DNA from: Stappia stellulata
GTDB lineage: Bacteria; Pseudomonadota; Alphaproteobacteria; Rhizobiales; Stappiaceae
Assembly: GCF_020176715.1 (NCBI RefSeq)
Contig: NZ_JAIVMF010000003.1
Location: 186,001-250,000, forward strand
DNA length: 64,000 nucleotides
Direction of reading: 5' to 3'
Below are positions 1-64,000 of the stretch, in pieces. How positions within the stretch are numbered: the stretch's first letter is position 1; each line of letters starts with the position of its first letter. The translations under genes were made by a program, and so were the position numbers. A model generated the notes under the pieces. That model did not search any database. It was not told the origin of the DNA and was given only the letters and a program-made list of their open reading frames with translations.

Positions 1-843
1 TCTCATATCCGGAGCCCCGAGTTGTGCAAGCACGGACCCGTCGGAATATTGCACCATTCCATGAACAACAGATTGAGGGTGAACCAGAACTTCAAGCTGA
101 TCCTGTCGCAGAGGAAACAGATGATGCGCCTCGATGATCTCGAAGCCTTTGTTCATCATCGTCGCGCTGTCGATAGAAATACGCGCGCCCATGCTCCAGT
201 TGGGATGTTTCAACGCGGCCTCGGGTGTCGCCACGCGCATTTCGTCCAGCGTATAGGTTCTGAAAGGGCCGCCGGACGCGGTAAGCGTCAGGCATTCGAT
301 CTGCTCGATGTTGCCCTGCTCGAACACCTGAAACACGGCATTGTGTTCGGAATCGACGGGAAGGATTGTCGCTCCAGACGCACGGACCGCCGACATGAAG
401 AGATCGCCGGCACACACAAGGCATTCCTTGTTGGCGAGAGCGATGGTCGTGCCCTGCCGGACGGCGGCAAGCGTCGGCGCCAGACCGGCCGCACCCACAA
501 TGGCCGCGACCAGCATGTCGACCGGGCGAACGGCGGCCTCCGCAATCGCGGAAGCCCCTGCCGCGCAGGAGATCCCCGTGCCGGCGAGCGCGCCCTTCAG
601 GCTCTCGTAGGCGCTTTCGTCCGCCACCACGGCATGGTCGGCGCCAACCCGGATCGCGGCTGCGGCAAGCGCCTCCGCATTCGTGTTCGCGGTGAGCGCT
701 GAGATATCGAAACGGTCCGGGTTGCGCGCGACGAGGTCGAGCGTGCTCGTGCCGATCGATCCGCTGGCACCGAGAATGCTCAGGCGCAGCGGCGCGGTTG
801 CAGCGCGCCCGGGGTCGGTCTGCCGGCTTCGGGTGTCAGCCAC
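1..843 (-). CDS. dxr: 1-deoxy-D-xylulose 5-phosphate reductoisomerase, C-terminus cut by window edge
   Basis: Converts 1-deoxyxylulose 5-phosphate to 2-C-methylerythritol 4-phosphate with NADPH, the committing step of the cytosolic MEP isoprenoid pathway. The visible 281 residues begin at a GTG three bases downstream of the cdsA stop. They show the N-terminal Rossmann motif ILGASGSIG near residue 19, the ANKE motif, the catalytic-site stretch SEHNAVFQ, and ASGGPF followed by HPNWSMG, all hallmarks of Dxr. The reading frame is intact to base 1, so roughly the last 110 to 120 residues lie outside the window. It is the last visible gene of the frr-uppS-cdsA-dxr run, the usual alphaproteobacterial order, and is probably translationally coupled to cdsA. 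Identification is secure; only the start (GTG) is uncertain. Confidence 0.95.
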   Translation of the reverse strand, partial: MADTRSRQTDPGRAATAPLRLSILGASGSIGTSTLDLVARNPDRFDISALTANTNAEALAAAAIRVGADHAVVADESAYESLKGALAGTGISCAAGASAIAEAAVRPVDMLVAAIVGAAGLAPTLAAVRQGTTIALANKECLVCAGDLFMSAVRASGATILPVDSEHNAVFQVFEQGNIEQIECLTLTASGGPFRTYTLDEMRVATPEAALKHPNWSMGARISIDSATMMNKGFEIIEAHHLFPLRQDQLEVLVHPQSVVHGMVQYSDGSVLAQLGAPDMR

Positions 844-846
844 GCG

Positions 847-1716
847 TCAATAACCCCGCATCGTAATGATCTCACCGACGGGATCGCCCGCCGATCCGGT
901 CAGGAGAACGGCAACCGCATATCCGAGAACGGCGGCCCCGACGAGCCCGTCCAAACGGTCCATGACACCCCCGTGCCCGGGAATGATATGGCCGGAATCC
1001 TTGACGCCGAAATGGCGTTTCAGCGCGGATTCAAACAGGTCCCCAACCTGGGAAAACACCGAAAGAACTGCCGCGAACGCCAGCCAGACACCGGGACTGG
1101 CACGCCCGGTGAGCAAAAATCCGAGCCAGCCGACCGCAACCGCCGCGACAAAGCCGCCGATGGCGCCGCTCCAGGTCTTTTTCGGCGAGACCCGGGCCCA
1201 GAGCTTGGGGCCGCCGACCCGCCGTCCGACGAAATAGGCAACAATATCGGTCGCCCAGACCACGCCGAACAGAAACACGATCACGGCAAGGCCGGCCGTT
1301 CCGTCCCGAAGCGCGATCAAGACCGCACCGGAGCTGCCGGCATAGACGATGCCGGCCGCGAGCCACAGGATCTGTTTGTGCTGCTTCACGCTCCCAAAGA
1401 GCGCAAGACCGGCGGCACTCACAAGCAGAAGCGCGAAACCGGCCACGATCTCACCCGCAGCAGCGGCAACCGCAGCACCAACAACGCTTGCATAGGCGAT
1501 CGCGCTGGCAAGGGTCTCATGTTGCGCCCTGACGATCAGGATCCATTCCCGCAGCAGGATCAGCGCGCAGGCGCCGGCTCCAAGCGCGAACCACACGCCA
1601 CCGAGAGCGGTCACCGCCAGGGCCGCGGGAACGAGCAGGACGGCGGAGAGCACGCGCAGCCGAAGTTCGGATCGCCGGGCGGCGGGCGGTGAAACGGGTG
1701 GCGGTCCGTCGCTCAT
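847..1716 (-). CDS. cdsA: Phosphatidate cytidylyltransferase (CDP-diglyceride synthase)
   Basis: Makes CDP-diacylglycerol from phosphatidate and CTP, the branch point of membrane phospholipid synthesis, in the inner membrane. The 289-residue product is a multi-span hydrophobic protein. It ends with the CDS signature at about residues 229-257: S-A-L-K-R, then K-D-S-G, then P-G-H-G-G and D-R-L-D, which hold the metal- and CTP-binding acidic residues. The first 20 residues are a polar, Pro/Arg-rich cytosolic leader. Its ATG overlaps the uppS stop by 4 bp (ATGA), indicating translational coupling, and dxr follows after 3 bp. Length and motif are normal for the family. Confidence 0.96.
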   Translation of the reverse strand: MSDGPPPVSPPAARRSELRLRVLSAVLLVPAALAVTALGGVWFALGAGACALILLREWILIVRAQHETLASAIAYASVVGAAVAAAAGEIVAGFALLLVSAAGLALFGSVKQHKQILWLAAGIVYAGSSGAVLIALRDGTAGLAVIVFLFGVVWATDIVAYFVGRRVGGPKLWARVSPKKTWSGAIGGFVAAVAVGWLGFLLTGRASPGVWLAFAAVLSVFSQVGDLFESALKRHFGVKDSGHIIPGHGGVMDRLDGLVGAAVLGYAVAVLLTGSAGDPVGEIITMRGY

Positions 1717-2483
1717 CTGGCGACTTTCGCCGACAGACCGCCGAAGCGACGGTCGCGCGCGGCATAGGCCGCGAATGCCTGCTCGAGCGCCCGTTCGTCA
1801 AAATCCGGCCAGTGAACGTCGGGAAAATAGAACTCGGCATAGGCCGCCTGCCAGAGCAGGAAATTGGACAGCCGCTGCTCGCCGCTGGTGCGGATGATAA
1901 GATCCGGGTCGGGAAGCGCTGCGGTATCGAGATACTGCGCGATCCGCGCCTCCGTCACGTCGCCCGCCGTGAGCTTTCCGGCCTCGACGTCCTCGGCAAT
2001 GCGCCGGATCGCCCGGGCGATCTCGTTGCGACCGCCGTAATTGAAGGCGACGACCAGCGTCATGCCCGTGTTGTCGCGGGTCAGCGCCTCACCTTCCTCG
2101 ATCAGGCCGAGAATGCGCGCGTCGAGCCCCTCGCGTTCGCCGATCATCTCGACCCGCACGTTCTGGCGGTGGATCTCCGCCAAGTCCCGACGCACGAAAC
2201 GTTCGAGCAGCCCCATCAGGAAGCCGACCTCGGCCGCGGGGCGGTTCCAGTTTTCGGACGAGAAGCTGAACAGCGTGAGAACCTTCACGCCGCGATCAGA
2301 GCAATGACGAACGATACGGCGCAGGGCGGTGACGCCGGCGCGATGGCCCTCCGTCCGCGGAAGTCCGCGCTTCACCGCCCATCGCCCGTTGCCGTCCATG
2401 ATCACGGCGACATGCCGCGGAACGTCGACGCGCTCCGCCGCGCTGACCTGTGCGGATACGTTCAGGCCTGCCGTCACCGTCAT
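1713..2483 (-). CDS. uppS: Undecaprenyl diphosphate synthase (cis-prenyltransferase)
   Basis: Condenses isopentenyl diphosphate onto farnesyl diphosphate to give the C55 lipid carrier for peptidoglycan and other envelope polymers. The 256-residue protein has the signature VIMDGNGRWA with the catalytic Asp at residue 30, the H-R-x-G motif that follows, and the C-terminal RTSGEQRLSNF / FPDVHWPDF region that binds the homoallylic substrate. An upstream in-frame ATG exists, but it lies inside frr; the ATG at 2483 follows an AGGGAG ribosome-binding site at good spacing and gives the usual N-terminus. It sits between frr and cdsA and overlaps cdsA by 4 bp. Confidence 0.96.
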   Translation of the reverse strand: MTVTAGLNVSAQVSAAERVDVPRHVAVIMDGNGRWAVKRGLPRTEGHRAGVTALRRIVRHCSDRGVKVLTLFSFSSENWNRPAAEVGFLMGLLERFVRRDLAEIHRQNVRVEMIGEREGLDARILGLIEEGEALTRDNTGMTLVVAFNYGGRNEIARAIRRIAEDVEAGKLTAGDVTEARIAQYLDTAALPDPDLIIRTSGEQRLSNFLLWQAAYAEFYFPDVHWPDFDERALEQAFAAYAARDRRFGGLSAKVAR

Positions 2484-2523
2484 CCCCTGCTCCCTTTCGC
2501 TGTGATCACATCGCAATCTGCAA

Positions 2524-3087
2524 TCAGATCTGGGAGATTTCCTGTTCTTTTTTGGCAAGCATTGCGTCGATATCGGCGATCATCGCGTCGGTCATCTTCT
2601 GGACGCGGTCGGCGGACACGCGGCTGTCGTCCTCGCTGATGCTGCCGTCCTTCTCCAGCTTCTTGAGCGTTTCCATTCCATCGCGACGAACGTGGCGGAC
2701 GGCCACCTTCGACTGTTCCGCATATTTGTGAGCGATCTTGATCAGATCCTTGCGCCGCTCCTCGTTCAGTTCGGGAATCGGCAGACGCAGGTTGGTGCCG
2801 TCCACGACCGGATTCAGACCAAGGTTCGATTCGCGGATCGCGCGCTCAACGGCGCCCACCATCGACTTGTCCCAGACCTGAACCGAGATCATACGCGGCT
2901 CGGGAACGCTGACCGTGGCCACCTGGTTGATCGGCATCGGCGATCCATAGGCCTCGACCGAGATCGCATCCAGCATGCTGGAGGATGCGCGACCGGTGCG
3001 CAGACCGGCAAGATCGGTCTTGAGGACGGCAATCGCCCCGGTCATCCGACGCTCGAGATCGCCAAAGTCGACATCCTGATCCGCCAT
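2524..3087 (-). CDS. frr: Ribosome recycling factor
   Basis: Splits post-termination ribosomes together with EF-G so that subunits can be reused. The 187-residue product (family norm about 185) starts MADQDVDF and has the RRF features: GRASSSMLD near residue 35, the [14 protein letters not shown] segment, SNLGLNP, and the C-terminal coiled-coil arm ending QEISQI. The open frame extends 54 codons further upstream, but those residues do not resemble RRF, and the ATG at 3087 lies in the expected place. It lies downstream of pyrH (190 bp) and 40 bp upstream of uppS, as in many bacteria. Confidence 0.96.
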
Positions 3088-3277
3088 AGTGTCCTCTCTC
3101 ATCATTTCACGCGAACGGCCTTGCGCCGGTCGTCCCAACACATTGCGTCTTATTTCCATGACGCGCGGCGGAAACGCAAGCGCTTCCGCATCGCGCGTCC
3201 CTGTGAAACCCATGATCAAACCAGGAAAACACGAGAGGACCCGCCACACATTGGCGGACGGCGGCGATTTCCGGCAA

Positions 3278-3997
3278 TCAATCGGAAATGACTGTGTAAA
3301 GCCCTGCCCCGTTCATCACATCCACCAAAGCACCGGGCGTGCGGATGGAAAACACGATCACGGGAATCGCATTGTCGCGCGCGAGCGCGATTGCCGTGGC
3401 ATCCATGACCTTGAGATCCCGCCCCAGAACTTCGCCGGGCGTCAGCGAGTCGTAGCGCTCCGCATCCGGCACCTTCTTGGGATCGGCCGAATAGACCCCA
3501 TCGACGCTGGTGCCTTTCAAGAAGGCGTCGCAGCGCATCTCCGCGGCCCGCAGCGCGGCGCCGCTGTCGGTGGTGAAGAACGGGTTGCCCGTGCCGCCGG
3601 CAAAGACGATCACGTCGCCGTCTTCCATGTAGCGCTCGGCGCTGCGCTGGGTGAAGGTCTCGCAGATCGAGGGCACCGGAACGGCGGACAGCACGCGCGC
3701 CGGGACGCCGAGGCGGCGCAGGGCATCGGCGAGCGTCAGCGAATTCATCACGGTCGCCAGCATGCCCATGTGGTCGCCGGTGACCCGGTTCCCGCCCTTG
3801 GCGGCAACCGCGACGCCGCGAAAGATGTTGCCGCCGCCGACAACGACCCCGACCTGGGCCCCAAGGCTCACCGCCTCGGCGATTTCCTTGGCAACGCGGC
3901 CAACGGTTTCCGGATCGATCCCGAATTCCTGCGACCCCATGAGGGCCTCACCCGAAAGTTTCACAAGCACCCGCCGCCAGCGAAGTTGTCTCGTCAT
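3278..3997 (-). CDS. pyrH: UMP kinase
   Basis: Hexameric bacterial uridylate kinase that phosphorylates UMP to UDP in pyrimidine nucleotide synthesis. The 239-residue protein belongs to the amino-acid-kinase fold: [10 protein letters not shown] at residues 10-19 is the phosphate-binding start, [11 protein letters not shown] lies near residue 52, [11 protein letters not shown] near 135, and the product ends GLYTVISD. It is separated from tsf by a strong hairpin terminator (4095-4121), so it probably has its own promoter, and it precedes frr. Nothing is unusual in length or motif. Confidence 0.96.
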
Positions 3998-4094
3998 CTT
4001 TTTGTCTCGCCGTTTGGGTTGGCCGGTTCTGTTCTTATAGGGTCCGGCAAGGCGGCAGACCGCTGCACTGACGGGCCGCGATGCCGGACAGAAG

Positions 4095-4121
4095 AAAGGC
4101 GCCGGAATGACCGGCGCCTTT
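4095..4121 (-). terminator. Rho-independent terminator after tsf
   Basis: A perfect 11-bp inverted repeat (4095-4105 against 4111-4121) with a 5-nt loop starts 9 bases beyond the tsf stop. On the minus strand the stem is GC-rich and its 3' arm runs into TTTCTTCT, a typical T-rich release tract. It would end the rpsB-tsf transcript and separate it from pyrH. Confidence 0.85.
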
Positions 4122-4129
4122 GTCGGGGC

Positions 4130-5053
4130 TTAGCTGCCTGCCGCCGCGGCGACTTCGGCCGCGAAATCCGTCTCTTCCTTTTCGATCCCCTCGCCAAGGG
4201 CGAAACGGACGAATCCGGTCAGCTTGACCGGGCTGCCGAGATCCTTCGCGAAAGCTTCGATGGCCTGCTCGATCGTCTTGTCCGGATCGATGACGAAGGC
4301 CTGCTTCTCCAGCGTCACTTCCTCGTAGAACTTGCGCAGGCGACCCTCGACCATCTTTTCGATGATGTTTTCGGGCTTGCCGGATTCACGCGCCTGTTCG
4401 GAAAAGATCTGGCGCTCGCGCTCGACGACGTCGGCATCGAGCGACGCAACATCGAGGGACAGCGGATTGGTCGCCGCGACATGCATCGCGATCTTGCGGC
4501 CGAAGGCATTGACCTGCTCGGCATCGCCGGTCGACTCCAGCGCGACAAGCACGCCGATCTTGCCCATGCCGTCGGCGATCGCGCCATGGACATAGGTCGC
4601 GACAGCGCCATTCTCGACCGAAAGCGCGGCCGCGCGACGCAGCGACATGTTCTCGCCGATCGTTGCGATCGCTTCCTTGATCTCGTCGCCGACCGTCTTG
4701 TCGCGCCCCGGGAACGGAGCCTCTGCAAGGGCCTCGACGTCGCCGTTGACGGCAAGCGCCGCCTGCGACGTGCCTGCGATCAGCGCCTGGAAGGCGTCGT
4801 TGCGGGCGACGAAGTCGGTTTCGGAGTTCAGCTCGACCACCGCCGCACGGGTGCCGTCCGACGCCACGCCGACAAGACCCTCGGCCGCGACGCGGCCGGC
4901 CTTCTTGGCGGCCTTCGCCAGACCCTTGGTGCGCAGCCAGTCGACGGCCGCGTCCATGTCGCCGTTGTTCTCTGCAAGGGCAGCCTTGCAGTCCATCATG
5001 CCCACGCCGGTCTTTTCGCGGAGCTCTTTCACCATCGCTGCGGTAATGCTCAT
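4130..5053 (-). CDS. tsf: Translation elongation factor Ts
   Basis: Guanine-nucleotide exchange factor that regenerates EF-Tu-GTP during translation. The 307-residue protein begins [20 protein letters not shown], the UBA-like N-terminal domain followed by the conserved DCKAAL motif. [13 protein letters not shown] near residue 75 is the TDFVAR signature that inserts into EF-Tu. The rest is the two-lobe core, ending with [11 protein letters not shown] and a short acidic tail. It is the second gene of rpsB-tsf, 128 bp downstream of rpsB, with a hairpin in the spacer and a terminator after it. Confidence 0.97.
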
Positions 5054-5138
5054 AGATCGCCTCGTTGACGGGTGTTTACCCCGGCATTTCTAGCCGAGGC
5101 CTCACATAAGAATAATGACAGAAACGCTCAGGCGCTTC

Positions 5139-5166
5139 GCCCGGCAGACGCGGTGGACTGCCGGGC
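5139..5166 (-). other. Intercistronic hairpin between rpsB and tsf
   Basis: A 9-bp inverted repeat (GCCCGGCAG at 5139-5147 against CTGCCGGGC at 5158-5166) lies just after the rpsB stop. On the minus strand no T-tract follows, so it looks like an mRNA-stabilising, processing or partial attenuation hairpin rather than a full terminator. This would suit the different dosage of S2 and EF-Ts. The function is inferred. Confidence 0.5.
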
Positions 5167-5181
5167 AGCGCAGGGGTTTCG

Positions 5182-5997
5182 TCAGCCGGCCTGCGCCGGG
5201 GTTTCTTCGGCAGTCGCCGCTTCGGCCGGAGCCTCGCTCGCGGCTTCCGTTTCCAGCGCCGGCTCGACCGGAGCTTCCTCGGCTGCGCCGACGTCGATAC
5301 CCATGCCGCCCTGGGCACGGGAAATGCCGTCGATTGCGGCGCGGGCGATCAGATCGCAATAGAGGCTGATGGCACGGCCCGCGTCGTCATTGCCCGGAAC
5401 CGGGTAGTCGATGCCGACCGGATCGCAGTTGCTGTCGACGATGGCGGCGACCGGAATGCCAAGACGCTTGGCTTCCTGGATGGCGATCGCCTCGCGGTTG
5501 GTGTCGATCACGAACAGGAGGTCCGGCAGGCCGCCCATGTCCTTGATGCCGCCAAGGTTGCGCTCGAGCTTCTCGCGCTCGCGGTCCATGAAGAGCCGCT
5601 CTTTCTTGGTCAGGCCGCTCGGATTGCTGAGCGTCTCTTCCAGCTTGCGCAGACGCTGGATCGACTGGGAGATGGTCTTCCAGTTGGTCAGCATGCCGCC
5701 AAGCCAGCGGGCATTGACGTGGTACTGCGCGGAGCGACGGGCGCTCTCGGCAACCGCTTCCTGTGCCTGGCGCTTGGTGCCGACCAGCAGCACGCGACCG
5801 CCGGCGGCGACGGTGTCGGACACCGTCTTCAGCGCCTGGTGCAGCAGCGGAACGGTCTGTGCGAGATCGAGAATATGGATGTTGTTGCGGACACCGAAGA
5901 TGTAATCGCCCATCTTCGGGTTCCAACGGTGCTTCTGGTGACCGAAGTGGACACCAGCTTCCAGCAGCTGACGCATAGAGAATTCGGGCAGGGCCAT
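5182..5997 (-). CDS. rpsB: 30S ribosomal protein S2
   Basis: Structural protein of the small subunit that bridges head and body and helps bind S1. The 271-residue product starts [20 protein letters not shown] and contains the S2 signature region HWNPKM-like ([12 protein letters not shown]), the [10 protein letters not shown] motif, [12 protein letters not shown] and the [12 protein letters not shown] stretch. The last 35 to 40 residues are an Ala/Glu-rich tail typical of alphaproteobacterial S2 and absent in E. coli. The ATG at 5997 follows AAGGAG. It heads the rpsB-tsf operon and has a recognisable promoter at 6117-6146. Confidence 0.97.
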
Positions 5998-6116
5998 GGC
6001 CGTGCAACTCCTTGATTTTCCGGTTAGACCTCCGCAGGGCGTGGCAGCGCTCGCGCGCTTACACCGGATGGACTCCGTTCAAGAACGAAAACCGACCCTG
6101 CGTGTGGAATGCGCGC

Positions 6117-6146
6117 GTTATAGTCGTCGTTGACCGGCAATTCAAG
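6117..6146 (-). promoter_or_regulatory. Probable sigma-70 promoter of rpsB-tsf
   Basis: On the minus strand CTTGAA (6141-6146) and TATAAC (6117-6122) are separated by 18 bp, a close match to the alphaproteobacterial CTTGAC / TATA-type housekeeping promoter. It would start transcription near 6110 and leave a 5' leader of about 110 nt before rpsB. The rest of the 353-bp gap between rpsB and dnaE (5998-6350) shows no convincing gene and no clear dnaE terminator; I did not recognise a ribosomal-protein leader fold. Confidence 0.6.
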
Positions 6147-6350
6147 CCCGGACGGGCGGGCCCGGCAATTCCGTCGCCGACAGCCAGCACAAAGCAGGCG
6201 ATCCCGCGAAACACCTCACGCCTCCGGGTCGATGGTTCGCCATCACCCCCAGCGCCTCCCGCAGCGGAATTACGGGCCGATGCCCGCTGCTCCTGTTGCG
6301 CATCCCGCTGCGGGCGGCCGGGGGCGATTCGCCTCCTGCAAGACCGGCAG

Positions 6351-9300
6351 TCAGGCGAGCTGGACCTCGACCACACCGGGGATCGTCTTCATCGCGCCGG
6401 CAATCTGGGGCGACAGGCGATAGCCGCCCGGAAGCTTGACCTCGACCTCCCGCGCCCCGCCCTCGGCCAGCACAACAACACTGACGTCGCCATCCCCGCG
6501 CTCGCCCAGGTGACGCTGCAGCCGGCGGGCCGCATCGGGGTGATTGAGGAACACCGTCAGGCTCCGCTGGACATGAAGAGCTGCATCCTCAAGCGGCTTG
6601 ACCGACTGGATCCTAAGGCTTGGCTCATCGTCGCGCATGTCGGCGCCGACGAGCAGCACCACGGATTTTCCAGGCTCCACCGCATCGCGGTATTGCTGCA
6701 GGGATTCCGAAAACAGCAGCGCCTCATATTGCCCCGTCGGATCGGACAGACGCACGATCCCCATGCGGTTGCCGGAGCGGGTCTTGCGCTCCTGGCGTCC
6801 GAGCACGGTTCCGGCCAGCCGGCCGGCGGTCGCCCCCTGCTTCACCGCCTGGGCGAAATCCGCCCACATCTGCACCCGCATGCGCTCCAGCAGCGGCATG
6901 TAGGAATCGAGCGGGTGGGCGGACAGATAAAAGCCGATAGCCGATTGTTCGCGCTGCAGCCGCTCCTCCGGCAGCCAGTCGTCCGTATTGGGGAGGTGCA
7001 CCTCCTCGCCCCCTTCGCTGCCGCCGAACATGTCGTTCTGTCCGCTCAGCGCCTCTTCGTCGGTGCGCTGCGCGACCCCCAGAATGCGGTCCATCCCGGC
7101 AACCAGACGGGCCCGGTTGGAATCCAGCGCATCGAAGGCACCGGCGTTGACAAGGCTTTCCAGTGTCCGTTTGTTCACCTGGCGCGCGCTGATACGGGTT
7201 GCGAAATCGCCGATGCTGGCGAAGGGCTTGGCGCCACGCACCTCGATGATGTGCTCCACCGCCTGTTCGCCGACGCCCTTGATCGCGCCCATGGCGTAGC
7301 GGATCTTCCCGTCCTCGACCGAGAAATGCACGCCGGAATGGTTCACCGAAGGCGGCAGGACCTCCACCTTCATCCGGCGCGCCTCGACACAGAAGTCGCT
7401 CAGCTTGTCGGTGTTTCCAAGATCCAGCGTCATCGACGCGGCCATGAATTCGACCGGGTGGTTGGCCTTGAGCCAGGCGGTCTGGTAGGAGACCAGCGCA
7501 TAGGCTGCGGCGTGCGACTTGTTGAAACCGTAGTTGGCGAATTTCGCGACCAGATCGAAGATCGAACCGGCCTGCCCCTTGTCGATGCCCCGCTCCACGG
7601 CCCCGTCGACGAACCGCGCCCGCTGCACTTCCATTTCAGCGGCGATCTTCTTGCCCATGGCACGGCGCAAAAGGTCGGCTTCACCGAGCGAATAGCCCGA
7701 CAGCACCTGGGCGATCTGCATCACCTGTTCCTGATAGACGATGATGCCATTCGTCTCGATCAGGATCGGCTCAAGCAGCGGATGCAGGCAATCGGGCTCC
7801 TGCTCGCCGTGCTTGACCGCATTGTAGACCGGGATGTTGTCCATCGGGCCCGGGCGGTAGAGCGCCACAAGGGCGATGATGTCCTCGAAGCGGTCCGGCT
7901 TCATGCCCGCGATCGCGCGACGCATGCCCTGACTTTCCAGCTGGAACACGCCGACGGTCTCGCCCGCCGCCAGCAGGCGATAGGTGGCCGGATCGTCCAT
8001 CGGCAAGCCGGCCATGTCGACGGTGATGCCCTTGTCGGCGATCAGCTTCACCGCCGTATCGATCACCGTAAGCGTCTTCAGACCGAGGAAGTCGAACTTG
8101 ACCAGCCCCGCCTGCTCCACCCACTTCATGTTGAACTGCGCAACCGGCATGTCGGAGCGCGGGTCGCGGTAGAGCGGAACCAGCTGCTCAAGCGGACGGT
8201 CGCCGATCACAACGCCGGCGGCATGCGTCGAGGCATGCCGGTAGAGGCCCTCGAGCTTCTGCGACATCGCCAGCAATCGCGCGACGATCTCCTCGTCGCG
8301 CTGCGCCTCCTGCAAGCGCGGCTCGTCGCGGATCGCCTGTTCGAGCGTGACCTGCTGGCCAGGCGTCGCCGGCACCATCTTGGACAGGCGGTCGACCTGG
8401 CCATAGGGCATCTGCAGGACGCGGCCGACATCGCGCAACACGGCGCGCGCCTGCAGCGTTCCGAAGGTGATGATCTGCGCAACCTGCGCCCGGCCGTATT
8501 TCTCCTGAACGTAGCGGATCACCTCCTCTCGGCGGTTCTGGCAGAAATCGATGTCGAAATCCGGCATCGACACACGTTCCGGATTAAGAAACCGCTCGAA
8601 CAGAAGCGCATAACGCATTGGATCAAGGTCGGTAATGGTCAATGACCATGCCACCAGAGAGCCGGCACCCGAGCCGCGGCCCGGCCCGACCGGGATGTCA
8701 TGCGCCTTCGCCCACTTGATGAAGTCCGCAACGATCAGGAAGTAACCGGGAAAGCGCATCCGCTCGATGACGCCAAGCTCATAGTCGAGACGGGACCAGT
8801 ACTCCTCCTCCGACACATTCGGCGCGAGGCCATGTGCGGCCAGCCGGGCGGACAGCCCCTCCTTTGCCTGCCGGCGCAACTCCTCGACCTCGGCCGTGAA
8901 GGCCGCTTCCGGGTCGTCGGACGCACCGGCGAATTGCGGCAGGATGGGCGCGTGCTTGAGCGGGCGCGCATGACAGCGGCGGGCAATCTCCACCGTGCTC
9001 GCGGTCGCCTCCGGCAGGTCGGCGAAGAGTTCCAGCATCTCCGCGCGGGTTTTGAAGCAATGCTCCGGTGTCAGCCGGCGCCGGTCGTCCTCGACGAGCA
9101 CACGCCCCTCGGAAATGCAGATCAGCGCGTCATGCGCTTCATAGTCGGCGCGATGGGCAAAGAACGGCTCGTTCGTCGCGACCAGCGGCAGGTCCAGCTC
9201 ATAGGCGAGCGCGACCATATCCGGCTCCGTCGCGATCTCTTCCGGCATGTCGTGACGCTGGACCTCGACGTACAGGCGGTCGGCGAAGCCGGCCTTCAAG

Positions 9301-9791
9301 GTCTGGAGCCGTGCGCGCGCCAGGGTCATGTCCCCGGCGACCAGAGCCTGTCCGACCGGCCCGGCAACCCCGCCGGTCAGCAGGATCAACCCGTCGGCAT
9401 GATCCAGGAGACGATCCGAGGTCACATGCGCCTGGACGGAAGGGTCGGTATCCAGATAGGCCCGGCTGACGATATCCATCAGGTTGGCGTAACCGGACTG
9501 ATCGGCGGCAAGCAGGACGACATCGCTCAGATGAACGGTCTCGCGTCCCTTCTTGACACCGCCGTCCTGAAAATCGACCGGGATCTGCACCCCGACGATC
9601 GGCTGCACCCCCGCCCCCCAGGCCTTTTCGGAGAACTCCAACGCGCCAAACAGATTGGCCGTGTCGGTGATCGCGATCGCCGGTTGGTCGTCGGCACGCG
9701 CCAGATCGATGAGCCGGCCGAGCGGCAACGCCCCCTCAAGCAGCGAGAAAGCCGAATGCACGCGCAGATGCACAAAACCGACGTCGGACAT
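6351..9791 (-). CDS. dnaE: DNA polymerase III alpha subunit
   Basis: Replicative DNA polymerase catalytic subunit, 1146 residues, the usual DnaE1 length. The order is an N-terminal PHP domain (LRVHSAFSLLEG, then ITDTANLFG), the C-family palm with GRGSGAGSLVAW and the catalytic motif PDFDIDF near residue 407, the fingers and little-finger domains (YRPGPMDNIPVYN, FNKSHAAAYALVSYQTAWLK), an HhH segment, and a C-terminal OB fold. The PHP site appears degenerate (ITDT where active forms have TDH), as in E. coli, so proofreading is probably supplied by a separate epsilon subunit. The ATG at 9791 gives the standard start MSDVGFVHLRVHS; a longer frame upstream is not conserved-looking. The next gene upstream, 187 bp away, is an SOS-type small ORF. 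Confidence 0.96.
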   Translation of the reverse strand: MSDVGFVHLRVHSAFSLLEGALPLGRLIDLARADDQPAIAITDTANLFGALEFSEKAWGAGVQPIVGVQIPVDFQDGGVKKGRETVHLSDVVLLAADQSGYANLMDIVSRAYLDTDPSVQAHVTSDRLLDHADGLILLTGGVAGPVGQALVAGDMTLARARLQTLKAGFADRLYVEVQRHDMPEEIATEPDMVALAYELDLPLVATNEPFFAHRADYEAHDALICISEGRVLVEDDRRRLTPEHCFKTRAEMLELFADLPEATASTVEIARRCHARPLKHAPILPQFAGASDDPEAAFTAEVEELRRQAKEGLSARLAAHGLAPNVSEEEYWSRLDYELGVIERMRFPGYFLIVADFIKWAKAHDIPVGPGRGSGAGSLVAWSLTITDLDPMRYALLFERFLNPERVSMPDFDIDFCQNRREEVIRYVQEKYGRAQVAQIITFGTLQARAVLRDVGRVLQMPYGQVDRLSKMVPATPGQQVTLEQAIRDEPRLQEAQRDEEIVARLLAMSQKLEGLYRHASTHAAGVVIGDRPLEQLVPLYRDPRSDMPVAQFNMKWVEQAGLVKFDFLGLKTLTVIDTAVKLIADKGITVDMAGLPMDDPATYRLLAAGETVGVFQLESQGMRRAIAGMKPDRFEDIIALVALYRPGPMDNIPVYNAVKHGEQEPDCLHPLLEPILIETNGIIVYQEQVMQIAQVLSGYSLGEADLLRRAMGKKIAAEMEVQRARFVDGAVERGIDKGQAGSIFDLVAKFANYGFNKSHAAAYALVSYQTAWLKANHPVEFMAASMTLDLGNTDKLSDFCVEARRMKVEVLPPSVNHSGVHFSVEDGKIRYAMGAIKGVGEQAVEHIIEVRGAKPFASIGDFATRISARQVNKRTLESLVNAGAFDALDSNRARLVAGMDRILGVAQRTDEEALSGQNDMFGGSEGGEEVHLPNTDDWLPEERLQREQSAIGFYLSAHPLDSYMPLLERMRVQMWADFAQAVKQGATAGRLAGTVLGRQERKTRSGNRMGIVRLSDPTGQYEALLFSESLQQYRDAVEPGKSVVLLVGADMRDDEPSLRIQSVKPLEDAALHVQRSLTVFLNHPDAARRLQRHLGERGDGDVSVVVLAEGGAREVEVKLPGGYRLSPQIAGAMKTIPGVVEVQLA

Positions 9792-9978
9792 GAACCCTCT
9801 TCGACCCTTGAGTTCCCGCGCGAACGCCGGTCTGCATTCGCGCCCCCGAGCGGAAGATCCCGCAAGGAAAAAGAGCGTCAAGTGTCGATGGTGCGAAAGC
9901 CCGTGTCGAGCCCCCGCACGGCTCCCTCCCCAGAAAGTGCCGGCTGCTCCACAGTGTCAAAACAGGGGAAGAGGCGCG

Positions 9979-10095
9979 TCAGACCCGCGCAAGCTCCACC
10001 AGAACGTCGCTCCAGATCAGCATCGTCGCGCCCAGCAGAACCAGGGATCCAAGCGCCGCCAGGTCCTGAAGTGTCTCTCGAAAATCGTCGAGCAT
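9979..10095 (-). CDS. 38-aa single-span membrane peptide, probably LexA-controlled
   Basis: A short ORF of 39 codons with an ATG preceded by GGGAGG at ideal spacing. The peptide begins MLDDFRETLQDL, has one hydrophobic span of about 18 residues (from ALGSLVLLG to IWSD) and ends LVELARV. This gives a short acidic N-terminal tail, one transmembrane helix and a very short C-terminus. Its promoter contains a perfect alphaproteobacterial SOS box between the -35 and -10 elements (10137-10151), giving a leader of about 30 nt. I do not recognise the sequence. A small, single-pass, LexA-regulated peptide is the architecture of SOS division inhibitors such as Caulobacter SidA; that function is inference. 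It could alternatively be the first cistron of a dnaE transcript. Confidence 0.7.
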   Translation of the reverse strand: MLDDFRETLQDLAALGSLVLLGATMLIWSDVLVELARV

Positions 10096-10131
10096 GGTGC
10101 CCTCCCGCGTCTCAAACCCTCGATAAAACCT

Positions 10132-10161
10132 AGTATGTTCTTGTTTTGTTCTTTTTGCAAG
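10132..10161 (-). promoter_or_regulatory. Promoter with embedded LexA (SOS) box
   Basis: On the minus strand CTTGCA (10156-10161) and CATACT (10132-10137) are 18 bp apart. The spacer carries GAAC-AAAACAA-GAAC (10137-10151; GTTC-N7-GTTC on the plus strand), the direct-repeat operator bound by alphaproteobacterial LexA. Bound LexA would cover both promoter elements. The nearest downstream minus-strand gene is the 38-aa membrane peptide. No comparable GTTC-N7-GTTC was noticed in the other intergenic regions I inspected. Confidence 0.8.
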
Positions 10162-10307
10162 TCCCTTGCGGCGGACCGACCACTGGCAGCGCGGTTATGG
10201 TAAAGGGATCCTGAACATTGCCGCGGCCGCGGCCCTTCACCACCGCGCCACGCCCTCGCTTTCCCTCTTGACCTTTTCGACCGCCACCGCGATCTTGCCG
10301 GCATCCA

Positions 10308-10361
10308 GAGGACGACCTCCCCGCCATGGGCACATTCGCCGGGACGACCCGGTTATGGGGA
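10308..10361 (+). promoter_or_regulatory. Guanidine-II (mini-ykkC) riboswitch
   Basis: Two hairpins carry the diagnostic ACGR tetraloop. P1 is GAGG-ACGA-CCTC (10308-10319) and P2 is CCGGG-ACGA-CCCGG (10339-10352), separated by 19 nt. P2 is followed after 4 nt by the Shine-Dalgarno GGGGA (10357-10361) of a guanidinium exporter gene. This is the complete architecture of the guanidine-II class, where guanidinium clamps the two loops together and frees the ribosome-binding site. TCCCC at 10318-10322, partly inside P1, is exactly complementary to the Shine-Dalgarno, providing an obvious OFF pairing. The class assignment rests on motif, spacing and downstream gene. Confidence 0.9.
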
Positions 10362-10366
10362 ATGAC

Positions 10367-10678
10367 ATGTCCTGGCTTCTTCTGATTGTCGCCGGTCTGC
10401 TCGAGGTCGTCTGGGCCTTCGCGATGAAACAATCCGCCGGCTTCTCTCGCCTCACCCCGACACTCTTGATGCTTGTCGCGATGCTCGGCTCCTTCACCTT
10501 GCTCGCGCTTACCATGCGCAGTCTGCCGCTCGGCACCGCCTATATGATCTGGACGGGCATCGGCGCCGTCGGCGCCTTCGCTGTGGGCGTGGCTTTTCTC
10601 GGCGAAGACCTGTCGCCGCAACGCATCATCGCCGCCGGACTGATCATCGCCGGAATGGTGACAATGAAACTGTCCTGA
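10367..10678 (+). CDS. gdx: Guanidinium exporter, SMR family (Gdx/SugE)
   Basis: Small inner-membrane antiporter that exchanges protons for guanidinium. The 103-residue protein has four predicted transmembrane helices, the essential glutamate at residue 13 in the GLLEVVWAF motif, and the Gdx-type stretches KQSAGFSRLTP, GTAYMIWTGIGAVGA and FLGEDLSPQR. It is closer to E. coli SugE/Gdx than to the drug exporter EmrE. The start at 10367 fits the SugE N-terminus MSWLLLI and places GGGGA 5 nt upstream; an in-frame ATG at 10355 would add four residues and lacks a free ribosome-binding site. Expression should rise with guanidinium through the upstream riboswitch. Confidence 0.92.
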   Translation: MSWLLLIVAGLLEVVWAFAMKQSAGFSRLTPTLLMLVAMLGSFTLLALTMRSLPLGTAYMIWTGIGAVGAFAVGVAFLGEDLSPQRIIAAGLIIAGMVTMKLS

Positions 10679-10695
10679 CGCGCGCCGCAAACGAA

Positions 10696-10725
10696 ACGGG
10701 GCGCGCCTGGCCTGGCGCGCCCCGT
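10696..10725. terminator. Hairpin terminator between convergent gdx and lolD
   Basis: A perfect 12-bp GC-rich stem (10696-10707 against 10714-10725) with a TGGCCT loop lies between the two convergent stops. On the minus strand it is followed by TTTCGTTT, so it best serves the proS-lolC-lolD transcript. On the plus strand the trailing bases are not T-rich, so termination of gdx there is less certain. Confidence 0.65.
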
Positions 10726-10752
10726 GACATGACGTCGTGATCGGCTCTCGAT

Positions 10753-11469
10753 CTACAGTTCCACGACCTGCCGGTCGCGAAGTGTGATCCGGCGATCCAT
10801 GCGCGAAGCGAGCTCCATGTTGTGCGTCGCGATCAGCGCCGCCAGACCTGACGCACGCACCAGCGCCACCAGCGCATCGAACACATAGGCGGAGGTCACG
10901 GGATCGAGGTTTCCGGTCGGCTCGTCGGCGAGGAGAACGCGCGGCGCATTGGCAACGGCACGCGCGATCGCAACCCGCTGCTGCTCGCCGCCGGAGAGCT
11001 CCGACGGCCGATGATCGGCCCGGGGGCCGAGCCGCATGTAGTCGAGCAGCTGGCTTGCGCGCTCGCGCGCCTCGCGCTTGTCGAGACCGCGGATCAGCTG
11101 CGGCATCATCAGGTTCTCAAGCGCGGTGAACTCCGGCAAAAGGTGATGGAACTGATAGACGAACCCCAGGCTGAGCCGGCGCATGCGGGTTCGTTCGGCA
11201 TCGGCCAACCCCTCGCAGGCAACGCCGCCGATCAGCACCTCGCCGCTGTCAGGGCGCTCCAGCAGGCCGGCAATATGCAAAAGGGTGGACTTGCCGGCTC
11301 CCGACGGCGCGACCAGCGCGACCAGCTCGCCCGGGTTCAGCGCGAGATTGGCATCGCGCAGGATCTCCAGCTGGCCCTCGCCCTCGCGAAAGGCCCGGCA
11401 CACCCCGGACAGAACCAGCGGCAGCGCGTCGGCCTGCCCGTCGTGCAGATGCTCCATATCCATCGTCAT
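10753..11469 (-). CDS. lolD: Lipoprotein-releasing ABC transporter ATPase
   Basis: Cytosolic ATPase of the Lol system that extracts outer-membrane lipoproteins from the inner membrane and hands them to LolA. The 238-residue product has Walker [10 protein letters not shown] at about 54-62, a Q-loop ([17 protein letters not shown]) typical of the LolD/MacB type, the signature LSGGEQQR, and Walker [13 protein letters not shown]. Its ATG overlaps the lolC stop (ATGA), so the two are translationally coupled; longer upstream starts fall inside lolC and lack LolD-like sequence. It is the last gene of proS-lolC-lolD. Confidence 0.95.
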
Positions 11470-12755
11470 TCGTACCTGAGCGCCTCGACCGGATCCAGCC
11501 GGGCTGCGCGCCATGCCGGATAGAGTGTCGCCAGAAGCGACAGCACCATGGCCATCACGACGACGGAGAGCGTTTCCCCGGTGTCCATCTCCGCCGGCAG
11601 CCGGCTGAGGAAATAGAGTTCCGGCGAAAACAGCTCGGTGCGGGTCATCCAGGAAATCGCCTGCCGGATGCTCTCGATGTTGAGACAGACCACAAAGCCG
11701 AGGAGAAAGCCGGCAAGCGTGCCGACGATCCCGATGCTCGCGCCAGTGATCACGAACACCCTGAGGATCGCGCCGCGGGTGGCTCCCATGGTGCGCAGGA
11801 TGGCGATGTCGCGCCCCTTGTCCTTCACCAGCATTGTCATGCCGGAAATGATGTTGAGCGCCGCCACGATCACGATCAGCGTCAGGATCAGGAACATCAC
11901 GTTGCGCTCGACCTCGAGCGCGGAGAAGAACGTCATGTTGCGCGATCGCCAGTCGCTGACGAAGGCGGGGCGCCCCGCGCCTTCCTCGATCCTCGGGCGA
12001 AGCTCGCCGACCATGTCGGGATCCTCGGTGAACACCTCGATCCCGGTGGCGATGCCTTCCTGGTTGAAATAGAGCTGCGCCTCCGTCAGCGGCATGAAGG
12101 CGATCGTGCCGTCATACTCCGACATGCCGATCTCGAAGATCGCGGCAACCGGATAGCCCTTTACACGCGGCGTGACGCCAAGCGCCGTGACGTTGCCCCG
12201 CGGGCTGACCAGCGTGATGCGGTCGCCAACGGTCACGCCGAGCTGTTGCGCCATGCGCGTGCCGATCGCAAGCCCCTGCCCCTGGTCGAACCCGTCAAGC
12301 GTTCCGGTCTTCACCGTTTCCGCGACCAGCGGCAGCTTGCGCAGGTCCACTTCGCGAACGCCGCGCACGAGCGCGCCGAACGCCCCTGACGGCCCGGACA
12401 CCAGCGCTTGCCCTTCCACAAAGGGAAGCGTGAAGGTGACATTTTCGAGGTTCTCGATCCGGGCGGCGACGGCGTCATAGTCGTCGAGTTCGCTGCCGAT
12501 CGGCTGGATCAGCAGGTGGCCGTTGATGCCGAGGATCTTCGACAGCAACTCCCCGCGAAAGCCGTTCATCACCGCCATGACGATGATCAGCGTGGCAACG
12601 CCGAGCATGATGCCGAGAAAGGAAAAGCCGGCGATCACGGAAATGAAAGTCTCCCGGCGCCGCGACCGCAGGTAGCGACCGGCCAGCATCCACTCGAACC
12701 CGGCAAACATCCGGGTTTCGCCAACGTCCCTGCTCGTCGCCGCGCCGTCTGTCAT
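11466..12755 (-). CDS. lolC: Lipoprotein-releasing system transmembrane protein LolC/LolE
   Basis: Inner-membrane permease of the lipoprotein-release transporter. The 429-residue protein has the FtsX/MacB topology: one transmembrane helix after [21 protein letters not shown], a large periplasmic domain (about residues 50-270), and three C-terminal spans. The C-terminal region holds the conserved [20 protein letters not shown] motif that contacts the ATPase, and the protein ends [10 protein letters not shown]. Alphaproteobacteria usually have a single LolC/E-type permease acting as a homodimer, so it cannot be called C or E strictly. The ATG at 12755 has GAGAGGCGGGA upstream; MFAGFEW 15 codons later is an alternative start. 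Confidence 0.93.
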
Positions 12756-12792
12756 TCCCGCCTCTCGCGCCCCTGCGCCCGTTGACTGGGCC

Positions 12793-14124
12793 TCACGTGC
12801 CGGACCGGCTTTCGACCAGGCGGTTGACGGCATCCTGCACCGACATCGCGACACGTTCGCCGCTCGCGCGATTCTTGAGCTCGACCGTACCGTCCTTCAA
12901 GCCCCGCGGACCGACGACAAGCTGCCACGGAAGCCCGATAAGATCCATCGTCGCGAATTTCGCGCCCGCACGCGTGTCGACATCGTCGAGGAGCACCTCA
13001 AGGCCCGCTGCGGTGAGTTGCGCCTCGATGTCGTCGCAGGCAGCATCGGTCGCCGCGTCGCCAGGCTTCAGATTGATCAGGCCGACGTCGAACGGCGCGA
13101 CGGAGGCGGGCCACACGATGCCGTCGTCATCGTGATGCGCCTCGATGATCGCACCGAGAAGCCGCGACACACCAACGCCGTAGGAGCCCATGTGAACCGG
13201 CACCTCGACGCCGTCGGGGCCGGCGACCTTCGCGTTCATCGGCTCGGAGTACTTCGTGCCGAAATAGAAGATGTGTCCCACCTCAATGCCCCGTGCCGAC
13301 ATGCGCGCATCTTCCGCAATCGCCTCATAGGCTGCGGCGTCATGCATCTCGTCGGTCGCGGCATAAGGCGCCGTCCAGGCGTCGATCACCGGCGTCAGAT
13401 CGGATTCGAAATCCGTGTCCTCGCCCGGGATCGGCAGGTCGAGAATGGCCTTGTCGCAGAACACCTCGCTCTCGCCGGTCGAGGCCAGGATGATGAATTC
13501 GTGGCTCATGTCGCCGCCGATCGGCCCGGTGTCCGCCCGCATCGGAATGGCCTTCAGGCCCATCCGGTCGAAGGTCCGCAGATAGGCGACGAACATGCGA
13601 TTGTAGGCGTGGCGCGCGCCTTCCTTGTCCAGATCGAAGGAATAGGCGTCCTTCATCAGGAACTCGCGGCCACGCATGATGCCGAAGCGGGGACGCAGCT
13701 CGTCGCGGAACTTCCACTGGATATGGTAGAGATTGAGCGGCAGGTCCTTGTAGGAGCGCACCGAGCCCCGGAAGATCTCCGTGATCATTTCCTCGTTCGT
13801 CGGCCCGTAGAGCATGGCCCGCTCCTGACGGTCCTGGATGCGCAGCATCTCCTTGCCATAGGCGTTGTAGCGCCCGCTTTCCATCCACAGGTCGGCCGGC
13901 TGGATGGTCGGCATGAGAAGCTCGTTGGCGCCTGCGCGATTCTGCTCCTCGCGCACGATCTGCTCGATCTTGCGCAGCACGCGCAGCCCCAGCGGCAGCC
14001 ATGCGTAGATGCCCGCCGCCTCCTGGCGGATCAGCCCGGCGCGCAGCATCAGCCGGTGGGAGACGATTTCCGCCTCCTTGGGCGTTTCCTTCAGGATCGG
14101 AAGAAAATAGCGGGACAGGCGCAT
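12793..14124 (-). CDS. proS: Prolyl-tRNA synthetase (short, class II)
   Basis: Charges tRNA-Pro with proline. The 443-residue length and the absence of the roughly 180-residue editing insertion place it in the short alphaproteobacterial/mitochondrial-like form. Visible class II motifs are [24 protein letters not shown] near residue 24, the [11 protein letters not shown] motif, the motif-2 stretch [25 protein letters not shown] near 145, motif 3 [15 protein letters not shown], and a C-terminal anticodon-binding domain. It starts [18 protein letters not shown] at 14124 and heads proS-lolC-lolD. Loss of the editing insert means Ala-tRNA-Pro must be cleared in trans if at all; that is family knowledge. 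Confidence 0.96.
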
Positions 14125-14380
14125 TCGGGGACACTCGGCTATTGGGTGGGCGCGGCAGACCGACGATGAAGGCAACGCGGCCGACGTCTTGCGCGGGAAT
14201 CTCTCAAGCGGCAGTCAAAGCGCATGCACTGCAAAAAGACAAGACCCGCGTCAATATCGGGCACATGAATGTGCGGGGCGCAGGCTGTGGCGATGCAATC
14301 AGGCATTTCAAGACAGGGCCCGCAAAAAATTTGGGCGCGGCATGCACAAAATGGTGACAAGCGGATATCGATGCGCTAGT

Positions 14381-14583
14381 GTCTGCGGCGATAACAAGGC
14401 GAAGAAGCTGCAAGGCTTACTTTGCTGACAAAGCAGACATCGCGGTCTGAGTCTTGGGAGGAAGAGCCTTCTGGCGCGCTGTAAAAGGCTGCTGCCCGTG
14501 CCGAACATCCTAGATGTCTTGGCATGTATGGAGGTTTGATACGCGAAACCTAAAAAGCAAGGCCTTGTGCCTTGCTTTTTTCT
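14381..14583 (+). ncRNA. Candidate structured small RNA of about 200 nt
   Basis: Between the divergently spaced ends of proS and a minus-strand small ORF the plus strand folds into consecutive helices. GTCTGC (14381-14386) pairs with GCAGAC (14433-14438) enclosing an inner GCAAGG/CTTTGC hairpin; AGCCTT pairs with AAGGCT; UGCCGA-CAUC pairs with GAUG-UUGGCA around 14500-14524; AGGTTT (14532-14537) pairs with AAACCT (14546-14551); then a 12-bp terminator stem and T-run follow. Two helices need G-U pairs that exist only in the plus-strand RNA, which fixes the strand. A weak promoter (GTGACA at 14354-14359, CTAGTG 16 bp later) precedes it. I could not match it to 6S, 4.5S, RNase P or tmRNA. Bases 14125-14350 show nothing I can name. 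Confidence 0.55.
14552..14583 (+). terminator. Rho-independent terminator of the ncRNA candidate
   Basis: Perfect 12-bp stem (AAAAAGCAAGGC at 14552-14563 with its complement at 14569-14580), a CTTGT loop, and a run of T residues continuing past the stem. This is a textbook intrinsic terminator on the plus strand, with no protein gene upstream on that strand for more than 3 kb. It could also work weakly in the minus direction. Confidence 0.8.
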
Positions 14584-14654
14584 TTGGCGGACCAAAACAC
14601 ACTGCATTCGCCCCCATCAGATCTTCACGCGATCAAGCAGTCTGAACTTTCGTT

Positions 14655-14786
14655 TTACTGAAATTCCGCAGCCCCCAAGATCGCGCAACGGTTGCAAGCA
14701 CGCGGATGCGCCACATGGTCAGCCATGCGGCAGTCCGTGCAGTCGAGACCCCGGCCGAGTGTCCGGGCGACCTCGACTTCCTGCAC
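14655..14786 (-). CDS. Candidate 43-aa zinc-finger-like small protein
   Basis: A 44-codon frame opens at a GTG 27 bp after the stop of the lipoprotein gene, with AAGGGA about 10 nt upstream. The second half reads D-C-T-D-C-R-M-A-D-H-V-A-H-P-R-A-C-N-R-C, that is CxxC-x4-H-x2-H-x3-C-x2-C, with cysteines at 15, 18, 30 and 33 and histidines at 23 and 26. Two CxxC knuckles this close are unlikely by chance in an untranslated spacer and suggest a small zinc-binding fold. I do not recognise a family. The GTG start is uncertain, and the frame could be a fragment of a longer ancestral protein. Confidence 0.45.
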   Translation of the reverse strand: MQEVEVARTLGRGLDCTDCRMADHVAHPRACNRCAILGAAEFQ

Positions 14787-14813
14787 CCGGCGAAGATCCC
14801 TTGTCTCGGCCGG

Positions 14814-15431
14814 TCAGCTTCGCTCGGCGAACCAGGCATCCAGATCCTGCACCACCGGCAGTTTGCCGTTTGACTGGGGCCAGGAGTCGATCGCGAATGC
14901 CGCGCCGTCGGAACTGCGCACCACGGCCGTTGCATGCGGATAGCGCCCGTCTAGGAAGAAACCGCGGGCGACGGGGCGCGAGACCGTGTGATGCGACAGA
15001 TAGCCCCTGCCCTCCGCGAGCAGAAGCAGGCTGGTGGTATTGGTTGCCTCATCGATGCAGTCCATCTGCCCCGGCACGCCGGAATTCTGGAGATCGTAAC
15101 CGCCAACGTCATTCTCGGAGCCGACAACCGGGCCGGTCTTGCGTTCCGACCATGCAACGGCTTCGGCGATAGCCTTGCGTTCCGCCGCCGGAGAGGCCCG
15201 ACCCTTGGCCAGAATGCGGCGAAGCGTGGCAAGGTCCTTCGCGGAATAGTCGACCACGGTCTTGCGCGCGCATCCGAACGCATGGCAGACGTAGATCCGG
15301 TCGGCTCGCGGCGCGACCCCGTCATGCGCCGCATACCAGGAGCGCGCCGGACCCGCCGCCTGACCGGCACATCCGGCCGCCAGGAGAAGACTTGCGAGAG
15401 CGACCACGCGCGTAGCCGGAGAACTTGTCAT
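14814..15431 (-). CDS. Putative lipoprotein with a Cys-His-Asp arrangement, function unknown
   Basis: A 205-residue protein with a signal sequence and lipobox LAAGC, giving lipidated Cys21, so it is probably anchored in the envelope. The mature part has paired cysteines VCHAFGC (49, 54), then [15 protein letters not shown] (Cys125), [15 protein letters not shown] (His166) and AFAIDSWP (Asp182). A Cys, His, Asp series in that order, each followed by hydrophobic strands, resembles papain-like/transglutaminase-like folds, so a thiol hydrolase or structural relative is possible; this is inference. It is divergent from trmFO and followed by the 43-aa zinc-finger-like frame. No obvious operon partner reveals its role. 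Confidence 0.8.
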
Positions 15432-15572
15432 TCGAATCGGTTCCGTTTTCGGTCAGGCGAGACCGTATTATCCGCGGTCCGATTGCCTCCGGGAAGGGGA
15501 CGCGCTAAGTCAGCGGCCCAAAGCCGGTATACAGTAGTCTTCAACGTGCAAGCTGTCGCAAAGGGATTGATC

Positions 15573-16985
15573 ATGAAGCCTGTCCATGTTGTCGGCGGCG
15601 GCCTCGCGGGTTCGGAAGCGGCCTGGCAGATGGCGCGCCGGGGTGTTCCGGTCGTCTTGCATGAAATGCGCCCGACCCGCGGCACCGACGCGCACAAGAC
15701 CCAGGACCTTGCGGAACTGGTGTGCTCGAACTCGTTCCGCTCCGACGATGCCGATCACAATGCCGTCGGGCTGCTGCACGCGGAATTGCGCGCGGCCGGT
15801 TCGCTGATCATGTCGGCCGCCGACACCCATCAGGTGCCGGCCGGAGGCGCGCTCGCCGTCGATCGCGACGGATTTGCCGCCGCCGTGACCAAAATGCTCG
15901 AGGATCATCCGCTGATCACCATCGAGCGCGGCGAAGTCGACGGCCTGCCGCCGGAAGACTGGGACAGCGTCATCGTGGCAACGGGCCCGCTGACCTCCCC
16001 CGCGCTGTCGAGCGCGATCCTGGAGGCCACGGGCGAGGACGCACTCGCCTTCTTCGACGCCATCGCGCCAATTCTGCACTTCGATTCCATCGATCTCGAC
16101 GTGTGCTGGTTCCAGTCGCGCTACGACAAGGTCGGCCCCGGCGGCTCCGGCAAGGACTACATCAACTGCCCGATGGACAAGGCGCAATACGACGCCTTCA
16201 TCGACGCGCTGATCGCCGGCCCCAAGACCGAGTTCAAGGAATGGGAGCAGTCGACGCCCTATTTCGACGGGTGCCTGCCCATCGAGGTGATGGCGGAACG
16301 CGGACGCGAGACGCTGCGCCACGGCCCGATGAAACCGATGGGCCTGACCAACGCACACAAGCCCACCGAAAAGCCCTATGCGGTCGTTCAACTGCGCCAG
16401 GACAATGCGCTCGGCACGCTCTACAACATGGTCGGCTTCCAGACGAAGCTGAAGCATGGCGCCCAGCTCGAGATCTTCCGCATGATCCCGGGGCTGGAAA
16501 ACGCCGTCTTCGCCCGGCTTGGCGGTTTGCACCGCAACACCTTCCTGAACTCGCCGAAGCTGCTCGACGGAACACTGCGCCTCAAGGCCCGCCCGGCCCT
16601 GCGCTTTGCCGGACAGATCACCGGCTGCGAGGGCTATGTGGAATCGGCAAGCGTCGGCTGCATGGCCGGTCTGTTCGCCAGCGCCGAACGGCTTGGCACC
16701 GCCTGCCCTCCGCCACCGCCGACCACGGCGATGGGCGCGTTGCTCGGGCATATCACCGGCGGACACATCCTGCGTGATGAACCGGGCCCGCGCTCCTTCC
16801 AGCCGATGAACGTGAACTTCGGTCTGTTTCCCCCGATCGAGGCGCCCCGCCTCGACGACGAGGGCCGCCGGCTGAAGGGCAAGGAAAAGGGCAAGGCCAA
16901 GAAACTCGCCATGACGCGCCGCGCCCGCGCCGACTTCGAAACCTGGATCGCCTCGGCCGTGCCGACGCGCGAAGCCGCCGAATAG
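15573..16985 (+). CDS. trmFO: Folate/FAD-dependent tRNA m5U54 methyltransferase
   Basis: Methylates uridine 54 in the T-loop of tRNAs using methylenetetrahydrofolate and reduced FAD, replacing the SAM-dependent TrmA of E. coli. The 470-residue protein begins with the FAD Rossmann motif [14 protein letters not shown] at residues 5-18 and contains the family blocks [54 protein letters not shown] and [12 protein letters not shown] 15573 is preceded by AAGGGA. It is a single plus-strand gene ending at a shared bidirectional terminator with the mscS gene. TrmFO is characteristic of Firmicutes and Alphaproteobacteria. Confidence 0.96.
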
Positions 16986-17016
16986 AGCGCGCCCCGGCGC
17001 ACTCCACGCGCAACCA

Positions 17017-17058
17017 ATGAAAACGGCCGGTGAAGCACCCTTCACCGGCCGTTTTCAT
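17017..17058. terminator. Bidirectional terminator between trmFO and the mscS gene
   Basis: A perfect 18-bp inverted repeat (17017-17034 against 17041-17058) with a 6-nt loop sits between two convergent genes. The outer part of the stem is A-rich on one side and T-rich (GTTTTC) on the other, so the hairpin ends in T residues whichever strand is read, as expected of a shared intrinsic terminator. Confidence 0.9.
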
Positions 17059-17087
17059 GTCTTTTTCCGACACTGTGGCAGCAGGCG

Positions 17088-19082
17088 TCAGGCCTCCGAC
17101 GCCATGTCCACCAGGTCGTCCGTGCGGTCGCCGCGCAGCGGGGCCTTGTCCGCGCCCTGCGTTGCCGCGGCCCCACGCTTCATTCCGGGCAGACCCGCGT
17201 CGCGACCCAGATAGGTCACATTCGACGGGAAGGCGAAATCGGACCCGTTCTCCTTGATGATGCGGCCGATCTCCAGCAGCAACTCTTCCTGGATCATCAG
17301 GAACTCGTCGCGGTCGGAGGTCGAGATGTAGGAGAAAATCTCGATATCGACCGAATAGGCGCCGTAACCGACAAGAGACACCCGCAACGCAATCTGATCC
17401 AGCACCTTCGGATGGCCGGTGAAATAGGTGTGGATCTGGCGCACGACGCTCATCACCTGATCGCGCTCGGTCTCGTAGCGCAGACCGATGGTATGGCGGA
17501 ACAGGAAGCGGTCACGACGGCTGAAATTGACGATCTTGCGCTTGGCGAGATCGGAATTGGCCACTGTGATCAGCGTGCGGTCGAGCGCGCGCAGGCGCGT
17601 CGAGCGGATGCCGATGGCCTCGACCGTCCCGGCAAAGCCCTCGAACTCGCAATATTCGCCGACGCGCACCATCCGGTCGGCATAGAGGATGACGCCACCG
17701 ATCAGGTTTTCCAGCGTGGGCTGCGCGGCAAGCGCGACCGCCAGACCGCCGACACCCAGACCGGCGATAACGCCGTAGATCGGAATGCCGATCCGCGTCG
17801 CGCCATATCCAAGCGTGATGATCGCGAAGGCCAGACCGAACAGCCGGAAGGCCGAAAGCAACAGGCTGGAATCGAGGCTTGCCGTCGGCATGGCCGGGTT
17901 CTTGGTGACATAGCTCGCCAGCAGGTCGACCGACTGATAGGCGAGCCAGGCAAGGCTGACCCACATCACCACGGAGGAAAACGTGCCGATCGCGATCATC
18001 GGCGCGCCCGTAATGTTTATCTGCTCGTCCACCAGGTAGCGGAACACGATCACGACGATCAACTGGAGCAGCGGCTGCTGGAAACCGCGCAGACGACGGT
18101 GCACGTCGGAGAGCGGCACGGCACGCCACCGGTTCCAGCGCTGCAGCATGACCGGGATGGAAACGGCGACCGCCAACAGAAGGAGCAGCGCCGCCCACTG
18201 CCAGTAGGCCTGCGACATGAACTGGTTCTGCAACCAGTCGGGCCCTGCCAGGATCAGGTCATACCAGCGCGGCGCGACGAGATAGCCCGGCGTGTAGATA
18301 TAATACTCGTAGAAATCCTCGCCCTTGTCGGAGCGCGTCGGGAACAACTTGACGCTTTCGTAGTCCTCCGGGATCCGGTCGACCGTTTCGCGCGATACGA
18401 GATATTTCAGATCCCCTTTCGTCGCATCGCTTCGCTGAAAGACGATGCTGGTGCCGGGAATGGTCCACCGCTCCGGGAGGTCCGAGGCTTCCTTGGCATG
18501 AAGGAAGGACCCTGCCCGCTCTCCCGGAATTTCGTCCAGCGGCGGCAGAAAGATACGGTCGAGGATTTCCTGAAACTGAAGAACGATCTCGACCCCGACC
18601 GCCGTGCGCGCGGTTTCCGGGACATCGCCCAGGTCGAAAATCTCGCGTGCCTTGGAGATCAACAGGCGCACCACCTCGACCTGTCGCTTTTCTTCCTCCG
18701 ACATGAACGCGCGGCCACTGTCGCGGAACGCGTCGCGCACGTCGCGCCAGACCCGGCTTGCTTCCGACATCAGCACCATGAAGCTCTCGAGCGATGCCCG
18801 CGGGCTCGTCGTGTCCGGCGGCGAGATCGGATAGTCGCGCAGCAAGGTCTGAAGGTCGGGAGCGCCCTTGTGGATATCGTCAACCACAGCCTCCACCGAC
18901 TGCGTCGCCGCGGCTGTTGGTTGCGACGCGGTCATCCCGGTCTGCTCAGGCGCGGCCGCCGGGGCTTGCTCTTGCGCAGACGCAGACCCAAAGAACGCGA
19001 CCAACCCGACGACAGCCGCCATGCGCAGTCCGGTGGTGACGGCGCGCCCGACGCGGGGACCATAGGAGCGGAGAAGAATCAT
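17088..19082 (-). CDS. MscS-family mechanosensitive ion channel with large N-terminal domain
   Basis: A 664-residue inner-membrane protein expected to gate on membrane tension during hypo-osmotic shock. Order: signal peptide to about residue 36 (ending GSASAQ); a periplasmic helical domain to about 290; several transmembrane helices between about 295 and 460 (starting WQWAALLLLLAVAVSIPVML); then the MscS pore and beta domain, with GYGATRIGIPIYGVIAGLGVGGLAVALAAQPTLENL marking TM3 and the upper vestibule, and ADRMVRVGEYCEFEGFAGTVEAIGIRSTRLRALDRTLITVANSDL after it. The tail after residue 640 is basic. It is far longer than E. coli MscS (286 aa), resembling the MscK/YnaI type. It converges on trmFO. 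The specific stimulus is unknown. Confidence 0.9.
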   Translation of the reverse strand: MILLRSYGPRVGRAVTTGLRMAAVVGLVAFFGSASAQEQAPAAAPEQTGMTASQPTAAATQSVEAVVDDIHKGAPDLQTLLRDYPISPPDTTSPRASLESFMVLMSEASRVWRDVRDAFRDSGRAFMSEEEKRQVEVVRLLISKAREIFDLGDVPETARTAVGVEIVLQFQEILDRIFLPPLDEIPGERAGSFLHAKEASDLPERWTIPGTSIVFQRSDATKGDLKYLVSRETVDRIPEDYESVKLFPTRSDKGEDFYEYYIYTPGYLVAPRWYDLILAGPDWLQNQFMSQAYWQWAALLLLLAVAVSIPVMLQRWNRWRAVPLSDVHRRLRGFQQPLLQLIVVIVFRYLVDEQINITGAPMIAIGTFSSVVMWVSLAWLAYQSVDLLASYVTKNPAMPTASLDSSLLLSAFRLFGLAFAIITLGYGATRIGIPIYGVIAGLGVGGLAVALAAQPTLENLIGGVILYADRMVRVGEYCEFEGFAGTVEAIGIRSTRLRALDRTLITVANSDLAKRKIVNFSRRDRFLFRHTIGLRYETERDQVMSVVRQIHTYFTGHPKVLDQIALRVSLVGYGAYSVDIEIFSYISTSDRDEFLMIQEELLLEIGRIIKENGSDFAFPSNVTYLGRDAGLPGMKRGAAATQGADKAPLRGDRTDDLVDMASEA

Positions 19083-19141
19083 GGCGTGGCCTTTGACAAA
19101 AAAAGAACAATCGTTGGGAGGCTAGCGCCTGATAATAAATT

Positions 19142-20017
19142 CTAGGTTACATCGCGAGCGGACCGCAGCGCCTTGCGCCAGGAGCGCCAGATCGCCCATT
19201 GCAGCCGAAGCGCGGACAGTTCGGCCGAGTCATGAAACGGATCGAAGCCCGGTCGGTCCATCCGGTCTAGCAACGGCCCGACCAGACACACCGGAAGAAA
19301 CGCCGGCACCAGAGTGCGGGGCACGCCGGCGATGCCGGCACGGGTGCTGGAAAGATGGCGGCGGGCCGTTGCGCGAAGGTCCCCCAGGGCGGCGCGAAGC
19401 TCCGGCGTTGCGTCTCCGGCAAAGATCGTTTCCGGATCGACGTCATGCGCCCCGAGCAGATCGGCCGGAAGGTAAAGCTGGCGCCGCCGCGCATGCCAGG
19501 GCAACGCACGCAACAGTCCGGTCAGCGCGTAAGCGACGCCGGCATGACCTGCGATCTCGGCAGTTCCCGGATCGTCGCCTTTCGACAGGATGATTGCCGC
19601 CAGCTGGATCAGCGCCGACGACGTTTCTCCGGCATAGCCTTCCAGGTCGACAAGGCTCGGCATCGGGTCGTCATAAAGATCGAACACGCGGGCATCGATC
19701 AGATTTTCGAAGGCGGCAAGCGGCAGGGCGTATTTTGAGATCGCCGCCCTCACCGCCCCTGCAACCGGATGCTGATCGACCTCGGCGCCCTCGGGAGCGT
19801 TCAACGCGTCCCGCCACCACTGGAAGCGGATCTCGCCCGGCATCGGATCGGAGACGACCTCGCGGGCCCGGGCAATCTCCACGTTGAAGGCATACAATGC
19901 TGCAAGGGCCGCCCGCTCCGCCTCCGGCGCATAGAGCAGCGACACATAGCGCTCGAAATCATGCTGGCGGACGTGCTGGAGGCAATAGTCCGCGTCCGGG
20001 ATTGAAGCCAATGTCAT
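19142..20017 (-). CDS. Squalene/phytoene synthase-like protein, NDUFAF6 type
   Basis: A 291-residue all-helical protein of the squalene/phytoene synthase fold. It reads AALYAFNVEIARAREVVSDP and IRFQWWRDAL where true synthases have an aspartate-rich DxxxD prenyl-diphosphate motif, and YAGETSSALIQLA where they carry the second one. The pattern matches NDUFAF6 (C8orf38), a mitochondrial complex I assembly factor thought to have lost the synthase activity. It lies in the same run as a Mth938-domain (NDUFAF3-type) gene and secF-secD-yajC, a neighbourhood known from alphaproteobacteria. The role in complex I assembly is inferred from homology; an annotation as phytoene synthase would be misleading, and no carotenoid genes are nearby. 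Confidence 0.85.
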   Translation of the reverse strand: MTLASIPDADYCLQHVRQHDFERYVSLLYAPEAERAALAALYAFNVEIARAREVVSDPMPGEIRFQWWRDALNAPEGAEVDQHPVAGAVRAAISKYALPLAAFENLIDARVFDLYDDPMPSLVDLEGYAGETSSALIQLAAIILSKGDDPGTAEIAGHAGVAYALTGLLRALPWHARRRQLYLPADLLGAHDVDPETIFAGDATPELRAALGDLRATARRHLSSTRAGIAGVPRTLVPAFLPVCLVGPLLDRMDRPGFDPFHDSAELSALRLQWAIWRSWRKALRSARDVT

Positions 20018-20044
20018 GCAAACAAACCTAGGGCCGCGGTCACG

Positions 20045-20443
20045 TCAGTCCACGGCCAAAAACACGGCTGCCACCGGTCGGCCTTCCGAAAGCAGAACGT
20101 TGTAGGTGCGCACCGCCGCCCCAGTGGACATCGGATCGGCGCTGATACCGGCGTCACGCATCGCGGAGCGCAAGGCCGCCGACAGCGGCTTCAGGTCATC
20201 ACCCGTTCCGACGAGCAGGACCGATATGTCCTCTTGCTCGCTCAGGACCTTCTCCAAGGCCTCCGGGGTCAGGTCCTCAGCCGACGAGGCGGCAAACCCG
20301 TATATGCCGCTCGGAACGCAAAGGATGGAGCCGCGATGCGACATTTCCGCAAACCGGAAGCCGCCGTTGCCATAGGCATCGATCGGCGCCCGATCAGGAA
20401 AATGGGCATCCCGGACAACGATGCCTTCGCCGCGCTGTGCCAT
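20045..20443 (-). CDS. Mth938-domain protein, NDUFAF3 type (DUF498)
   Basis: A 132-residue single-domain protein of the Mth938/DUF498 family, whose human member NDUFAF3 is required for early complex I assembly. Conserved features are the YGNGGFRF start of the fold, SHRGSILCVPSGIYGF, LLVGTGDDLKPL and the later MSTGAAVRTYNVLLSEGRPVAAVFLAV strand region. GAGGGGG precedes the ATG at 20443. It is 21 bp downstream of secF and 27 bp upstream of the NDUFAF6-type gene, so all probably share the yajC-secD-secF transcript. No catalytic residues are known for the family, and it is likely an assembly or chaperone factor. Confidence 0.9.
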   Translation of the reverse strand: MAQRGEGIVVRDAHFPDRAPIDAYGNGGFRFAEMSHRGSILCVPSGIYGFAASSAEDLTPEALEKVLSEQEDISVLLVGTGDDLKPLSAALRSAMRDAGISADPMSTGAAVRTYNVLLSEGRPVAAVFLAVD

Positions 20444-20464
20444 GGAATGCCCCCTCTGCCGGCC

Positions 20465-21421
20465 TCAGGCCGATGCGGTTTCCGCGTCCTTGTCGGAGCC
20501 GCCGGAATCGCCATCGCTGCCGATCACCTTGGACGCGCGCAGCTTCAGGACGATGAGGAACGGCGCCGCCAGGAAAATCGACGAATAGGTCCCGATCACC
20601 ACACCGAAGATCATCGCCAGGGTGAAGGACCGGATCACCTCGCCGCCGAAATAATAAAGCGCCAGAAGCGCAAGCAGCGTCGTCACCGACGTCATCACCG
20701 TACGCGACAGCATTTCATTGATCGAGCGGTCGAGAAGTTCCGGAAGGGGCGTCTTCTTGTATCGCCTGAGATTTTCCCGGATCCGGTCGTAGACGACGAC
20801 GGTATCGTTCAGCGAATAGCCGATGATCGTCAGGATCGCGGCAATCGAGGATAGCGAGAATTCGAGCTGAAGGACAACGAACAGACCGACGGTGACCACG
20901 ATGTCGTTGATCGTCGTCAGGATCGCGCCGACGGCGAAGTGCCATTCGAAACGGAACCAGATGTAGAACAGGATGACGATCAGCGAGGCGGTGACGGCGA
21001 TCATGCCCGCCTGGGCCAGCTCGCCGGATACGCGCGGGCCAACAACCTCGACGCGCCGGAACTCGACGCTCTCGCCAAAGGTTTCGCGCACCTGCGAGAC
21101 GACGGCCTGCTGCGCCAGTTCGCCGCCTTCCGGCTCCTGCACGCGGACAAGCACCTCGTCCGGCGCGCCGAATTGCTGCACCTGCACGTCGCCGAGATTG
21201 AGCGTCGCGAGCTGTTCGCGAATGCCGCCGATGTCGGCCGGAGATTCATTCGTCTTCATCTCGAAGACGGTGCCGCCCTTAAAATCGATGCCGAAGTTCA
21301 GCCCGACCGAAAAGAACAGCGCGATCGACGCAAGGAACACGACGGCCGACAGCGGGAAGGAGATCGTCCGGAACCGCATGAAGCGGAAGTGCGTATTGTC
21401 CGGAATGAGTTTGAGCAACAT
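20465..21421 (-). CDS. secF: Protein translocase subunit SecF
   Basis: Inner-membrane component of the SecDF complex that uses the proton gradient to pull exported proteins through SecYEG. The 318-residue protein has the RND half-transporter layout: one N-terminal span, a small periplasmic domain (about 45-140), then five spans. Motifs include NFGIDFKGGTVFE near residue 45, GPRVSGELA, the ATLTIIGYSLND-type stretch (AILTIIGYSLNDTVVVYDRIREN) and the long last helices. It has a charged tail rich in Asp, Ser and Lys. It is 18 bp downstream of secD. Confidence 0.96.
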   Translation of the reverse strand: MLLKLIPDNTHFRFMRFRTISFPLSAVVFLASIALFFSVGLNFGIDFKGGTVFEMKTNESPADIGGIREQLATLNLGDVQVQQFGAPDEVLVRVQEPEGGELAQQAVVSQVRETFGESVEFRRVEVVGPRVSGELAQAGMIAVTASLIVILFYIWFRFEWHFAVGAILTTINDIVVTVGLFVVLQLEFSLSSIAAILTIIGYSLNDTVVVYDRIRENLRRYKKTPLPELLDRSINEMLSRTVMTSVTTLLALLALYYFGGEVIRSFTLAMIFGVVIGTYSSIFLAAPFLIVLKLRASKVIGSDGDSGGSDKDAETASA

Positions 21422-21439
21422 GGTCTTGGTCCCCGTCGG

Positions 21440-23050
21440 TCAGATCGGCAGGTGGCTGGGGCGCTGCCAACGCACCCACAGCGCAACCAGAAGCCGCGAG
21501 ACGGTGAAAGCGGAAAACACCGTGGTGAAGATACCGATCGCCAGCGTCACCGCGAATCCGCGGATCGGGCCGGAGCCGAGCTGGAACAGGATGAGCGCCG
21601 CGATCAGCGTGGTGATATTGGCGTCCAAGATCGTGCCGAGAGCGCGCGAATAGCCGGCATCAATGGCGCTGATCGCCGATCGCCCGGCCCGCGCCTCCTC
21701 CCGTATCCGCTCGAAGATCAGCACGTTGGCGTCGACTGCCATGCCGATCGTAAGCACGATCCCGGCGATGCCCGGAAGCGTCAGCGTCGCCTGAAGCGCC
21801 GTCAGGGCTCCGAAGATCAACAGCATGTTGGTGACGAGCGCGAGGTCCGCGATCACCCCGAAGCGGCCATACGCGAGCACCATGAAGACGATCACGAGCG
21901 CCGCGCCAATGAGCGATGCGATCCGTCCGGCATCGACCGAATCCTGACCCAGACCCGGCCCGATGGAACGTTCCTCGACGACTGTGAGCTTGGCCGGCAG
22001 GGCGCCAGCGCGCAGCAGCACCGCAAGGTCGTTGGCACTCTCCACGGTGAAGTCGCCGGAGATCTGGCCGGAGCCGCCGGTGATCGGCTCGCGAATGACC
22101 GGCGCGGAGATCACCTCGTTGTCGAGCACGATGGCGAAGGGTCGCCCGACATTGCGCTGGGTCACAACCGAGAAGGTCCGCGCGCCCGAGGTGTTGAAGC
22201 GGAAATTGACGACCGGCTCGTTGGTTTCCGGATTGAAGGACACCTGGGCGTCGATCAGATCCTCGCCGGAGAGCAGCGGTGCATCCTCAAGCAGATAGGG
22301 GAAGGGCGGATCGTCCTGCGAATACATCACGATGCTGCCGACCGGAGGGCGCGACTGCATCGCCTGTTCCGCCGACATCGACTGGTCGACCATGTGGAAC
22401 GTGAGCTGCGCGGTCTGGCCGACAAGGTCCTTCAGACGCTCCGGATCGCCCTCGCCCGGCGCTTCCACGAGGATACGATCCTCGCCCTGACGCTGGATCG
22501 ACGGCTCCGTCGTGCCGAATTCGTCGAGACGCAGGCGAATCACCTCGATCGACTGCTGCACGATTGCGCTCATGCGCTGCGCCAGGCCCTGATCGGTATA
22601 GGCAAATCGGATCAGCCCGTCGTCGCTGACGGTCATGCCGAATTCCTCGACAGCCTGCCCGCCGAACATGTTGGCGACAAGTGGGTTGGTCAGTTCGCTG
22701 AGGCGTTGGCGCGCCTCGTCGAGACGGGTCAGGTCGCGAATGCGCACCTGGGCGCCATCCGCCTGCACGCCGAGCCCGGTATAGCCGATGCGCGGATCGT
22801 CGCGCAGCCGCTGGCGGATGTCGCCGACCAGCGTGTTGAGCCGCTTCTTGATGTAGTCGTTGCGATCGACTTCGTAGAGGAGATAGGCACCGCCCTGCAG
22901 ATCGAGACCGAGCACGATCTGGTTCTTGGGAAGCCAGTTCGGCAACCCCCGCAGCGTGTCGGACGACAGGAAATTGGGCAGCGTTGTCACTGCCCCGGAC
23001 AGGATGACGAGGACGATCAGGGCGATCTTCCAGCGTGCGAAATAAAGCAT
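21440..23050 (-). CDS. secD: Protein translocase subunit SecD
   Basis: Larger subunit of the SecDF export motor. The 536-residue protein has an N-terminal span (IALIVLVILSGAVTTLPNF), the QIVLGLDLQGGAYLLYEVD block near residue 45, the periplasmic P1 domain to about 360, VEERSIGPGLGQDS before TM2, and five further spans with GMAVDANVLIFERIREE near residue 450, which contains the conserved Asp of the proton path. It has the size and layout of an alphaproteobacterial SecD (E. coli 615 aa). The order yajC-secD-secF is the standard operon; the start codon ATG at 23050 is preceded by a short GC-rich leader. Confidence 0.96.
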   Translation of the reverse strand: MLYFARWKIALIVLVILSGAVTTLPNFLSSDTLRGLPNWLPKNQIVLGLDLQGGAYLLYEVDRNDYIKKRLNTLVGDIRQRLRDDPRIGYTGLGVQADGAQVRIRDLTRLDEARQRLSELTNPLVANMFGGQAVEEFGMTVSDDGLIRFAYTDQGLAQRMSAIVQQSIEVIRLRLDEFGTTEPSIQRQGEDRILVEAPGEGDPERLKDLVGQTAQLTFHMVDQSMSAEQAMQSRPPVGSIVMYSQDDPPFPYLLEDAPLLSGEDLIDAQVSFNPETNEPVVNFRFNTSGARTFSVVTQRNVGRPFAIVLDNEVISAPVIREPITGGSGQISGDFTVESANDLAVLLRAGALPAKLTVVEERSIGPGLGQDSVDAGRIASLIGAALVIVFMVLAYGRFGVIADLALVTNMLLIFGALTALQATLTLPGIAGIVLTIGMAVDANVLIFERIREEARAGRSAISAIDAGYSRALGTILDANITTLIAALILFQLGSGPIRGFAVTLAIGIFTTVFSAFTVSRLLVALWVRWQRPSHLPI

Positions 23051-23127
23051 GGCGTGGCCGTCTCTGGTATCCCCGCCTCACGCCTTGCGGCGTGCGGCGG
23101 AGAGGATTGGAAGTCGAACGTGTCGGT

Positions 23128-23463
23128 TCAGCCGTTGTCCTTCGCGGGCTCTGACTTGGAGCGCACTTCGGTGATCATGCTGCGCACGACCCGGACCTTC
23201 AGCCCCTCGGAGAGTTCGACCTGCACTTCCGCATCGTCCACCACCTTGGAGATCTTTCCGATGATGCCGCCGGCGGTCACGATCGTGTCGCCGCGACGCA
23301 GATTGGCAACCATCTCCTGATGCTGCTTCATCCGCTGGCGCTGCGGACGGATGATCAGGAAATACATGATCACGAAGATCAGAATGAAGGGAAGAATGGA
23401 CATCAGCAGGTCGGGTCCACCGGCCCCTCCGATCCCTTGTGCGTAAGCAGGCGTAATCAGCAT
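23128..23463 (-). CDS. yajC: Sec translocon accessory protein YajC
   Basis: Small inner-membrane partner of SecDF. The 111-residue product has a short N-terminal leader (MLITPAYAQG), one transmembrane helix with LPFILIFVIMYFLIIRPQ, and a cytosolic domain containing RRGDTIVTAGGIIGKISKV, the YajC family signature. The ATG at 23463 lies behind AAGGAGAG; a TTG one codon upstream is unlikely. It heads the operon that continues to secD, secF and the NDUFAF3/NDUFAF6-type genes. The divergent spacer to the DUF815 gene (23464-23713) should hold its promoter, but I saw no clear consensus. Confidence 0.95.
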   Translation of the reverse strand: MLITPAYAQGIGGAGGPDLLMSILPFILIFVIMYFLIIRPQRQRMKQHQEMVANLRRGDTIVTAGGIIGKISKVVDDAEVQVELSEGLKVRVVRSMITEVRSKSEPAKDNG

Positions 23464-23713
23464 CAAACTCTCCTTGCCCGGGCGCGGGGCGTCTTGCGCC
23501 GCAACGGAATCTCGCCCCTGCCCGACGACTGAACCTCAGGTGGCGCGGACTATACAAGCCGCGTGCCGCTTTGCAAGGCGAACCGAACCGCAACGCCGCC
23601 GGTGCCGGAGCGTCTTTCACCACCCCTGCGCCCCATGCTAGGAGGAGCGTCTTGCCATCACCATCGGGCGCGGCGACAGGCGTCCGAAACAACTCCGGAC
23701 ACGGCCCGACATC

Positions 23714-24613
23714 ATGGACACCTCTCCGCCCGACACGCACGCGTTGCAAGCGCTGAACGACAGGCTCGACACGCTGATCTCGCTGATCGAACGCGCCGTT
23801 CCGCCGGCGCGCGCCAAACCGGACTTCGATGCCGCCGATGCCTTCGTCTGGGCCGCCGGCACCTCGAGCCTGATGCCCGTGGCGCGCGTCAACCGGATCG
23901 ATATCTCGCTGCTGCAGGGCGTGGACCGCGCCCGCGACCAGCTCATCGACAACACCAGGCGCTTTGCCAGAGGCTTTGCCGCCAACAACGTGCTGCTGTG
24001 GGGCGCGCGGGGCATGGGCAAGTCATCGCTGGTCAAATCCGTTCATGCCCGCATCAACCGGGACTTCGCCGATGCGGGCGATACGGCCCGCCTGAAGCTC
24101 GTCGAGATCCACCGCGAGGACATCGAGACGCTTCCCGACCTGATGGGCGTCCTGAAACAGGCGCCGCATCGCACCATCCTGTTTTGCGACGACCTCAGCT
24201 TCGACAATGACGACACGTCCTACAAGTCGCTCAAGGCCGCGCTTGACGGCGGCATCGAGGGCCGGCCCGACAATGTGCTTTTCTACGCAACGTCCAACCG
24301 GCGGCACCTGCTTCCGCGCGACATGATCGAGAACGAACGGTCGACTGCCATCAATCCGGGCGAGGCGGTGGAGGAAAAGGTCTCGCTTTCGGACCGTTTC
24401 GGCCTGTGGCTCGGCTTCCACAAGTGCAGCCAGGACGATTATCTCGACATGATCAACGCCTATGCCCGCCATTTCGAGCTCGATGTCGATGCGGCGGATC
24501 TGCGTTCGCAGGCGCTGGAATGGGCGACAACCCGTGGAAGCCGATCGGGGCGTGTCGCCTTCCAGTTCATCCAGGACCTTGCAGGGCGGCTGGAGAAAAA
24601 TCTTCAGGGGTGA
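23714..24613 (+). CDS. DUF815-family AAA+ ATPase
   Basis: A 299-residue P-loop ATPase of the DUF815 group. Walker A is GARGMGKSS at residues 97-105, Walker B is TILFCDDLSF (around 155-164), a sensor-1 type asparagine is in VLFYATSNRRHL, and an arginine-rich C-terminal lid follows. The N-terminal 60 residues hold a helical segment (LQALNDRLDTLISLIERAV) typical of the family. No biochemical role is established for DUF815; in rhizobia it commonly neighbours yajC, as here in divergent orientation. A weak hairpin (8-bp stem, 24607-24614/24623-24630) overlaps the stop. Confidence 0.9.
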   Translation: MDTSPPDTHALQALNDRLDTLISLIERAVPPARAKPDFDAADAFVWAAGTSSLMPVARVNRIDISLLQGVDRARDQLIDNTRRFARGFAANNVLLWGARGMGKSSLVKSVHARINRDFADAGDTARLKLVEIHREDIETLPDLMGVLKQAPHRTILFCDDLSFDNDDTSYKSLKAALDGGIEGRPDNVLFYATSNRRHLLPRDMIENERSTAINPGEAVEEKVSLSDRFGLWLGFHKCSQDDYLDMINAYARHFELDVDAADLRSQALEWATTRGSRSGRVAFQFIQDLAGRLEKNLQG

Positions 24614-24712
24614 CGCTCGCCCGTCACCCCGCCGTTGATCCGCGTCTCGCTACACCCCACCTGCAATGCGGACCGGAGGTTTCTTGATGGCATCCGGGAG
24701 CGAGCGAACATC

Positions 24713-25756
24713 ATGACCGGCAGGAAGCTGACCCTGATCCTGATCGCCACGGCATTTCTGGCTCTCACTCTGGGTCTGCTGCGCGGTCTGTCCGATTTCG
24801 ATTTGGCCGACCGGGTGACGGAAGACATCGTCTTCCCCTCACGGTCCGGCCAGATCACCGGCACACTCCTCCTGCCCGCTGCATCTCCCGCGCCGCCGCC
24901 GGTGGTCCTCATCATCCATGGCGACGGACCACAGGACCGCTATTCGGCCGAGGGCTACCTTCCCCTCATCAATGCCTTGCTGGACGCCGGGATCGGCGTG
25001 TTCAGCTGGGACAAGCCCGGCGTCGGCAAAAGCGAGGGAGACTGGCGCACGCAGTCGATGGACGACCGGGCGTCGGAGGCGCGCACCGCGCATGACGCGG
25101 TCAGACGCGCCGCCGGCACCACGGTTGGGGCAATCGGCTACCTGGGTTTCTCGCAAGCCGGCTGGGTCCTGCCGACCCTCGCCACAGATCCCGACGAAGA
25201 CGCCTTTTTCGTCCTTGTCGGAGGGGCATTGAACTGGCAGCGCCAGGGGGCCTATCTGACCCGCAGCCGCCTGCAGGGCCTCGGCTGGTCAGAAGACGCC
25301 ATCGCCGCCGAGATCGACCGGCAAGCTGCCGCCGAGGCCGCACTGGACGACACGCCCGACGAGATCGACAGGATCGATGCCGCGGCCCGCCTGTTCGGCG
25401 TCCCGCGCGAGCGGGCGGGCTTCATCTTGCGCAACCGGCATGCCGACGCGACGGACGCCCTGAGAAAGGCCAAGGCTCCGCTCCTCGCGCTGTGGGGGGA
25501 AGACGATCTCAATGTCGACGCAGCGACCAACGCGCGGGACTATGTGCGTCTTCTGCTGCCCAATCATCCTGCCAATCGCGTCGAGATCATTCCGGGCGCG
25601 ACCCACGGCCTGCTGAAAGGCTGGCTCTTCAACTATCAGCTTCCCCAGGACATGCCGTGGTGGGCCAGGACCGCCTTCGTCGTCCTCGGTCGCCACGCCT
25701 ATGCCGACGGCGCAATCGCGACGATTACCGGCTGGATCGACAAGACAGCCCGATAG
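24713..25756 (+). CDS. Membrane-anchored alpha/beta hydrolase
   Basis: A 347-residue protein with an N-terminal transmembrane or signal-anchor helix (LTLILIATAFLALTLGLL, residues 6-23) and an alpha/beta-hydrolase domain. The fold shows the oxyanion-region motif LIIHGDGPQD, WDKPGVGKSEG, the nucleophile elbow GFSQAG (Ser in G-x-S-x-A/G), a late acid in LWGEDDLNVD and the catalytic histidine in PGATHGLLKG. The substrate is unknown; the family includes acyl-peptide and lipid esterases. ATG 24713 overlaps the stop of a 9-codon frame at 24687-24716 that has a strong GGAGG, which may couple translation. It ends 19 bp from the convergent DUF2155 gene. Confidence 0.88.
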   Translation: MTGRKLTLILIATAFLALTLGLLRGLSDFDLADRVTEDIVFPSRSGQITGTLLLPAASPAPPPVVLIIHGDGPQDRYSAEGYLPLINALLDAGIGVFSWDKPGVGKSEGDWRTQSMDDRASEARTAHDAVRRAAGTTVGAIGYLGFSQAGWVLPTLATDPDEDAFFVLVGGALNWQRQGAYLTRSRLQGLGWSEDAIAAEIDRQAAAEAALDDTPDEIDRIDAAARLFGVPRERAGFILRNRHADATDALRKAKAPLLALWGEDDLNVDAATNARDYVRLLLPNHPANRVEIIPGATHGLLKGWLFNYQLPQDMPWWARTAFVVLGRHAYADGAIATITGWIDKTAR

Positions 25757-25775
25757 GGTCGCCTGACAGGCCGCG

Positions 25776-26309
25776 CTACGGCTGGGGCTTGAGCCGCGGC
25801 ACGACCTCGCTGGGACCAAGCTGCGGCGCCGTTCCGGCAAGCGGATCTTCGCCCGCCGCCGCCTGTTCGGAGATCGGCGGTCCGCTGTAGTTGGCCGGCG
25901 GGGCCACCGTCGACGACTGCTTGCAATCGGTCAGCCAGACGTCATAGACGGCGTGTTCCACCGCATGCAGACCGGGGCTTGCGGCAAACATCCAGCCGGT
26001 GAAAATCCGCCGCACCTCGTTTTCAAGCGTGATTTCATCGACTTCGACGAAAGCGGTGGTCTGCGGCGTTTCCGTCTGAGGACGGGTGTTGCACTGGCGC
26101 GGCGTCACCTGCAGCGCGCCGAACTGGACCGTTTCTCCGATGTAGACATCAAAGGCGATGATCCGTCCGGTGATCTTGTCGAGGCCGGAGAAGACGGCGA
26201 CGGGGTTTTCGATCTTTTCCGCCGACGCCGGTGCACTCAGCGCAAGAACCAGGGCAGCGGCCCCCAGAAGGGGGCCACGACCGGCGGTTCGTCCTGCAAG
26301 TTTCAACAT
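25776..26309 (-). CDS. DUF2155 periplasmic protein
   Basis: A 177-residue exported protein: signal peptide (MLKLAGRTAGRG...ALSAPASA, cleavage near residue 30), then the DUF2155 domain with GLDKITGRI, FGALQVTPRQC, AFVEVDEI, RRIFTGWMFAASPGLHAVEH and VYDVWLTDC. Two cysteines (in PRQC and LTDC) may form a disulfide. The C-terminal 45 residues are Pro-rich and low-complexity. DUF2155 is typical of Alphaproteobacteria and has no assigned function. An upstream start at 26339 would overlap the valS stop; the ATG at 26309 lies behind GGAGTG and begins the signal peptide sensibly. It follows valS directly. Confidence 0.88.
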   Translation of the reverse strand: MLKLAGRTAGRGPLLGAAALVLALSAPASAEKIENPVAVFSGLDKITGRIIAFDVYIGETVQFGALQVTPRQCNTRPQTETPQTTAFVEVDEITLENEVRRIFTGWMFAASPGLHAVEHAVYDVWLTDCKQSSTVAPPANYSGPPISEQAAAGEDPLAGTAPQLGPSEVVPRLKPQP

Positions 26310-26335
26310 GCATTTCACTCCGAACGACGACAGGC

Positions 26336-29188
26336 TCACGCAGCCGTCAACTCCGCGATCCGCGCCTGCGCCTCGCCAATCCGCGTCTTACGCTCTAGCA
26401 GTTCGTCGCGCTTTTCCTTTTCAGCCACGACGATCGCTTCGGGGGCCTTGGCAAGGAACCCTTCGTTGCCAAGCTTCTTGTCGATGCGCGCGATCTCGCC
26501 GTCCAGCTTCGCCGCTTCCTTGGCAAGACGTGCGGCTTCCGCCTCGATGTCGATCACGTCTGCCAGCGGCAGGCAGACCATCGCCTCGCGGCTGACGATC
26601 TGGACCGCACCGCGCGGCGCGGTCTCCGCAAGCGAAACGGTCTCCGCCCGTGCCAGCCTCAGGATCAGCGCCTCATGCGTGTCCAGACGGCGGCGGGTAT
26701 CCTCATTCGCACCCGTCACCACCAGCGGCACCTTGGCGCCTGCCGGCACATTCATCTCCGCGCGCACCGAGCGAACGGACGAAATCAGGTCGACGAGCCA
26801 GTTGATCTCGGCCGCCGCTTCGAGGTCGCCACCGAGCGAACTCGGCCAGCGGGTGTGCGCAAGAAGCCGCGGACGCGGCTTGCCCGCCCCTTCCGCTTCC
26901 ACCGTGCGCGCCCAAAGCTCCTCCGTCATGAACGGCATGAACGGATGCAGGATCTTCAGGATCTCGTCGAGCACCCAGGCCGCGGTGGCCCGTGTCTCCG
27001 CTTTCGCGCCCTCGGAGCCTTCGGCGAAGATCGGCTTGGCGAATTCCAGATACCAGTCGCAATAGGTGTTCCAGACGAAGCGATAGGCCGCGCCCGCCGC
27101 CTCGTTGAAGCGGAAGCCCTCCAGCGCCTCGGTGACCTCGGCGATGCAACGCCCCGTTTCCGTGACGATCCAGCGGTTGACGATCTCCGTGGCGGCCGCC
27201 GGGTCGAAGCCCTCGGGCCGCGTTCCGCCGTTCATCTCCACGAAGCGGGCTGCATTCCAGAGCTTCGTGACGAAATTGCGGTAGCCGCCGACCCGGCTTG
27301 TCGCCAGCTTGATGTCACGCCCCTGGGCGGCCATCGCCGCAAGGGTAAAGCGCAACGCATCCGCCCCGAACTCGTCGATCAGCGCCAGCGGGTCGATGAC
27401 GTTGCCCTTCGACTTCGACATCTTCTGGCCCTTCTCGTCGCGGACCAGGGCGTGGATGTAGACGGTGCTGAAGGGTTCGGTCGTCATGTAATGATCGCCG
27501 AACATCATCATCCGGGCGACCCAGAAGAAGATGATGTCGAAACCGGTGACCAGAACGCTGGTCGGATAGTAGTTGGCAAGCTCCGCCGTCTTGTCCGGCC
27601 ATCCGAGCGTCGAGAAGGGCCACAGTGCGGAGGAGAACCACGTGTCGAGAACGTCCTCGTCCCGGTAGAGAGCGATCGTCGCGGCATCGGTGCCCTCGCC
27701 CTCCCAGCGCGCGAGTGCGTCGTCCTGAGCGATCACTTCGCAGCTCTTGCCATAGTGTGCCTGAGCCGCTGCCACCGCGTCTTCTTCCGAGCGTTCGACG
27801 AAGATCTTGCCGTCGGGACCGTACCAGGCGGGGATGCGATGGCCCCACCACAGCTGGCGCGAGATGCACCAAGGCTGGATGTTCTCCATCCAATCGAAAT
27901 AGGTCTTTTCCCAGTTGCGCGGAACGAACTCGGTCCGCCCCTCGCGCACGCTGGCAATCGCCGGCTTGGCCAGCGTCTTGGCGTCGACATACCACTGGTC
28001 GGTCAGGAGAGGCTCGATCGGAACGCCGCCGCGATCGCCGTGCGGCACCATATGCGCATGCGGCTCGACCCGGTCGAGCAGGCCCTTCTCGTCCATCGCC
28101 TCGACCAGACGCTTGCGGACGTCGAACCGGTCGCCCCCTTCGAAGGCATCCATCGTCGCGGCAAGTTCGTCGGTCCGCGCGAGCCCCTCGAGGAACTCCG
28201 GATTGTCGCGCAGCCGAACCCGCGCCTCGCGGTCAAGCACCGAGATCATCGGCAGGTCGTGCCGACGGCCGACCTCGAAATCGTTGAAATCATGCGCCGG
28301 GGTGATCTTGACCGCACCGGAACCCGCATCCGGGTCGGCATAGTCGTCCGCGACGATGGGAATGCGGCGACCGACCAGCGGCAGGATCACATGCTTGCCG
28401 ATGAGATCGCGATAGCGCGGATCCTCCGGGTTCACGGCGACCGCCGTGTCGCCGAGCATCGTCTCCGGGCGCGTCGTCGCGACGGTGATATAGGTCCGCG
28501 TCTCATAGGCGGTCGGGTTGCCGTCCTCATCCCACTCGACGGGCGCCTCAAAGCTTTCGCCCGCCTCGAGCGGATAGCGGAAATGCCAAAGATTGCCCTG
28601 GATCTCGCGCTGCTCGACCTCAAGGTCGGAAATCGCAGTCAGGAACCGCGGGTCCCAGTTCACAAGGCGCTTGTCCTTGTAGATCAGCCCCTCGCGATAC
28701 AGGCTGATAAACACCTCGAGCACGGCCTTCGACAGGCCCTCGTCCATCGTGAAGCGCTCGCGCGACCAGTCGCAGGACGCTCCCAGCCGCTTGAGCTGGT
28801 TCAGGATCATGCCGCCGGATTCAGCCTTCCACTCCCAGACGCGCTCGACGAATTTCTCGCGGCCCATGGCGCGCCGGTCCGGCTCCTGGCGCTCGGCAAG
28901 CTGACGCTCGACAACCATCTGCGTCGCGATGCCCGCGTGGTCCATGCCCGGCTGCCACAACACGTCACGACCGCGCATGCGCTCGAAGCGCACCAGAATG
29001 TCCTGCAACGTGTTGTTGAGGGCATGTCCCATGTGCAGGGAGCCGGTGACATTGGGCGGCGGAATGACGATGGAATAGGACGCCGCACCGGGTTCGGCGC
29101 CGGCGCCGGCCTTGAACGCGTCGGCCTTTTCCCAGATCCCCGCGATGCGGGGTTCGACAGTTGCGGCATCATAAGACTTGTCGAGCAT
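26336..29188 (-). CDS. valS: Valyl-tRNA synthetase
   Basis: Charges tRNA-Val and edits misactivated threonine. The 950-residue class I enzyme has the PPPNVTGSLHMGHAL motif with HMGH at 52-55, the CP1 editing domain (about 190-370, with TTRPETMLGDTAVAVNP and the catalytic Asp in HDFNDFEVG), the KMSKSKGNVIDP motif near residue 590, the anticodon-binding helical domain, and a C-terminal coiled coil (EAARLAKEAAKLDGEIARID) that is normal for ValRS. It follows popZ, from which it is separated by an intrinsic terminator, and precedes the DUF2155 gene with little space. Confidence 0.97.
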   Translation of the reverse strand: MLDKSYDAATVEPRIAGIWEKADAFKAGAGAEPGAASYSIVIPPPNVTGSLHMGHALNNTLQDILVRFERMRGRDVLWQPGMDHAGIATQMVVERQLAERQEPDRRAMGREKFVERVWEWKAESGGMILNQLKRLGASCDWSRERFTMDEGLSKAVLEVFISLYREGLIYKDKRLVNWDPRFLTAISDLEVEQREIQGNLWHFRYPLEAGESFEAPVEWDEDGNPTAYETRTYITVATTRPETMLGDTAVAVNPEDPRYRDLIGKHVILPLVGRRIPIVADDYADPDAGSGAVKITPAHDFNDFEVGRRHDLPMISVLDREARVRLRDNPEFLEGLARTDELAATMDAFEGGDRFDVRKRLVEAMDEKGLLDRVEPHAHMVPHGDRGGVPIEPLLTDQWYVDAKTLAKPAIASVREGRTEFVPRNWEKTYFDWMENIQPWCISRQLWWGHRIPAWYGPDGKIFVERSEEDAVAAAQAHYGKSCEVIAQDDALARWEGEGTDAATIALYRDEDVLDTWFSSALWPFSTLGWPDKTAELANYYPTSVLVTGFDIIFFWVARMMMFGDHYMTTEPFSTVYIHALVRDEKGQKMSKSKGNVIDPLALIDEFGADALRFTLAAMAAQGRDIKLATSRVGGYRNFVTKLWNAARFVEMNGGTRPEGFDPAAATEIVNRWIVTETGRCIAEVTEALEGFRFNEAAGAAYRFVWNTYCDWYLEFAKPIFAEGSEGAKAETRATAAWVLDEILKILHPFMPFMTEELWARTVEAEGAGKPRPRLLAHTRWPSSLGGDLEAAAEINWLVDLISSVRSVRAEMNVPAGAKVPLVVTGANEDTRRRLDTHEALILRLARAETVSLAETAPRGAVQIVSREAMVCLPLADVIDIEAEAARLAKEAAKLDGEIARIDKKLGNEGFLAKAPEAIVVAEKEKRDELLERKTRIGEAQARIAELTAA

Positions 29189-29305
29189 TGTTTTTCTCGG
29201 ATCCTGAAAACTGAACGCGTGGTTACTCGCAGGCGCGGCGCCAAGTCAACCGTCGCCGGGAAGTGGGCGACAGCAAGGCGGCCGGATCATGAGCGGAAAA
29301 TAAAG

Positions 29306-29328
29306 GCGCCGCCCGGAAAGGGCGGCGC
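29306..29328 (-). terminator. Rho-independent terminator after popZ
   Basis: A 9-bp GC stem (29306-29314 against 29320-29328) with a 5-nt loop, 34 bases beyond the popZ stop. On the minus strand it is followed by CTTTATTTT. It would end the popZ transcript before valS, so valS needs a promoter within 29189-29300. Confidence 0.8.
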
Positions 29329-29361
29329 GGAGAGAAGCGCAAAAAGGACGTTCGCCCTTCC

Positions 29362-30018
29362 CTAGCGGCCGCGAGAAACCCGCTCGATTTCCTGGCGTAC
29401 GAGGCGTTCGACCATCGGAGGAAGGTTTTCATCGAGCCAGGACTTCAGCATCGGGCGCAGCATCTCCTTCACCAGATCCTCAAGCGTCCGGGCGTTGTTG
29501 GAGAGGATCGTGCCGGCGAGATTGTTGAAGGCCGAATGCACCGCCTGGTTTGCCGTCGGAGACAGGAGTTCCTCGGTGAACCGCTCGCTCGTCGCCTGGG
29601 AGGCAGCGGCAGGTGCCGGCTCTTCTTCCACAAAGGCGATGTCGCCGACCTCTTCCTCGGCGCTGGCAAGCCCCTCGACCATTTCGAATGCATCGTCTGC
29701 ATCCGCAACGGCCAGGTCCTCGGTGAGCTCGAGAACGTCATCCGCCTCGGCGTCGGGCTCCGCTTCGACCTCGGGTTCCGGCTCCCCTTTCGCTTCGGGC
29801 TCCTGGAACTCGATCTCGTCGTCACCAGCGGAATCGAACAGCTTGTCGAGATCATCCTGGGACATCTCGGCGGAGTCATCGTCCTCGACAACGGCTTCCG
29901 GCCCGGCTGCACTGTCTTCCGCTTCCGCCGCGGGCGTTTCCTCATCGGAGATGATCCGGCGAATTGACGCCAGAATTTCCTCCATGGAGGGTTCCTGAGC
30001 TTGATTGGCGTTGGCCAT
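29362..30018 (-). CDS. popZ: Polar organizing protein PopZ
   Basis: Alphaproteobacterial pole-organising protein (DUF2497) that self-assembles into a microdomain and captures ParB-origin complexes and cell-cycle regulators. The 218 residues show the three PopZ parts: an N-terminal partner-binding helix (SMEEILASIRRIISDEE, residues 11-27), a long Pro/Glu/Asp-rich disordered spacer (about 30-150), and C-terminal oligomerisation helices with LEDLVKEMLRPMLKSWLDEN followed by MVERLVRQEIERVS. In Rhizobiales it marks the growing pole. It lies between tolC and valS, a conserved neighbourhood. Three GANTC sites precede it. Confidence 0.95.
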   Translation of the reverse strand: MANANQAQEPSMEEILASIRRIISDEETPAAEAEDSAAGPEAVVEDDDSAEMSQDDLDKLFDSAGDDEIEFQEPEAKGEPEPEVEAEPDAEADDVLELTEDLAVADADDAFEMVEGLASAEEEVGDIAFVEEEPAPAAASQATSERFTEELLSPTANQAVHSAFNNLAGTILSNNARTLEDLVKEMLRPMLKSWLDENLPPMVERLVRQEIERVSRGR

Positions 30019-30101
30019 ACCGATCCCCGTACTCGACTACTGCGATGCTTGGGCAAAAACCCAGACACTTTGGCAGAGGCTCATGCCTCACACCGTCCCG
30101 C

Positions 30102-30206
30102 GACTCACATGTTAAGAATATAACGCGTTCCAACGCCGCGGGAAAAGCACAACGCAACGACGAATCCGCAGCATCGCCTTTGTCAAGCGCAAGAAAGTGC
30201 CGATTC
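30102..30206. promoter_or_regulatory. Cluster of three GANTC sites upstream of popZ
   Basis: GACTC (30102-30106), GAATC (30162-30166) and GATTC (30202-30206) occur within 105 bp of the popZ upstream region. GANTC is the CcrM methylation site and can mark GcrA-dependent cell-cycle promoters in Alphaproteobacteria. A TATATT element lies at about 30117-30122 on the minus strand. The regulatory role is inference, and chance could produce one or two such sites. Confidence 0.3.
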
Positions 30207-30269
30207 CGCTAGAATTCGGACAATTCCCGCGCTCGCTCAGCGTATTCGGCCGGCAAAATGCGTCGATTT

Positions 30270-31652
30270 TCAGCGGCCGTCCGGCGTCTTGAGGCCGTAC
30301 CAGCTGTTGCGAACCTTCTTGTAATGCGCCTTCTCGTCGTAGCGCGCGACGGCAAGACCCAGACGGTCGGCAGTCAGGGCGCCGGTTGCCGCAAGCAGGG
30401 CATAGGCCGCAACGGTCCGGTTGCGCTGTGCGGTCACCAGGCTGACGCGGCTGTTGACCAGCTCGAACTGGGCGTTCAACACATCGAGCGTCGTGCGCTG
30501 CCCGACCCGCTGCTCCTCGATCACGCCCTCAAGGGCGAGCTGGTTTGCGGCGACCGCGTCCTGCGCGGCGGCGATCGAGGCGACAGCCGCCTGATACTGT
30601 CCCCACGCCGATACGATCGAGGCACGGATCTGGTCGCGGGCCACATCCAACTGGATGCGGGTCTGGCCAAGATCCTCCTTCGCCTGACGGACACGCGAGG
30701 AGACGGCGCCGCCCTGGTAGAGCGGGATCGACACCCGGCCGAAAATGCTGGCGGAATCGACCGTATCCACAGTCGAGGATGTCGGCGGGCTCCACTGGCG
30801 CTGGACATTGCCTTCAAGCGTTACGGTCGGCAGCAACTCGCCTTCCGTGGTCTTCACGGCAAAGACGGCCGCATCGACCAGATGCTGTGCGGACAGGATC
30901 GAAGGATGGTTGGCGGCACCCGAGCCAAGGGCGCCATCCAGCCCCTTGGGCAGACGGCTGTAAATCGAGGTCCGCGCGGACAGGCGCTTGGGGTCCTCGC
31001 CGACCAGCTGCCGGTAGATCGCGCGGCTGGTGTTCACATTGGCCATCGCCAGGTTGAGATCCGACTGCGCCTCTGAAAACCGCGCGCGGGCCTGCGACAC
31101 ATCGGTGCGCGTGCCCTCACCCACCTCGAAACGATCCTCGGCGGCCCGCACCTGCTCCGACAGGAACTCAAGACTGCTGCGGCGCAGAGAGACAATCGCG
31201 GTGTTGGAGATCACGTCCATATAGGCGGTGGCCGCCTGCTGGAGAATCGCCTGTTCGGTGGCGCGCAGGCTTTCGCGTTCAGACCGAACGACCGCCTCGG
31301 CCTGACGCGTGGAATTCACCGTCCGAAAGCCGCGAAAGATGTTCTGCGTCAGCGACAGTCCCGCCGTGGCGGTGTTGCGATAACTGGCGCGTCCCGGCAC
31401 GGAATCGGAATATTGCGCCCCGACGTCGAAGCGGCCGAACACCTGCGGACGCCAGCCGGACAGGGCCTGCGGCACGCGCTCGTCGACCGAGCGCAAGGTT
31501 GCGCGCGCCGCGTTAATCGTTGGGTTATTGGCATAGGTTTGCGCCAGGGCCTCGTCAATTGACTGGGCATGGCCAATGCCAGGAACCGCTCCCGAAAGCA
31601 CGAGAAGAGCGGCCGCACCAAGCCAGTAACCACTGCGTTTCACGTCGAGCAC
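30270..31652 (-). CDS. tolC: TolC-family outer-membrane efflux channel
   Basis: Outer-membrane exit duct for type I secretion and RND/MFS efflux pumps. The 460-residue protein has a signal peptide (SGYWLGAAALLVLSGAVPGIGHAQ), then two repeated OEP domains. ALAQTYANNPTINAARATLRS begins repeat 1, where LSLTQNIFRG is a barrel strand; VSIPLYQGG begins the matching strand of repeat 2, and the second helical pair contains QRTTLDVLNAQFELVNSRVSL. The start is a GTG at 31652; a second GTG three codons later is equally possible. It is 360 bp downstream of the PIMT-like gene and upstream of popZ. The transported substrate cannot be read from the sequence. Confidence 0.93.
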   Translation of the reverse strand: MLDVKRSGYWLGAAALLVLSGAVPGIGHAQSIDEALAQTYANNPTINAARATLRSVDERVPQALSGWRPQVFGRFDVGAQYSDSVPGRASYRNTATAGLSLTQNIFRGFRTVNSTRQAEAVVRSERESLRATEQAILQQAATAYMDVISNTAIVSLRRSSLEFLSEQVRAAEDRFEVGEGTRTDVSQARARFSEAQSDLNLAMANVNTSRAIYRQLVGEDPKRLSARTSIYSRLPKGLDGALGSGAANHPSILSAQHLVDAAVFAVKTTEGELLPTVTLEGNVQRQWSPPTSSTVDTVDSASIFGRVSIPLYQGGAVSSRVRQAKEDLGQTRIQLDVARDQIRASIVSAWGQYQAAVASIAAAQDAVAANQLALEGVIEEQRVGQRTTLDVLNAQFELVNSRVSLVTAQRNRTVAAYALLAATGALTADRLGLAVARYDEKAHYKKVRNSWYGLKTPDGR

Positions 31653-32012
31653 CCCTGTTGACCTCTGTCGGTCCGCCTGGCGCCACCCCTAAAGGAGAGT
31701 GTCGCGACAAGCGCCCTGTTTGTCCGCGAACCAAAGGTTCGCAATCGCCTCAATCGAAATCAGGCCGTGTCGTTTTCGACATTCTCGCCTGCGAGAAATC
31801 TCTCACCCGCCGAAGCGGCAGGAACCGGGGGATACTGTTACCGCGCTGATCGGCGGAGACAACCGCGCAAACTCCCGCTGCCGACTATTCCCGGGGGGAT
31901 GCGTCCTCGCGGCAACACACGCGACGCGAGGTACATTGGGAATCGGAAATGCGGCCAGGCCAGTGGCCTGCGCCGCACCAGATCCTCGACAGGGACAAAC
32001 GGCCGTTGCGGC
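31653..32012 (-). other. Leader/promoter region of tolC, no gene seen
   Basis: This 360-bp gap between the PIMT-like gene and tolC holds no convincing coding frame on either strand. A short perfect hairpin GCGAACC-AAA-GGTTCGC (31726-31742) lies about 75 bp before the tolC start and may be an operator or 5' leader stem. No clear -35/-10 pair or intrinsic terminator was recognised. Confidence 0.4.
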
Positions 32013-32675
32013 CTAAAACACGAACTCTTTCGCGATCCGATAGCCCGGCAGAACGTGGGCGGACGCGTTGAAGGCGAAGCGACCCGACACAACCTCGCCG
32101 GAGCGGACATAAAGACGCGCAGCCCCCGCGCCGCCCTCGCCCTCGATTGTGACCAGCCGGCCGCCGTCCTTCATCTGCGCCGTCAGCGCATCCGGCAACG
32201 TCTCGATGGCCCCATCGATGACGATAACGTCATAGGGTCCTTCGGACGCGGCGCCGGTCACCAGATCGCCATCGACCACGGCGGCGTTCTCGATCCCGAG
32301 ATCGACCAGAAGATCGGAGGCCGCGGCCGTTGCCTCCGCCGTCTCCTCGAGCCCGACCACCGAGCCGGCAAGCTCGGCGAGCACCGCAACGCTGTAACCG
32401 GTGGCGCAGCCGACGCACAACACGACGTCGTCCTTGCGCACGCCGGCAAGCTGAACGAGCTTGGCAAAGACATGCGGCTTCATCAGGTACCGCTGCGTCT
32501 CGCCCAGGGACAGGGGAATGTCGCTATCGCTATAGGCAATGCAGCGCTTGGACGCCGGCACGAAACGTTCACGCGGGACCTTTCCCATGGCGTCGAGGAT
32601 GCCATGGTCCGTTACGTCGTTGGTCCGCAACTGATTGTCGACCATATGGGTACGAGCCCGTTCGAAGTCGCCCAT
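32013..32675 (-). CDS. Divergent protein-L-isoaspartate O-methyltransferase-like protein
   Basis: A 220-residue SAM-dependent methyltransferase-fold protein of the PIMT family. It starts FERARTHMVDNQLRTNDV and keeps FVPASKR and a glycine-rich SAM loop, but this reads VLCVGCATGYSVA instead of the usual VLEIGTGSGYQAA. The substrate-loop motif TISQP of true PIMTs is replaced by QRYLMKP. It therefore may not repair isoaspartate; the canonical enzyme is probably the second paralogue at 57769-58485. This divergent form sits upstream of tolC-popZ-valS, as in other Rhizobiales. The start at 32675 was chosen because residues before it are low-complexity and unlike the family. Confidence 0.85.
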   Translation of the reverse strand: MGDFERARTHMVDNQLRTNDVTDHGILDAMGKVPRERFVPASKRCIAYSDSDIPLSLGETQRYLMKPHVFAKLVQLAGVRKDDVVLCVGCATGYSVAVLAELAGSVVGLEETAEATAAASDLLVDLGIENAAVVDGDLVTGAASEGPYDVIVIDGAIETLPDALTAQMKDGGRLVTIEGEGGAGAARLYVRSGEVVSGRFAFNASAHVLPGYRIAKEFVF

Positions 32676-32867
32676 TGCGCGCCTCTTCAGCTTAGCGAGT
32701 GAGTGGTTCCGGTTCATTACCGGGGTCCGGTGCCTGTGACAAGCTGTGCGGTGCCCTACCGCATCGCCAATGATGCGCCTCCGCGCGCCCGGCACGAATC
32801 GGCGCAGGTTCCCCCAAAGCGTGAAGCGCAGTCGCCGCACAGAATTAATGCGGGAGGCCTCAAGAAC

Positions 32868-33083
32868 ATGACAAAAAAAGTTAATCCGAAATGCGACCGA
32901 CCCGAGAATTGGAGAATAACGATAGTATCACGCGACATTGTCATTGTCCGGGGACATGACGTGGATCTAGGTCTGGCGGCGCACGCGGATCTTGGCGAGC
33001 ATAGAGGCCTTATCGACACTTTGGACCAGCCCCCCGAAATGCAGATGCGGTTGCAGTGCGAATGGCACGCGTCTTTGGATTAA
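32868..33083 (+). CDS. Hypothetical 71-aa protein, first gene of accessory cluster
   Basis: Unrecognised small protein beginning MTKKVNPKCDRPENWRITIV and ending CEWHASLD. ATG 32868 is preceded by GGGAGG at 10-nt spacing, and its codon use is less GC-biased than that of flanking core genes. It is predicted soluble, with a beta-rich first half (ITIVSRDIVIVRG) and several His/Asp residues. Twenty-four bases separate it from the next small ORF on the same strand, which suggests an operon of three. No domain was recognised, so it may be either a real small protein or part of a leader. Confidence 0.45.
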   Translation: MTKKVNPKCDRPENWRITIVSRDIVIVRGHDVDLGLAAHADLGEHRGLIDTLDQPPEMQMRLQCEWHASLD

Positions 33084-33107
33084 CATCATTCAACGGAGCA
33101 ACCACCC

Positions 33108-33353
33108 ATGCACTTTGGCGATCCTCACGACGGGCATGTCTCCGATTTGGAATGGTCGCTCGACTGGCGTTTCGAGCAAATGCTGCAGAAACTCAAAAAA
33201 TACGACCTTCAGGTTTTCGCGCAAATGGTCGCACTCCAGCAATTCGGCGACCCTGATATCGGGAACTTGACGACCGAAAAGAAGCGCGTTCTGATCGACT
33301 GCTGCCGCAACGCCATTGTTGCGGCAATGATCCAGGAGACTGATCGGCCTTGA
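33108..33353 (+). CDS. Hypothetical 81-aa protein
   Basis: Small, predicted helical cytosolic protein beginning MHFGDPHDGHVSDLEWSLDW and containing FEQMLQKLKKYDLQVFAQMV and EKKRVLIDCCRNAIVAAMI. Ribosome-binding GGAG lies 9 nt before the ATG. Its stop overlaps the TTG start of the PAS-like gene (TTGA), so the two are translationally coupled and presumably work together. The function is not recognised. Two adjacent cysteines near the C-terminus are its only potentially reactive feature. Confidence 0.6.
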   Translation: MHFGDPHDGHVSDLEWSLDWRFEQMLQKLKKYDLQVFAQMVALQQFGDPDIGNLTTEKKRVLIDCCRNAIVAAMIQETDRP

Positions 33354-33895
33354 CGAATTTTGTCGAAACCTTTCCGCTTGCCTATCTGGAAGGCGGGCAC
33401 GGCGACAGTTTGTCGATCGAACTCTACCGTTTGTGGAAACGCGGCGGCGGCGGTTTCGACGAGCGCCTGCTTATGTTCGCCCCGCATCTGATTCTGATGG
33501 ATGCCCGTGCGGAACCGGGCGACAGCCCGCAAATTCTCTACTCCGGCGACAAGACCCTTGCCACCACGGTCTTCGGCGCCGACTGGGCGACCGCGGATTC
33601 AGACATGCGCGGATCGATCAACAGCGGGTTCCGGCGCGTTGTCTCTGCCGGCTACCACGCCGCGATTGAAAACCGGGCTCCGCAGTACGAATTGATCTCG
33701 GCGGAGCTGCCCCTGTCTTCCGAGCGTGTGCTCGAAGTACGATACGAGCGCCTGCTCCTGCCATGGCACACGCGCAGCGGAACCCAGCAATTATCCTGCT
33801 ATGCCAACCCTATAGAAATCCTTCTGAAATCAGACGGATCATACGATAGCCTTCCCTTGCCGAGTTTCCGACGATCGCCAGATCGTTATCAATAG
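33350..33895 (+). CDS. PAS-like sensory protein of unknown role
   Basis: A 181-residue protein starting at a TTG that overlaps the previous stop; AGGAG lies 11 nt upstream. The central region (LLMFAPHLILMDAR, QILYSGDKTLATTVFGADW, then EVRYERLLLPWHTRSGTQQL) has the order of a PAS_5-type domain: a strand naming the ligand pocket, a variable helical part, and a terminal Y-x-R-L-x-L-P strand. No kinase, cyclase or DNA-binding output domain is attached. The gene runs 86 bp into the 3' end of the convergent GNAT gene. The domain call is by pattern only; the ligand and partner are unknown. Confidence 0.6.
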   Translation: MTNFVETFPLAYLEGGHGDSLSIELYRLWKRGGGGFDERLLMFAPHLILMDARAEPGDSPQILYSGDKTLATTVFGADWATADSDMRGSINSGFRRVVSAGYHAAIENRAPQYELISAELPLSSERVLEVRYERLLLPWHTRSGTQQLSCYANPIEILLKSDGSYDSLPLPSFRRSPDRYQ

Positions 33896-34523
33896 AGGCA
33901 GGCCCTCTCTCCCAAAGGATCGCGTGGCGGTGCTCCTCGCTGAACCCCCATCGAGAATGCAGACCCTTTTCGATATGCACCGGCCGCATCCAGGCATAGA
34001 GATAATCGGGCTCGAACAGATTGAAGGCGACGACCTGTGCCAATCGGCACAGCAGACGAGAAAGATCGCGGCCGCGCCAGTGCACGGAAACGAACAACTC
34101 CCCTAGATAGACAATCCGTCCGGTGATCGCGTCGGAAAACAGATCGTCCTGCCGGCGAACAGCCACCGGATGCCCACCTTCGCTGCGATAGCAACGGGTC
34201 CAGTATGCCTCAAGGTGCCGGGTGAGAGGCTGCGAGCCGAGATCGTTCAAGCGGGCCGCGATGACGGCGACGATTTCGCCTGCCTCGTTGTTCAGCGTCA
34301 ACCAGAAGGCCTCCTTAGGCGCATAAGTGTTGAGCATCGGCGAAAAATGCGGGAGCAGTTCTCCCTTCACTCCCGACCCGGATCTGCTTTTTTGGGAGGA
34401 CAACTCTGCGTCGAGCCAGGCGAAATCGCGTCCCAACATGGGATGCACGCCCTTCGCCTTCAGATTACTTTCGAGAATCGAGAAGGCACGAAAATACGGC
34501 AACGGATCGCGTTCACTTTGCAT
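33810..34523 (-). CDS. GNAT-family N-acetyltransferase
   Basis: A 237-residue protein with the acetyl-CoA-binding signature of GNAT enzymes in IVYLGELFVSVHWRGRDLSRLL (about residues 136-157), where R-G-R-D-L follows the beta-bulge strand, and the C-terminal motif YAWMRPVHIEKGLHSRWGF. The N-terminal 100 residues (FRAFSILESNLKAKGVHPML, then FWLTLNNEAGEIVAVIAARL) give the first strands. It lacks the conserved residues of LuxI-type autoinducer synthases. Its ATG faces the AT-rich spacer with the inverted repeat, and its 3' end overlaps the PAS-like gene. The acetylated substrate is unknown. Confidence 0.7.
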   Translation of the reverse strand: MQSERDPLPYFRAFSILESNLKAKGVHPMLGRDFAWLDAELSSQKSRSGSGVKGELLPHFSPMLNTYAPKEAFWLTLNNEAGEIVAVIAARLNDLGSQPLTRHLEAYWTRCYRSEGGHPVAVRRQDDLFSDAITGRIVYLGELFVSVHWRGRDLSRLLCRLAQVVAFNLFEPDYLYAWMRPVHIEKGLHSRWGFSEEHRHAILWERGPASIDNDLAIVGNSAREGYRMIRLISEGFL

Positions 34524-34631
34524 GACAAAACCCCCAGTGTTAAAATTCCAGATGAACCCGGAGGGCAGTCAACGACGCGAGAATTATGATACTATTACTT
34601 AAACAATTATTTTTGACCAATAATAAAAAAA

Positions 34632-34663
34632 CAATAAATTTGAATTCATGTTCAAATTTATTG
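34632..34663. repeat. Perfect 13-bp inverted repeat in AT-rich divergent promoter region
   Basis: CAATAAATTTGAA (34632-34644) and its exact complement (34651-34663) flank a 6-bp spacer in the 293-bp gap between the GNAT gene (minus) and a 128-aa gene (plus). The gap (34524-34816) is strikingly AT-rich compared with the surrounding chromosome. The size and symmetry suit an operator for a dimeric repressor serving both promoters; without a GC core it is a poor terminator. No regulator gene is adjacent. Confidence 0.6.
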
Positions 34664-34816
34664 CACTCCGGCCGACCAAAGACTAAATTATCGCAAATAT
34701 AAAATTCCTAATATACTCTCAATATGTTCTGATGAATCGAATTACAGAGACTCGTGCTATTATTTGAATGTAATACTGATAGTTGCAAGTATTGGCTTTA
34801 GCTGGAGATTCCCGAG

Positions 34817-35203
34817 ATGTGCGAGCGGGTCGTCAACCTTGATGGCACAGCCTTGAACTTAAGCCGCACGGCCGTTCTGGAGATCTGGAAACGCAAGGGA
34901 GTGAGATCACATGAAGACGCCGATCATTACGCTGGAGTCACTTACTTCTATCCGCCGAAACTCGAACCGGCCCTGGCGCCCTTCGCGCAGGATGCGGCCC
35001 GCCGGGAGATCCGCGCCCATGCACTCTATATCGCCGCCTGTGTCCTATCGCCCGAAGACCCCGAACTGGTCGCTGCCGTCCGCAGTCTAGGTAACTGCGC
35101 ATCCGGCGTGAACGCCAGGATCGTTGTCAAAGCAACTCTCAAGAACCTTGAGGCGGCATACGGTCCGTTTCGGCAAGGCCAACCAATCCCCGCTACGCAT
35201 TAG
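34817..35203 (+). CDS. Hypothetical 128-aa protein
   Basis: Unrecognised cytosolic protein beginning MCERVVNLDGTALNLSRTAV and containing EIWKRKGVRSHEDADHYAGVTYFYPP, then a helical half (FAQDAARREIRAHALYIAACVL, LVAAVRSLGNCASGVNARIVVKATLKNLEAAYG). ATG 34817 has GGAG 8 nt upstream. No signal peptide, membrane span or catalytic motif stands out. It is divergent from the GNAT gene across the inverted repeat, so the two may share regulation. The following 210 bp to the NIPSNAP gene contain nothing I can name. Confidence 0.55.
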   Translation: MCERVVNLDGTALNLSRTAVLEIWKRKGVRSHEDADHYAGVTYFYPPKLEPALAPFAQDAARREIRAHALYIAACVLSPEDPELVAAVRSLGNCASGVNARIVVKATLKNLEAAYGPFRQGQPIPATH

Positions 35204-35413
35204 GCGGCATCGGTGCACGCCCCGCAAGCGTCCCCGCTCGGCCGATCCCCGAATGCAATAAAGTCGCGAGATCATGGACCGTGACAAGTGAGCGCCAGTT
35301 TAAAATGCGCTAGCGTTTCCCGTTGCAACCTAATCGCGGGACAGATCAGGATCCGGTCCGGCGATACCTCTGCCACAAACATCTACCCCCAATGTCCTGT
35401 TCTGGAGACTGAA

Positions 35414-35743
35414 ATGCTGCTCGACGTTCGCACCTACAGATGTCGCCCCGGCACGCTTGCCGCCCATCTGAAACTCTACGAAACGCGCGGAAAGGCGGCA
35501 CAGACGCGCCATCTCGGGCAGCCCGTTGCCTTTCTCCTGACCGAGACCGGCGACCCGAACGAATACATCCACATATGGGCATACGAAAACGCCGGCGACC
35601 GCGAGACGCGGCGCGCGGCGATGTGGGCCGATCCCGAGTGGCTGGAGTATCTGCGGCTCAGCGGCGAGCTCGGCGCGCTGGAGAGCCAGTCGAACCGGCT
35701 GATGAAACCCGCCGGCTTCTACAAGGCCCCGGTTCGGCCCTGA
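35414..35743 (+). CDS. NIPSNAP-family protein
   Basis: A 109-residue ferredoxin-like alpha/beta-barrel protein of the NIPSNAP family. Its pattern is LLDVRTYRCRPGTLAAHLKLYE at the start, LTETGDPNEYIHIWAYEN in the middle, and RRAAMWADPEWLEYL followed by LMKPAGFY at the end. Bacterial members are uncharacterised; many accompany degradative genes. ATG 35414 has GGAG at good distance; the frame is open further upstream but without similarity. It converges on the DUF1467 gene with an 81-bp gap lacking a clear terminator. Confidence 0.85.
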   Translation: MLLDVRTYRCRPGTLAAHLKLYETRGKAAQTRHLGQPVAFLLTETGDPNEYIHIWAYENAGDRETRRAAMWADPEWLEYLRLSGELGALESQSNRLMKPAGFYKAPVRP

Positions 35744-35824
35744 CGCAAGACCGCGGCAGCGGGTCCGGCCCGCCGCCGCGCAGGGCCAGGTCCCGGGCAG
35801 CGCTTGGTAGCGGGCTATGCCGCG

Positions 35825-36091
35825 TCAGCTGCTCGGCGGCTTGAACGGCAGGTCGTCCAGCGTCAGCCCCGAATACACCCTCAGCCAATAGAAGGCGGCG
35901 AAGACGACGGCGGCGATGGCCGTGGTCAGCAGGGCCTTCTTGAGCAAGTGCGGCCGCCGGGGCGCGCTTGCCTCGGTTCCGGGCGTGACGTCGCCGCTTT
36001 CCTCCTGCGTGACCACGCCAATCGGCAGGATCGCAAAAAGAATGATCCACCAGATGATGAAGAAGATGGCAAGCGAGGAGACGAGAGACAC
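35825..36091 (-). CDS. DUF1467 membrane protein
   Basis: An 88-residue inner-membrane protein of the alphaproteobacterial DUF1467 family, with two transmembrane helices: SLAIFFIIWWIILFAILPIGV at the N-terminus and ALLTTAIAAVVFAAFYWL later, joined by a short loop TQEESGDVTPGTEASAPRRP that is the most conserved part of the family. I place the start at GTG 36091, which gives the usual VSLVSS N-terminus; a TTG at 36145 would add 18 polar residues. It follows mce, matching the rnj-mce-DUF1467 order of Rhizobiales. No function is assigned. Confidence 0.85.
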   Translation of the reverse strand: MSLVSSLAIFFIIWWIILFAILPIGVVTQEESGDVTPGTEASAPRRPHLLKKALLTTAIAAVVFAAFYWLRVYSGLTLDDLPFKPPSS

Positions 36092-36190
36092 GGCCTGTTG
36101 GTTCCAATCGTTTGGGATCTGTGGACGGGCAACCGGGTGCCGCAATGCCCCGCAAATGACGACGCGGGACCGGATTGCGGCAAAGCGGGG

Positions 36191-36595
36191 CTACACCTGT
36201 TCGAGTTCGACGAGCGTTCCGTTGAAATCCTTCGGATGGAGAAACAGCACCGGCTTGCCATGCGCGCCGATCTTCGGTTCCCCCGTGCCCAGGACCCTGG
36301 CACCGCTTTCCTTCAGCCGGTCGCGTGCGGCAATGATATCCTCCACCTCGTAACACACGTGATGGATGCCGCCGGACGGGCTGCGTTCCAGAAATGCGGC
36401 GATCGGCGACCCCTCGCCAAGCGGCTCGAGCAACTCGATCTTCGTGTTGGGCAGCTCGATGAACACCACCGTGACGCCATGGTCGGGCTCGGCCTGCGGC
36501 TGCGACACCCGGGCACCCAGAGTGTCGCGATACATCGCGACCGCGGGCCCGAGTTCCGGCACTGCAATTGCCACGTGATTCAACCGTCCGATCAT
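36191..36595 (-). CDS. mce: Methylmalonyl-CoA epimerase
   Basis: Interconverts (S)- and (R)-methylmalonyl-CoA in propionyl-CoA/odd-chain catabolism. The 134-residue VOC-fold protein has the metal ligands expected of the family: His7 in RLNHVAIAV, His78 in GGIHHVCYEV and Glu near 130 in GTLVELEQV. The repeat structure beta-alpha-beta-beta-beta is visible twice, with TVVFIELPNTKIELLEPLGEGSP between. It is followed by the DUF1467 gene and preceded by rnj. Confidence 0.94.
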   Translation of the reverse strand: MIGRLNHVAIAVPELGPAVAMYRDTLGARVSQPQAEPDHGVTVVFIELPNTKIELLEPLGEGSPIAAFLERSPSGGIHHVCYEVEDIIAARDRLKESGARVLGTGEPKIGAHGKPVLFLHPKDFNGTLVELEQV

Positions 36596-36690
36596 TCAAG
36601 CCTCCCGCTCAATTTCGTCCAAGCGCCATCCGCAACACGGACCTTCCCCATTGTGGGAGAGCCGGCCGCATCCGGCCAGCCCCCAAAACG

Positions 36691-38358
36691 TCACACGCGC
36701 GCGACGAGCGCCTGGGTCAGGGGCTTCTTGCCCCAGCAGTCGCGAACCGCGGCCCGCGCAGCCCGACGGGCGGCCTCGGTCACGACATCGAGGTTCTTGC
36801 GGCGGTTCTTCGGAATGCTCTCCAGCGCATGGATGACCTCGTCGATCACGATGTCCTCCATGTCGTCGCCGTCCTCGTCGGTTTCCGGCAGGCCGAAGAG
36901 AGCTGCCTGCGGCTCCCCGACAAGGTCGCCGCGCGCATCCACGACGACGGACACCACGATCGCCCCGGCGAACGAGAGCTTGCGCCGTTCCTGCACCCCG
37001 GTTTCTTCCGGGTCGCCGAAGATCATCCCGTCCTTGACCTCGATCCCGACCGGAATCTCGTCGACGATATCCAGCCGGCCCGGCGACAGGCGGACGAGAT
37101 CGCCGTTGCGCGCGATCATCGCGTTCTTGATGCCATGCGCCTTGGCAAGGTCGTGATGCGCCTTGAGGTGCATGGCCTCGCCGTGCGCGGGAATCAGCGC
37201 CTGCGGCTTGAGCAGGTCGTAGAGCTGGGTCAGCTCGCCCCTGCGCGGATGGCCAGAGACATGCACCAGCGCATCGCGGTCCGTGACGATCTCGACACGG
37301 GCCTCGGCGAGCTTGTTGACGATCGCATTCACCGCCTTCTCGTTGCCGGGGATCGTGCGCGAGGAAAACACCACCATGTCGCCCTTGGACAGCGCGACGT
37401 TCCGGTGATCGCCGGCCGCGATCCGCGCAAGTGCCGCCCGCTCCTCGCCCTGGCTGCCGGTGAGCAGCAGAACGACCTTTTCAGGCGGCAGATAGCCGTA
37501 GGCATCCTCGGAGAGGAACGCCGGAAGATCGTCCATATAGCCGAGTTCGGTCGCGACCTCGATCGCACGGTGCATCGAGCGTCCCATCACCACCACATCG
37601 CGGTCCGCCGCCTTGGCGGCCAGGGCAATGGAGCGGATCCGCGCCACATTCGAGGCAAAGGTGGTGACGGCAACACGCCGTTTGGCTTTCTGGATCACAC
37701 GGGTCAGATCCGCCGCAACGTCCATTTCGCTCGGGCTGACGCCATCGCGCACGGCATTGGTGGAATCGCAGATCAGCGCGCGCACGCCCTCTTCGCCAAG
37801 CTGTGCCAGGCGTTCGACGTCGATCGGACGGCCGATGCCCGGTGTCGGATCGATCTTCCAGTCGCCGGAATGCACCACCAGACCGGCGGGCGTACGAATC
37901 GCCAATGCGCAAGGCTCGGGAATGGAATGCGACATCGCCACCATTTCCACATCGAACGGCCCGAGCTGGAACCGGTCGCCCTGCTTCACCACGCTGACCG
38001 GGATCTTGTCGACGCCCGGCTCGCTTTGCGTCTTCGCAGCCAGCAGCCCGGCGGTGAACGGCGTCATGTAGAGCGGCGCCTTGAGCCGCGGCCACAGATG
38101 GATCAGCGCGCCATAGTGATCCTCATGGGCATGGGTGATCACGATGCCGTCCAGCCGGTCGAGCTTGTCCTCGATATAGCTGATGTCCGGCACCACGATG
38201 TCGACGCCCGGGAGGTCCGGACCGGCAAATGTCACACCGCAATCGACCATCAGCCAACGCCGCTCGTGAGCGGGGCCGTAGCCGTAAAGCGCCATGTTCA
38301 TGCCGATCTCGCCGAGACCGCCGAGCGCGACGAATACGAGCTCCTGATCGCCCGTCAT
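36691..38358 (-). CDS. rnj: Ribonuclease J
   Basis: Bifunctional 5'-3' exonuclease/endonuclease for rRNA maturation and mRNA decay. The 555-residue metallo-beta-lactamase/beta-CASP protein begins VFVALGGLGEIGMNM and has the zinc motif HAHEDH at residues 76-81, the beta-CASP block with VVMGRSMHRAIEVA, SQGEERAALARIAAGDH and VFSSRTIPGNEKAVN, VHVSGHPRRGEL and LIPAHGEAMH, followed by the C-terminal RNase J domain. It lies directly after birA in the nuo-birA-rnj-mce run. Confidence 0.96.
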   Translation of the reverse strand: MTGDQELVFVALGGLGEIGMNMALYGYGPAHERRWLMVDCGVTFAGPDLPGVDIVVPDISYIEDKLDRLDGIVITHAHEDHYGALIHLWPRLKAPLYMTPFTAGLLAAKTQSEPGVDKIPVSVVKQGDRFQLGPFDVEMVAMSHSIPEPCALAIRTPAGLVVHSGDWKIDPTPGIGRPIDVERLAQLGEEGVRALICDSTNAVRDGVSPSEMDVAADLTRVIQKAKRRVAVTTFASNVARIRSIALAAKAADRDVVVMGRSMHRAIEVATELGYMDDLPAFLSEDAYGYLPPEKVVLLLTGSQGEERAALARIAAGDHRNVALSKGDMVVFSSRTIPGNEKAVNAIVNKLAEARVEIVTDRDALVHVSGHPRRGELTQLYDLLKPQALIPAHGEAMHLKAHHDLAKAHGIKNAMIARNGDLVRLSPGRLDIVDEIPVGIEVKDGMIFGDPEETGVQERRKLSFAGAIVVSVVVDARGDLVGEPQAALFGLPETDEDGDDMEDIVIDEVIHALESIPKNRRKNLDVVTEAARRAARAAVRDCWGKKPLTQALVARV

Positions 38359-38410
38359 CCTGTACTCCTATCTGACCGCCACTGGCGGCGCGCAGTCATA
38401 TCCGCGCTTG

Positions 38411-39154
38411 TCAAAAAAACACATCGCCGGCGGAGATCGTCGTCATCGATCCATCTGCGCCGCGCAACAAAAGACGTCCCTCCTCGTCGAGACCGACGAA
38501 GGTTCCGTGAAGCTCGTCCTGGCTCAGGCGAACGCGGATCGGCATGCCGATCCCTTGCGCCCGCGACAGCCAATCCGTGAGGATGCCCGAAAATTCCTCG
38601 TGTCTCCAACGGTCGAGCTGCCTCGAAACGCTCTCCGCCAGAGCCCCAAATCCGATCTCCGGCGTAACCCGGTAGCCCAGTCCCGCCAGGTCGGCAGCCG
38701 CATAGTCGGCAAGCTCCGGGTGGTGGGAAATGTTCAAGCCGAACCCGCAGGCCACAGCCCGCCGGCCCTCGCCGACGACGGCGGCCTCCAGCAGGATACC
38801 GGATATCTTGGCGCCGTCCACGAGCAGATCGTTCGGCCACTTCAGCCGGACCAGCCGATGGGTCCCGCACATCCGGTCGACCGCATCGGCAAGCGCAAGC
38901 GCACAGACCAGCGGAAGCTGGCCAAGCCGCGCCGGATCGGCCGGATCGATCAAGAGCAGCGACGCATAGAGATTGCCCGGCTCCGACGCCCAGGGGCGGC
39001 CACGCCGGCCGCGCCCGCCCGTTTGACGGCCGGCCACGACCCACAATTGCCCTGCATCGCCCTTGTAGGCATGGTCAAGGGCGACCGCATTGGTCGAGCC
39101 GACGGTCTCCAGACCGACGACGCGATACGGCGGAACCGCCGGGATCGGATGCAC
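38411..39154 (-). CDS. birA: Biotin--[acetyl-CoA-carboxylase] ligase
   Basis: Attaches biotin to carboxylase carrier domains by way of biotinyl-AMP. The 247-residue protein is the short class without an N-terminal DNA-binding domain, so it is an enzyme only. Key blocks are GSTNAVALDHA near residue 19, the biotin/ATP loop GGRGRRGRPWASEPGNLYAS near 47, LKWPNDLLVDGAKISGILLEA with the catalytic lysine, and a C-terminal SH3-like domain (LHGTFVGLDEEGRLLL). It begins at a GTG 26 bp after the nuoN stop and is probably cotranscribed with the nuo operon, a common alphaproteobacterial arrangement. Confidence 0.95.
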   Translation of the reverse strand: MHPIPAVPPYRVVGLETVGSTNAVALDHAYKGDAGQLWVVAGRQTGGRGRRGRPWASEPGNLYASLLLIDPADPARLGQLPLVCALALADAVDRMCGTHRLVRLKWPNDLLVDGAKISGILLEAAVVGEGRRAVACGFGLNISHHPELADYAAADLAGLGYRVTPEIGFGALAESVSRQLDRWRHEEFSGILTDWLSRAQGIGMPIRVRLSQDELHGTFVGLDEEGRLLLRGADGSMTTISAGDVFF

Positions 39155-39180
39155 CCGGCCGTCGAACGACAGGCCCGCGA

Positions 39181-40635
39181 TCAGAACAGCGTCCCGGCCG
39201 CAGCCGCCGCCATCTCGACGATGGACCCCGCGAACACCACGAAGAACATGACGAACAGGCTCGACAGGCCAAGCGTGAACTTCAGCTCGACCGGCATCGG
39301 CAGGAAGGCACGGGCCGGCTCGTCGAAGAACATCACCTTGACGATCCGCAGATAATAATAGGCGCCGACAACCGATGACAGGATGCCGATGATCGCCAGC
39401 GGATAAAGACCCGCCTCCACCGCAGCGAGGAACACGTAGAACTTCGCGAAGAACCCGACGAAGGGCGGAATTCCGGCCAGCGAGAACAGGATGATCCCCA
39501 GAAGAACCGCCATCGGCAGGTTGGTGCGCGCAAGACCGCTGAGATCGGAGATCTCCTCGACCATGCCCTCCTTGCGGCGCATCGACAGGATGCAGGCAAA
39601 GGCGCCGAGCGTCATCGCCAGATAGGCGGTCATGTAGATCACGACGCCTTCCACGCCGGCCTGCGATCCGGCCGCGAGGCCGACAAGCGCGAAGCCCATG
39701 TGACCGATGGACGAATAGGCCATCAGGCGCTTGATGTTGTGCTGGCCGATCGCCGCGAAAGCGCCAAGCGCCATGGAGGCGATCGAGACGAAGACAATGA
39801 TCTGCTGCCAGTCGTGGGTGACCGGCTCGAAGGCATCGATCACGATGCGCGTCAGCATCCCCATAGCCGCGATCTTGGGAGCCGCCGCAAAGAAGGCCGT
39901 GACCGGGGTCGGCGCGCCCTCATAGACATCCGGCGTCCACATGTGGAACGGAACGGCGGAGACCTTGAATGCCAGACCGGCGAGAATGAACACGAGACCG
40001 AACACGAGGCCGAGCGACGATCCGCCCTGCGCGGTGATGGCGGCCGCGATCTCCGGGAAACCCGTGTTGCCGGTAAAGCCGTAGACGAGCGACATGCCGT
40101 AAAGCAGCATGCCCGACGAGACCGATCCGAGCACGAAATACTTCAGGCCCGCTTCCGTGGAGCGCACGCTGTCCCGGTTGAAGGCCGCGATCACATAAAG
40201 CGCCAGGGACTGAAGCTCGAGCCCGAGATAGAGGATGATCAGGTCGTTGGCCGACAGCATCAGCATCATGCCGAGCGTCGCCAGCAGGATCAGCACCGGA
40301 TACTCGAACTGCTCGAAGTTCTCGTTGCGCGCGAAGGCCACCGACATGGCGATCGCAAAGCCCGAGCCGATAAGCGTCAGGATCTTGAGATAGGTGGCAA
40401 AGCCGTCGAGCACGAAGGCGCCGTGAAACGTTGTGCCGTCGGTGATCCCGAATTGCGCCGGCAACAGCAGCGGCAGCGCCGCCACCGCCAGCAGCGCAAC
40501 GGCAAGTGCGGTGACGTAGCGAACGGCCGTCCGCCCGCCGAAGACGCCCAGCATCAGCAGCGCCAGCGACCCGCCCGCGAGAAACAGCTCCGGCAATGCA
40601 GGCGCGAGGTCAGGGAGTTGATTGTAAGCAGTCAT
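39181..40635 (-). CDS. nuoN: NADH-quinone oxidoreductase subunit N
   Basis: Antiporter-like proton-pumping subunit in the membrane arm of complex I. The 484-residue protein has 14 predicted spans. Features of the Mrp-type core are [21 protein letters not shown] near residue 133 (conserved Glu of TM5), [37 protein letters not shown] near 210 (Lys of TM7 and the broken helix) and [18 protein letters not shown]. It is the last nuo gene, 24 bp downstream of nuoM. Confidence 0.96.
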
Positions 40636-40659
40636 GGCTCGTCTCTCGTCCTCAACCCG

Positions 40660-42171
40660 TCAATGCGCCAGCATGGCGGTGGAATTCGCGGCCTCGATCG
40701 CCGCCTGGTAGTTGGTCACCAGCGCCGTGACCGACGCGGCCGTGGCGTCAAGGATGGGTGCGGGATAGAAACCGAACAGGATCGTCAGGATGATCATCGG
40801 CACGATGATCACGCGCTCGCGCAGGCTAAGATCCATGATCGACTTCAGGCTTTCCTTGTCGAGCGCGCCGAAGACGACGCGCTTGTAGAGAAACAGCGCA
40901 TAGGCGGCCGACAGGATCACACCGGAGGTCGCGATCAACGCGACCCAGGTGTTCACCTGGAAGGCGCCCATCAGCGTCAGGAACTCGCCGACGAACCCGC
41001 TGGTGCCCGGCAGGCCGACATTCGCCATCGTGAAGATCAGGAAGGCGACCGCATAGAACGGCATCCGGTTGACGAGCCCTCCGTAGGCCGAGATGTCGCG
41101 CGTGTGCATCCGGTCGTAGATCACCCCGACGCAGAGGAACAGCGCGCCCGAAACGATGCCGTGCGACAGCATCTGGAAGAGCGCGCCCTGCACCCCCTGC
41201 TCGGTCATGGTGAAGATGCCCATCGTCACATACCCCATGTGGGCGACGGAGGAATAGGCGATCAGCTTCTTGATGTCTTCCTGGGCGAGCGCCACCAGCG
41301 AGGTGTAGACGATGGCGATGACCGACAGCGTGAAGACCATTGGTGCGAACATCTCGCTCGCCAGCGGGAACATCGGCAGCGAGAAGCGCAGGAAGCCGTA
41401 GCCGCCCATCTTCAGCAGGATCGCGGCCAGGATAACGGAGCCGGCCGTCGGTGCCTCCACGTGCGCATCGGGCAGCCAGGTGTGGACCGGCCACATCGGC
41501 ATCTTCACGGCGAAGGACGCGAAGAACGCCAGCCACAGCCACGTCTGCATTCCGGCCGGGAACCCGTGCGCCATGAGCGTCGGAATATCCGTCGTGCCGG
41601 CATCCCAATACATCGCCATCAGCGCGATCAGCATCAGCAGCGAGCCGAGCAGCGTGTAGAGAAAGAACTTGTAGCTCGCGTAGACGCGCCGCTTGCCGCC
41701 CCAGACACCGATGATCAGGAACATCGGGATCAGACCGGCCTCGAAGAACACGTAGAACATGACGAGATCAAGCGCGCAGAACACGCCGATCATCAGCGTT
41801 TCAAGCACCAGAAACGCGATCATGTACTCCTTCACCCGCATCTGGACGCTGTTCCAGCTGGCCAGGATGCAGAAGGGCATGAGGAAGGTCGTGAGGATGA
41901 CGAAGAGCATCGAGATGCCGTCGACGCCCATGCGGTAGCCGATGTTGCCGCCCAGCCACTCGCTGCTTTCCTCGAACTGGAAACCGGGGTTCTGCGGATC
42001 GAACCCGCCCCAGATGAAGAGCGACACCAGGAAGGTGAACACCGTCGTGATCAGCGCGACCCGGCGCATGTTGTCCTTGGCGCCGGCATCCTCGCCGCGC
42101 ACCAGCAGGATGAAGAACACACCGACGAGCGGAAGGAAGGTCGTGATGGAAAGAAGCGGCCAGTTGCTCAT
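40660..42171 (-). CDS. nuoM: NADH-quinone oxidoreductase subunit M
   Basis: Proton-pumping antiporter-like subunit of the complex I membrane arm. The 503-residue product has the conserved [24 protein letters not shown] (Glu of TM5), [31 protein letters not shown] (Lys of TM7 and discontinuous helix) and [20 protein letters not shown]. Its ATG shares one base with the nuoL stop (TGATG), so translation is coupled to nuoL. Normal length for the family. Confidence 0.96.
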
Positions 42172-44132
42172 CAGTGAGCGCCCCCGACGGAGAACATGGA
42201 CCAGGTGATCAGCGCGGCAACGCCGATCAGCATGGCGAATGCATAGTGATAGAGGTACCCGGTCTGAAGCCGGACGACCCAGGTTGTGACGTTCTGGACA
42301 CGCGCGGCAACGCCATCAGGTCCCATGCCGTCGATGACCGTGCCATCGCCCTTCTTCCAGAGCTGGCGGCCGATCCACATGGCGGGACGGACGAAGATCG
42401 CGTCATAGAGCTCGTCGAAATACCACTTGTTCAGGAGGAAGCGGTACAGGCCGTCGTGCCGCTCCGCCAGCTGGCGCGGGATCTCCGGCGAGCGGATGTA
42501 GAACAGCCATGCAACCGCGAACCCGCCGAGCATCATGACGAAGGGCGATGCCTTCACCCACAGTGGAACCTCGTGGATGTCGTGAAGAACGTGGTTTTCC
42601 TCCGACACGAAGAGCGCGCCCTTCCAGAAGGCATCGTAGCCGTCGCCGATGAACACCCCCTTGAAGACGAAGCCGGCAAGGAGTGCGCCCGCCGCCAGGA
42701 TCATCAGCGGCACGGTCATCACCAGCGGGCTTTCATGGACGTGCTTCATCACGTCGACGGAGGCCCGCGGCTTGCCGTGGAAAGTCATGAACGCAAGGCG
42801 CCACGAGTAGAAGGAGGTCAGGGCCGCCGCTGCCACCGTCAGCCAGAAGGCGTATTGCGCGAAGACGTTATGCCCGACGTAGGCCGCCTCGATGACCGCA
42901 TCCTTGGAGAAGAAGCCGGCGGTCAGCGGGAAACCGGTCAGTGCCAGCGTGCCGATCACCATCATCCAGTAGGTCAGCGGGATGTGCTTGCGAAGTCCGC
43001 CCATCTTGCGCATGTCCTGCTCGTTCGACACGGCATGGATCACCGAGCCGGCGCCAAGGAACAGCAGCGCCTTGAAGAAGGCATGGGTGAACAGGTGGAA
43101 GATCGCGATGGAGTAACCGCCAACGCCGAGCGCGACGAACATGTAGCCGAGCTGCGAACAGGTCGAATAGGCGATCACCCGCTTGATGTCGTTCTGCACA
43201 AGACCGACGGTCGCGGCGAAGAACGCCGTCGTCGCGCCGAAAAGCGTCACCACGGTCAGCGCCGTGTGCGACAATTCGAAGATCGGCGACAGACGCGCAA
43301 CCATAAACACGCCGGCCGTCACCATGGTGGCGGCGTGAATGAGCGCGGATACCGGCGTCGGGCCTTCCATGGCGTCGGGAAGCCAGGTGTGCAGCAGGAA
43401 CTGCGCCGACTTGCCCATGGCGCCCATGAAGAGCAGCAGACACACGACGGTGAGTGCGGCGTCCTGGGTCAGCTCTGCACCGAGGAACGTCAGGACCGTG
43501 CGCGGCTCTTCCGCCGCAAAGGCCTGGGCGTTGGCGAAAATCGTGTCGTAATCCGTGGAATTGAACAGGTAGAAGACGCCGAAAATGCCGAGAATGAAGC
43601 CGAAGTCACCGACCCGGTTGACGACGAAGGCCTTCATCGCTGCCGCATTGGCCGACGGCTTCTTGTACCAGAAGCCGATCAGCAGATAGGACGCGAGACC
43701 CACGCCTTCCCAGCCGAAGAACATCTGCAGCAGGTTGTCGGAGGTCACCAGCATCAGCATGGCGAAGGTGAACAGCGACAGGTAGGCGAAAAAGCGCGGC
43801 CGATGCGGATCGTCGTGCATGTAGCCGATGGAATAGACATGCACGAGCGCGGACACCGAGTTGACCACCACCAGCATGACGGCAGTCAGCGTGTCGACGC
43901 GAATGGTCCAGTCGACGCTGAAGGTGCCGGAGGTCATCCAGCGCAGCAGCGTTTCGCGCGCAACCGGCGTTTCCCCGAAACCGATGGAGAAGAACGCAAC
44001 CCACGACAGCAGCGCTGCGACGATGAGAAGCCCGGAGGTGATGTACTCGCTCGCCTTGGCACCGATCGCGCGGCCGAACAGGCCGGCAATCAGGAACCCG
44101 ACGAGGGGCAGGAAGACGATAGCCTGATACAT
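42171..44132 (-). CDS. nuoL: NADH-quinone oxidoreductase subunit L
   Basis: The distal proton-pumping subunit of complex I. It has 653 residues with the 14-span antiporter core followed by the long amphipathic helix HL and a final span. Diagnostic blocks are [24 protein letters not shown] near residue 130, [37 protein letters not shown] near 230, [22 protein letters not shown], and [17 protein letters not shown]. It begins 7 bp after nuoK. Confidence 0.97.
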
Positions 44133-44139
44133 GGCGGCC

Positions 44140-44448
44140 CTACCCCTTCATCATGTTGACGTCTTCAACCGCGATGGAGCCGCGGTTGCGATAGAAGACG
44201 ACGAGGATCGCGAGCCCGATGGCCGCTTCCGCCGCGGCGACCGTCAGCACGAGCAGGGCAAAGACCTGACCGACGAGATCACCGAGGAACGACGAGAAGG
44301 CCACCAGGTTGAGGTTCACCGACAGGAGCAGGAGTTCCACCGACATCAGGATGACGATGACGTTCTTCCGGTTCAGGAAGATCCCGAAGATCCCGATCGT
44401 GAACAATATAGCTGCGACCGCCAGATAGTGTGACAGACCGATTTCCAT
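44140..44448 (-). CDS. nuoK: NADH-quinone oxidoreductase subunit K
   Basis: Three-span complex I membrane subunit of 102 residues, exactly the usual length. It starts [20 protein letters not shown] and keeps both conserved membrane glutamates, one in [16 protein letters not shown] and one in [14 protein letters not shown], which form part of the central proton path. The frame is open 12 codons further upstream, but the ATG at 44448 gives the canonical N-terminus. It lies between nuoJ and nuoL. Confidence 0.96.
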
Positions 44449-44536
44449 GGGCGCCTCGCGATGCTCCCCGATTAAGACTTGCAAGCTGGCACGCGCAGCG
44501 GATGCCGCGCGGCCGGAATGACTGTGATGAGGATCC

Positions 44537-45151
44537 TCAGATCCCCTTTCCGGTTTCGACCTTCCGCACCTCGATGGCGGCGTCCCGGGTCCGTCCCACC
44601 TGGGTGGAGATATCCTGGCGCTTCACGCCCTCCTTGTGGCGCAGCGTCAGCACGATCGCCCCGATCATCGCCACCAGCAGCACCAGACCGGCCGTCTGGA
44701 AATACAGGATGTAGCGCGTGTAGATCAGCTGCCCGAGTGCAGAGACATTGGCCCCGTCCTGCGGCACCGGTGCCGGCGCCGAGGTGTTTGCGATCACCTC
44801 CGGCGAGATCACCCAGACCCCGAGCACCAGCAGAAGCTCGACCAGCAGGACCATTCCGATAAGGCCGCCCACCGGCATGTACTGCAGGAACCCTTGGCGC
44901 ATCTCGACGAAATCGACGTCGAGCATCATCACCACGAAGAGGAACAGCACCATGACGGCGCCGACATAGACGACGACCAGCAGCATCGCCAGGAATTCGG
45001 CGCCGAGCAGGATGAAGAGACCGGCGGCATTGAAGAACGCCAGAATCAGGAACAGCACCGAATGCACGGGATTGCGCGAGGCAATCACCATGAAGGCGGA
45101 CGCCACGGCGATCGCGGCGAAGAGATAGAAGAAGATGGCTTGCAGAACCAT
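44537..45151 (-). CDS. nuoJ: NADH-quinone oxidoreductase subunit J
   Basis: Five-span membrane subunit of complex I whose TM3 changes conformation during turnover. The 204 residues begin [22 protein letters not shown] and contain [52 protein letters not shown], the highly conserved TM2-TM3 region with its pi-bulge glycine. The charged C-terminus ([21 protein letters not shown]) is cytosolic. An upstream in-frame start eight codons earlier is not favoured. Confidence 0.95.
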
Positions 45152-45249
45152 GTCGCGGTGTGCCCCCGTCACCATGTTGAGTGGGCTTGTTCCCGAACAA
45201 GACGGCCTCGTCTTAGACCAGCCGCTGCCCGGCGTCCACTCCCCGCGCC

Positions 45250-45738
45250 TTATCGATAAGGCGCATCCATGGCGATGTTGTTTGCGATTTCCCGCTCCCA
45301 GCGATCGCCGTTCGCGAGGAGTTTTTCCTTGTCGTAATAAAGCTCTTCACGGGTCTCCGTGGCGAACTCGAAATTCGGACCCTCGACAATGGCATCCACC
45401 GGGCAGGCTTCCTGGCAGAAGCCGCAGTAGATGCACTTCACCATGTCGATGTCGTAACGCGTCGTGCGGCGCGTCCCGTCGTTTCGGCGCGGGCCTGCCT
45501 CGATGGTGATGGCCTGCGCCGGGCAGATCGCTTCGCACAGCTTGCAGGCGATGCAGCGCTCCTCGCCGTTGGGATAGCGACGCAACGCATGCTCGCCGCG
45601 AAAACGCGGGCTGACCGGCCCCTTCTCGAAGGGGTAGTTGATCGTCGGCTTCGGCTTGAAGAAGTAGCGCATCGCCAGAAAGAAGGCGGACACGAACTCC
45701 TTGAGCAAGAGCGACTTGGCAGCCTGTTGCAGTGCCAT
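45250..45738 (-). CDS. nuoI: NADH-quinone oxidoreductase subunit I
   Basis: Peripheral-arm subunit of complex I that carries clusters N6a and N6b. The 162-residue protein has two 4Fe-4S motifs: [12 protein letters not shown] near residues 62-73 and [12 protein letters not shown] near 101-112. It has an N-terminal amphipathic membrane-contact helix ([20 protein letters not shown]) as in the mitochondrial TYKY subunit. It follows a small membrane gene that separates it from nuoH. Confidence 0.96.
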
Positions 45739-45842
45739 GGCGTCGAGCCTCGTTCTCTCGTTTCCAATCGGGCGGTTCCCGGGGTCATCCCGCGCCCGTG
45801 TTCACATCTCTCCCCGCCCCTGTCCGGCGGGATCAACCTGGG

Positions 45843-46079
45843 CTAGCCGGCCAGCGACCGGCCCGCAAGGTATCCGATCATCGGGAACGCGATCAGACCG
45901 CACCCAAGGACCAGATAGCGGATCTGCTCCATGTAGCGATCGAGAAACCCCTGTTTCCCGATCCGCTGGTTCTGCCGTTCCGCCGCGCCCTTCAGAACGC
46001 CGATGACGATCTTGTAGTCGATCCAGCCGATGTAGAGCCCGATGGCCGCACCGATCAGACCCGCAAGAGAGAACGACAT
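45843..46079 (-). CDS. Small two-span membrane protein inside the nuo operon
   Basis: A 78-residue protein placed between nuoH and nuoI, only 19 bp downstream of nuoH. Two hydrophobic spans, SLAGLIGAAIGLYIGWID (residues 4-21) and YLVLGCGLIAFPMIGYLAG (about 56-74), flank a basic loop (KGAAERQNQRIGKQGFLDRYM). It matches none of the 14 core subunits. Alphaproteobacterial nuo operons often contain such unassigned frames; this one may be a complex I assembly or accessory subunit, by position only. Confidence 0.8.
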   Translation of the reverse strand: MSFSLAGLIGAAIGLYIGWIDYKIVIGVLKGAAERQNQRIGKQGFLDRYMEQIRYLVLGCGLIAFPMIGYLAGRSLAG

Positions 46080-46098
46080 TCAAGACCCTCTCGACCCG

Positions 46099-47157
46099 TC
46101 ACGCGCCGGTGGGCGCCCAGCCCATCGCCATCAGGACGCCGGCGACCACGACGACCATGACCAGCGACAGCGGCAGGAACACCTTCCAGCCAAGACGCAT
46201 CAGCTGGTCGTAGCGGTAGCGCGGGACCATCGCCTTGACCATCGCGAACATGAAGAACACCAGCAGCGACTTCAGCAGGAACCAGATCACGCCCGGCACC
46301 CAGGTGAAGGGCGCGAAATCAAGCGGCGGAAGCCAGCCGCCCAGGAACAGGATGGTCGTCAGCGAGCACATCAGCGCGATGGCGACATATTCGCCCAGCA
46401 TGAACATCATGTAGGGCGTCGAGCCGTATTCGACCATGAAGCCGGCGACAAGCTCAGATTCCGCCTCCGCCAGATCGAACGGCGGACGGTTCGTCTCCGC
46501 AAGCGCGGAAATGAAGAACACCACGAACATCGGGAACAGCGGCAGCCAGTACCAGTTCAGGAAAGTCAGCCACGGCACGCCGAGCATGGTGGCAAGGCCG
46601 GTCTCCTGCGACAGCACGATCTGCGACAGGTTGAGCGATCCCGCGCACATCAGCACCGTGACGATCACGAAGCCGATGGACACCTCATAGGACACCATCT
46701 GCGCCGCCGAACGCAGCGCCGACAGGAACGGATACTTCGAGTTCGATGCCCAACCGCCGATAATGATGCCGTAGACGCTGAGCGAGGAGATCGCGAAGAT
46801 GAAGAGGATGCCGACATTGATATCGGCGATCACCCAGCCGTCCGCGACGGGCACCACCGCCCAGGCGGCCAGCGCCAGCGTCACCGTGACCAGCGGCGCG
46901 AGCAGGAACAGCCCCTTGTTGGCGCCGGCCGGAATGACCGGCTCCTTGAGCACGAACTTCAGAAGATCGGCGAAGGACTGCAGCAGGCCCCAGGGGCCGA
47001 CCACGTTCGGACCCCGGCGAATCTGCACTGCCGCCCAGATCTTGCGATCCGCGTAGAGGATATACGCCACGATCACCAGCAGCACGACGAGAAGCAACAC
47101 GCTCTGCGCCAGCATGATGATCAGCGGGAAAAGGTAATCCGCCCAGAAGTCCGCCAT
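46099..47157 (-). CDS. nuoH: NADH-quinone oxidoreductase subunit H
   Basis: Eight-span membrane subunit that joins the peripheral arm and forms the quinone chamber. The 352-residue product includes [37 protein letters not shown] near residue 30, [28 protein letters not shown] near 135, [26 protein letters not shown] near 210 (acid residues of the E-channel), and [20 protein letters not shown] at the end. All are near-invariant NuoH blocks. Confidence 0.97.
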
Positions 47158-47169
47158 AATAGCCCCCGT

Positions 47170-49236
47170 TTACTCCGCGGCCTCTGCCGCACGCGCCTTG
47201 GCGAGAGCCGAACATTCGGCCATCGTCGCCGACGCACGCGCGATCGGATTGGTCATAAAGAAGTCGCTCACCGCATTGTGGAACGCGGCCGAGTCCGGCT
47301 TTCCACCGAGCTTTGCCAGCGCATCGACGCCAGACCCGTCGCCAGCCGCGATGCCGTCGATTTCCGCCATATGCGGATGCACTTCGTAAAGCGCCGCCCG
47401 CAGCTCGCCAAGCGAGTCATACGGCAGTTGCGCCCCGAGCTGCGCGGACAAGGCGCGCAGGATCGCCCAGTCTTCGCGCGCCTCGCCCGGCGGGAAGCCG
47501 GCGCGCTCGCCCAGCTGGACGCGCCCCTCGGTGTTCACATAGGTGCCCGACTTCTCGGTGTAGGTCGCGCCCGGCAGGATCACGTCGGCGCGATGCGCAC
47601 CGCGATCGCCATGGGTGCCCTGATAGATCACGAAAGCCCCGTCCGGCACGTCGATCTCGTCGACGCCCAGCAGGAAGGCAACGTCCAGCGCACCCGGCTC
47701 CAGCATCTGCGCTGTCGACAGGCCGCCCTCGCCCGGCACGAAGCCGACGTCGAGTGCGCCAACCTGCGCGGCCTCGGTATGCAGGATATTGAACCCGTTC
47801 CAGCCATCGCTCACGGCACCGACCGCCTTCGCGACCTGTGCGGCGAGCGAGAGAACCGCGGCGCCATCCGGGCGGTTGAGCGCGCCCTGCCCGACGATGA
47901 TCATCGGGCGCTCGGCCTTCGCAAACCCCTTCTTGAGCATCTCTGCAAGGGTTTCCGGACCGGCTCCGAGATAATCATAGGGATAGGTGAGATCCGCAGC
48001 CTCCCCGATCACGCCGATACGCGCACCGCCCTGGGTGTAGCGCTTGCGGATCCGCGCGTTGAGCACCGGCGCCTCGATGCGCGGATTGGTGCCGACCAGC
48101 AGGATCGCATCCGCATCCTCGATGCCGGCGATCGTCGAATTGAACAGGTAGCTGTCGCGCCCGTGCGCCGGATCGAGCGGCGAACCGGGATAGCGGCTGT
48201 CGAGATTGGCGACGCCGAGCGCCGTCATCAGGCTCTTCAGCGCGAACATCTCCTCGACGTTGGCGAACTGGCCGGCCAGCGCACCGATGCGCTCGGGCTT
48301 CGCCGCCTTCACCTTCTCCGCGATCAGCGCGAAAGCCTCGCCCCAGGACACCGGCTTCAGCTTGCCGTCGACGCGCGCATAGGGGCGGTCGAGACGCTGG
48401 GTGCGCAATCCGTCCCAGATGTAGCGGGTCTTGTCGGAGATCCACTCCTCGTTGACCGCCTCGTTGAGACGGGGCAGCACACGCATGACCTCCCGGCCGC
48501 GCGTATCGACCCGGATGGCGGAGCCGACAGCGTCCATCACATCGATGGATTCGGTCTTCTTGAGCTCCCACGGCCGCGCCTGGAAGGCATACGGCTTGTG
48601 CGTCAGAGCGCCGACCGGGCACAGGTCAACCACATTGCCCTGCATCTCCGACGACAGCGCGCCTTCCAGATAGGAGGTGATCTCCGCATCCTCGCCCCGA
48701 CCGATCAGGCCGAGATCGGACACGCCGCAGACTTCCGTGGTGAAGCGGACGCAGCGCGTGCAGTGAATGCAGCGCGTCATGATCGTCTTGACGAGCGGGC
48801 CGATGTATTTGTCCTCGACCGCGCGCTTGTTCTCCGCGTAGCGCGAAGTGTCCATGCCGTAGGCCATGGCCTGGTCCTGCAGATCGCACTCGCCGCCCTG
48901 ATCGCAGATCGGGCAATCGAGCGGATGGTTGATTAGCAGGAATTCCATGACGCCTTCACGCGCCTTCTTGACCATCGGCGTCTTGGTGAAGACTTCCGGC
49001 GGCTCGCCGTTCGGGCCCGGGCGCAGGTCGCGCACGTTCATCGCGCAGGACGCTGCCGGCTTCGGCGGGCCACCCTTCACCTCGACGAGGCACATGCGGC
49101 AGTTGCCGGCGATCGACAGACGGTCGTGGAAGCAGAAGCGCGGCACCTCGGCGCCGGCGGCCTCGCAGGCCTGCAGCAGCGTGTAGTCCTGCGGAACCTC
49201 GACTTCCTTGCCGTCGACAAAGATAACCTTGTTCAT
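47170..49236 (-). CDS. nuoG: NADH-quinone oxidoreductase subunit G
   Basis: Largest peripheral-arm subunit, holding clusters N1b, N4 and N5. The 688-residue protein begins [20 protein letters not shown], with a 2Fe-2S ferredoxin domain ([20 protein letters not shown]), then [18 protein letters not shown] and [16 protein letters not shown] for the 4Fe-4S clusters, and a molybdopterin-oxidoreductase-like domain that no longer binds the cofactor. The ATG at 49236 sets the ferredoxin start; the frame is open another 116 codons upstream, overlapping nuoF, without similarity. It is 83 bp downstream of nuoF. Confidence 0.96.
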
Positions 49237-49319
49237 CGGGTGCAGCCCTCGCGGCTGACATCCGGCGCGGATGCTGCGCCCGGACGTCGTGTCATGTCGA
49301 TTGCGGCGTTGCGCATGTC

Positions 49320-50624
<1,305 letters not shown>

Positions 50625-50639
50625 CCCGCTCTCCTGTCC

Positions 50640-51800
50640 TTAGCTCTGGCTGGAGGGCACATCGCCCTTGTCAACGCGCGCGGAGAATTCGGTCTCTCCG
50701 CCGTCGGCCAGAAGTTTCGCCTGGGCGATCCAGTCCTCGCGGTCAATCCGGCCCTTGAACTTGAGCCGCGTGTCGACCCAGGCCTTGTTGGCCTCGTCCC
50801 AACCGGCGATCTGGTCGAAGTGATAGACCCCGAGATCGTTGAGGATGCCCTCGATCTTCGGACCCACGCCCTTGATCTTCTTCAAGTCGTCCGGCTTGCC
50901 GTCGCGCGCGCCCTTGAGAAGTTCCGGCTCGCTTTCCGGCACACCACCGCCGGACAGGTCAAGGCTCGACTGCACCGACCCCGGCGCGCCGGCCGCAGCC
51001 GTCTCCGCCGTTTCCGGCTTCACGACCTTCGCCTTGGGCGTCGGCTTCGGCGCCGCTTTCGCCGTCACCTTGGCAGCCCCCGGCAAACCGTCGAAATCGC
51101 CGCCACCGGCATTGATCGCGTCGCCCGCGAAGGCATGCGAGGCCGCCTCGGCACCCGACACGACATGCGCCACCGGATCGGCGCCCACGGTCGTGTCCTT
51201 GATCTCGGTCAGCGTCGTCGCGCCGCCCTCGGGCATCGCGAAACGACGATCCGACTGCGGTCCGGGGGTGACTTCACGGCCTGCCGCGATGTCGTCGATC
51301 AGCGCCTCGAGGCTTTCCGGCGTCAGGTCCTCATAGGTGTCCTTGAAGATCTGCACCATCGGCGCATTCACGCAGGCGCCGAGACACTCGACCTCTTCCC
51401 AAGAGAAATCGCCGTCCGCGGAAAGCTCATGCGCATGCGCCGCGATCTTGCTCTTGCAGACCCGGACAAGGTCTTCCGCGCCGCGCAGCTGGCACGGTGT
51501 CGTGCCGCACACCTGGATGTGCGCCTTCTTGCCGACCGGCGCCAGCTGGAACATCGTGTAGAAGGTCGCGACCTCCAGCACGCGGATATGCGGCATCGAC
51601 AGCATGTCGGCGACACAGCGGATCGCCGGCTCCGGCAGCCAGCCGTCGTGCTGCTCCTGCGCCCGCCACAGCAGCGGGATCACGGCCGACGCCTGCCGGC
51701 CTTCCGGATAGCGCGAAATGACTTTCTGGGCCCAGTCCAGGTTGGCCTTGGTGAAGGCGAAACTCTCGGGCTGCTCAGGGTGAAGGCGACGAACGGCCAT
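50640..51800 (-). CDS. nuoE: NADH-quinone oxidoreductase subunit E with C-terminal extension
   Basis: Thioredoxin-like subunit that binds the N1a 2Fe-2S cluster, here 386 residues instead of about 160 to 220. The canonical part spans residues 1-175, with cluster cysteines 98, 103, 139 and 143 (VCGTTPC and ECLGAC). After residue 190 comes an Ala/Pro/Lys-rich linker, then from about 295 a helix-hairpin-helix-like domain ([20 protein letters not shown], then [16 protein letters not shown]). Such extensions are known in Rhizobiales NuoE and their role is unclear. Its start overlaps the nuoD stop (TAATG). Confidence 0.94.
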
Positions 51801-52984
51801 TACCGGTCAACCTCTCCGAACACGATATCAAGGGATCCGAGGACCGCCGACACGTCGGCCAGCATGTGTCCCCGGCACAGGAAATCCATCGCCTGCAGAT
51901 GCGCGAAACCCGGCGCCTTGATCTTGCAGCGATAGGGCTTGTTGCTTCCGTCGGCGACGAGATAGACGCCGAACTCGCCCTTCGGCGCCTCGACGGCCGC
52001 ATAAACCTCGCCTTCGGGGACGCGGTAGCCTTCGGTGTAGAGCTTGAAGTGATGGATCAGCGCTTCCATCGACTTCTTCATCTCGCCGCGCTTGGGCGGG
52101 ACCACCTTGCCGTCGACCGACGACACAGGCCCCTTCTCGACGGTCAGCTTTTCCAGGCACTGCTTCATCAGCCGCACCGACTGGCGCATCTCTTCCATGC
52201 GGATCAGGTAGCGGTCGTAGCAGTCGCCGTTCTTGCCGACGGGAATGTCGAAATCGAGCTCCGAGTAGCACTCATAGGGCTGCGACTTGCGCAGGTCCCA
52301 GGCGGCACCGGAGCCGCGCACCATCACGCCGGAAAAGCCGCGCGCCCACGCGTCTTCCAGCGACACGACGGCGATGTCGACGTTTCGCTGCTTGAAGATG
52401 CGGTTGTCGGTCAAAAGCCCCTCGATATCGTCGAGGGTCTTCAGGAAGGGATCGCAGAAGTCCCAGATGTCGTCGAGCAGGTCGCCCGGAAGATCCTGGT
52501 GGACGCCGCCCGGACGCACGAAGGCGGCATGCATGCGCGCACCGCAGGCCCGCTCATAGAACACCATCAGCTCTTCGCGCGGCTCGAACCCCCACAGCGG
52601 CGGCGTCAGCGCGCCGACGTCGAGCGCCTGGGTGGTCACATTGAGCAGGTGCGACAGGATGCGGCCGATCTCGGAGTAAAGCACACGGATCAGCTGACCG
52701 CGCTTCGGCACCTCGACGCCCATGAGCCGTTCGACGGCGAGCGCGAAGGCATGCTCCTGGTTCATCGGCGCGACGTAGTCGAGCCGGTCGAAATACGGCA
52801 CGGCCTGGAGATAGGTCTTGTGCTCGATCAGCTTCTCGGTGCCGCGATGCAGCAGGCCGATATGCGGATCGACACGCGTGACGACTTCGCCGTCCAGCTC
52901 GAGCACAAGACGCAACACGCCGTGCGCAGCGGGATGCTGCGGGCCGAAGTTGATGTTGAAATTCCGGACCTGAGCCTCTGCCAT
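51800..52984 (-). CDS. nuoD: NADH-quinone oxidoreductase subunit D
   Basis: The 49-kDa-type subunit that forms the quinone-binding site with NuoB. The 394 residues begin [22 protein letters not shown], where the HPAAH loop's histidine faces quinone. They contain [54 protein letters not shown], and at the end the [12 protein letters not shown] and [13 protein letters not shown] blocks. ATG 52984 follows GAGG; a TTG four codons upstream overlaps the nuoC stop and is less likely. Confidence 0.97.
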
Positions 52985-52992
52985 CGGCTGCC

Positions 52993-53598
52993 TCAACTGG
53001 TCTTGGCTTTTTCATCGCCGGGAAGGATGTATTCCGCACCCTCCCATGGCGACATGAAATCGAAGTCGCGGAATTCCTGGTTGAGCCGCACCGGCTCATA
53101 GACCACCCGCTTCTTCTCGTCGTCGTAGCGCACCTCGACATACCCCGTGAGCGGGAAGTCCTTGCGCAAGGGATAGCCGTCGAACCCGTAGTCGGTCAGG
53201 ATGCGGCGCAGGTCGGGGTGCCCGGAGAAGAGCACGCCGTACATGTCGTAGATCTCGCGCTCGAACCACTCCGCGCCGGGGAACACCTCGACGATGGAGG
53301 GGACCGGCGTTTCGTCATCGGCCTTCAGCTTCACGCGGATGCGCATGTTCTGCTTCGGCGAGAGGAAGTGGTAGACAACCTCGAAGCGCTTGTCCCGACT
53401 CGGGTAATCCACACCGCAGATGTCGGTCAGATTGACGAACAGGCAGCTGGTGTCGTCGCGCAGGAACCGCACCGCCTGGACGATTTCCGAGGCGCGCACC
53501 TCCAGCGTCAACTCGCCATAGGCGACGGTAGCACTGTCGACCGTGTCGCCAAGCGCCGCCTGAATGTGTTCGCCAAGTTCAGCGAGCGTTTCGTCCAT
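52993..53598 (-). CDS. nuoC: NADH-quinone oxidoreductase subunit C
   Basis: The 30-kDa-type peripheral subunit that packs against NuoD. The 201-residue protein has the family core with [30 protein letters not shown], the signature [27 protein letters not shown], and the C-terminal [22 protein letters not shown]. It is not fused to NuoD as in E. coli. It lies 46 bp downstream of nuoB. Confidence 0.96.
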
Positions 53599-53644
53599 GT
53601 CCCTGATCCGTTCACCGCATTAAGGTATTGGTCCGACCCGGCGG

Positions 53645-54223
53645 TCAGCGTTCGATCGTTCCGGTGCGCCTGATCTTCTTCTGGAGCATCATCACCCCGT
53701 AAAGCAGCGCCTCCGCCGTCGGCGGGCACCCTGGCACATAGATATCGACCGGAACGACCCGGTCGCAGCCGCGAACCACCGAATAGGAATAGTGATAGTA
53801 GCCGCCGCCGTTGGCACAGGAGCCCATCGAGATCACGTAACGCGGCTCCGGCATCTGGTCGTAGACCTTGCGAAGCGCGGGCGCCATCTTGTTGGTGAGC
53901 GTGCCGGCGACGATCATCACGTCGGATTGGCGCGGGGATGCGCGCGGCGCGAAGCCGAAGCGCTCGGCGTCATAGCGCGGCATCGACATCTGCATCATCT
54001 CGACCGCGCAGCAGGCAAGCCCGAAGGTCATCCACATCAACGAGCCGGTGCGGGCCCACTGAATGAGGTTGTCGGTGGCGGTGACGACGAAGCCCTTGTC
54101 GGCCAGTTCGTCGTTCATCTCCAGGAAAAACGGATCGTCGGACCCGATCGGCTGCCCGGTCCGCGGATCGAGAATGCCCTTCGGGGCCTGGGCGACGAGC
54201 GGCTCTTGCGAGGTCAGTCCCAT
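53645..54223 (-). CDS. nuoB: NADH-quinone oxidoreductase subunit B
   Basis: PSST-type subunit that carries cluster N2, the electron donor to quinone. It has 192 residues with [13 protein letters not shown] (two adjacent cluster cysteines), [29 protein letters not shown] and [20 protein letters not shown] supplying the other cysteines. The start at 54223 overlaps the nuoA end by 10 bp; the much longer open frame upstream is the nuoA region read in another frame. Confidence 0.96.
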
Positions 54224-54579
54224 TCCAGCGCTCCCTTTTTCCATTCGTAGATGAACCCGATCGTCAAGACGCCGAGAAAAACCATCATCGACCAGAAGCC
54301 ATACCAGCCGAGATCGCCGAAGGAGACGGCCCAGGGAAACAGGAACGCCACTTCGAGATCGAAGATGATGAACAGCAGTGCGACCAGATAGAAGCGGATG
54401 TCGAACTTCATCCGGGCATCGTCGAAGGCGTTGAACCCGCACTCATAGGCCGACAGTTTTTCCGAATCGGGATTCTTGTAGGCCAGCAGAAACGGCGACA
54501 CCAAAAGGGCAAGACCGATGACCAGCGAGACCCCGATGAAAACCAGGATCGGCACGTAGTCTCTCAACAAATCTTCCAT
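54214..54579 (-). CDS. nuoA: NADH-quinone oxidoreductase subunit A
   Basis: First gene of the complex I operon. The 121-residue, three-span protein starts [16 protein letters not shown] and has the conserved loop with [40 protein letters not shown], where the cysteine and acidic residues shape the E-channel next to NuoH and NuoJ. The 241 bp upstream (54580-54820) to the beta-lactamase gene should contain the operon promoter; TTGACG occurs there on the minus strand but without a good -10, so I do not mark one. Confidence 0.96.
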
Positions 54580-54820
54580 GTCCAAACGTGTCCTTGCGCC
54601 AGGCCCTTGGCGGCTGCGCGTGTCCCTTGACGGTGCGGCGCGACAGGGCCTTTCCAGCGTGACGGTGATACGGGTGACAACGACGCGACCACCAGCGCTT
54701 ACCCGGCACGCTTAGCCCACGCTCCCCCGCAACGCAAGCCCAACAACGGTGTAATCGGAGCGCCATTTTCGCAACCGCGAAATGACCTTGGCGTCAACAG
54801 GCGGCTCGGGCGCGGCCGCG

Positions 54821-55648
54821 TCAGCGAGCGAACCTCGCGGCCAGAGCGGGCCACTCCGCCAGAAGCGCGCTGCGGGCCCGCAGGCCCGGCGACACGGAAT
54901 GGCGGACCTCGTCCTGCGTCAGCCGCACGAAGACAGCCCGCGTGTCGCCCCTAGTTGCCCAGCCGACGAACCATCCATATCCGCGGGCCCGGTCGAAGGA
55001 CCCGTCCGCGCGGCGCGGATAGGCCCCTCCGGTCTTGCCGCTCAACGTCCAGCCGCCGTCGATGCTGAACCGCTCGACCAGCGCTTCCGTTTGCGCCATC
55101 GCGGACTGAGACAGCGGAAGCGTGCGATTGAGCAGACCCCTCAGGAAGCGCGCCTGCTCGCGCGGCGAAATCGCCAGCGACGACGCAATCCAGGCCCGTT
55201 CAAGGCCGTTGCCCTTGCCCGGATCTCCCGAAAAATCGGCATTGCCGTAACCGAGCGCCCGCGTCCAGGCTTCGAGCTTGTCCGCACCCAACTGCCGGGT
55301 CAGGCGCTGGGAATACCAGACGACCGAGTGTTTCATCCAGGACGTGGGATCGACAAGACCGCGCCAGGCACGTCCGCCCCAATCGACCTCCCCCTTGCGG
55401 TACTGACGAACAGGCTCCTGCGGCCCCTGCAACAGCCCCTCCTCGAACCCGATCGCCGCAAGCGCAATCTTGAAGGTCGAGGCCGGCGTCACGCGGGTCT
55501 CGCAATCCCCGTTTTCCGTCAGCACCGCACCGCTCTTCGAATCAACCACGAGCGTGCAGATGGGGCCGGCCATCCCGGCAGCATTGCTTCCCGCCAGCGC
55601 CAGACCCGCAACCAGAGCAAAAAAGAGCCGTCGCACCATAGGTCTCAT
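54821..55648 (-). CDS. Class D beta-lactamase (OXA-like)
   Basis: A 275-residue periplasmic serine beta-lactamase with a signal peptide (RRLFFALVAGLALAGSNAAG). Class D motifs are complete: STFK at residues 57-60 with the nucleophile and carbamylatable lysine, S-V-V at 108-110, YGN at 134-136, KTG at 205-207, and the tryptophan-bearing omega-loop segment RAWIASSLAIS near 151. It would hydrolyse penicillins and perhaps other beta-lactams. It looks chromosomal: no mobile element flanks it, and it sits between the tRNA-Asp pair and the nuo operon. Spectrum and expression cannot be judged from sequence. Confidence 0.93.
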   Translation of the reverse strand: MRPMVRRLFFALVAGLALAGSNAAGMAGPICTLVVDSKSGAVLTENGDCETRVTPASTFKIALAAIGFEEGLLQGPQEPVRQYRKGEVDWGGRAWRGLVDPTSWMKHSVVWYSQRLTRQLGADKLEAWTRALGYGNADFSGDPGKGNGLERAWIASSLAISPREQARFLRGLLNRTLPLSQSAMAQTEALVERFSIDGGWTLSGKTGGAYPRRADGSFDRARGYGWFVGWATRGDTRAVFVRLTQDEVRHSVSPGLRARSALLAEWPALAARFAR

Positions 55649-55822
55649 CCTTCAAAAGAACCCGGACAACTGCCCCCTGCCCGCCATCGCTGGCGGAGCG
55701 ACCGTCGCGCGGAAATCGGCAAAGGGCCACCACCTGCAGCGGAGCGCAAACAAAGCGTGGAGTCCCCATCAGGGGAACCTATTGCCATCTCGGAAAGTGC
55801 GGAAGGAAAAGAAAAGGGCGAG

Positions 55823-55899
55823 TGGCGCGAGTGACGGGGCTCGAACCCGCGACCTCCGGCGTGACAGGCCGGCACTCTAACCAACTGAGCTACACCCGC
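55823..55899 (-). tRNA. tRNA-Asp (GTC), downstream copy
   Basis: A full cloverleaf of 77 nt on the minus strand: acceptor GCGGGTG pairs with CACTCGC, the D-arm contains AGCTCAGTTGGTTAGAG, the anticodon loop CTGTCAC gives GTC, the T-arm contains GGTTCGAGCC, and CCA is encoded. It is identical to the copy 124 bp upstream. Confidence 0.97.
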
Positions 55900-55946
55900 T
55901 CGCCCGCTTTGTCGCTTGGACAAAGGGCTCCCGAAACTGAGGCAAG

Positions 55947-56023
55947 TGGCGCGAGTGACGGGGCTCGAACCCGCGACCTCCGGCGTGACAGGCCGGCACT
56001 CTAACCAACTGAGCTACACCCGC
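55947..56023 (-). tRNA. tRNA-Asp (GTC), upstream copy
   Basis: Identical in all 77 positions to the neighbouring tRNA-Asp, with anticodon GTC, encoded CCA, and the same acceptor and T-arm sequences. The 47-bp spacer between the copies is unrelated, so this is a plain tandem duplication probably transcribed as one precursor. Confidence 0.97.
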
Positions 56024-56224
56024 TTGCGCTCAGGCGACGCTTGGTCGCCGGGAGTGGCGCTGATGTACGTCGACCCGCCCGACAAGTCAAGCCGATCGGA
56101 CATGGCTTTGTCATGATTGTTCTTTGCGTCGCGCCAATGCGCATCCGCAACTGTGGATAACACGGCGCACCCCTGACGCAAGCTCGCCTCCCGGCCCGCG
56201 AGAAACGCCGCGTGGAAACGCAAA

Positions 56225-56252
56225 ACGCACGGATGCCGGGGCATCCGTGCGT
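56225..56252 (-). terminator. Rho-independent terminator after the LysM/LytM gene
   Basis: Perfect 12-bp stem (56225-56236 against 56241-56252) with a CGGG loop, 24 bases past the stop of the LysM/LytM gene. On the minus strand it runs into TTTTGCGTTT. This isolates the tRNA-Asp pair transcriptionally from that gene. Confidence 0.85.
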
Positions 56253-56276
56253 CTGACATTCTGCGAAGCAAAACGA

Positions 56277-57644
56277 TCAGAGCTTTGCCAGATACTGCAT
56301 CGGGTCGACCGGCTTGTTGCCGCGACGCAGCTCGAAGTGAAGCTGCGGCTGGGTGACAGACCCGGTGGACCCGGCCTTGGCGATTGTCTGACCGCGGCTG
56401 ACGCTGTCGCCGCGCTTGACCAGCAACTCGCTGCCGTGGGCATAGGCCGACACCCAGCCGTCATCGTGACGAACAAGCACCAGGTTGCCGTAGCCCTTCA
56501 GCTCGTTGCCGGAATAGATCACGGTCCCGTCTTCCACCGCCTTGATGTCCGCCCCTTCCGGCAGGGCCATGTTGATGCCCTCGTTGCGGGTGCCGCCGGG
56601 CTTGGTGCCGAAGTCGGAGATGATTCGACCGCGCGCCGGCCAGCGGAACCGGCGCACGCTGTCGTCGGCGACGTCCCGGTTCACCGAAATCGGCTTCACT
56701 GGCGCGGATTCGGTGCGCGAGATCTGAGGCGCGGAAGCGGTTCCCGTCGGCGTGGCGTTCCGCGCCGGTTCGGCGGGACGCGAACTCAGCGTGGCCGGCT
56801 TTCTGCGCGGCTGCACGGCCTGGGTCATCTGCGCGGGCGCTGGAACACTGCTCGACAGCGACGCCAGCCTGACCGCCGAATCCGGCTTGTGGGGCGGGAT
56901 CGGCGCGGATGCCATCGCCAGACCCGTGGCGGCCGTCGTCGGGATCGACCCGGTCACGCTCGGCGCCGGCCCCGCCGGCGGTAGGGTCACCGGCGCAGAC
57001 GATGCCGTTGCGCCATGCACATAGGTGGGAATGACCATCCTCTGGCCAGCCGACAAGGAGGCATTCGGCGAAACGCCGTTGATCTCCGCCAGAACATATT
57101 GCGGAACGCCGAAACGGCGCGACATGGACGCCACGCTGTCCCCGCTTCTCGCGCTGACCTGTGTGGCCCCTGCGGTCGTCCAGCCACGCACGGTCTTCGG
57201 CGAGACGCCATTGCCGGAGTTGGCCAGGATCCGGCTCGCCTCGTCGCTCGAAGAGCGCACCGGCGCCGGCACGGTCGTGCGGGCAACCTGGCGCTGCGGC
57301 GAGGCGGGCGGCGTCGGGACGGATGCATATTTCGGCGTCGACCGACCCTGCGCGGAAATCGATCCCGTCGCGATCGAGCCATTCGGCTGCGTGGGCGGCG
57401 GCAAGGCGCTGCGCTCAACACGTGCAGGCCCGCTCGACGGGCCGGCCATGATATCATCGAAACTCGGCTGCGACCCCGAGCCTCCGCCCAGCATGGCCCG
57501 CTGATTGTCGGTATTGCCGGTGAAAATGGGATCGGCGAAACGCTCCACCCCGCCGCTGCAGGCTCCCGCGATGGCTGCCAGAAGCACCACCATCGCAGTC
57601 TGCGAGAGCAATCGGGGCGGGGATCGTAAACATTGCTTTGACAT
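56277..57644 (-). CDS. LysM/LytM-domain envelope protein, probably non-catalytic (NlpD-like)
   Basis: A 455-residue secreted protein. The N-terminus (LLSQTAMVVLLAAIAGACSGG) is a signal with a lipoprotein-like cysteine. Then come a Pro/Ser/Thr-rich region, a LysM domain (VSARSGDSVASMSRRFGVPQYVLAEINGV, about 210-260), a second disordered linker, and a C-terminal LytM/M23 domain (from about 345). In the LytM domain the zinc ligands are mostly lost: NEGIN stands where active enzymes have H-x-x-x-D, and QLH stands for H-x-H. It therefore probably activates amidases rather than cutting peptidoglycan itself, like NlpD/EnvC. It lies in the surE-pcm neighbourhood, as rhizobial homologues do. Confidence 0.88.
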   Translation of the reverse strand: MSKQCLRSPPRLLSQTAMVVLLAAIAGACSGGVERFADPIFTGNTDNQRAMLGGGSGSQPSFDDIMAGPSSGPARVERSALPPPTQPNGSIATGSISAQGRSTPKYASVPTPPASPQRQVARTTVPAPVRSSSDEASRILANSGNGVSPKTVRGWTTAGATQVSARSGDSVASMSRRFGVPQYVLAEINGVSPNASLSAGQRMVIPTYVHGATASSAPVTLPPAGPAPSVTGSIPTTAATGLAMASAPIPPHKPDSAVRLASLSSSVPAPAQMTQAVQPRRKPATLSSRPAEPARNATPTGTASAPQISRTESAPVKPISVNRDVADDSVRRFRWPARGRIISDFGTKPGGTRNEGINMALPEGADIKAVEDGTVIYSGNELKGYGNLVLVRHDDGWVSAYAHGSELLVKRGDSVSRGQTIAKAGSTGSVTQPQLHFELRRGNKPVDPMQYLAKL

Positions 57645-57768
57645 GGCGCTACTCGGACTCAAACACCTGAGGTCGTTGAGCCTGATTAAATGCCGGTAAC
57701 GTTTATAAAGACTTAAGCGCGGCCAAATTGGTGGAGATCGCCTGGAAACGATTTCTTGCGCCGGACGA

Positions 57769-58485
57769 TCAAAGCCGGGTCGCAACCCCTTCCACAAGCG
57801 GGACAAACCGCACTTGCGCGAGATCCCGGGTCGAGGTGGTGGCGCCCTTCTTTTCGACGATGACAAGCGACTGGACATCGCCGGCCGGCCCCAGCGGCAT
57901 CACCAGCTTGCCTCCGTCAGCCAGTTGGTCGATCAGCGCCGGGGGGATCTCCGGTGCAGCCGCGGTGACGATGATGCGGTCGAACGGCGCCTTCTCCGGC
58001 AGCCCCTCGGTGCCGTCGCAATGATGGACGTGAACCGTGCCGATCTTCAGCGTTGCCAGGCGTGCGCGCGCAAGATCGGCGAGCGTCTTGTAACGCTCCA
58101 GCGTGTGAACCTCGCTGCTCAGGTGGCCGAGAATGGCCGCCTGATAGCCGGAGCCGGTCCCGATTTCCAGCACCCGATGCCCCTGCGACAGGTCGAGCGC
58201 CTCGGTCATCATGGCAACGATTGTGGGTTGGGAGATCGTCTGGCCGCATTCGATGGGAAGCGCGCTGTCCTCATAGGCATGGCGCTGCAAGGGCGCGGAC
58301 AGGAACAGGCGCCGCGGAACCCGTTCAAGCGCCGACAGCACCTTCTGGCTTCCAATCCCCTGGGTGCGCAACTTGAGGATCAGGGCCGCGGTCGCCTCCC
58401 GGTCGGCCTCGGTGACATCCGCGGCCGCCGGCGACGTGTCGCCCGTGCCGTGTGAACCTGTCTCGGGGTCATCCGCGCCGACCAA
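57769..58485 (-). CDS. pcm: Protein-L-isoaspartate O-methyltransferase
   Basis: Repairs damaged aspartyl residues by methylating L-isoaspartate with SAM. The 238-residue protein has the full PIMT set: AYEDSALPIECGQTISQP near residue 75, VLEIGTGSGYQAAILGHL (SAM motif I), PFDRIIVTAAAPEIPPALIDQL and GGKLVMPLG. The first 30 residues are an extra Asp/Thr-rich leader. The start is a TTG at 58485 with GGGAGGG at good spacing. It directly follows surE, the classic surE-pcm pairing. Confidence 0.94.
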   Translation of the reverse strand: MVGADDPETGSHGTGDTSPAAADVTEADREATAALILKLRTQGIGSQKVLSALERVPRRLFLSAPLQRHAYEDSALPIECGQTISQPTIVAMMTEALDLSQGHRVLEIGTGSGYQAAILGHLSSEVHTLERYKTLADLARARLATLKIGTVHVHHCDGTEGLPEKAPFDRIIVTAAAPEIPPALIDQLADGGKLVMPLGPAGDVQSLVIVEKKGATTSTRDLAQVRFVPLVEGVATRL

Positions 58486-58547
58486 TGTCTTCCCTCCCGC
58501 AGCCGTGCCATCCCCCTGCCCGACCGCAGGCAGGGCCAGTCCCTGGA

Positions 58548-59306
58548 TCAGGCCAGCTTGTCCTTCAGTTCACCCAACAAATCATGGGCCGTCAGGTCAA
58601 GCTTGAGCGGTGTCACGGAAATCATGCCAGCGCTCAATGCGGCCAGGTCCGTGTCCTCGGGCGGCGTTTCCTCGCCACCGCGAAAGGCCAGCCAGTAGTA
58701 TGGCACGCCGCGCCCGTCGGTGCGCGCATCGACCGCCAGCTCGCTGACCTTGCGCTTGCCCTGCCGGGTTACCCGGGTGCCGCGCACATCCGCCGGCGCA
58801 CAGGCCGGAAAGTTCAGATTGAGCAGGATGTCGGAGGGAAACGAGAACGACAGGAGCTTGCGGATCAGCGGCGCGGCATGGATGCGCGTCGCCTCGTAAT
58901 CCACACGTGCCCCCTTCCCCCAGCTATAGGCCTGGGACAGCGCCATGGAGCGGATGCCCATCAGCGTGCCTTCCATGGCGCCGGCGATAGTACCGGAATA
59001 GGTCACGTCGTCAGCCGCATTCTGACCGCGGTTGACGCCCGACAGTACAAGGTCGGGACGCTCGGGAAGGATCTCCCGCACGCCCATGATCACGCAGTCG
59101 GTCGGCGTTCCCCTGACGGAATAGCGCCGATCGCCGAGATCGCGCACCCTCAGCGGGTCATGCAGCGTCAGCGAATGGGCCACGCCGCTCTGGTCCGTTT
59201 CCGGCGCCACCACCCAGACGTCGTCGGACAAGCTGCGGGCGACCTCCTCGAGAATCGCCAGCCCGCCGGCCTGAATGCCATCGTCGTTGGTGACCAGGAT
59301 CCGCAT
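58548..59306 (-). CDS. surE: 5'-nucleotidase SurE
   Basis: Metal-dependent nucleoside monophosphatase/exopolyphosphatase. The 252-residue product starts [19 protein letters not shown], where the D-D pair and later Ser and Asn bind the metal. It continues with [39 protein letters not shown] and [11 protein letters not shown]. The ATG overlaps the serS stop by one base (TGATG). The order serS-surE-pcm is standard for the group. Confidence 0.96.
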
Positions 59307-60586
59307 CACGCCGCCTCGATTGTCTCGGTCCCGCCCATGTAGGGACGCAGCACCTCGGGCACGGTAATGCTGCCGTCGGCGTTCTGGTAATTTTCGACCA
59401 CCGCGATCAGGGCGCGGCCGACCGCAAGGCCGGACCCGTTGAGCGTGTGAACGAACCGCAGCCCCTTCTCGCCCTCGGGACGATAGCGCGCATTCATCCG
59501 CCGGGCCTGGAAGTCGCCGCAGACCGAACAGCTGGAAATCTCGCGGTAGGCATTCTGCCCCGGCAGCCACACCTCGATGTCATAGGTCTTGCGGGCACCG
59601 AATCCCATGTCGCCGGCCGACAGCACCATGACCCGATAGGCAAGGCCGAGCCTCTTGAGGATCTCCTCCGCGCACCCTGTCATGCGTTCGAGTTCGTCGA
59701 GGGAATTCTCCGGCGTGGTGACGGAGACAAGCTCGCATTTCCAGAACTGGTGCTGGCGCAAAATGCCGCGCACGTCGCGCCCGGCGGAGCCGGCCTCGGA
59801 GCGAAAGCATGGCGTCAGCGCGGTCACGCGCATCGGCAGATCCGCTTCGGCCAGGGTTTCACCCGCCACCATATTGGTCAGCGGCACCTCGGCGGTCGGG
59901 ATGAGCCAGCGGCCTTCCGTGGTCTTGAACAGATCCTCGGAGAATTTCGGCAGCTGCGACGTGCCATAGAGCGCCTCGTCGCGCACCAGCAGCGGCGGAG
60001 AGACTTCCATATAGCCGTGCTGTGTGGTCTGCAGATCGATCATGAACTGGCCGAGCGCCCGCTCAAGCCGTGCAAATTGCCCCTGAAGCAAAGCGAAGCG
60101 CGCGCCGGACATGCGTGCGGCACGTTCGAAGCTGATCCCGGCCTCCGCGGCACCGACCTCGAAATGCTCCTTCGGCGTGAAATCGAAACTGCGCGGGGTT
60201 CCGACGCGACGCAGCTCGACATTGTCGCTTTCATCCGCGCCATCGGGCACATCGTCCAGCGGCATGTTCGGCAGGACGCTCAGCGCGTCGACCACCTTCG
60301 CCGTCAGCCCGCGCTCGGCCTCTTCTCCGTCATGAATGGCCTGCTTGATCTTGGCGACTTCGTCGATCAGCGCCTGCGCCCCGGCGTCGTCGCCGGTGGC
60401 CTTGGCCTTGCCGATCTCCTTGGAGGCCGCATTGCGGCGTTCCTGCGCGTCCTGGAGCGATGCGACATGCGCGCGCCGCTCGTCATCGAGCGCGATCAGC
60501 GCGCCCGCCTGCGGCGGCAGCCCGCGCCGCGCCATGGCTGCATCGAAGGCCGCGGCATTGTCGCGGATCCACTTGATATCGAACAT
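59306..60586 (-). CDS. serS: Seryl-tRNA synthetase
   Basis: Charges tRNA-Ser (and tRNA-Sec where present). The 426-residue class II enzyme has an N-terminal coiled-coil arm (about 30-100) that contacts the long variable arm of tRNA-Ser, motif 2 in [30 protein letters not shown] near residue 260, and motif 3 in [20 protein letters not shown] near 380. The start at ATG 60586 gives [10 protein letters not shown]; a TTG one codon upstream is not preferred. It lies 70 bp downstream of tatC. Confidence 0.96.
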
Positions 60587-60656
60587 CAATCAACCCCGGA
60601 TTCGGTGCCGGCGCCAGGCGGCAACGGGAATTCGACCGGGGCAGATGCTGCGTCGA

Positions 60657-61439
60657 TCAGGCGTCCGCTTCCGCAGCTTCCCGTTCGGCGCGCTTCTTTT
60701 CCACCAGTCTGACGCAGATGATGGACACTTCGTAGAGAAGCATCGTTGGCAGCGCAAGACCGATCTGGCTGATCGGATCCGGCGGCGTGAGGACGGCGGC
60801 CAGCACAAAGCCGATGACGATCGCATATTTGCGTTTTGACCTGAGCCCTTCCGACGAGACGATCCCGACCCGGCCAAGCAGGGTTAAAAGCACCGGAAGC
60901 TGGAACACCAGTCCGAAGGCGAAGATCAGCGTCATGATCAGGCCGAGATATTCGCTCACCCGCGCCATCAGCTGGATCTTGGCCTGACCGCCCGTGCCGT
61001 CCTGTTCCATCGACAGGAAGAAGCCCATGGCAAGCGGCATCACCAGGAAGAACACCAGACACGCACCGATGATGAAGAGGATCGGCGTCGCGACGAGGAA
61101 CGGCAGGAACGCACCGCGCTCGTGCTTGTAGAGCCCCGGAGCGACAAACATGTAGAGCTGCGAGGCGATCACCGGGAAGGCGATGAACAACGCGCCGAAG
61201 AAGGCGAGTTTGAGCTGGGTGAAGAACAGCTCCTGGGGCGCGGTGTAGATCATTTCGACCTGATGCCCGGCGGCCTGTTCGAACGGGATAACCAGAATGT
61301 TGTAGATATCCTGCGCGAAGTAGAAGCACACGACAAACGCGATCAGGATCGCCACCACGGTGCGCAGCAAACGCTGACGCAACTCGATGAGATGTTCGAT
61401 CAGCGGTGCCTTGGAGGACTCGATATCGTCGTCTGTCAT
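60657..61439 (-). CDS. tatC: Sec-independent protein translocase TatC
   Basis: Twin-arginine signal receptor and core of the Tat translocon. The 260-residue protein has six spans and begins with [25 protein letters not shown], whose conserved HL-ELR stretch binds the RR motif. [41 protein letters not shown] follows, with the conserved Phe and Glu residues, and [26 protein letters not shown] overlap with tatB. The C-terminus is charged and cytosolic. Confidence 0.96.
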
Positions 61440-61891
61440 GCCTTGCCGTCGTCCCCGGTCGGCCGCGTCTTGGAATCTGCGGTTGACGCCTGTTGCTGTC
61501 CGGCATCCGCTTGCGCTCCCGGCTCAGCCGTCTCTTCGCTGCTCTTGTGCGCCGAAAAGTCGATGGCAGGCTCGGTTTCAAGCGGTTCGGACTTGGCGGA
61601 CTTCGCCTTGCCGGTCGGCTTGTCCATATTGTTGATGGATTTCTTGATGTCGCCGAGCGGGTCGAAGTTGCCGGCCTTCTCGACCTGCTTCTTCATGTCG
61701 GCAATGTCGGCCTGCTGCTCGGCCTCGCGCAACGCATCGTTGAACGTCGACTGAAACTCGTTCGCCATCCGCTTCACCTTGCCCATCGTCTGACCGAAGG
61801 TGCGCAGCATCCGGGGAAGGTCCTTGGGACCGACGACCAGAATCATGACGACGGCGACAACAAGCAGTTCCGTCCAGCCGATATCGAACAT
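61436..61891 (-). CDS. tatB: Sec-independent protein translocase TatB
   Basis: Tat component that forms the substrate receptor with TatC. Of its 151 residues, 1-21 are the transmembrane helix with the TatB-specific start [27 protein letters not shown] (Glu8 and the G-P hinge). An amphipathic helix continues through [18 protein letters not shown] to about 70, then an acidic, disordered tail rich in Ala, Glu and Gln. It overlaps tatC by 4 bp and follows tatA by 112 bp. Confidence 0.95.
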
Positions 61892-62003
61892 TGGCGTCCG
61901 TTTTCCGCGTTTGAGAGATCAAGACGCGCTTGCGCGGTCCTCGCGAGCGTCATGGACCGGCCGGCAGGCCGGACCCCGACGGCCCTCGCCCGTCACAGGA
62001 AGG

Positions 62004-62237
62004 TCAGCCCGCCTGCGACTTGTCCTCGGACTTCTTCATGGCGACCGGCTCTTCCGGCTTGTGGTCGATGGTCTTGCCATCGTCGGCCTTCGCCTCGTCG
62101 TCGTCCTCGTTGAGGCCCTTCTTGAAGCTCTTGATTCCCTTGGCCACGTCTCCCATCAACTCGGAGATCTTTCCGCGACCGAACAGCAGAACAACGATCA
62201 CCGCGATGATCAGGATCTGCCAAATACTGATACCCAT
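62004..62237 (-). CDS. tatA: Sec-independent protein translocase TatA
   Basis: Pore-forming component of the Tat pathway for folded proteins. The 77-residue product starts [20 protein letters not shown], a single transmembrane helix, followed by the [24 protein letters not shown] amphipathic helix (F-G-x-x-K-hinge) and an acidic-then-basic tail. Its start lacks the TatB glutamate, which distinguishes it from TatB. It heads tatA-tatB-tatC. Confidence 0.95.
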
Positions 62238-62342
62238 ACGACAACTCCCTGGTCGATCCGGTGCACGCGCGCCGGCGCGGCACTATTGCAACAAAGCGCG
62301 GTCAATCGCAACCAACCGTTTCCCGCCCGACGGTCTCAGCTA

Positions 62343-63470
62343 TTAGACATCCGTCGCATCCCGCGCGAAGGCCAGGACATCCCGGTCGTCCACCCGCACG
62401 CCGACGTCCATGCCGACAACGAACCGTCCGCCATCGCGGATGCGCGCCTGCAGCGGGAGATCGAGGCCATCCACCGCGATGTCGACCAGATCGACCTCGC
62501 CGATGAAGCGGCGACGGGTCACGCGGCCCGGCCGCCCCTCGCCCGGCTCTCCGAGGAGCACCCCTTGCGGCCGCACACAGACATCCACAGCCATCCCGGG
62601 CGCGATTCCCGGCGCCGGATGGCGGCCGAACGCGGTCTCGACCTCGCCGTCCCCGGCGCGCGCGTCGATCTCGTTGAGTTCGGAAAAGAACCGCGCGACG
62701 AACAGGTCCGCCGGATGGTTGTAGAGATCGTCGGCGCTGCCGATCTGCACCAGCCGCCCCTTGCGCATCAGCGCGATCCGGTCGCCCATGCGCATGGCTT
62801 CTTCCGGATCATGGGTCACCAGCATGCAGGTCGCCCGCGTTTCGCGCAGGACCGAAAGCGTTTCGTCCCGCACGGCATCGCGCAGACGTCGGTCGAGACC
62901 GGAGAACGGCTCATCCATCAGGAGAACGCCGGGCCGGGGCGCGATCGCTCGCGCCAGCGCGACGCGCTGCTGTTCGCCGCCGGAAAGCGCATGCGGATAA
63001 TCCGCGTGATGCTCGGCCAGACCGACCCGCGACAACGCGCTCAACGCCGCATGCCGGGCATCGGGCTTTGCCAGATGGGTCAGCCCAAAGGCGACATTTT
63101 CCGCGATGGTCAGATGCGGAAACAGCGCGTAGTCCTGAAACATCAGTCCGACACCGCGCTTTTCCGGCGGGAGAAACCGGTCCGGCCCGGCCACTTCGCG
63201 TTCGTTGATCAGCACGCGTCCCGTCGTCTGGCGTTCCACGCCGGCCGCGATCCGCAACAGGGTCGTCTTGCCGCAGCCGGAATGCCCGAGCAGGCACAGC
63301 ACCTCGCCGGGTTCCACGGACAGCGACACGGAGCGCACCGCCGGAAGCCCGGAATAACTGTGGCTCACCGCCTCGAACGACAGCCGTGCGGCAATCGTGG
63401 CTCCGGCTGTGCCGCGCACGCCCCACCGTTTGGCGAGGGGAGCGGCGGAAATGTCAGCTGTCACGGTCAT
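62343..63470 (-). CDS. ABC transporter ATP-binding protein (FbpC/PotA-like)
   Basis: A 375-residue ATPase of the CUT1/Fe/polyamine import type. Walker A is GHSGCGKTT at 62-70, then a Q-loop in MFQDYALFPHLTIAENVAFGL, the signature [16 protein letters not shown], Walker B VLLMDEPFSGLD, and an H-loop in LVTHDPEEAMRMGDRIALM. A C-terminal TOBE-type regulatory domain starts near residue 290 (CVRPQGVLLGEPGEGRPGRV). The pattern best fits FbpC-like ferric-iron or spermidine/putrescine importers. No permease or binding protein is in the window, so the substrate is open. The N-terminus overlaps scpB by 17 bp. Confidence 0.9.
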   Translation of the reverse strand: MTVTADISAAPLAKRWGVRGTAGATIAARLSFEAVSHSYSGLPAVRSVSLSVEPGEVLCLLGHSGCGKTTLLRIAAGVERQTTGRVLINEREVAGPDRFLPPEKRGVGLMFQDYALFPHLTIAENVAFGLTHLAKPDARHAALSALSRVGLAEHHADYPHALSGGEQQRVALARAIAPRPGVLLMDEPFSGLDRRLRDAVRDETLSVLRETRATCMLVTHDPEEAMRMGDRIALMRKGRLVQIGSADDLYNHPADLFVARFFSELNEIDARAGDGEVETAFGRHPAPGIAPGMAVDVCVRPQGVLLGEPGEGRPGRVTRRRFIGEVDLVDIAVDGLDLPLQARIRDGGRFVVGMDVGVRVDDRDVLAFARDATDV

Positions 63471-64000
63471 CTGTTGTTTCGGAGCCTTCCGCCATCAAAT
63501 CGAACAATTCTGCCTCGTCGATCGGGTCTTCCTCATCGCGCAGTTCGGCGGAATCGTCCGGAACGGGAACCGAAAAGCCGGCCGGCACGGCGCTGTCCAG
63601 CAGACCGGTTCCCTTCAATTCCTCCAGCCCCGGCAGGTCCGAGACCGATGTGAGCATGAAATGCTCCAGAAACGCGTCCGTCGTGCCATAGGTCACCGGG
63701 CGTCCCGGCGTTCGGCGTCGGCCGCGCATGCGGATCCATTCCGTTTCCAGAAGCACGTCAATCGTGCCGCGCGATGTGGACACGCCGCGAATCTCTTCGA
63801 TCTCCGCCCGCGTCACCGGCTGGTGATAGGCGATGATCGCCAAGGTTTCCAGAGCCGCCCGCGACAGGCGCCGCTCCTCCACCTGTTCGCGGCTCAGCAG
63901 ATACGACAGGTCCTCCGCCGTCCGAAAGCCCCATTTGCCGCCGATCTCCACCAGGTTCACGCCACGGGTCGCATAGGCCCGCTGCAAGTCCGCAATAACG
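63454..64000 (-). CDS. scpB: Segregation and condensation protein B, N-terminus cut by window edge
   Basis: Winged-helix subunit of the SMC-ScpAB condensin, which organises and segregates the chromosome. About 181 C-terminal residues are visible; the start lies beyond base 64000. Typical ScpB sequence is YATRGVNLVEIGGKWGFRTAEDL, LSRAALETLAIIAYHQPVTRAEIEEIRGV and RMRGRRRTPGRPVTYGTTDAFLEHF. An acidic tail of about 40 residues (DDSAELRDEEDPIDEAELFDL) ends the protein. It is upstream of the ABC ATPase and tatABC; scpA would be expected just outside. Confidence 0.95.
   Translation of the reverse strand, partial: VIADLQRAYATRGVNLVEIGGKWGFRTAEDLSYLLSREQVEERRLSRAALETLAIIAYHQPVTRAEIEEIRGVSTSRGTIDVLLETEWIRMRGRRRTPGRPVTYGTTDAFLEHFMLTSVSDLPGLEELKGTGLLDSAVPAGFSVPVPDDSAELRDEEDPIDEAELFDLMAEGSETTDDRDS

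What the first reader, a model, noticed from the sequence alone, without database searches (positions are those of the whole stretch)
9979..10161. SOS-controlled 38-aa membrane peptide, candidate division inhibitor
Seen: a 39-codon ORF with GGGAGG ribosome-binding site encoding an acidic tail, one transmembrane helix and a very short C-terminus; upstream, CTTGCA and CATACT 18 bp apart with GAAC-AAAACAA-GAAC exactly inside the promoter. Known: alphaproteobacterial LexA binds GTTC/GAAC-N7 direct repeats, and Caulobacter SidA is a 29-residue LexA-regulated inner-membrane peptide that blocks division through FtsW. Inference: this is an SOS-induced peptide acting on the divisome or another membrane complex. 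I do not recognise the sequence as SidA, so it may be a separate family, and at this length it is easily missed by gene callers.
Basis: partly seen in the sequence, partly recalled or inferred. Interest (0 to 1): 0.88.

Follow-up and report, generated by a model that had tools for sequence, protein, structure and literature searches.

The report
Unrecognised SidA-type SOS division-brake peptide
A 38-residue membrane peptide, probably switched on by DNA damage, sits in the same chromosomal slot as Caulobacter's cell-division inhibitor SidA and looks like its unrecognised relative, which suggests that this damage checkpoint is old and widespread in alphaproteobacteria.

Summary
The ORF at 9979-10095 (-) encodes MLDDFRETLQDLAALGSLVLLGATMLIWSDVLVELARV, with a GAAC-N7-GAAC box inside its promoter. 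The box alone is not above chance, but conservation is decisive: all 13 congeners have the peptide, and 28 of 30 family loci have the exact box just upstream. dN/dS is below 0.4. The same motif precedes recA, ssb/uvrA, imuA and lexA in this genome.

The peptide lies between lolD and dnaE. In Caulobacter vibrioides the place directly upstream of dnaE holds a 29-residue ORF that matches NCBI's SidA model (72 bits). So this is most likely the SidA locus: a divergent, unnamed orthologue, not a separate family. NCBI's model misses it and passed its cut-off in 1 of 374 class genomes. In 109 dnaE-upstream regions not chosen by the peptide, 20 (12 of 65 families) hold box plus short membrane ORF, against 0 antisense and 2 of 2180 resampled controls.

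Most likely mechanism: LexA cleavage releases the peptide, which inserts in the inner membrane and holds the FtsW/FtsI/FtsN complex inactive, as published for SidA. LexA control is strongly inferred; division inhibition and FtsW binding are inferred from orthology only. One lineage carries an N-terminally extended form.

The parts
9979..10095 (-). 38-aa SidA-type membrane peptide ORF (ATG 10095, stop 9981-9979)
   Evidence: found in 13 of 13 congeners; dN/dS 0.06-0.36 in nine pairs
10101..10106 (-). GGGAGG ribosome-binding site
   Evidence: sequence; same GGGAGGG spacing in close relatives
10132..10137 (-). CATACT, -10-like hexamer; its first C is the last base of the LexA box
   Evidence: sequence; consensus of 40 loci CATAaT
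10137..10151 (-). LexA-type box GAAC-AAAACAA-GAAC
   Evidence: exact box upstream in 28 of 30 family loci; same motif before ORFs that read as recA, ssb, uvrA, imuA and before lexA in this genome
10156..10161 (-). CTTGCA, -35-like hexamer (TTGCAA in register)
   Evidence: sequence; TTG 2-12 bp before the box in 39 of 40 loci
6351..9791 (-). dnaE, replicative DNA polymerase III alpha, the conserved downstream neighbour
   Evidence: NF004226 1477.5 bits over cut-off 1002; error-prone DnaE model NF004225 610.7, below its cut-off 939
10753..11514 (-). lolD-like ABC ATPase ORF, upstream neighbour
   Evidence: best model TIGR02211 LolD 253 bits, below its cut-off 307.75; synteny
11466..12854 (-). 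lolC/E permease ORF
   Evidence: TIGR02212 486 bits over cut-off 362.45

Best explanation
It is an orthologue of sidA, the SOS-induced division inhibitor gene of Caulobacter, kept in the same slot directly upstream of dnaE. LexA sits on the GAAC-N7-GAAC box between the -35 and -10 elements and keeps the promoter shut (inferred, strong). DNA damage leads RecA to trigger LexA self-cleavage and the peptide is made (inferred from the box and from the same box at recA, ssb/uvrA, imuA and lexA). The 38-residue product inserts in the inner membrane as one helix (inferred from hydropathy). It holds the FtsW/FtsI/FtsN septal wall-synthesis complex in its inactive state until repair is done (inferred from published work on SidA). 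The gene, its conservation, its box and its place are shown; every step from LexA binding onward is inferred. Sub-estimates: orthology about 0.93, LexA control about 0.93, division inhibitor about 0.8, FtsW as direct target about 0.65.
For: Conserved frame: 13 of 13 congeners at E <= 1.6e-5 and 22 of 23 other genomes of the family at E <= 0.29, some of them weak on their own; dN/dS 0.06-0.36 in nine pairs; pairwise differences at codon positions 1/2/3 are 993/609/1485 over 14 loci. Conserved box: 28 of 30 family loci, 14 of the 18 best-scoring order loci outside the family (13, L051), 18 of 20 further order loci that I picked from the hit list. Same place: dnaE follows in 30 of 30 family loci. 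In named C. vibrioides DSM 9893 (L304) a 29-codon ORF lies between a divergent nucleoside hydrolase (PF01156) and dnaE and scores 72.4 bits on NCBIfam NF033228, SidA, cut-off 35. That order fits the literature: dnaE CC1926 (PMC1839093), sidA CCNA_02004 (PMC10769358), CCNA_02005 nucleoside hydrolase (PMC3667746) (passages). The SidA of G618, over the cut-off, has lolE-lolD-peptide-dnaE as here (L343). Sequence: an HMM of 43 order peptides without Caulobacterales scores 11 Caulobacterales peptides at 9.8-20.2 bits; 0-5 of 2800 shuffles score as high. Test not started from the peptide: 20 of 109 dnaE-upstream regions have exact box plus membrane ORF, against 0 antisense and 2 of 2180 resampled. 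FtsW is present.
Against: NF033228 does not report the window peptide. BLASTP of window peptide against C. vibrioides SidA finds nothing at E <= 100. Profile-profile comparison is weak alone: probability 19, P 0.0012, 16 columns. C. vibrioides SidA itself is the lowest of the 11 in the HMM test (9.8 bits, 5 of 2800 shuffles; best of 33 unrelated TM-like ORFs 9.1). Of 17 class peptides found by box and place, 9 score no better than 15 or more of 2800 shuffles, one of them below half of the shuffles; for those, relation rests on place and box alone. 87 of 109 class dnaE-upstream regions show no such gene even with one box mismatch, so it is not universal. The opposite orientation GTTC-N7-GTTC occurs in 11 of the same 109 regions against 20 for GAAC-N7-GAAC, so the box alone is not specific there. 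The C-terminal half differs (VWSDVL against FVWMMC). FtsW A31, whose change to K suppresses SidA in Caulobacter (PMC4211646), aligns to G here (read by eye, numbered from the first Met of the C. vibrioides ORF). No expression or phenotype data.
Confidence: 0.8

Rival explanations
1. SOS-induced membrane toxin of the TisB or DinQ kind: the peptide depolarises or perturbs the inner membrane and slows growth generally, and division stops only as a side effect.
For: SOS-linked single-helix or membrane toxins exist in E. coli (DinQ: PMC3567139, abstract start seen; TisB: PMC11575346, title and abstract start seen; LexA control of TisB recalled). Length and hydropathy fit either kind.
Against: Same locus as sidA. 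Rfam shows no antitoxin RNA in 9000-11000. Sequence positions through the helix are conserved over many families, more than a general membrane disruptor would seem to need.
Confidence: 0.1
2. A leader peptide: the LexA promoter really serves dnaE, and the short ORF only tunes translation or transcription of the replicative polymerase.
For: dnaE follows on the same strand in all 30 family loci, 187 bp downstream here; no terminator-like site was found in 9880-10360 (the rest of the gap, 9792-9879, was not scanned).
Against: The amino-acid sequence is under purifying selection; the Caulobacter counterpart at the same place is a published inhibitor. Two of 18 order loci have lolD/lolE but no dnaE match in the DNA held (L041, L049).
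Confidence: 0.05
3. The peptide is a SidA descendant that now acts on another membrane complex, for example the polar-growth machinery or the neighbouring Lol lipoprotein exporter.
For: The C-terminal half differs from Caulobacter SidA. One SEDS-family match was found in this genome, whereas C. vibrioides has two. lolD/lolE lie next to it.
Against: No evidence of contact with any other complex; lolD/lolE neighbour a SidA over the NCBI cut-off too (L343).
Confidence: 0.12

Closest known systems
SidA of Caulobacter crescentus (CCNA_02004; NCBIfam NF033228)
   Same: Short single-helix membrane peptide, LexA-type box in the promoter, directly upstream of dnaE on the same strand; shared pattern R-[DE]-x-x-A-[LF]-x-S-[LV] at the start of the helix in the typical members (the window peptide has Q for R).
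   Different: 38 against 29 residues; acidic N-terminus; C-terminal half VWSDVL-like instead of FVWMMC; not reported by NF033228; here lolD/lolE upstream, in C. vibrioides a divergent nucleoside hydrolase.
DidA of Caulobacter
   Same: Small single-helix division inhibitor induced by DNA damage (PMC4211646, passages read).
   Different: 71 aa, SOS-independent (DriD), binds FtsN.
YneA, SosA and ChiZ of other phyla
   Same: Small SOS- or damage-induced membrane inhibitors of late division; AlphaFold 3 models, not of high confidence, place the helices of ChiZ, SosA and SidA on FtsW TM7 (PMC13396833, passages read).
   Different: Different proteins; YneA and ChiZ carry LysM domains; no sequence or locus relation looked for here.
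TisB and DinQ of E. coli
   Same: SOS-linked small membrane peptides (listings and abstract starts; the rest recalled).
   Different: Toxins with antisense RNA (recalled for TisB; abstract start for DinQ); no such RNA family match here.

Membership tests
SidA (as a locus: dnaE-linked SOS division inhibitor) | short ORF with a single membrane helix | tested here: met
   38 aa, best 19-residue hydropathy mean 1.9; C. vibrioides SidA 29 aa, 2.08; helix not shown experimentally
SidA (as a locus: dnaE-linked SOS division inhibitor) | directly upstream of dnaE, same strand | tested here: met
   window, 30 of 30 family loci, 13 of 13 Caulobacterales genomes chosen from the 80 loci
SidA (as a locus: dnaE-linked SOS division inhibitor) | LexA box in the promoter | tested here: met
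   10137-10151; 28 of 30 family loci; in Caulobacterales 7 of 13 exact and 13 of 13 with at most one mismatch
SidA (as a locus: dnaE-linked SOS division inhibitor) | sequence relation to Caulobacter SidA | tested here: met
   weak but above controls: HMM 9.8-20.2 bits for 11 SidA peptides, 0-5 of 2800 shuffles as high; hhalign P 0.0012; BLASTP none
NCBIfam equivalog NF033228 (div_inhib_SidA) | score of at least 35 bits | tested here: not met
   no match up to E 10. It is therefore not filed under this curated equivalog, which was over its cut-off in 1 of 374 class genomes
SidA (as a locus: dnaE-linked SOS division inhibitor) | induced by DNA damage through LexA | not testable with these tools
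   needs transcript data with and without LexA
SidA (as a locus: dnaE-linked SOS division inhibitor) | binds FtsW and blocks division | not testable with these tools
   FtsW gene present; position of Caulobacter A31 is G here (by eye)
TisB/DinQ type toxins | antisense antitoxin RNA at the locus | tested here: inconclusive
   Rfam search of 9000-11000 found no antitoxin family; an undescribed RNA cannot be excluded
DidA | SOS-independent induction, 71 aa | tested here: not met
   LexA-type box present, 38 aa; induction itself not testable

The most novel reading that the evidence does not exclude
SidA is an ancestral checkpoint of alphaproteobacteria, fixed next to the replicative polymerase gene, with fast-evolving peptides that the present NCBI model misses. 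In lineages where FtsW is the only SEDS enzyme (one match found in this genome), the peptide may brake the whole cell-wall growth programme, and one lineage has turned it into a protein of about 100 residues with an extra N-terminal part.
Probability: 0.45. Interest if true: 0.72.

Novelty: new member of a known kind. Interest (0 to 1): 0.6.

Why it matters
How alphaproteobacteria outside Caulobacter stop dividing after DNA damage appears little studied in the papers I could search. If this is right, the answer sits in front of dnaE in many of them, in a gene too short and too variable for the current NCBI model. It gives a ready set of natural SidA variants for mapping the contact with FtsW, and a simple locus rule (dnaE plus LexA box) for finding SOS division inhibitors where sequence searches fail.

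Tried and rejected
Chance ORF: rejected. The box as evidence on its own: rejected, 4 found against 2.15 expected. Separate family: rejected by the shared locus. Pfam and NCBIfam: no relevant match for the window peptide; the only Pfam line was SelB-wing_1 at E 0.058, 13.6 bits against a cut-off of 25. Plasmid records: no match for the peptide or the extended form. In one search two null ORFs scored 56.5 and 43.4 bits; one search showed that both are unlisted copies of the family; the remaining TM-like null is small (33). Many of the 212 of 297 order matches at E <= 1 are weak and not counted as members. Structure prediction was not run: one short helix would add nothing.

Literature: Modell 2011 (SidA) and Erill 2004 are not held; SidA function is taken from PMC4211646 and PMC13396833 (passages read). 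I saw no held paper that describes SidA outside Caulobacter (searches; most hits seen as listings and abstract starts only); Modell 2011 may discuss it.

Full report
What is there. The minus strand at 9979-10095 carries a 38-codon ORF with a good ribosome-binding site; a GAAC-N7-GAAC direct repeat lies between a TTGCAA and a CATACT. The box by itself is weak evidence: four matches in the window, 2.15 expected. The ORF lies between lolD/lolE and dnaE, all on the minus strand; a sugE-like gene with a guanidine-II riboswitch stands on the plus strand between lolD and the peptide. The dnaE is the replicative one: it passes NF004226 and stays below the error-prone model's cut-off.

It is a gene. 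A search of 61 genomes, own included, found the peptide in all 13 congeners and gave a match in 22 of 23 other genomes of the family at E <= 0.29. In nine pairs of congeners dN/dS is 0.06-0.36, and differences fall at codon positions 1/2/3 as 993/609/1485 over all pairs of 14 loci. The length is 38 aa in those 14 loci and 32-38 aa in the other 16 if the earlier start of L029 is taken.

It is very likely under LexA. The exact box sits 51-100 bp before the chosen ATG in 28 of 30 family loci; the two exceptions differ by one base. Among the 18 best-scoring loci from other families of the order, 14 have the exact box within about 90 bp of a start (13, counting the extended ORF of L057, and L051, cut at a contig end); the other four have degenerate boxes with one or two changed bases. 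Of 20 more order loci that I picked from the hit list, 18 have it. In the window's own genome 24 sites match GAAC-N7-GAACA, against 18 for the pattern read backwards, so most are chance. But sites stand before ORFs that read as ssb, uvrA, recA and imuA (names by eye), and one before lexA. That is the classical alphaproteobacterial LexA set (recalled).

It is the sidA locus. C. crescentus dnaE is CC1926 (PMC1839093), sidA is CCNA_02004 (PMC10769358) and CCNA_02005 is a nucleoside hydrolase (PMC3667746) (passages). I reached Caulobacterales with record titles through the collection scan with DnaN and looked upstream of dnaE in 13 genomes that I chose of the 80 loci. All 13 have a 29-30 codon ORF there: seven were listed by the script, six I read from the printed sequence. 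Seven have an exact box and all 13 have one with at most one mismatch. In C. vibrioides the ORF lies between a divergent nucleoside hydrolase and dnaE, and scores 72.4 bits on NCBI's SidA model, cut-off 35. A further SidA over the cut-off (G618) has lolE-lolD-peptide-dnaE, the window's own order apart from sugE.

Sequence agrees, weakly. A profile of the window's family against Caulobacterales SidA gives P 0.0012 over 16 columns; BLASTP finds nothing. An HMM of 43 peptides of the order, with no Caulobacterales, scores 11 SidA peptides at 9.8-20.2 bits; six beat all 2800 shuffles, four are matched by one shuffle and C. vibrioides itself, the lowest, by five. Of 17 class peptides found by box and place, eight are matched by at most two shuffles and nine by 15 or more, one of these by 1550. 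So the most distant ones rest on place and box alone. The shared pattern is R-[DE]-x-x-A-[LF]-x-S-[LV] at the start of the helix in typical members.

A test that does not start from the peptide. I took 109 regions upstream of dnaE from genomes of the class: 29 of the 30 loci (own genome left out) and 80 that I chose from its list to spread over families; a few belong to the window's order. An exact GAAC-N7-GAAC occurs in 20 regions, and in all 20 a membrane-like ORF of 25-50 aa starts 25-110 bp after it (12 of 65 families); allowing one mismatch, 22 regions, 13 families. The same scan of the opposite strand gives 0. Resampled sequence gives 2 of 2180 (5 of 2180 with one mismatch). Against this, the box in the other orientation, GTTC-N7-GTTC, occurs in 11 of the 109 regions, seven of them 53-94 bp before dnaE; none is followed by such an ORF on its own strand in the 900 bp scanned. 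And 87 of 109 regions have nothing of the kind: the gene is widespread but far from universal, or has moved or changed beyond this test. A profile search of 374 class genomes with A3 finds 31 at E <= 0.02, not all of them members. NCBI's SidA model passes its cut-off in 1 of 374.

How it most likely works. [quoted passage not shown] AlphaFold 3 models put its helix on FtsW TM7, not with high confidence (PMC13396833, passages). The simplest reading is that the window peptide does the same. The genome has one SEDS-family match, which aligns with FtsW, against two such matches in each of two Caulobacterales genomes. FtsW(A31K) strongly suppresses SidA in Caulobacter; that position is a glycine here (aligned by eye), so the same face could be used, but this is not evidence of contact.

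Limits. No expression, binding or phenotype data. Orthology rests mainly on position plus box, because the peptides are too short for strong similarity scores. NF033228, a curated equivalog, is not met, so I do not file the peptide under that model; I call it the sidA-locus orthologue that works like SidA.

Noticed in passing
L057, L354-L361 (family code f11): In nine loci of this family the SidA-like helix (IVRDVAALGALVLFGTMLxLVL in the best conserved group) is the C-terminus of a longer open frame, about 100 aa in that group, with a conserved TVRDF part before it; 8 of 9 have an exact GAAC-N7-GAAC upstream, about 30-50 bp before a possible start. No Pfam or NCBIfam match up to E 1 for the three sequences tried.
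   Followed up: partly
window 10304-10352 (+): Guanidine-II (mini-ykkC) riboswitch, 32.3 bits over gathering 32, just before a sugE-like gene (10367-10678; NF008512 119.9 bits, cut-off 126). Of the 30 family loci only L001-L003 and L016 show sugE in the DNA held.
   Followed up: partly
L118, L127, L152, L153, L157, L170, L174: Seven of 80 class regions have GTTC-N7-GTTC, the opposite orientation, 53-94 bp before the DnaE match; no peptide noticed there. Perhaps direct LexA control of dnaE, perhaps chance.
   Followed up: partly
L300-L312: Most Caulobacterales sidA promoters carry two or more near-perfect LexA boxes in tandem (for example GAACAAAACCGGAATATGGAACAAAACAAGAAA in C. vibrioides), unlike the single perfect box common in the window's order.
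   Followed up: no
L083 (own genome, C4:217607-217765): A second protein with a LexA DNA-binding domain match (24.4 bits, just over cut-off 23.7), 289-aa open frame.
   Followed up: no
window 10653-10725 (+): Partial match to Rhizobiales sRNA Atu_C9, 24.4 bits, below gathering 40.
   Followed up: no
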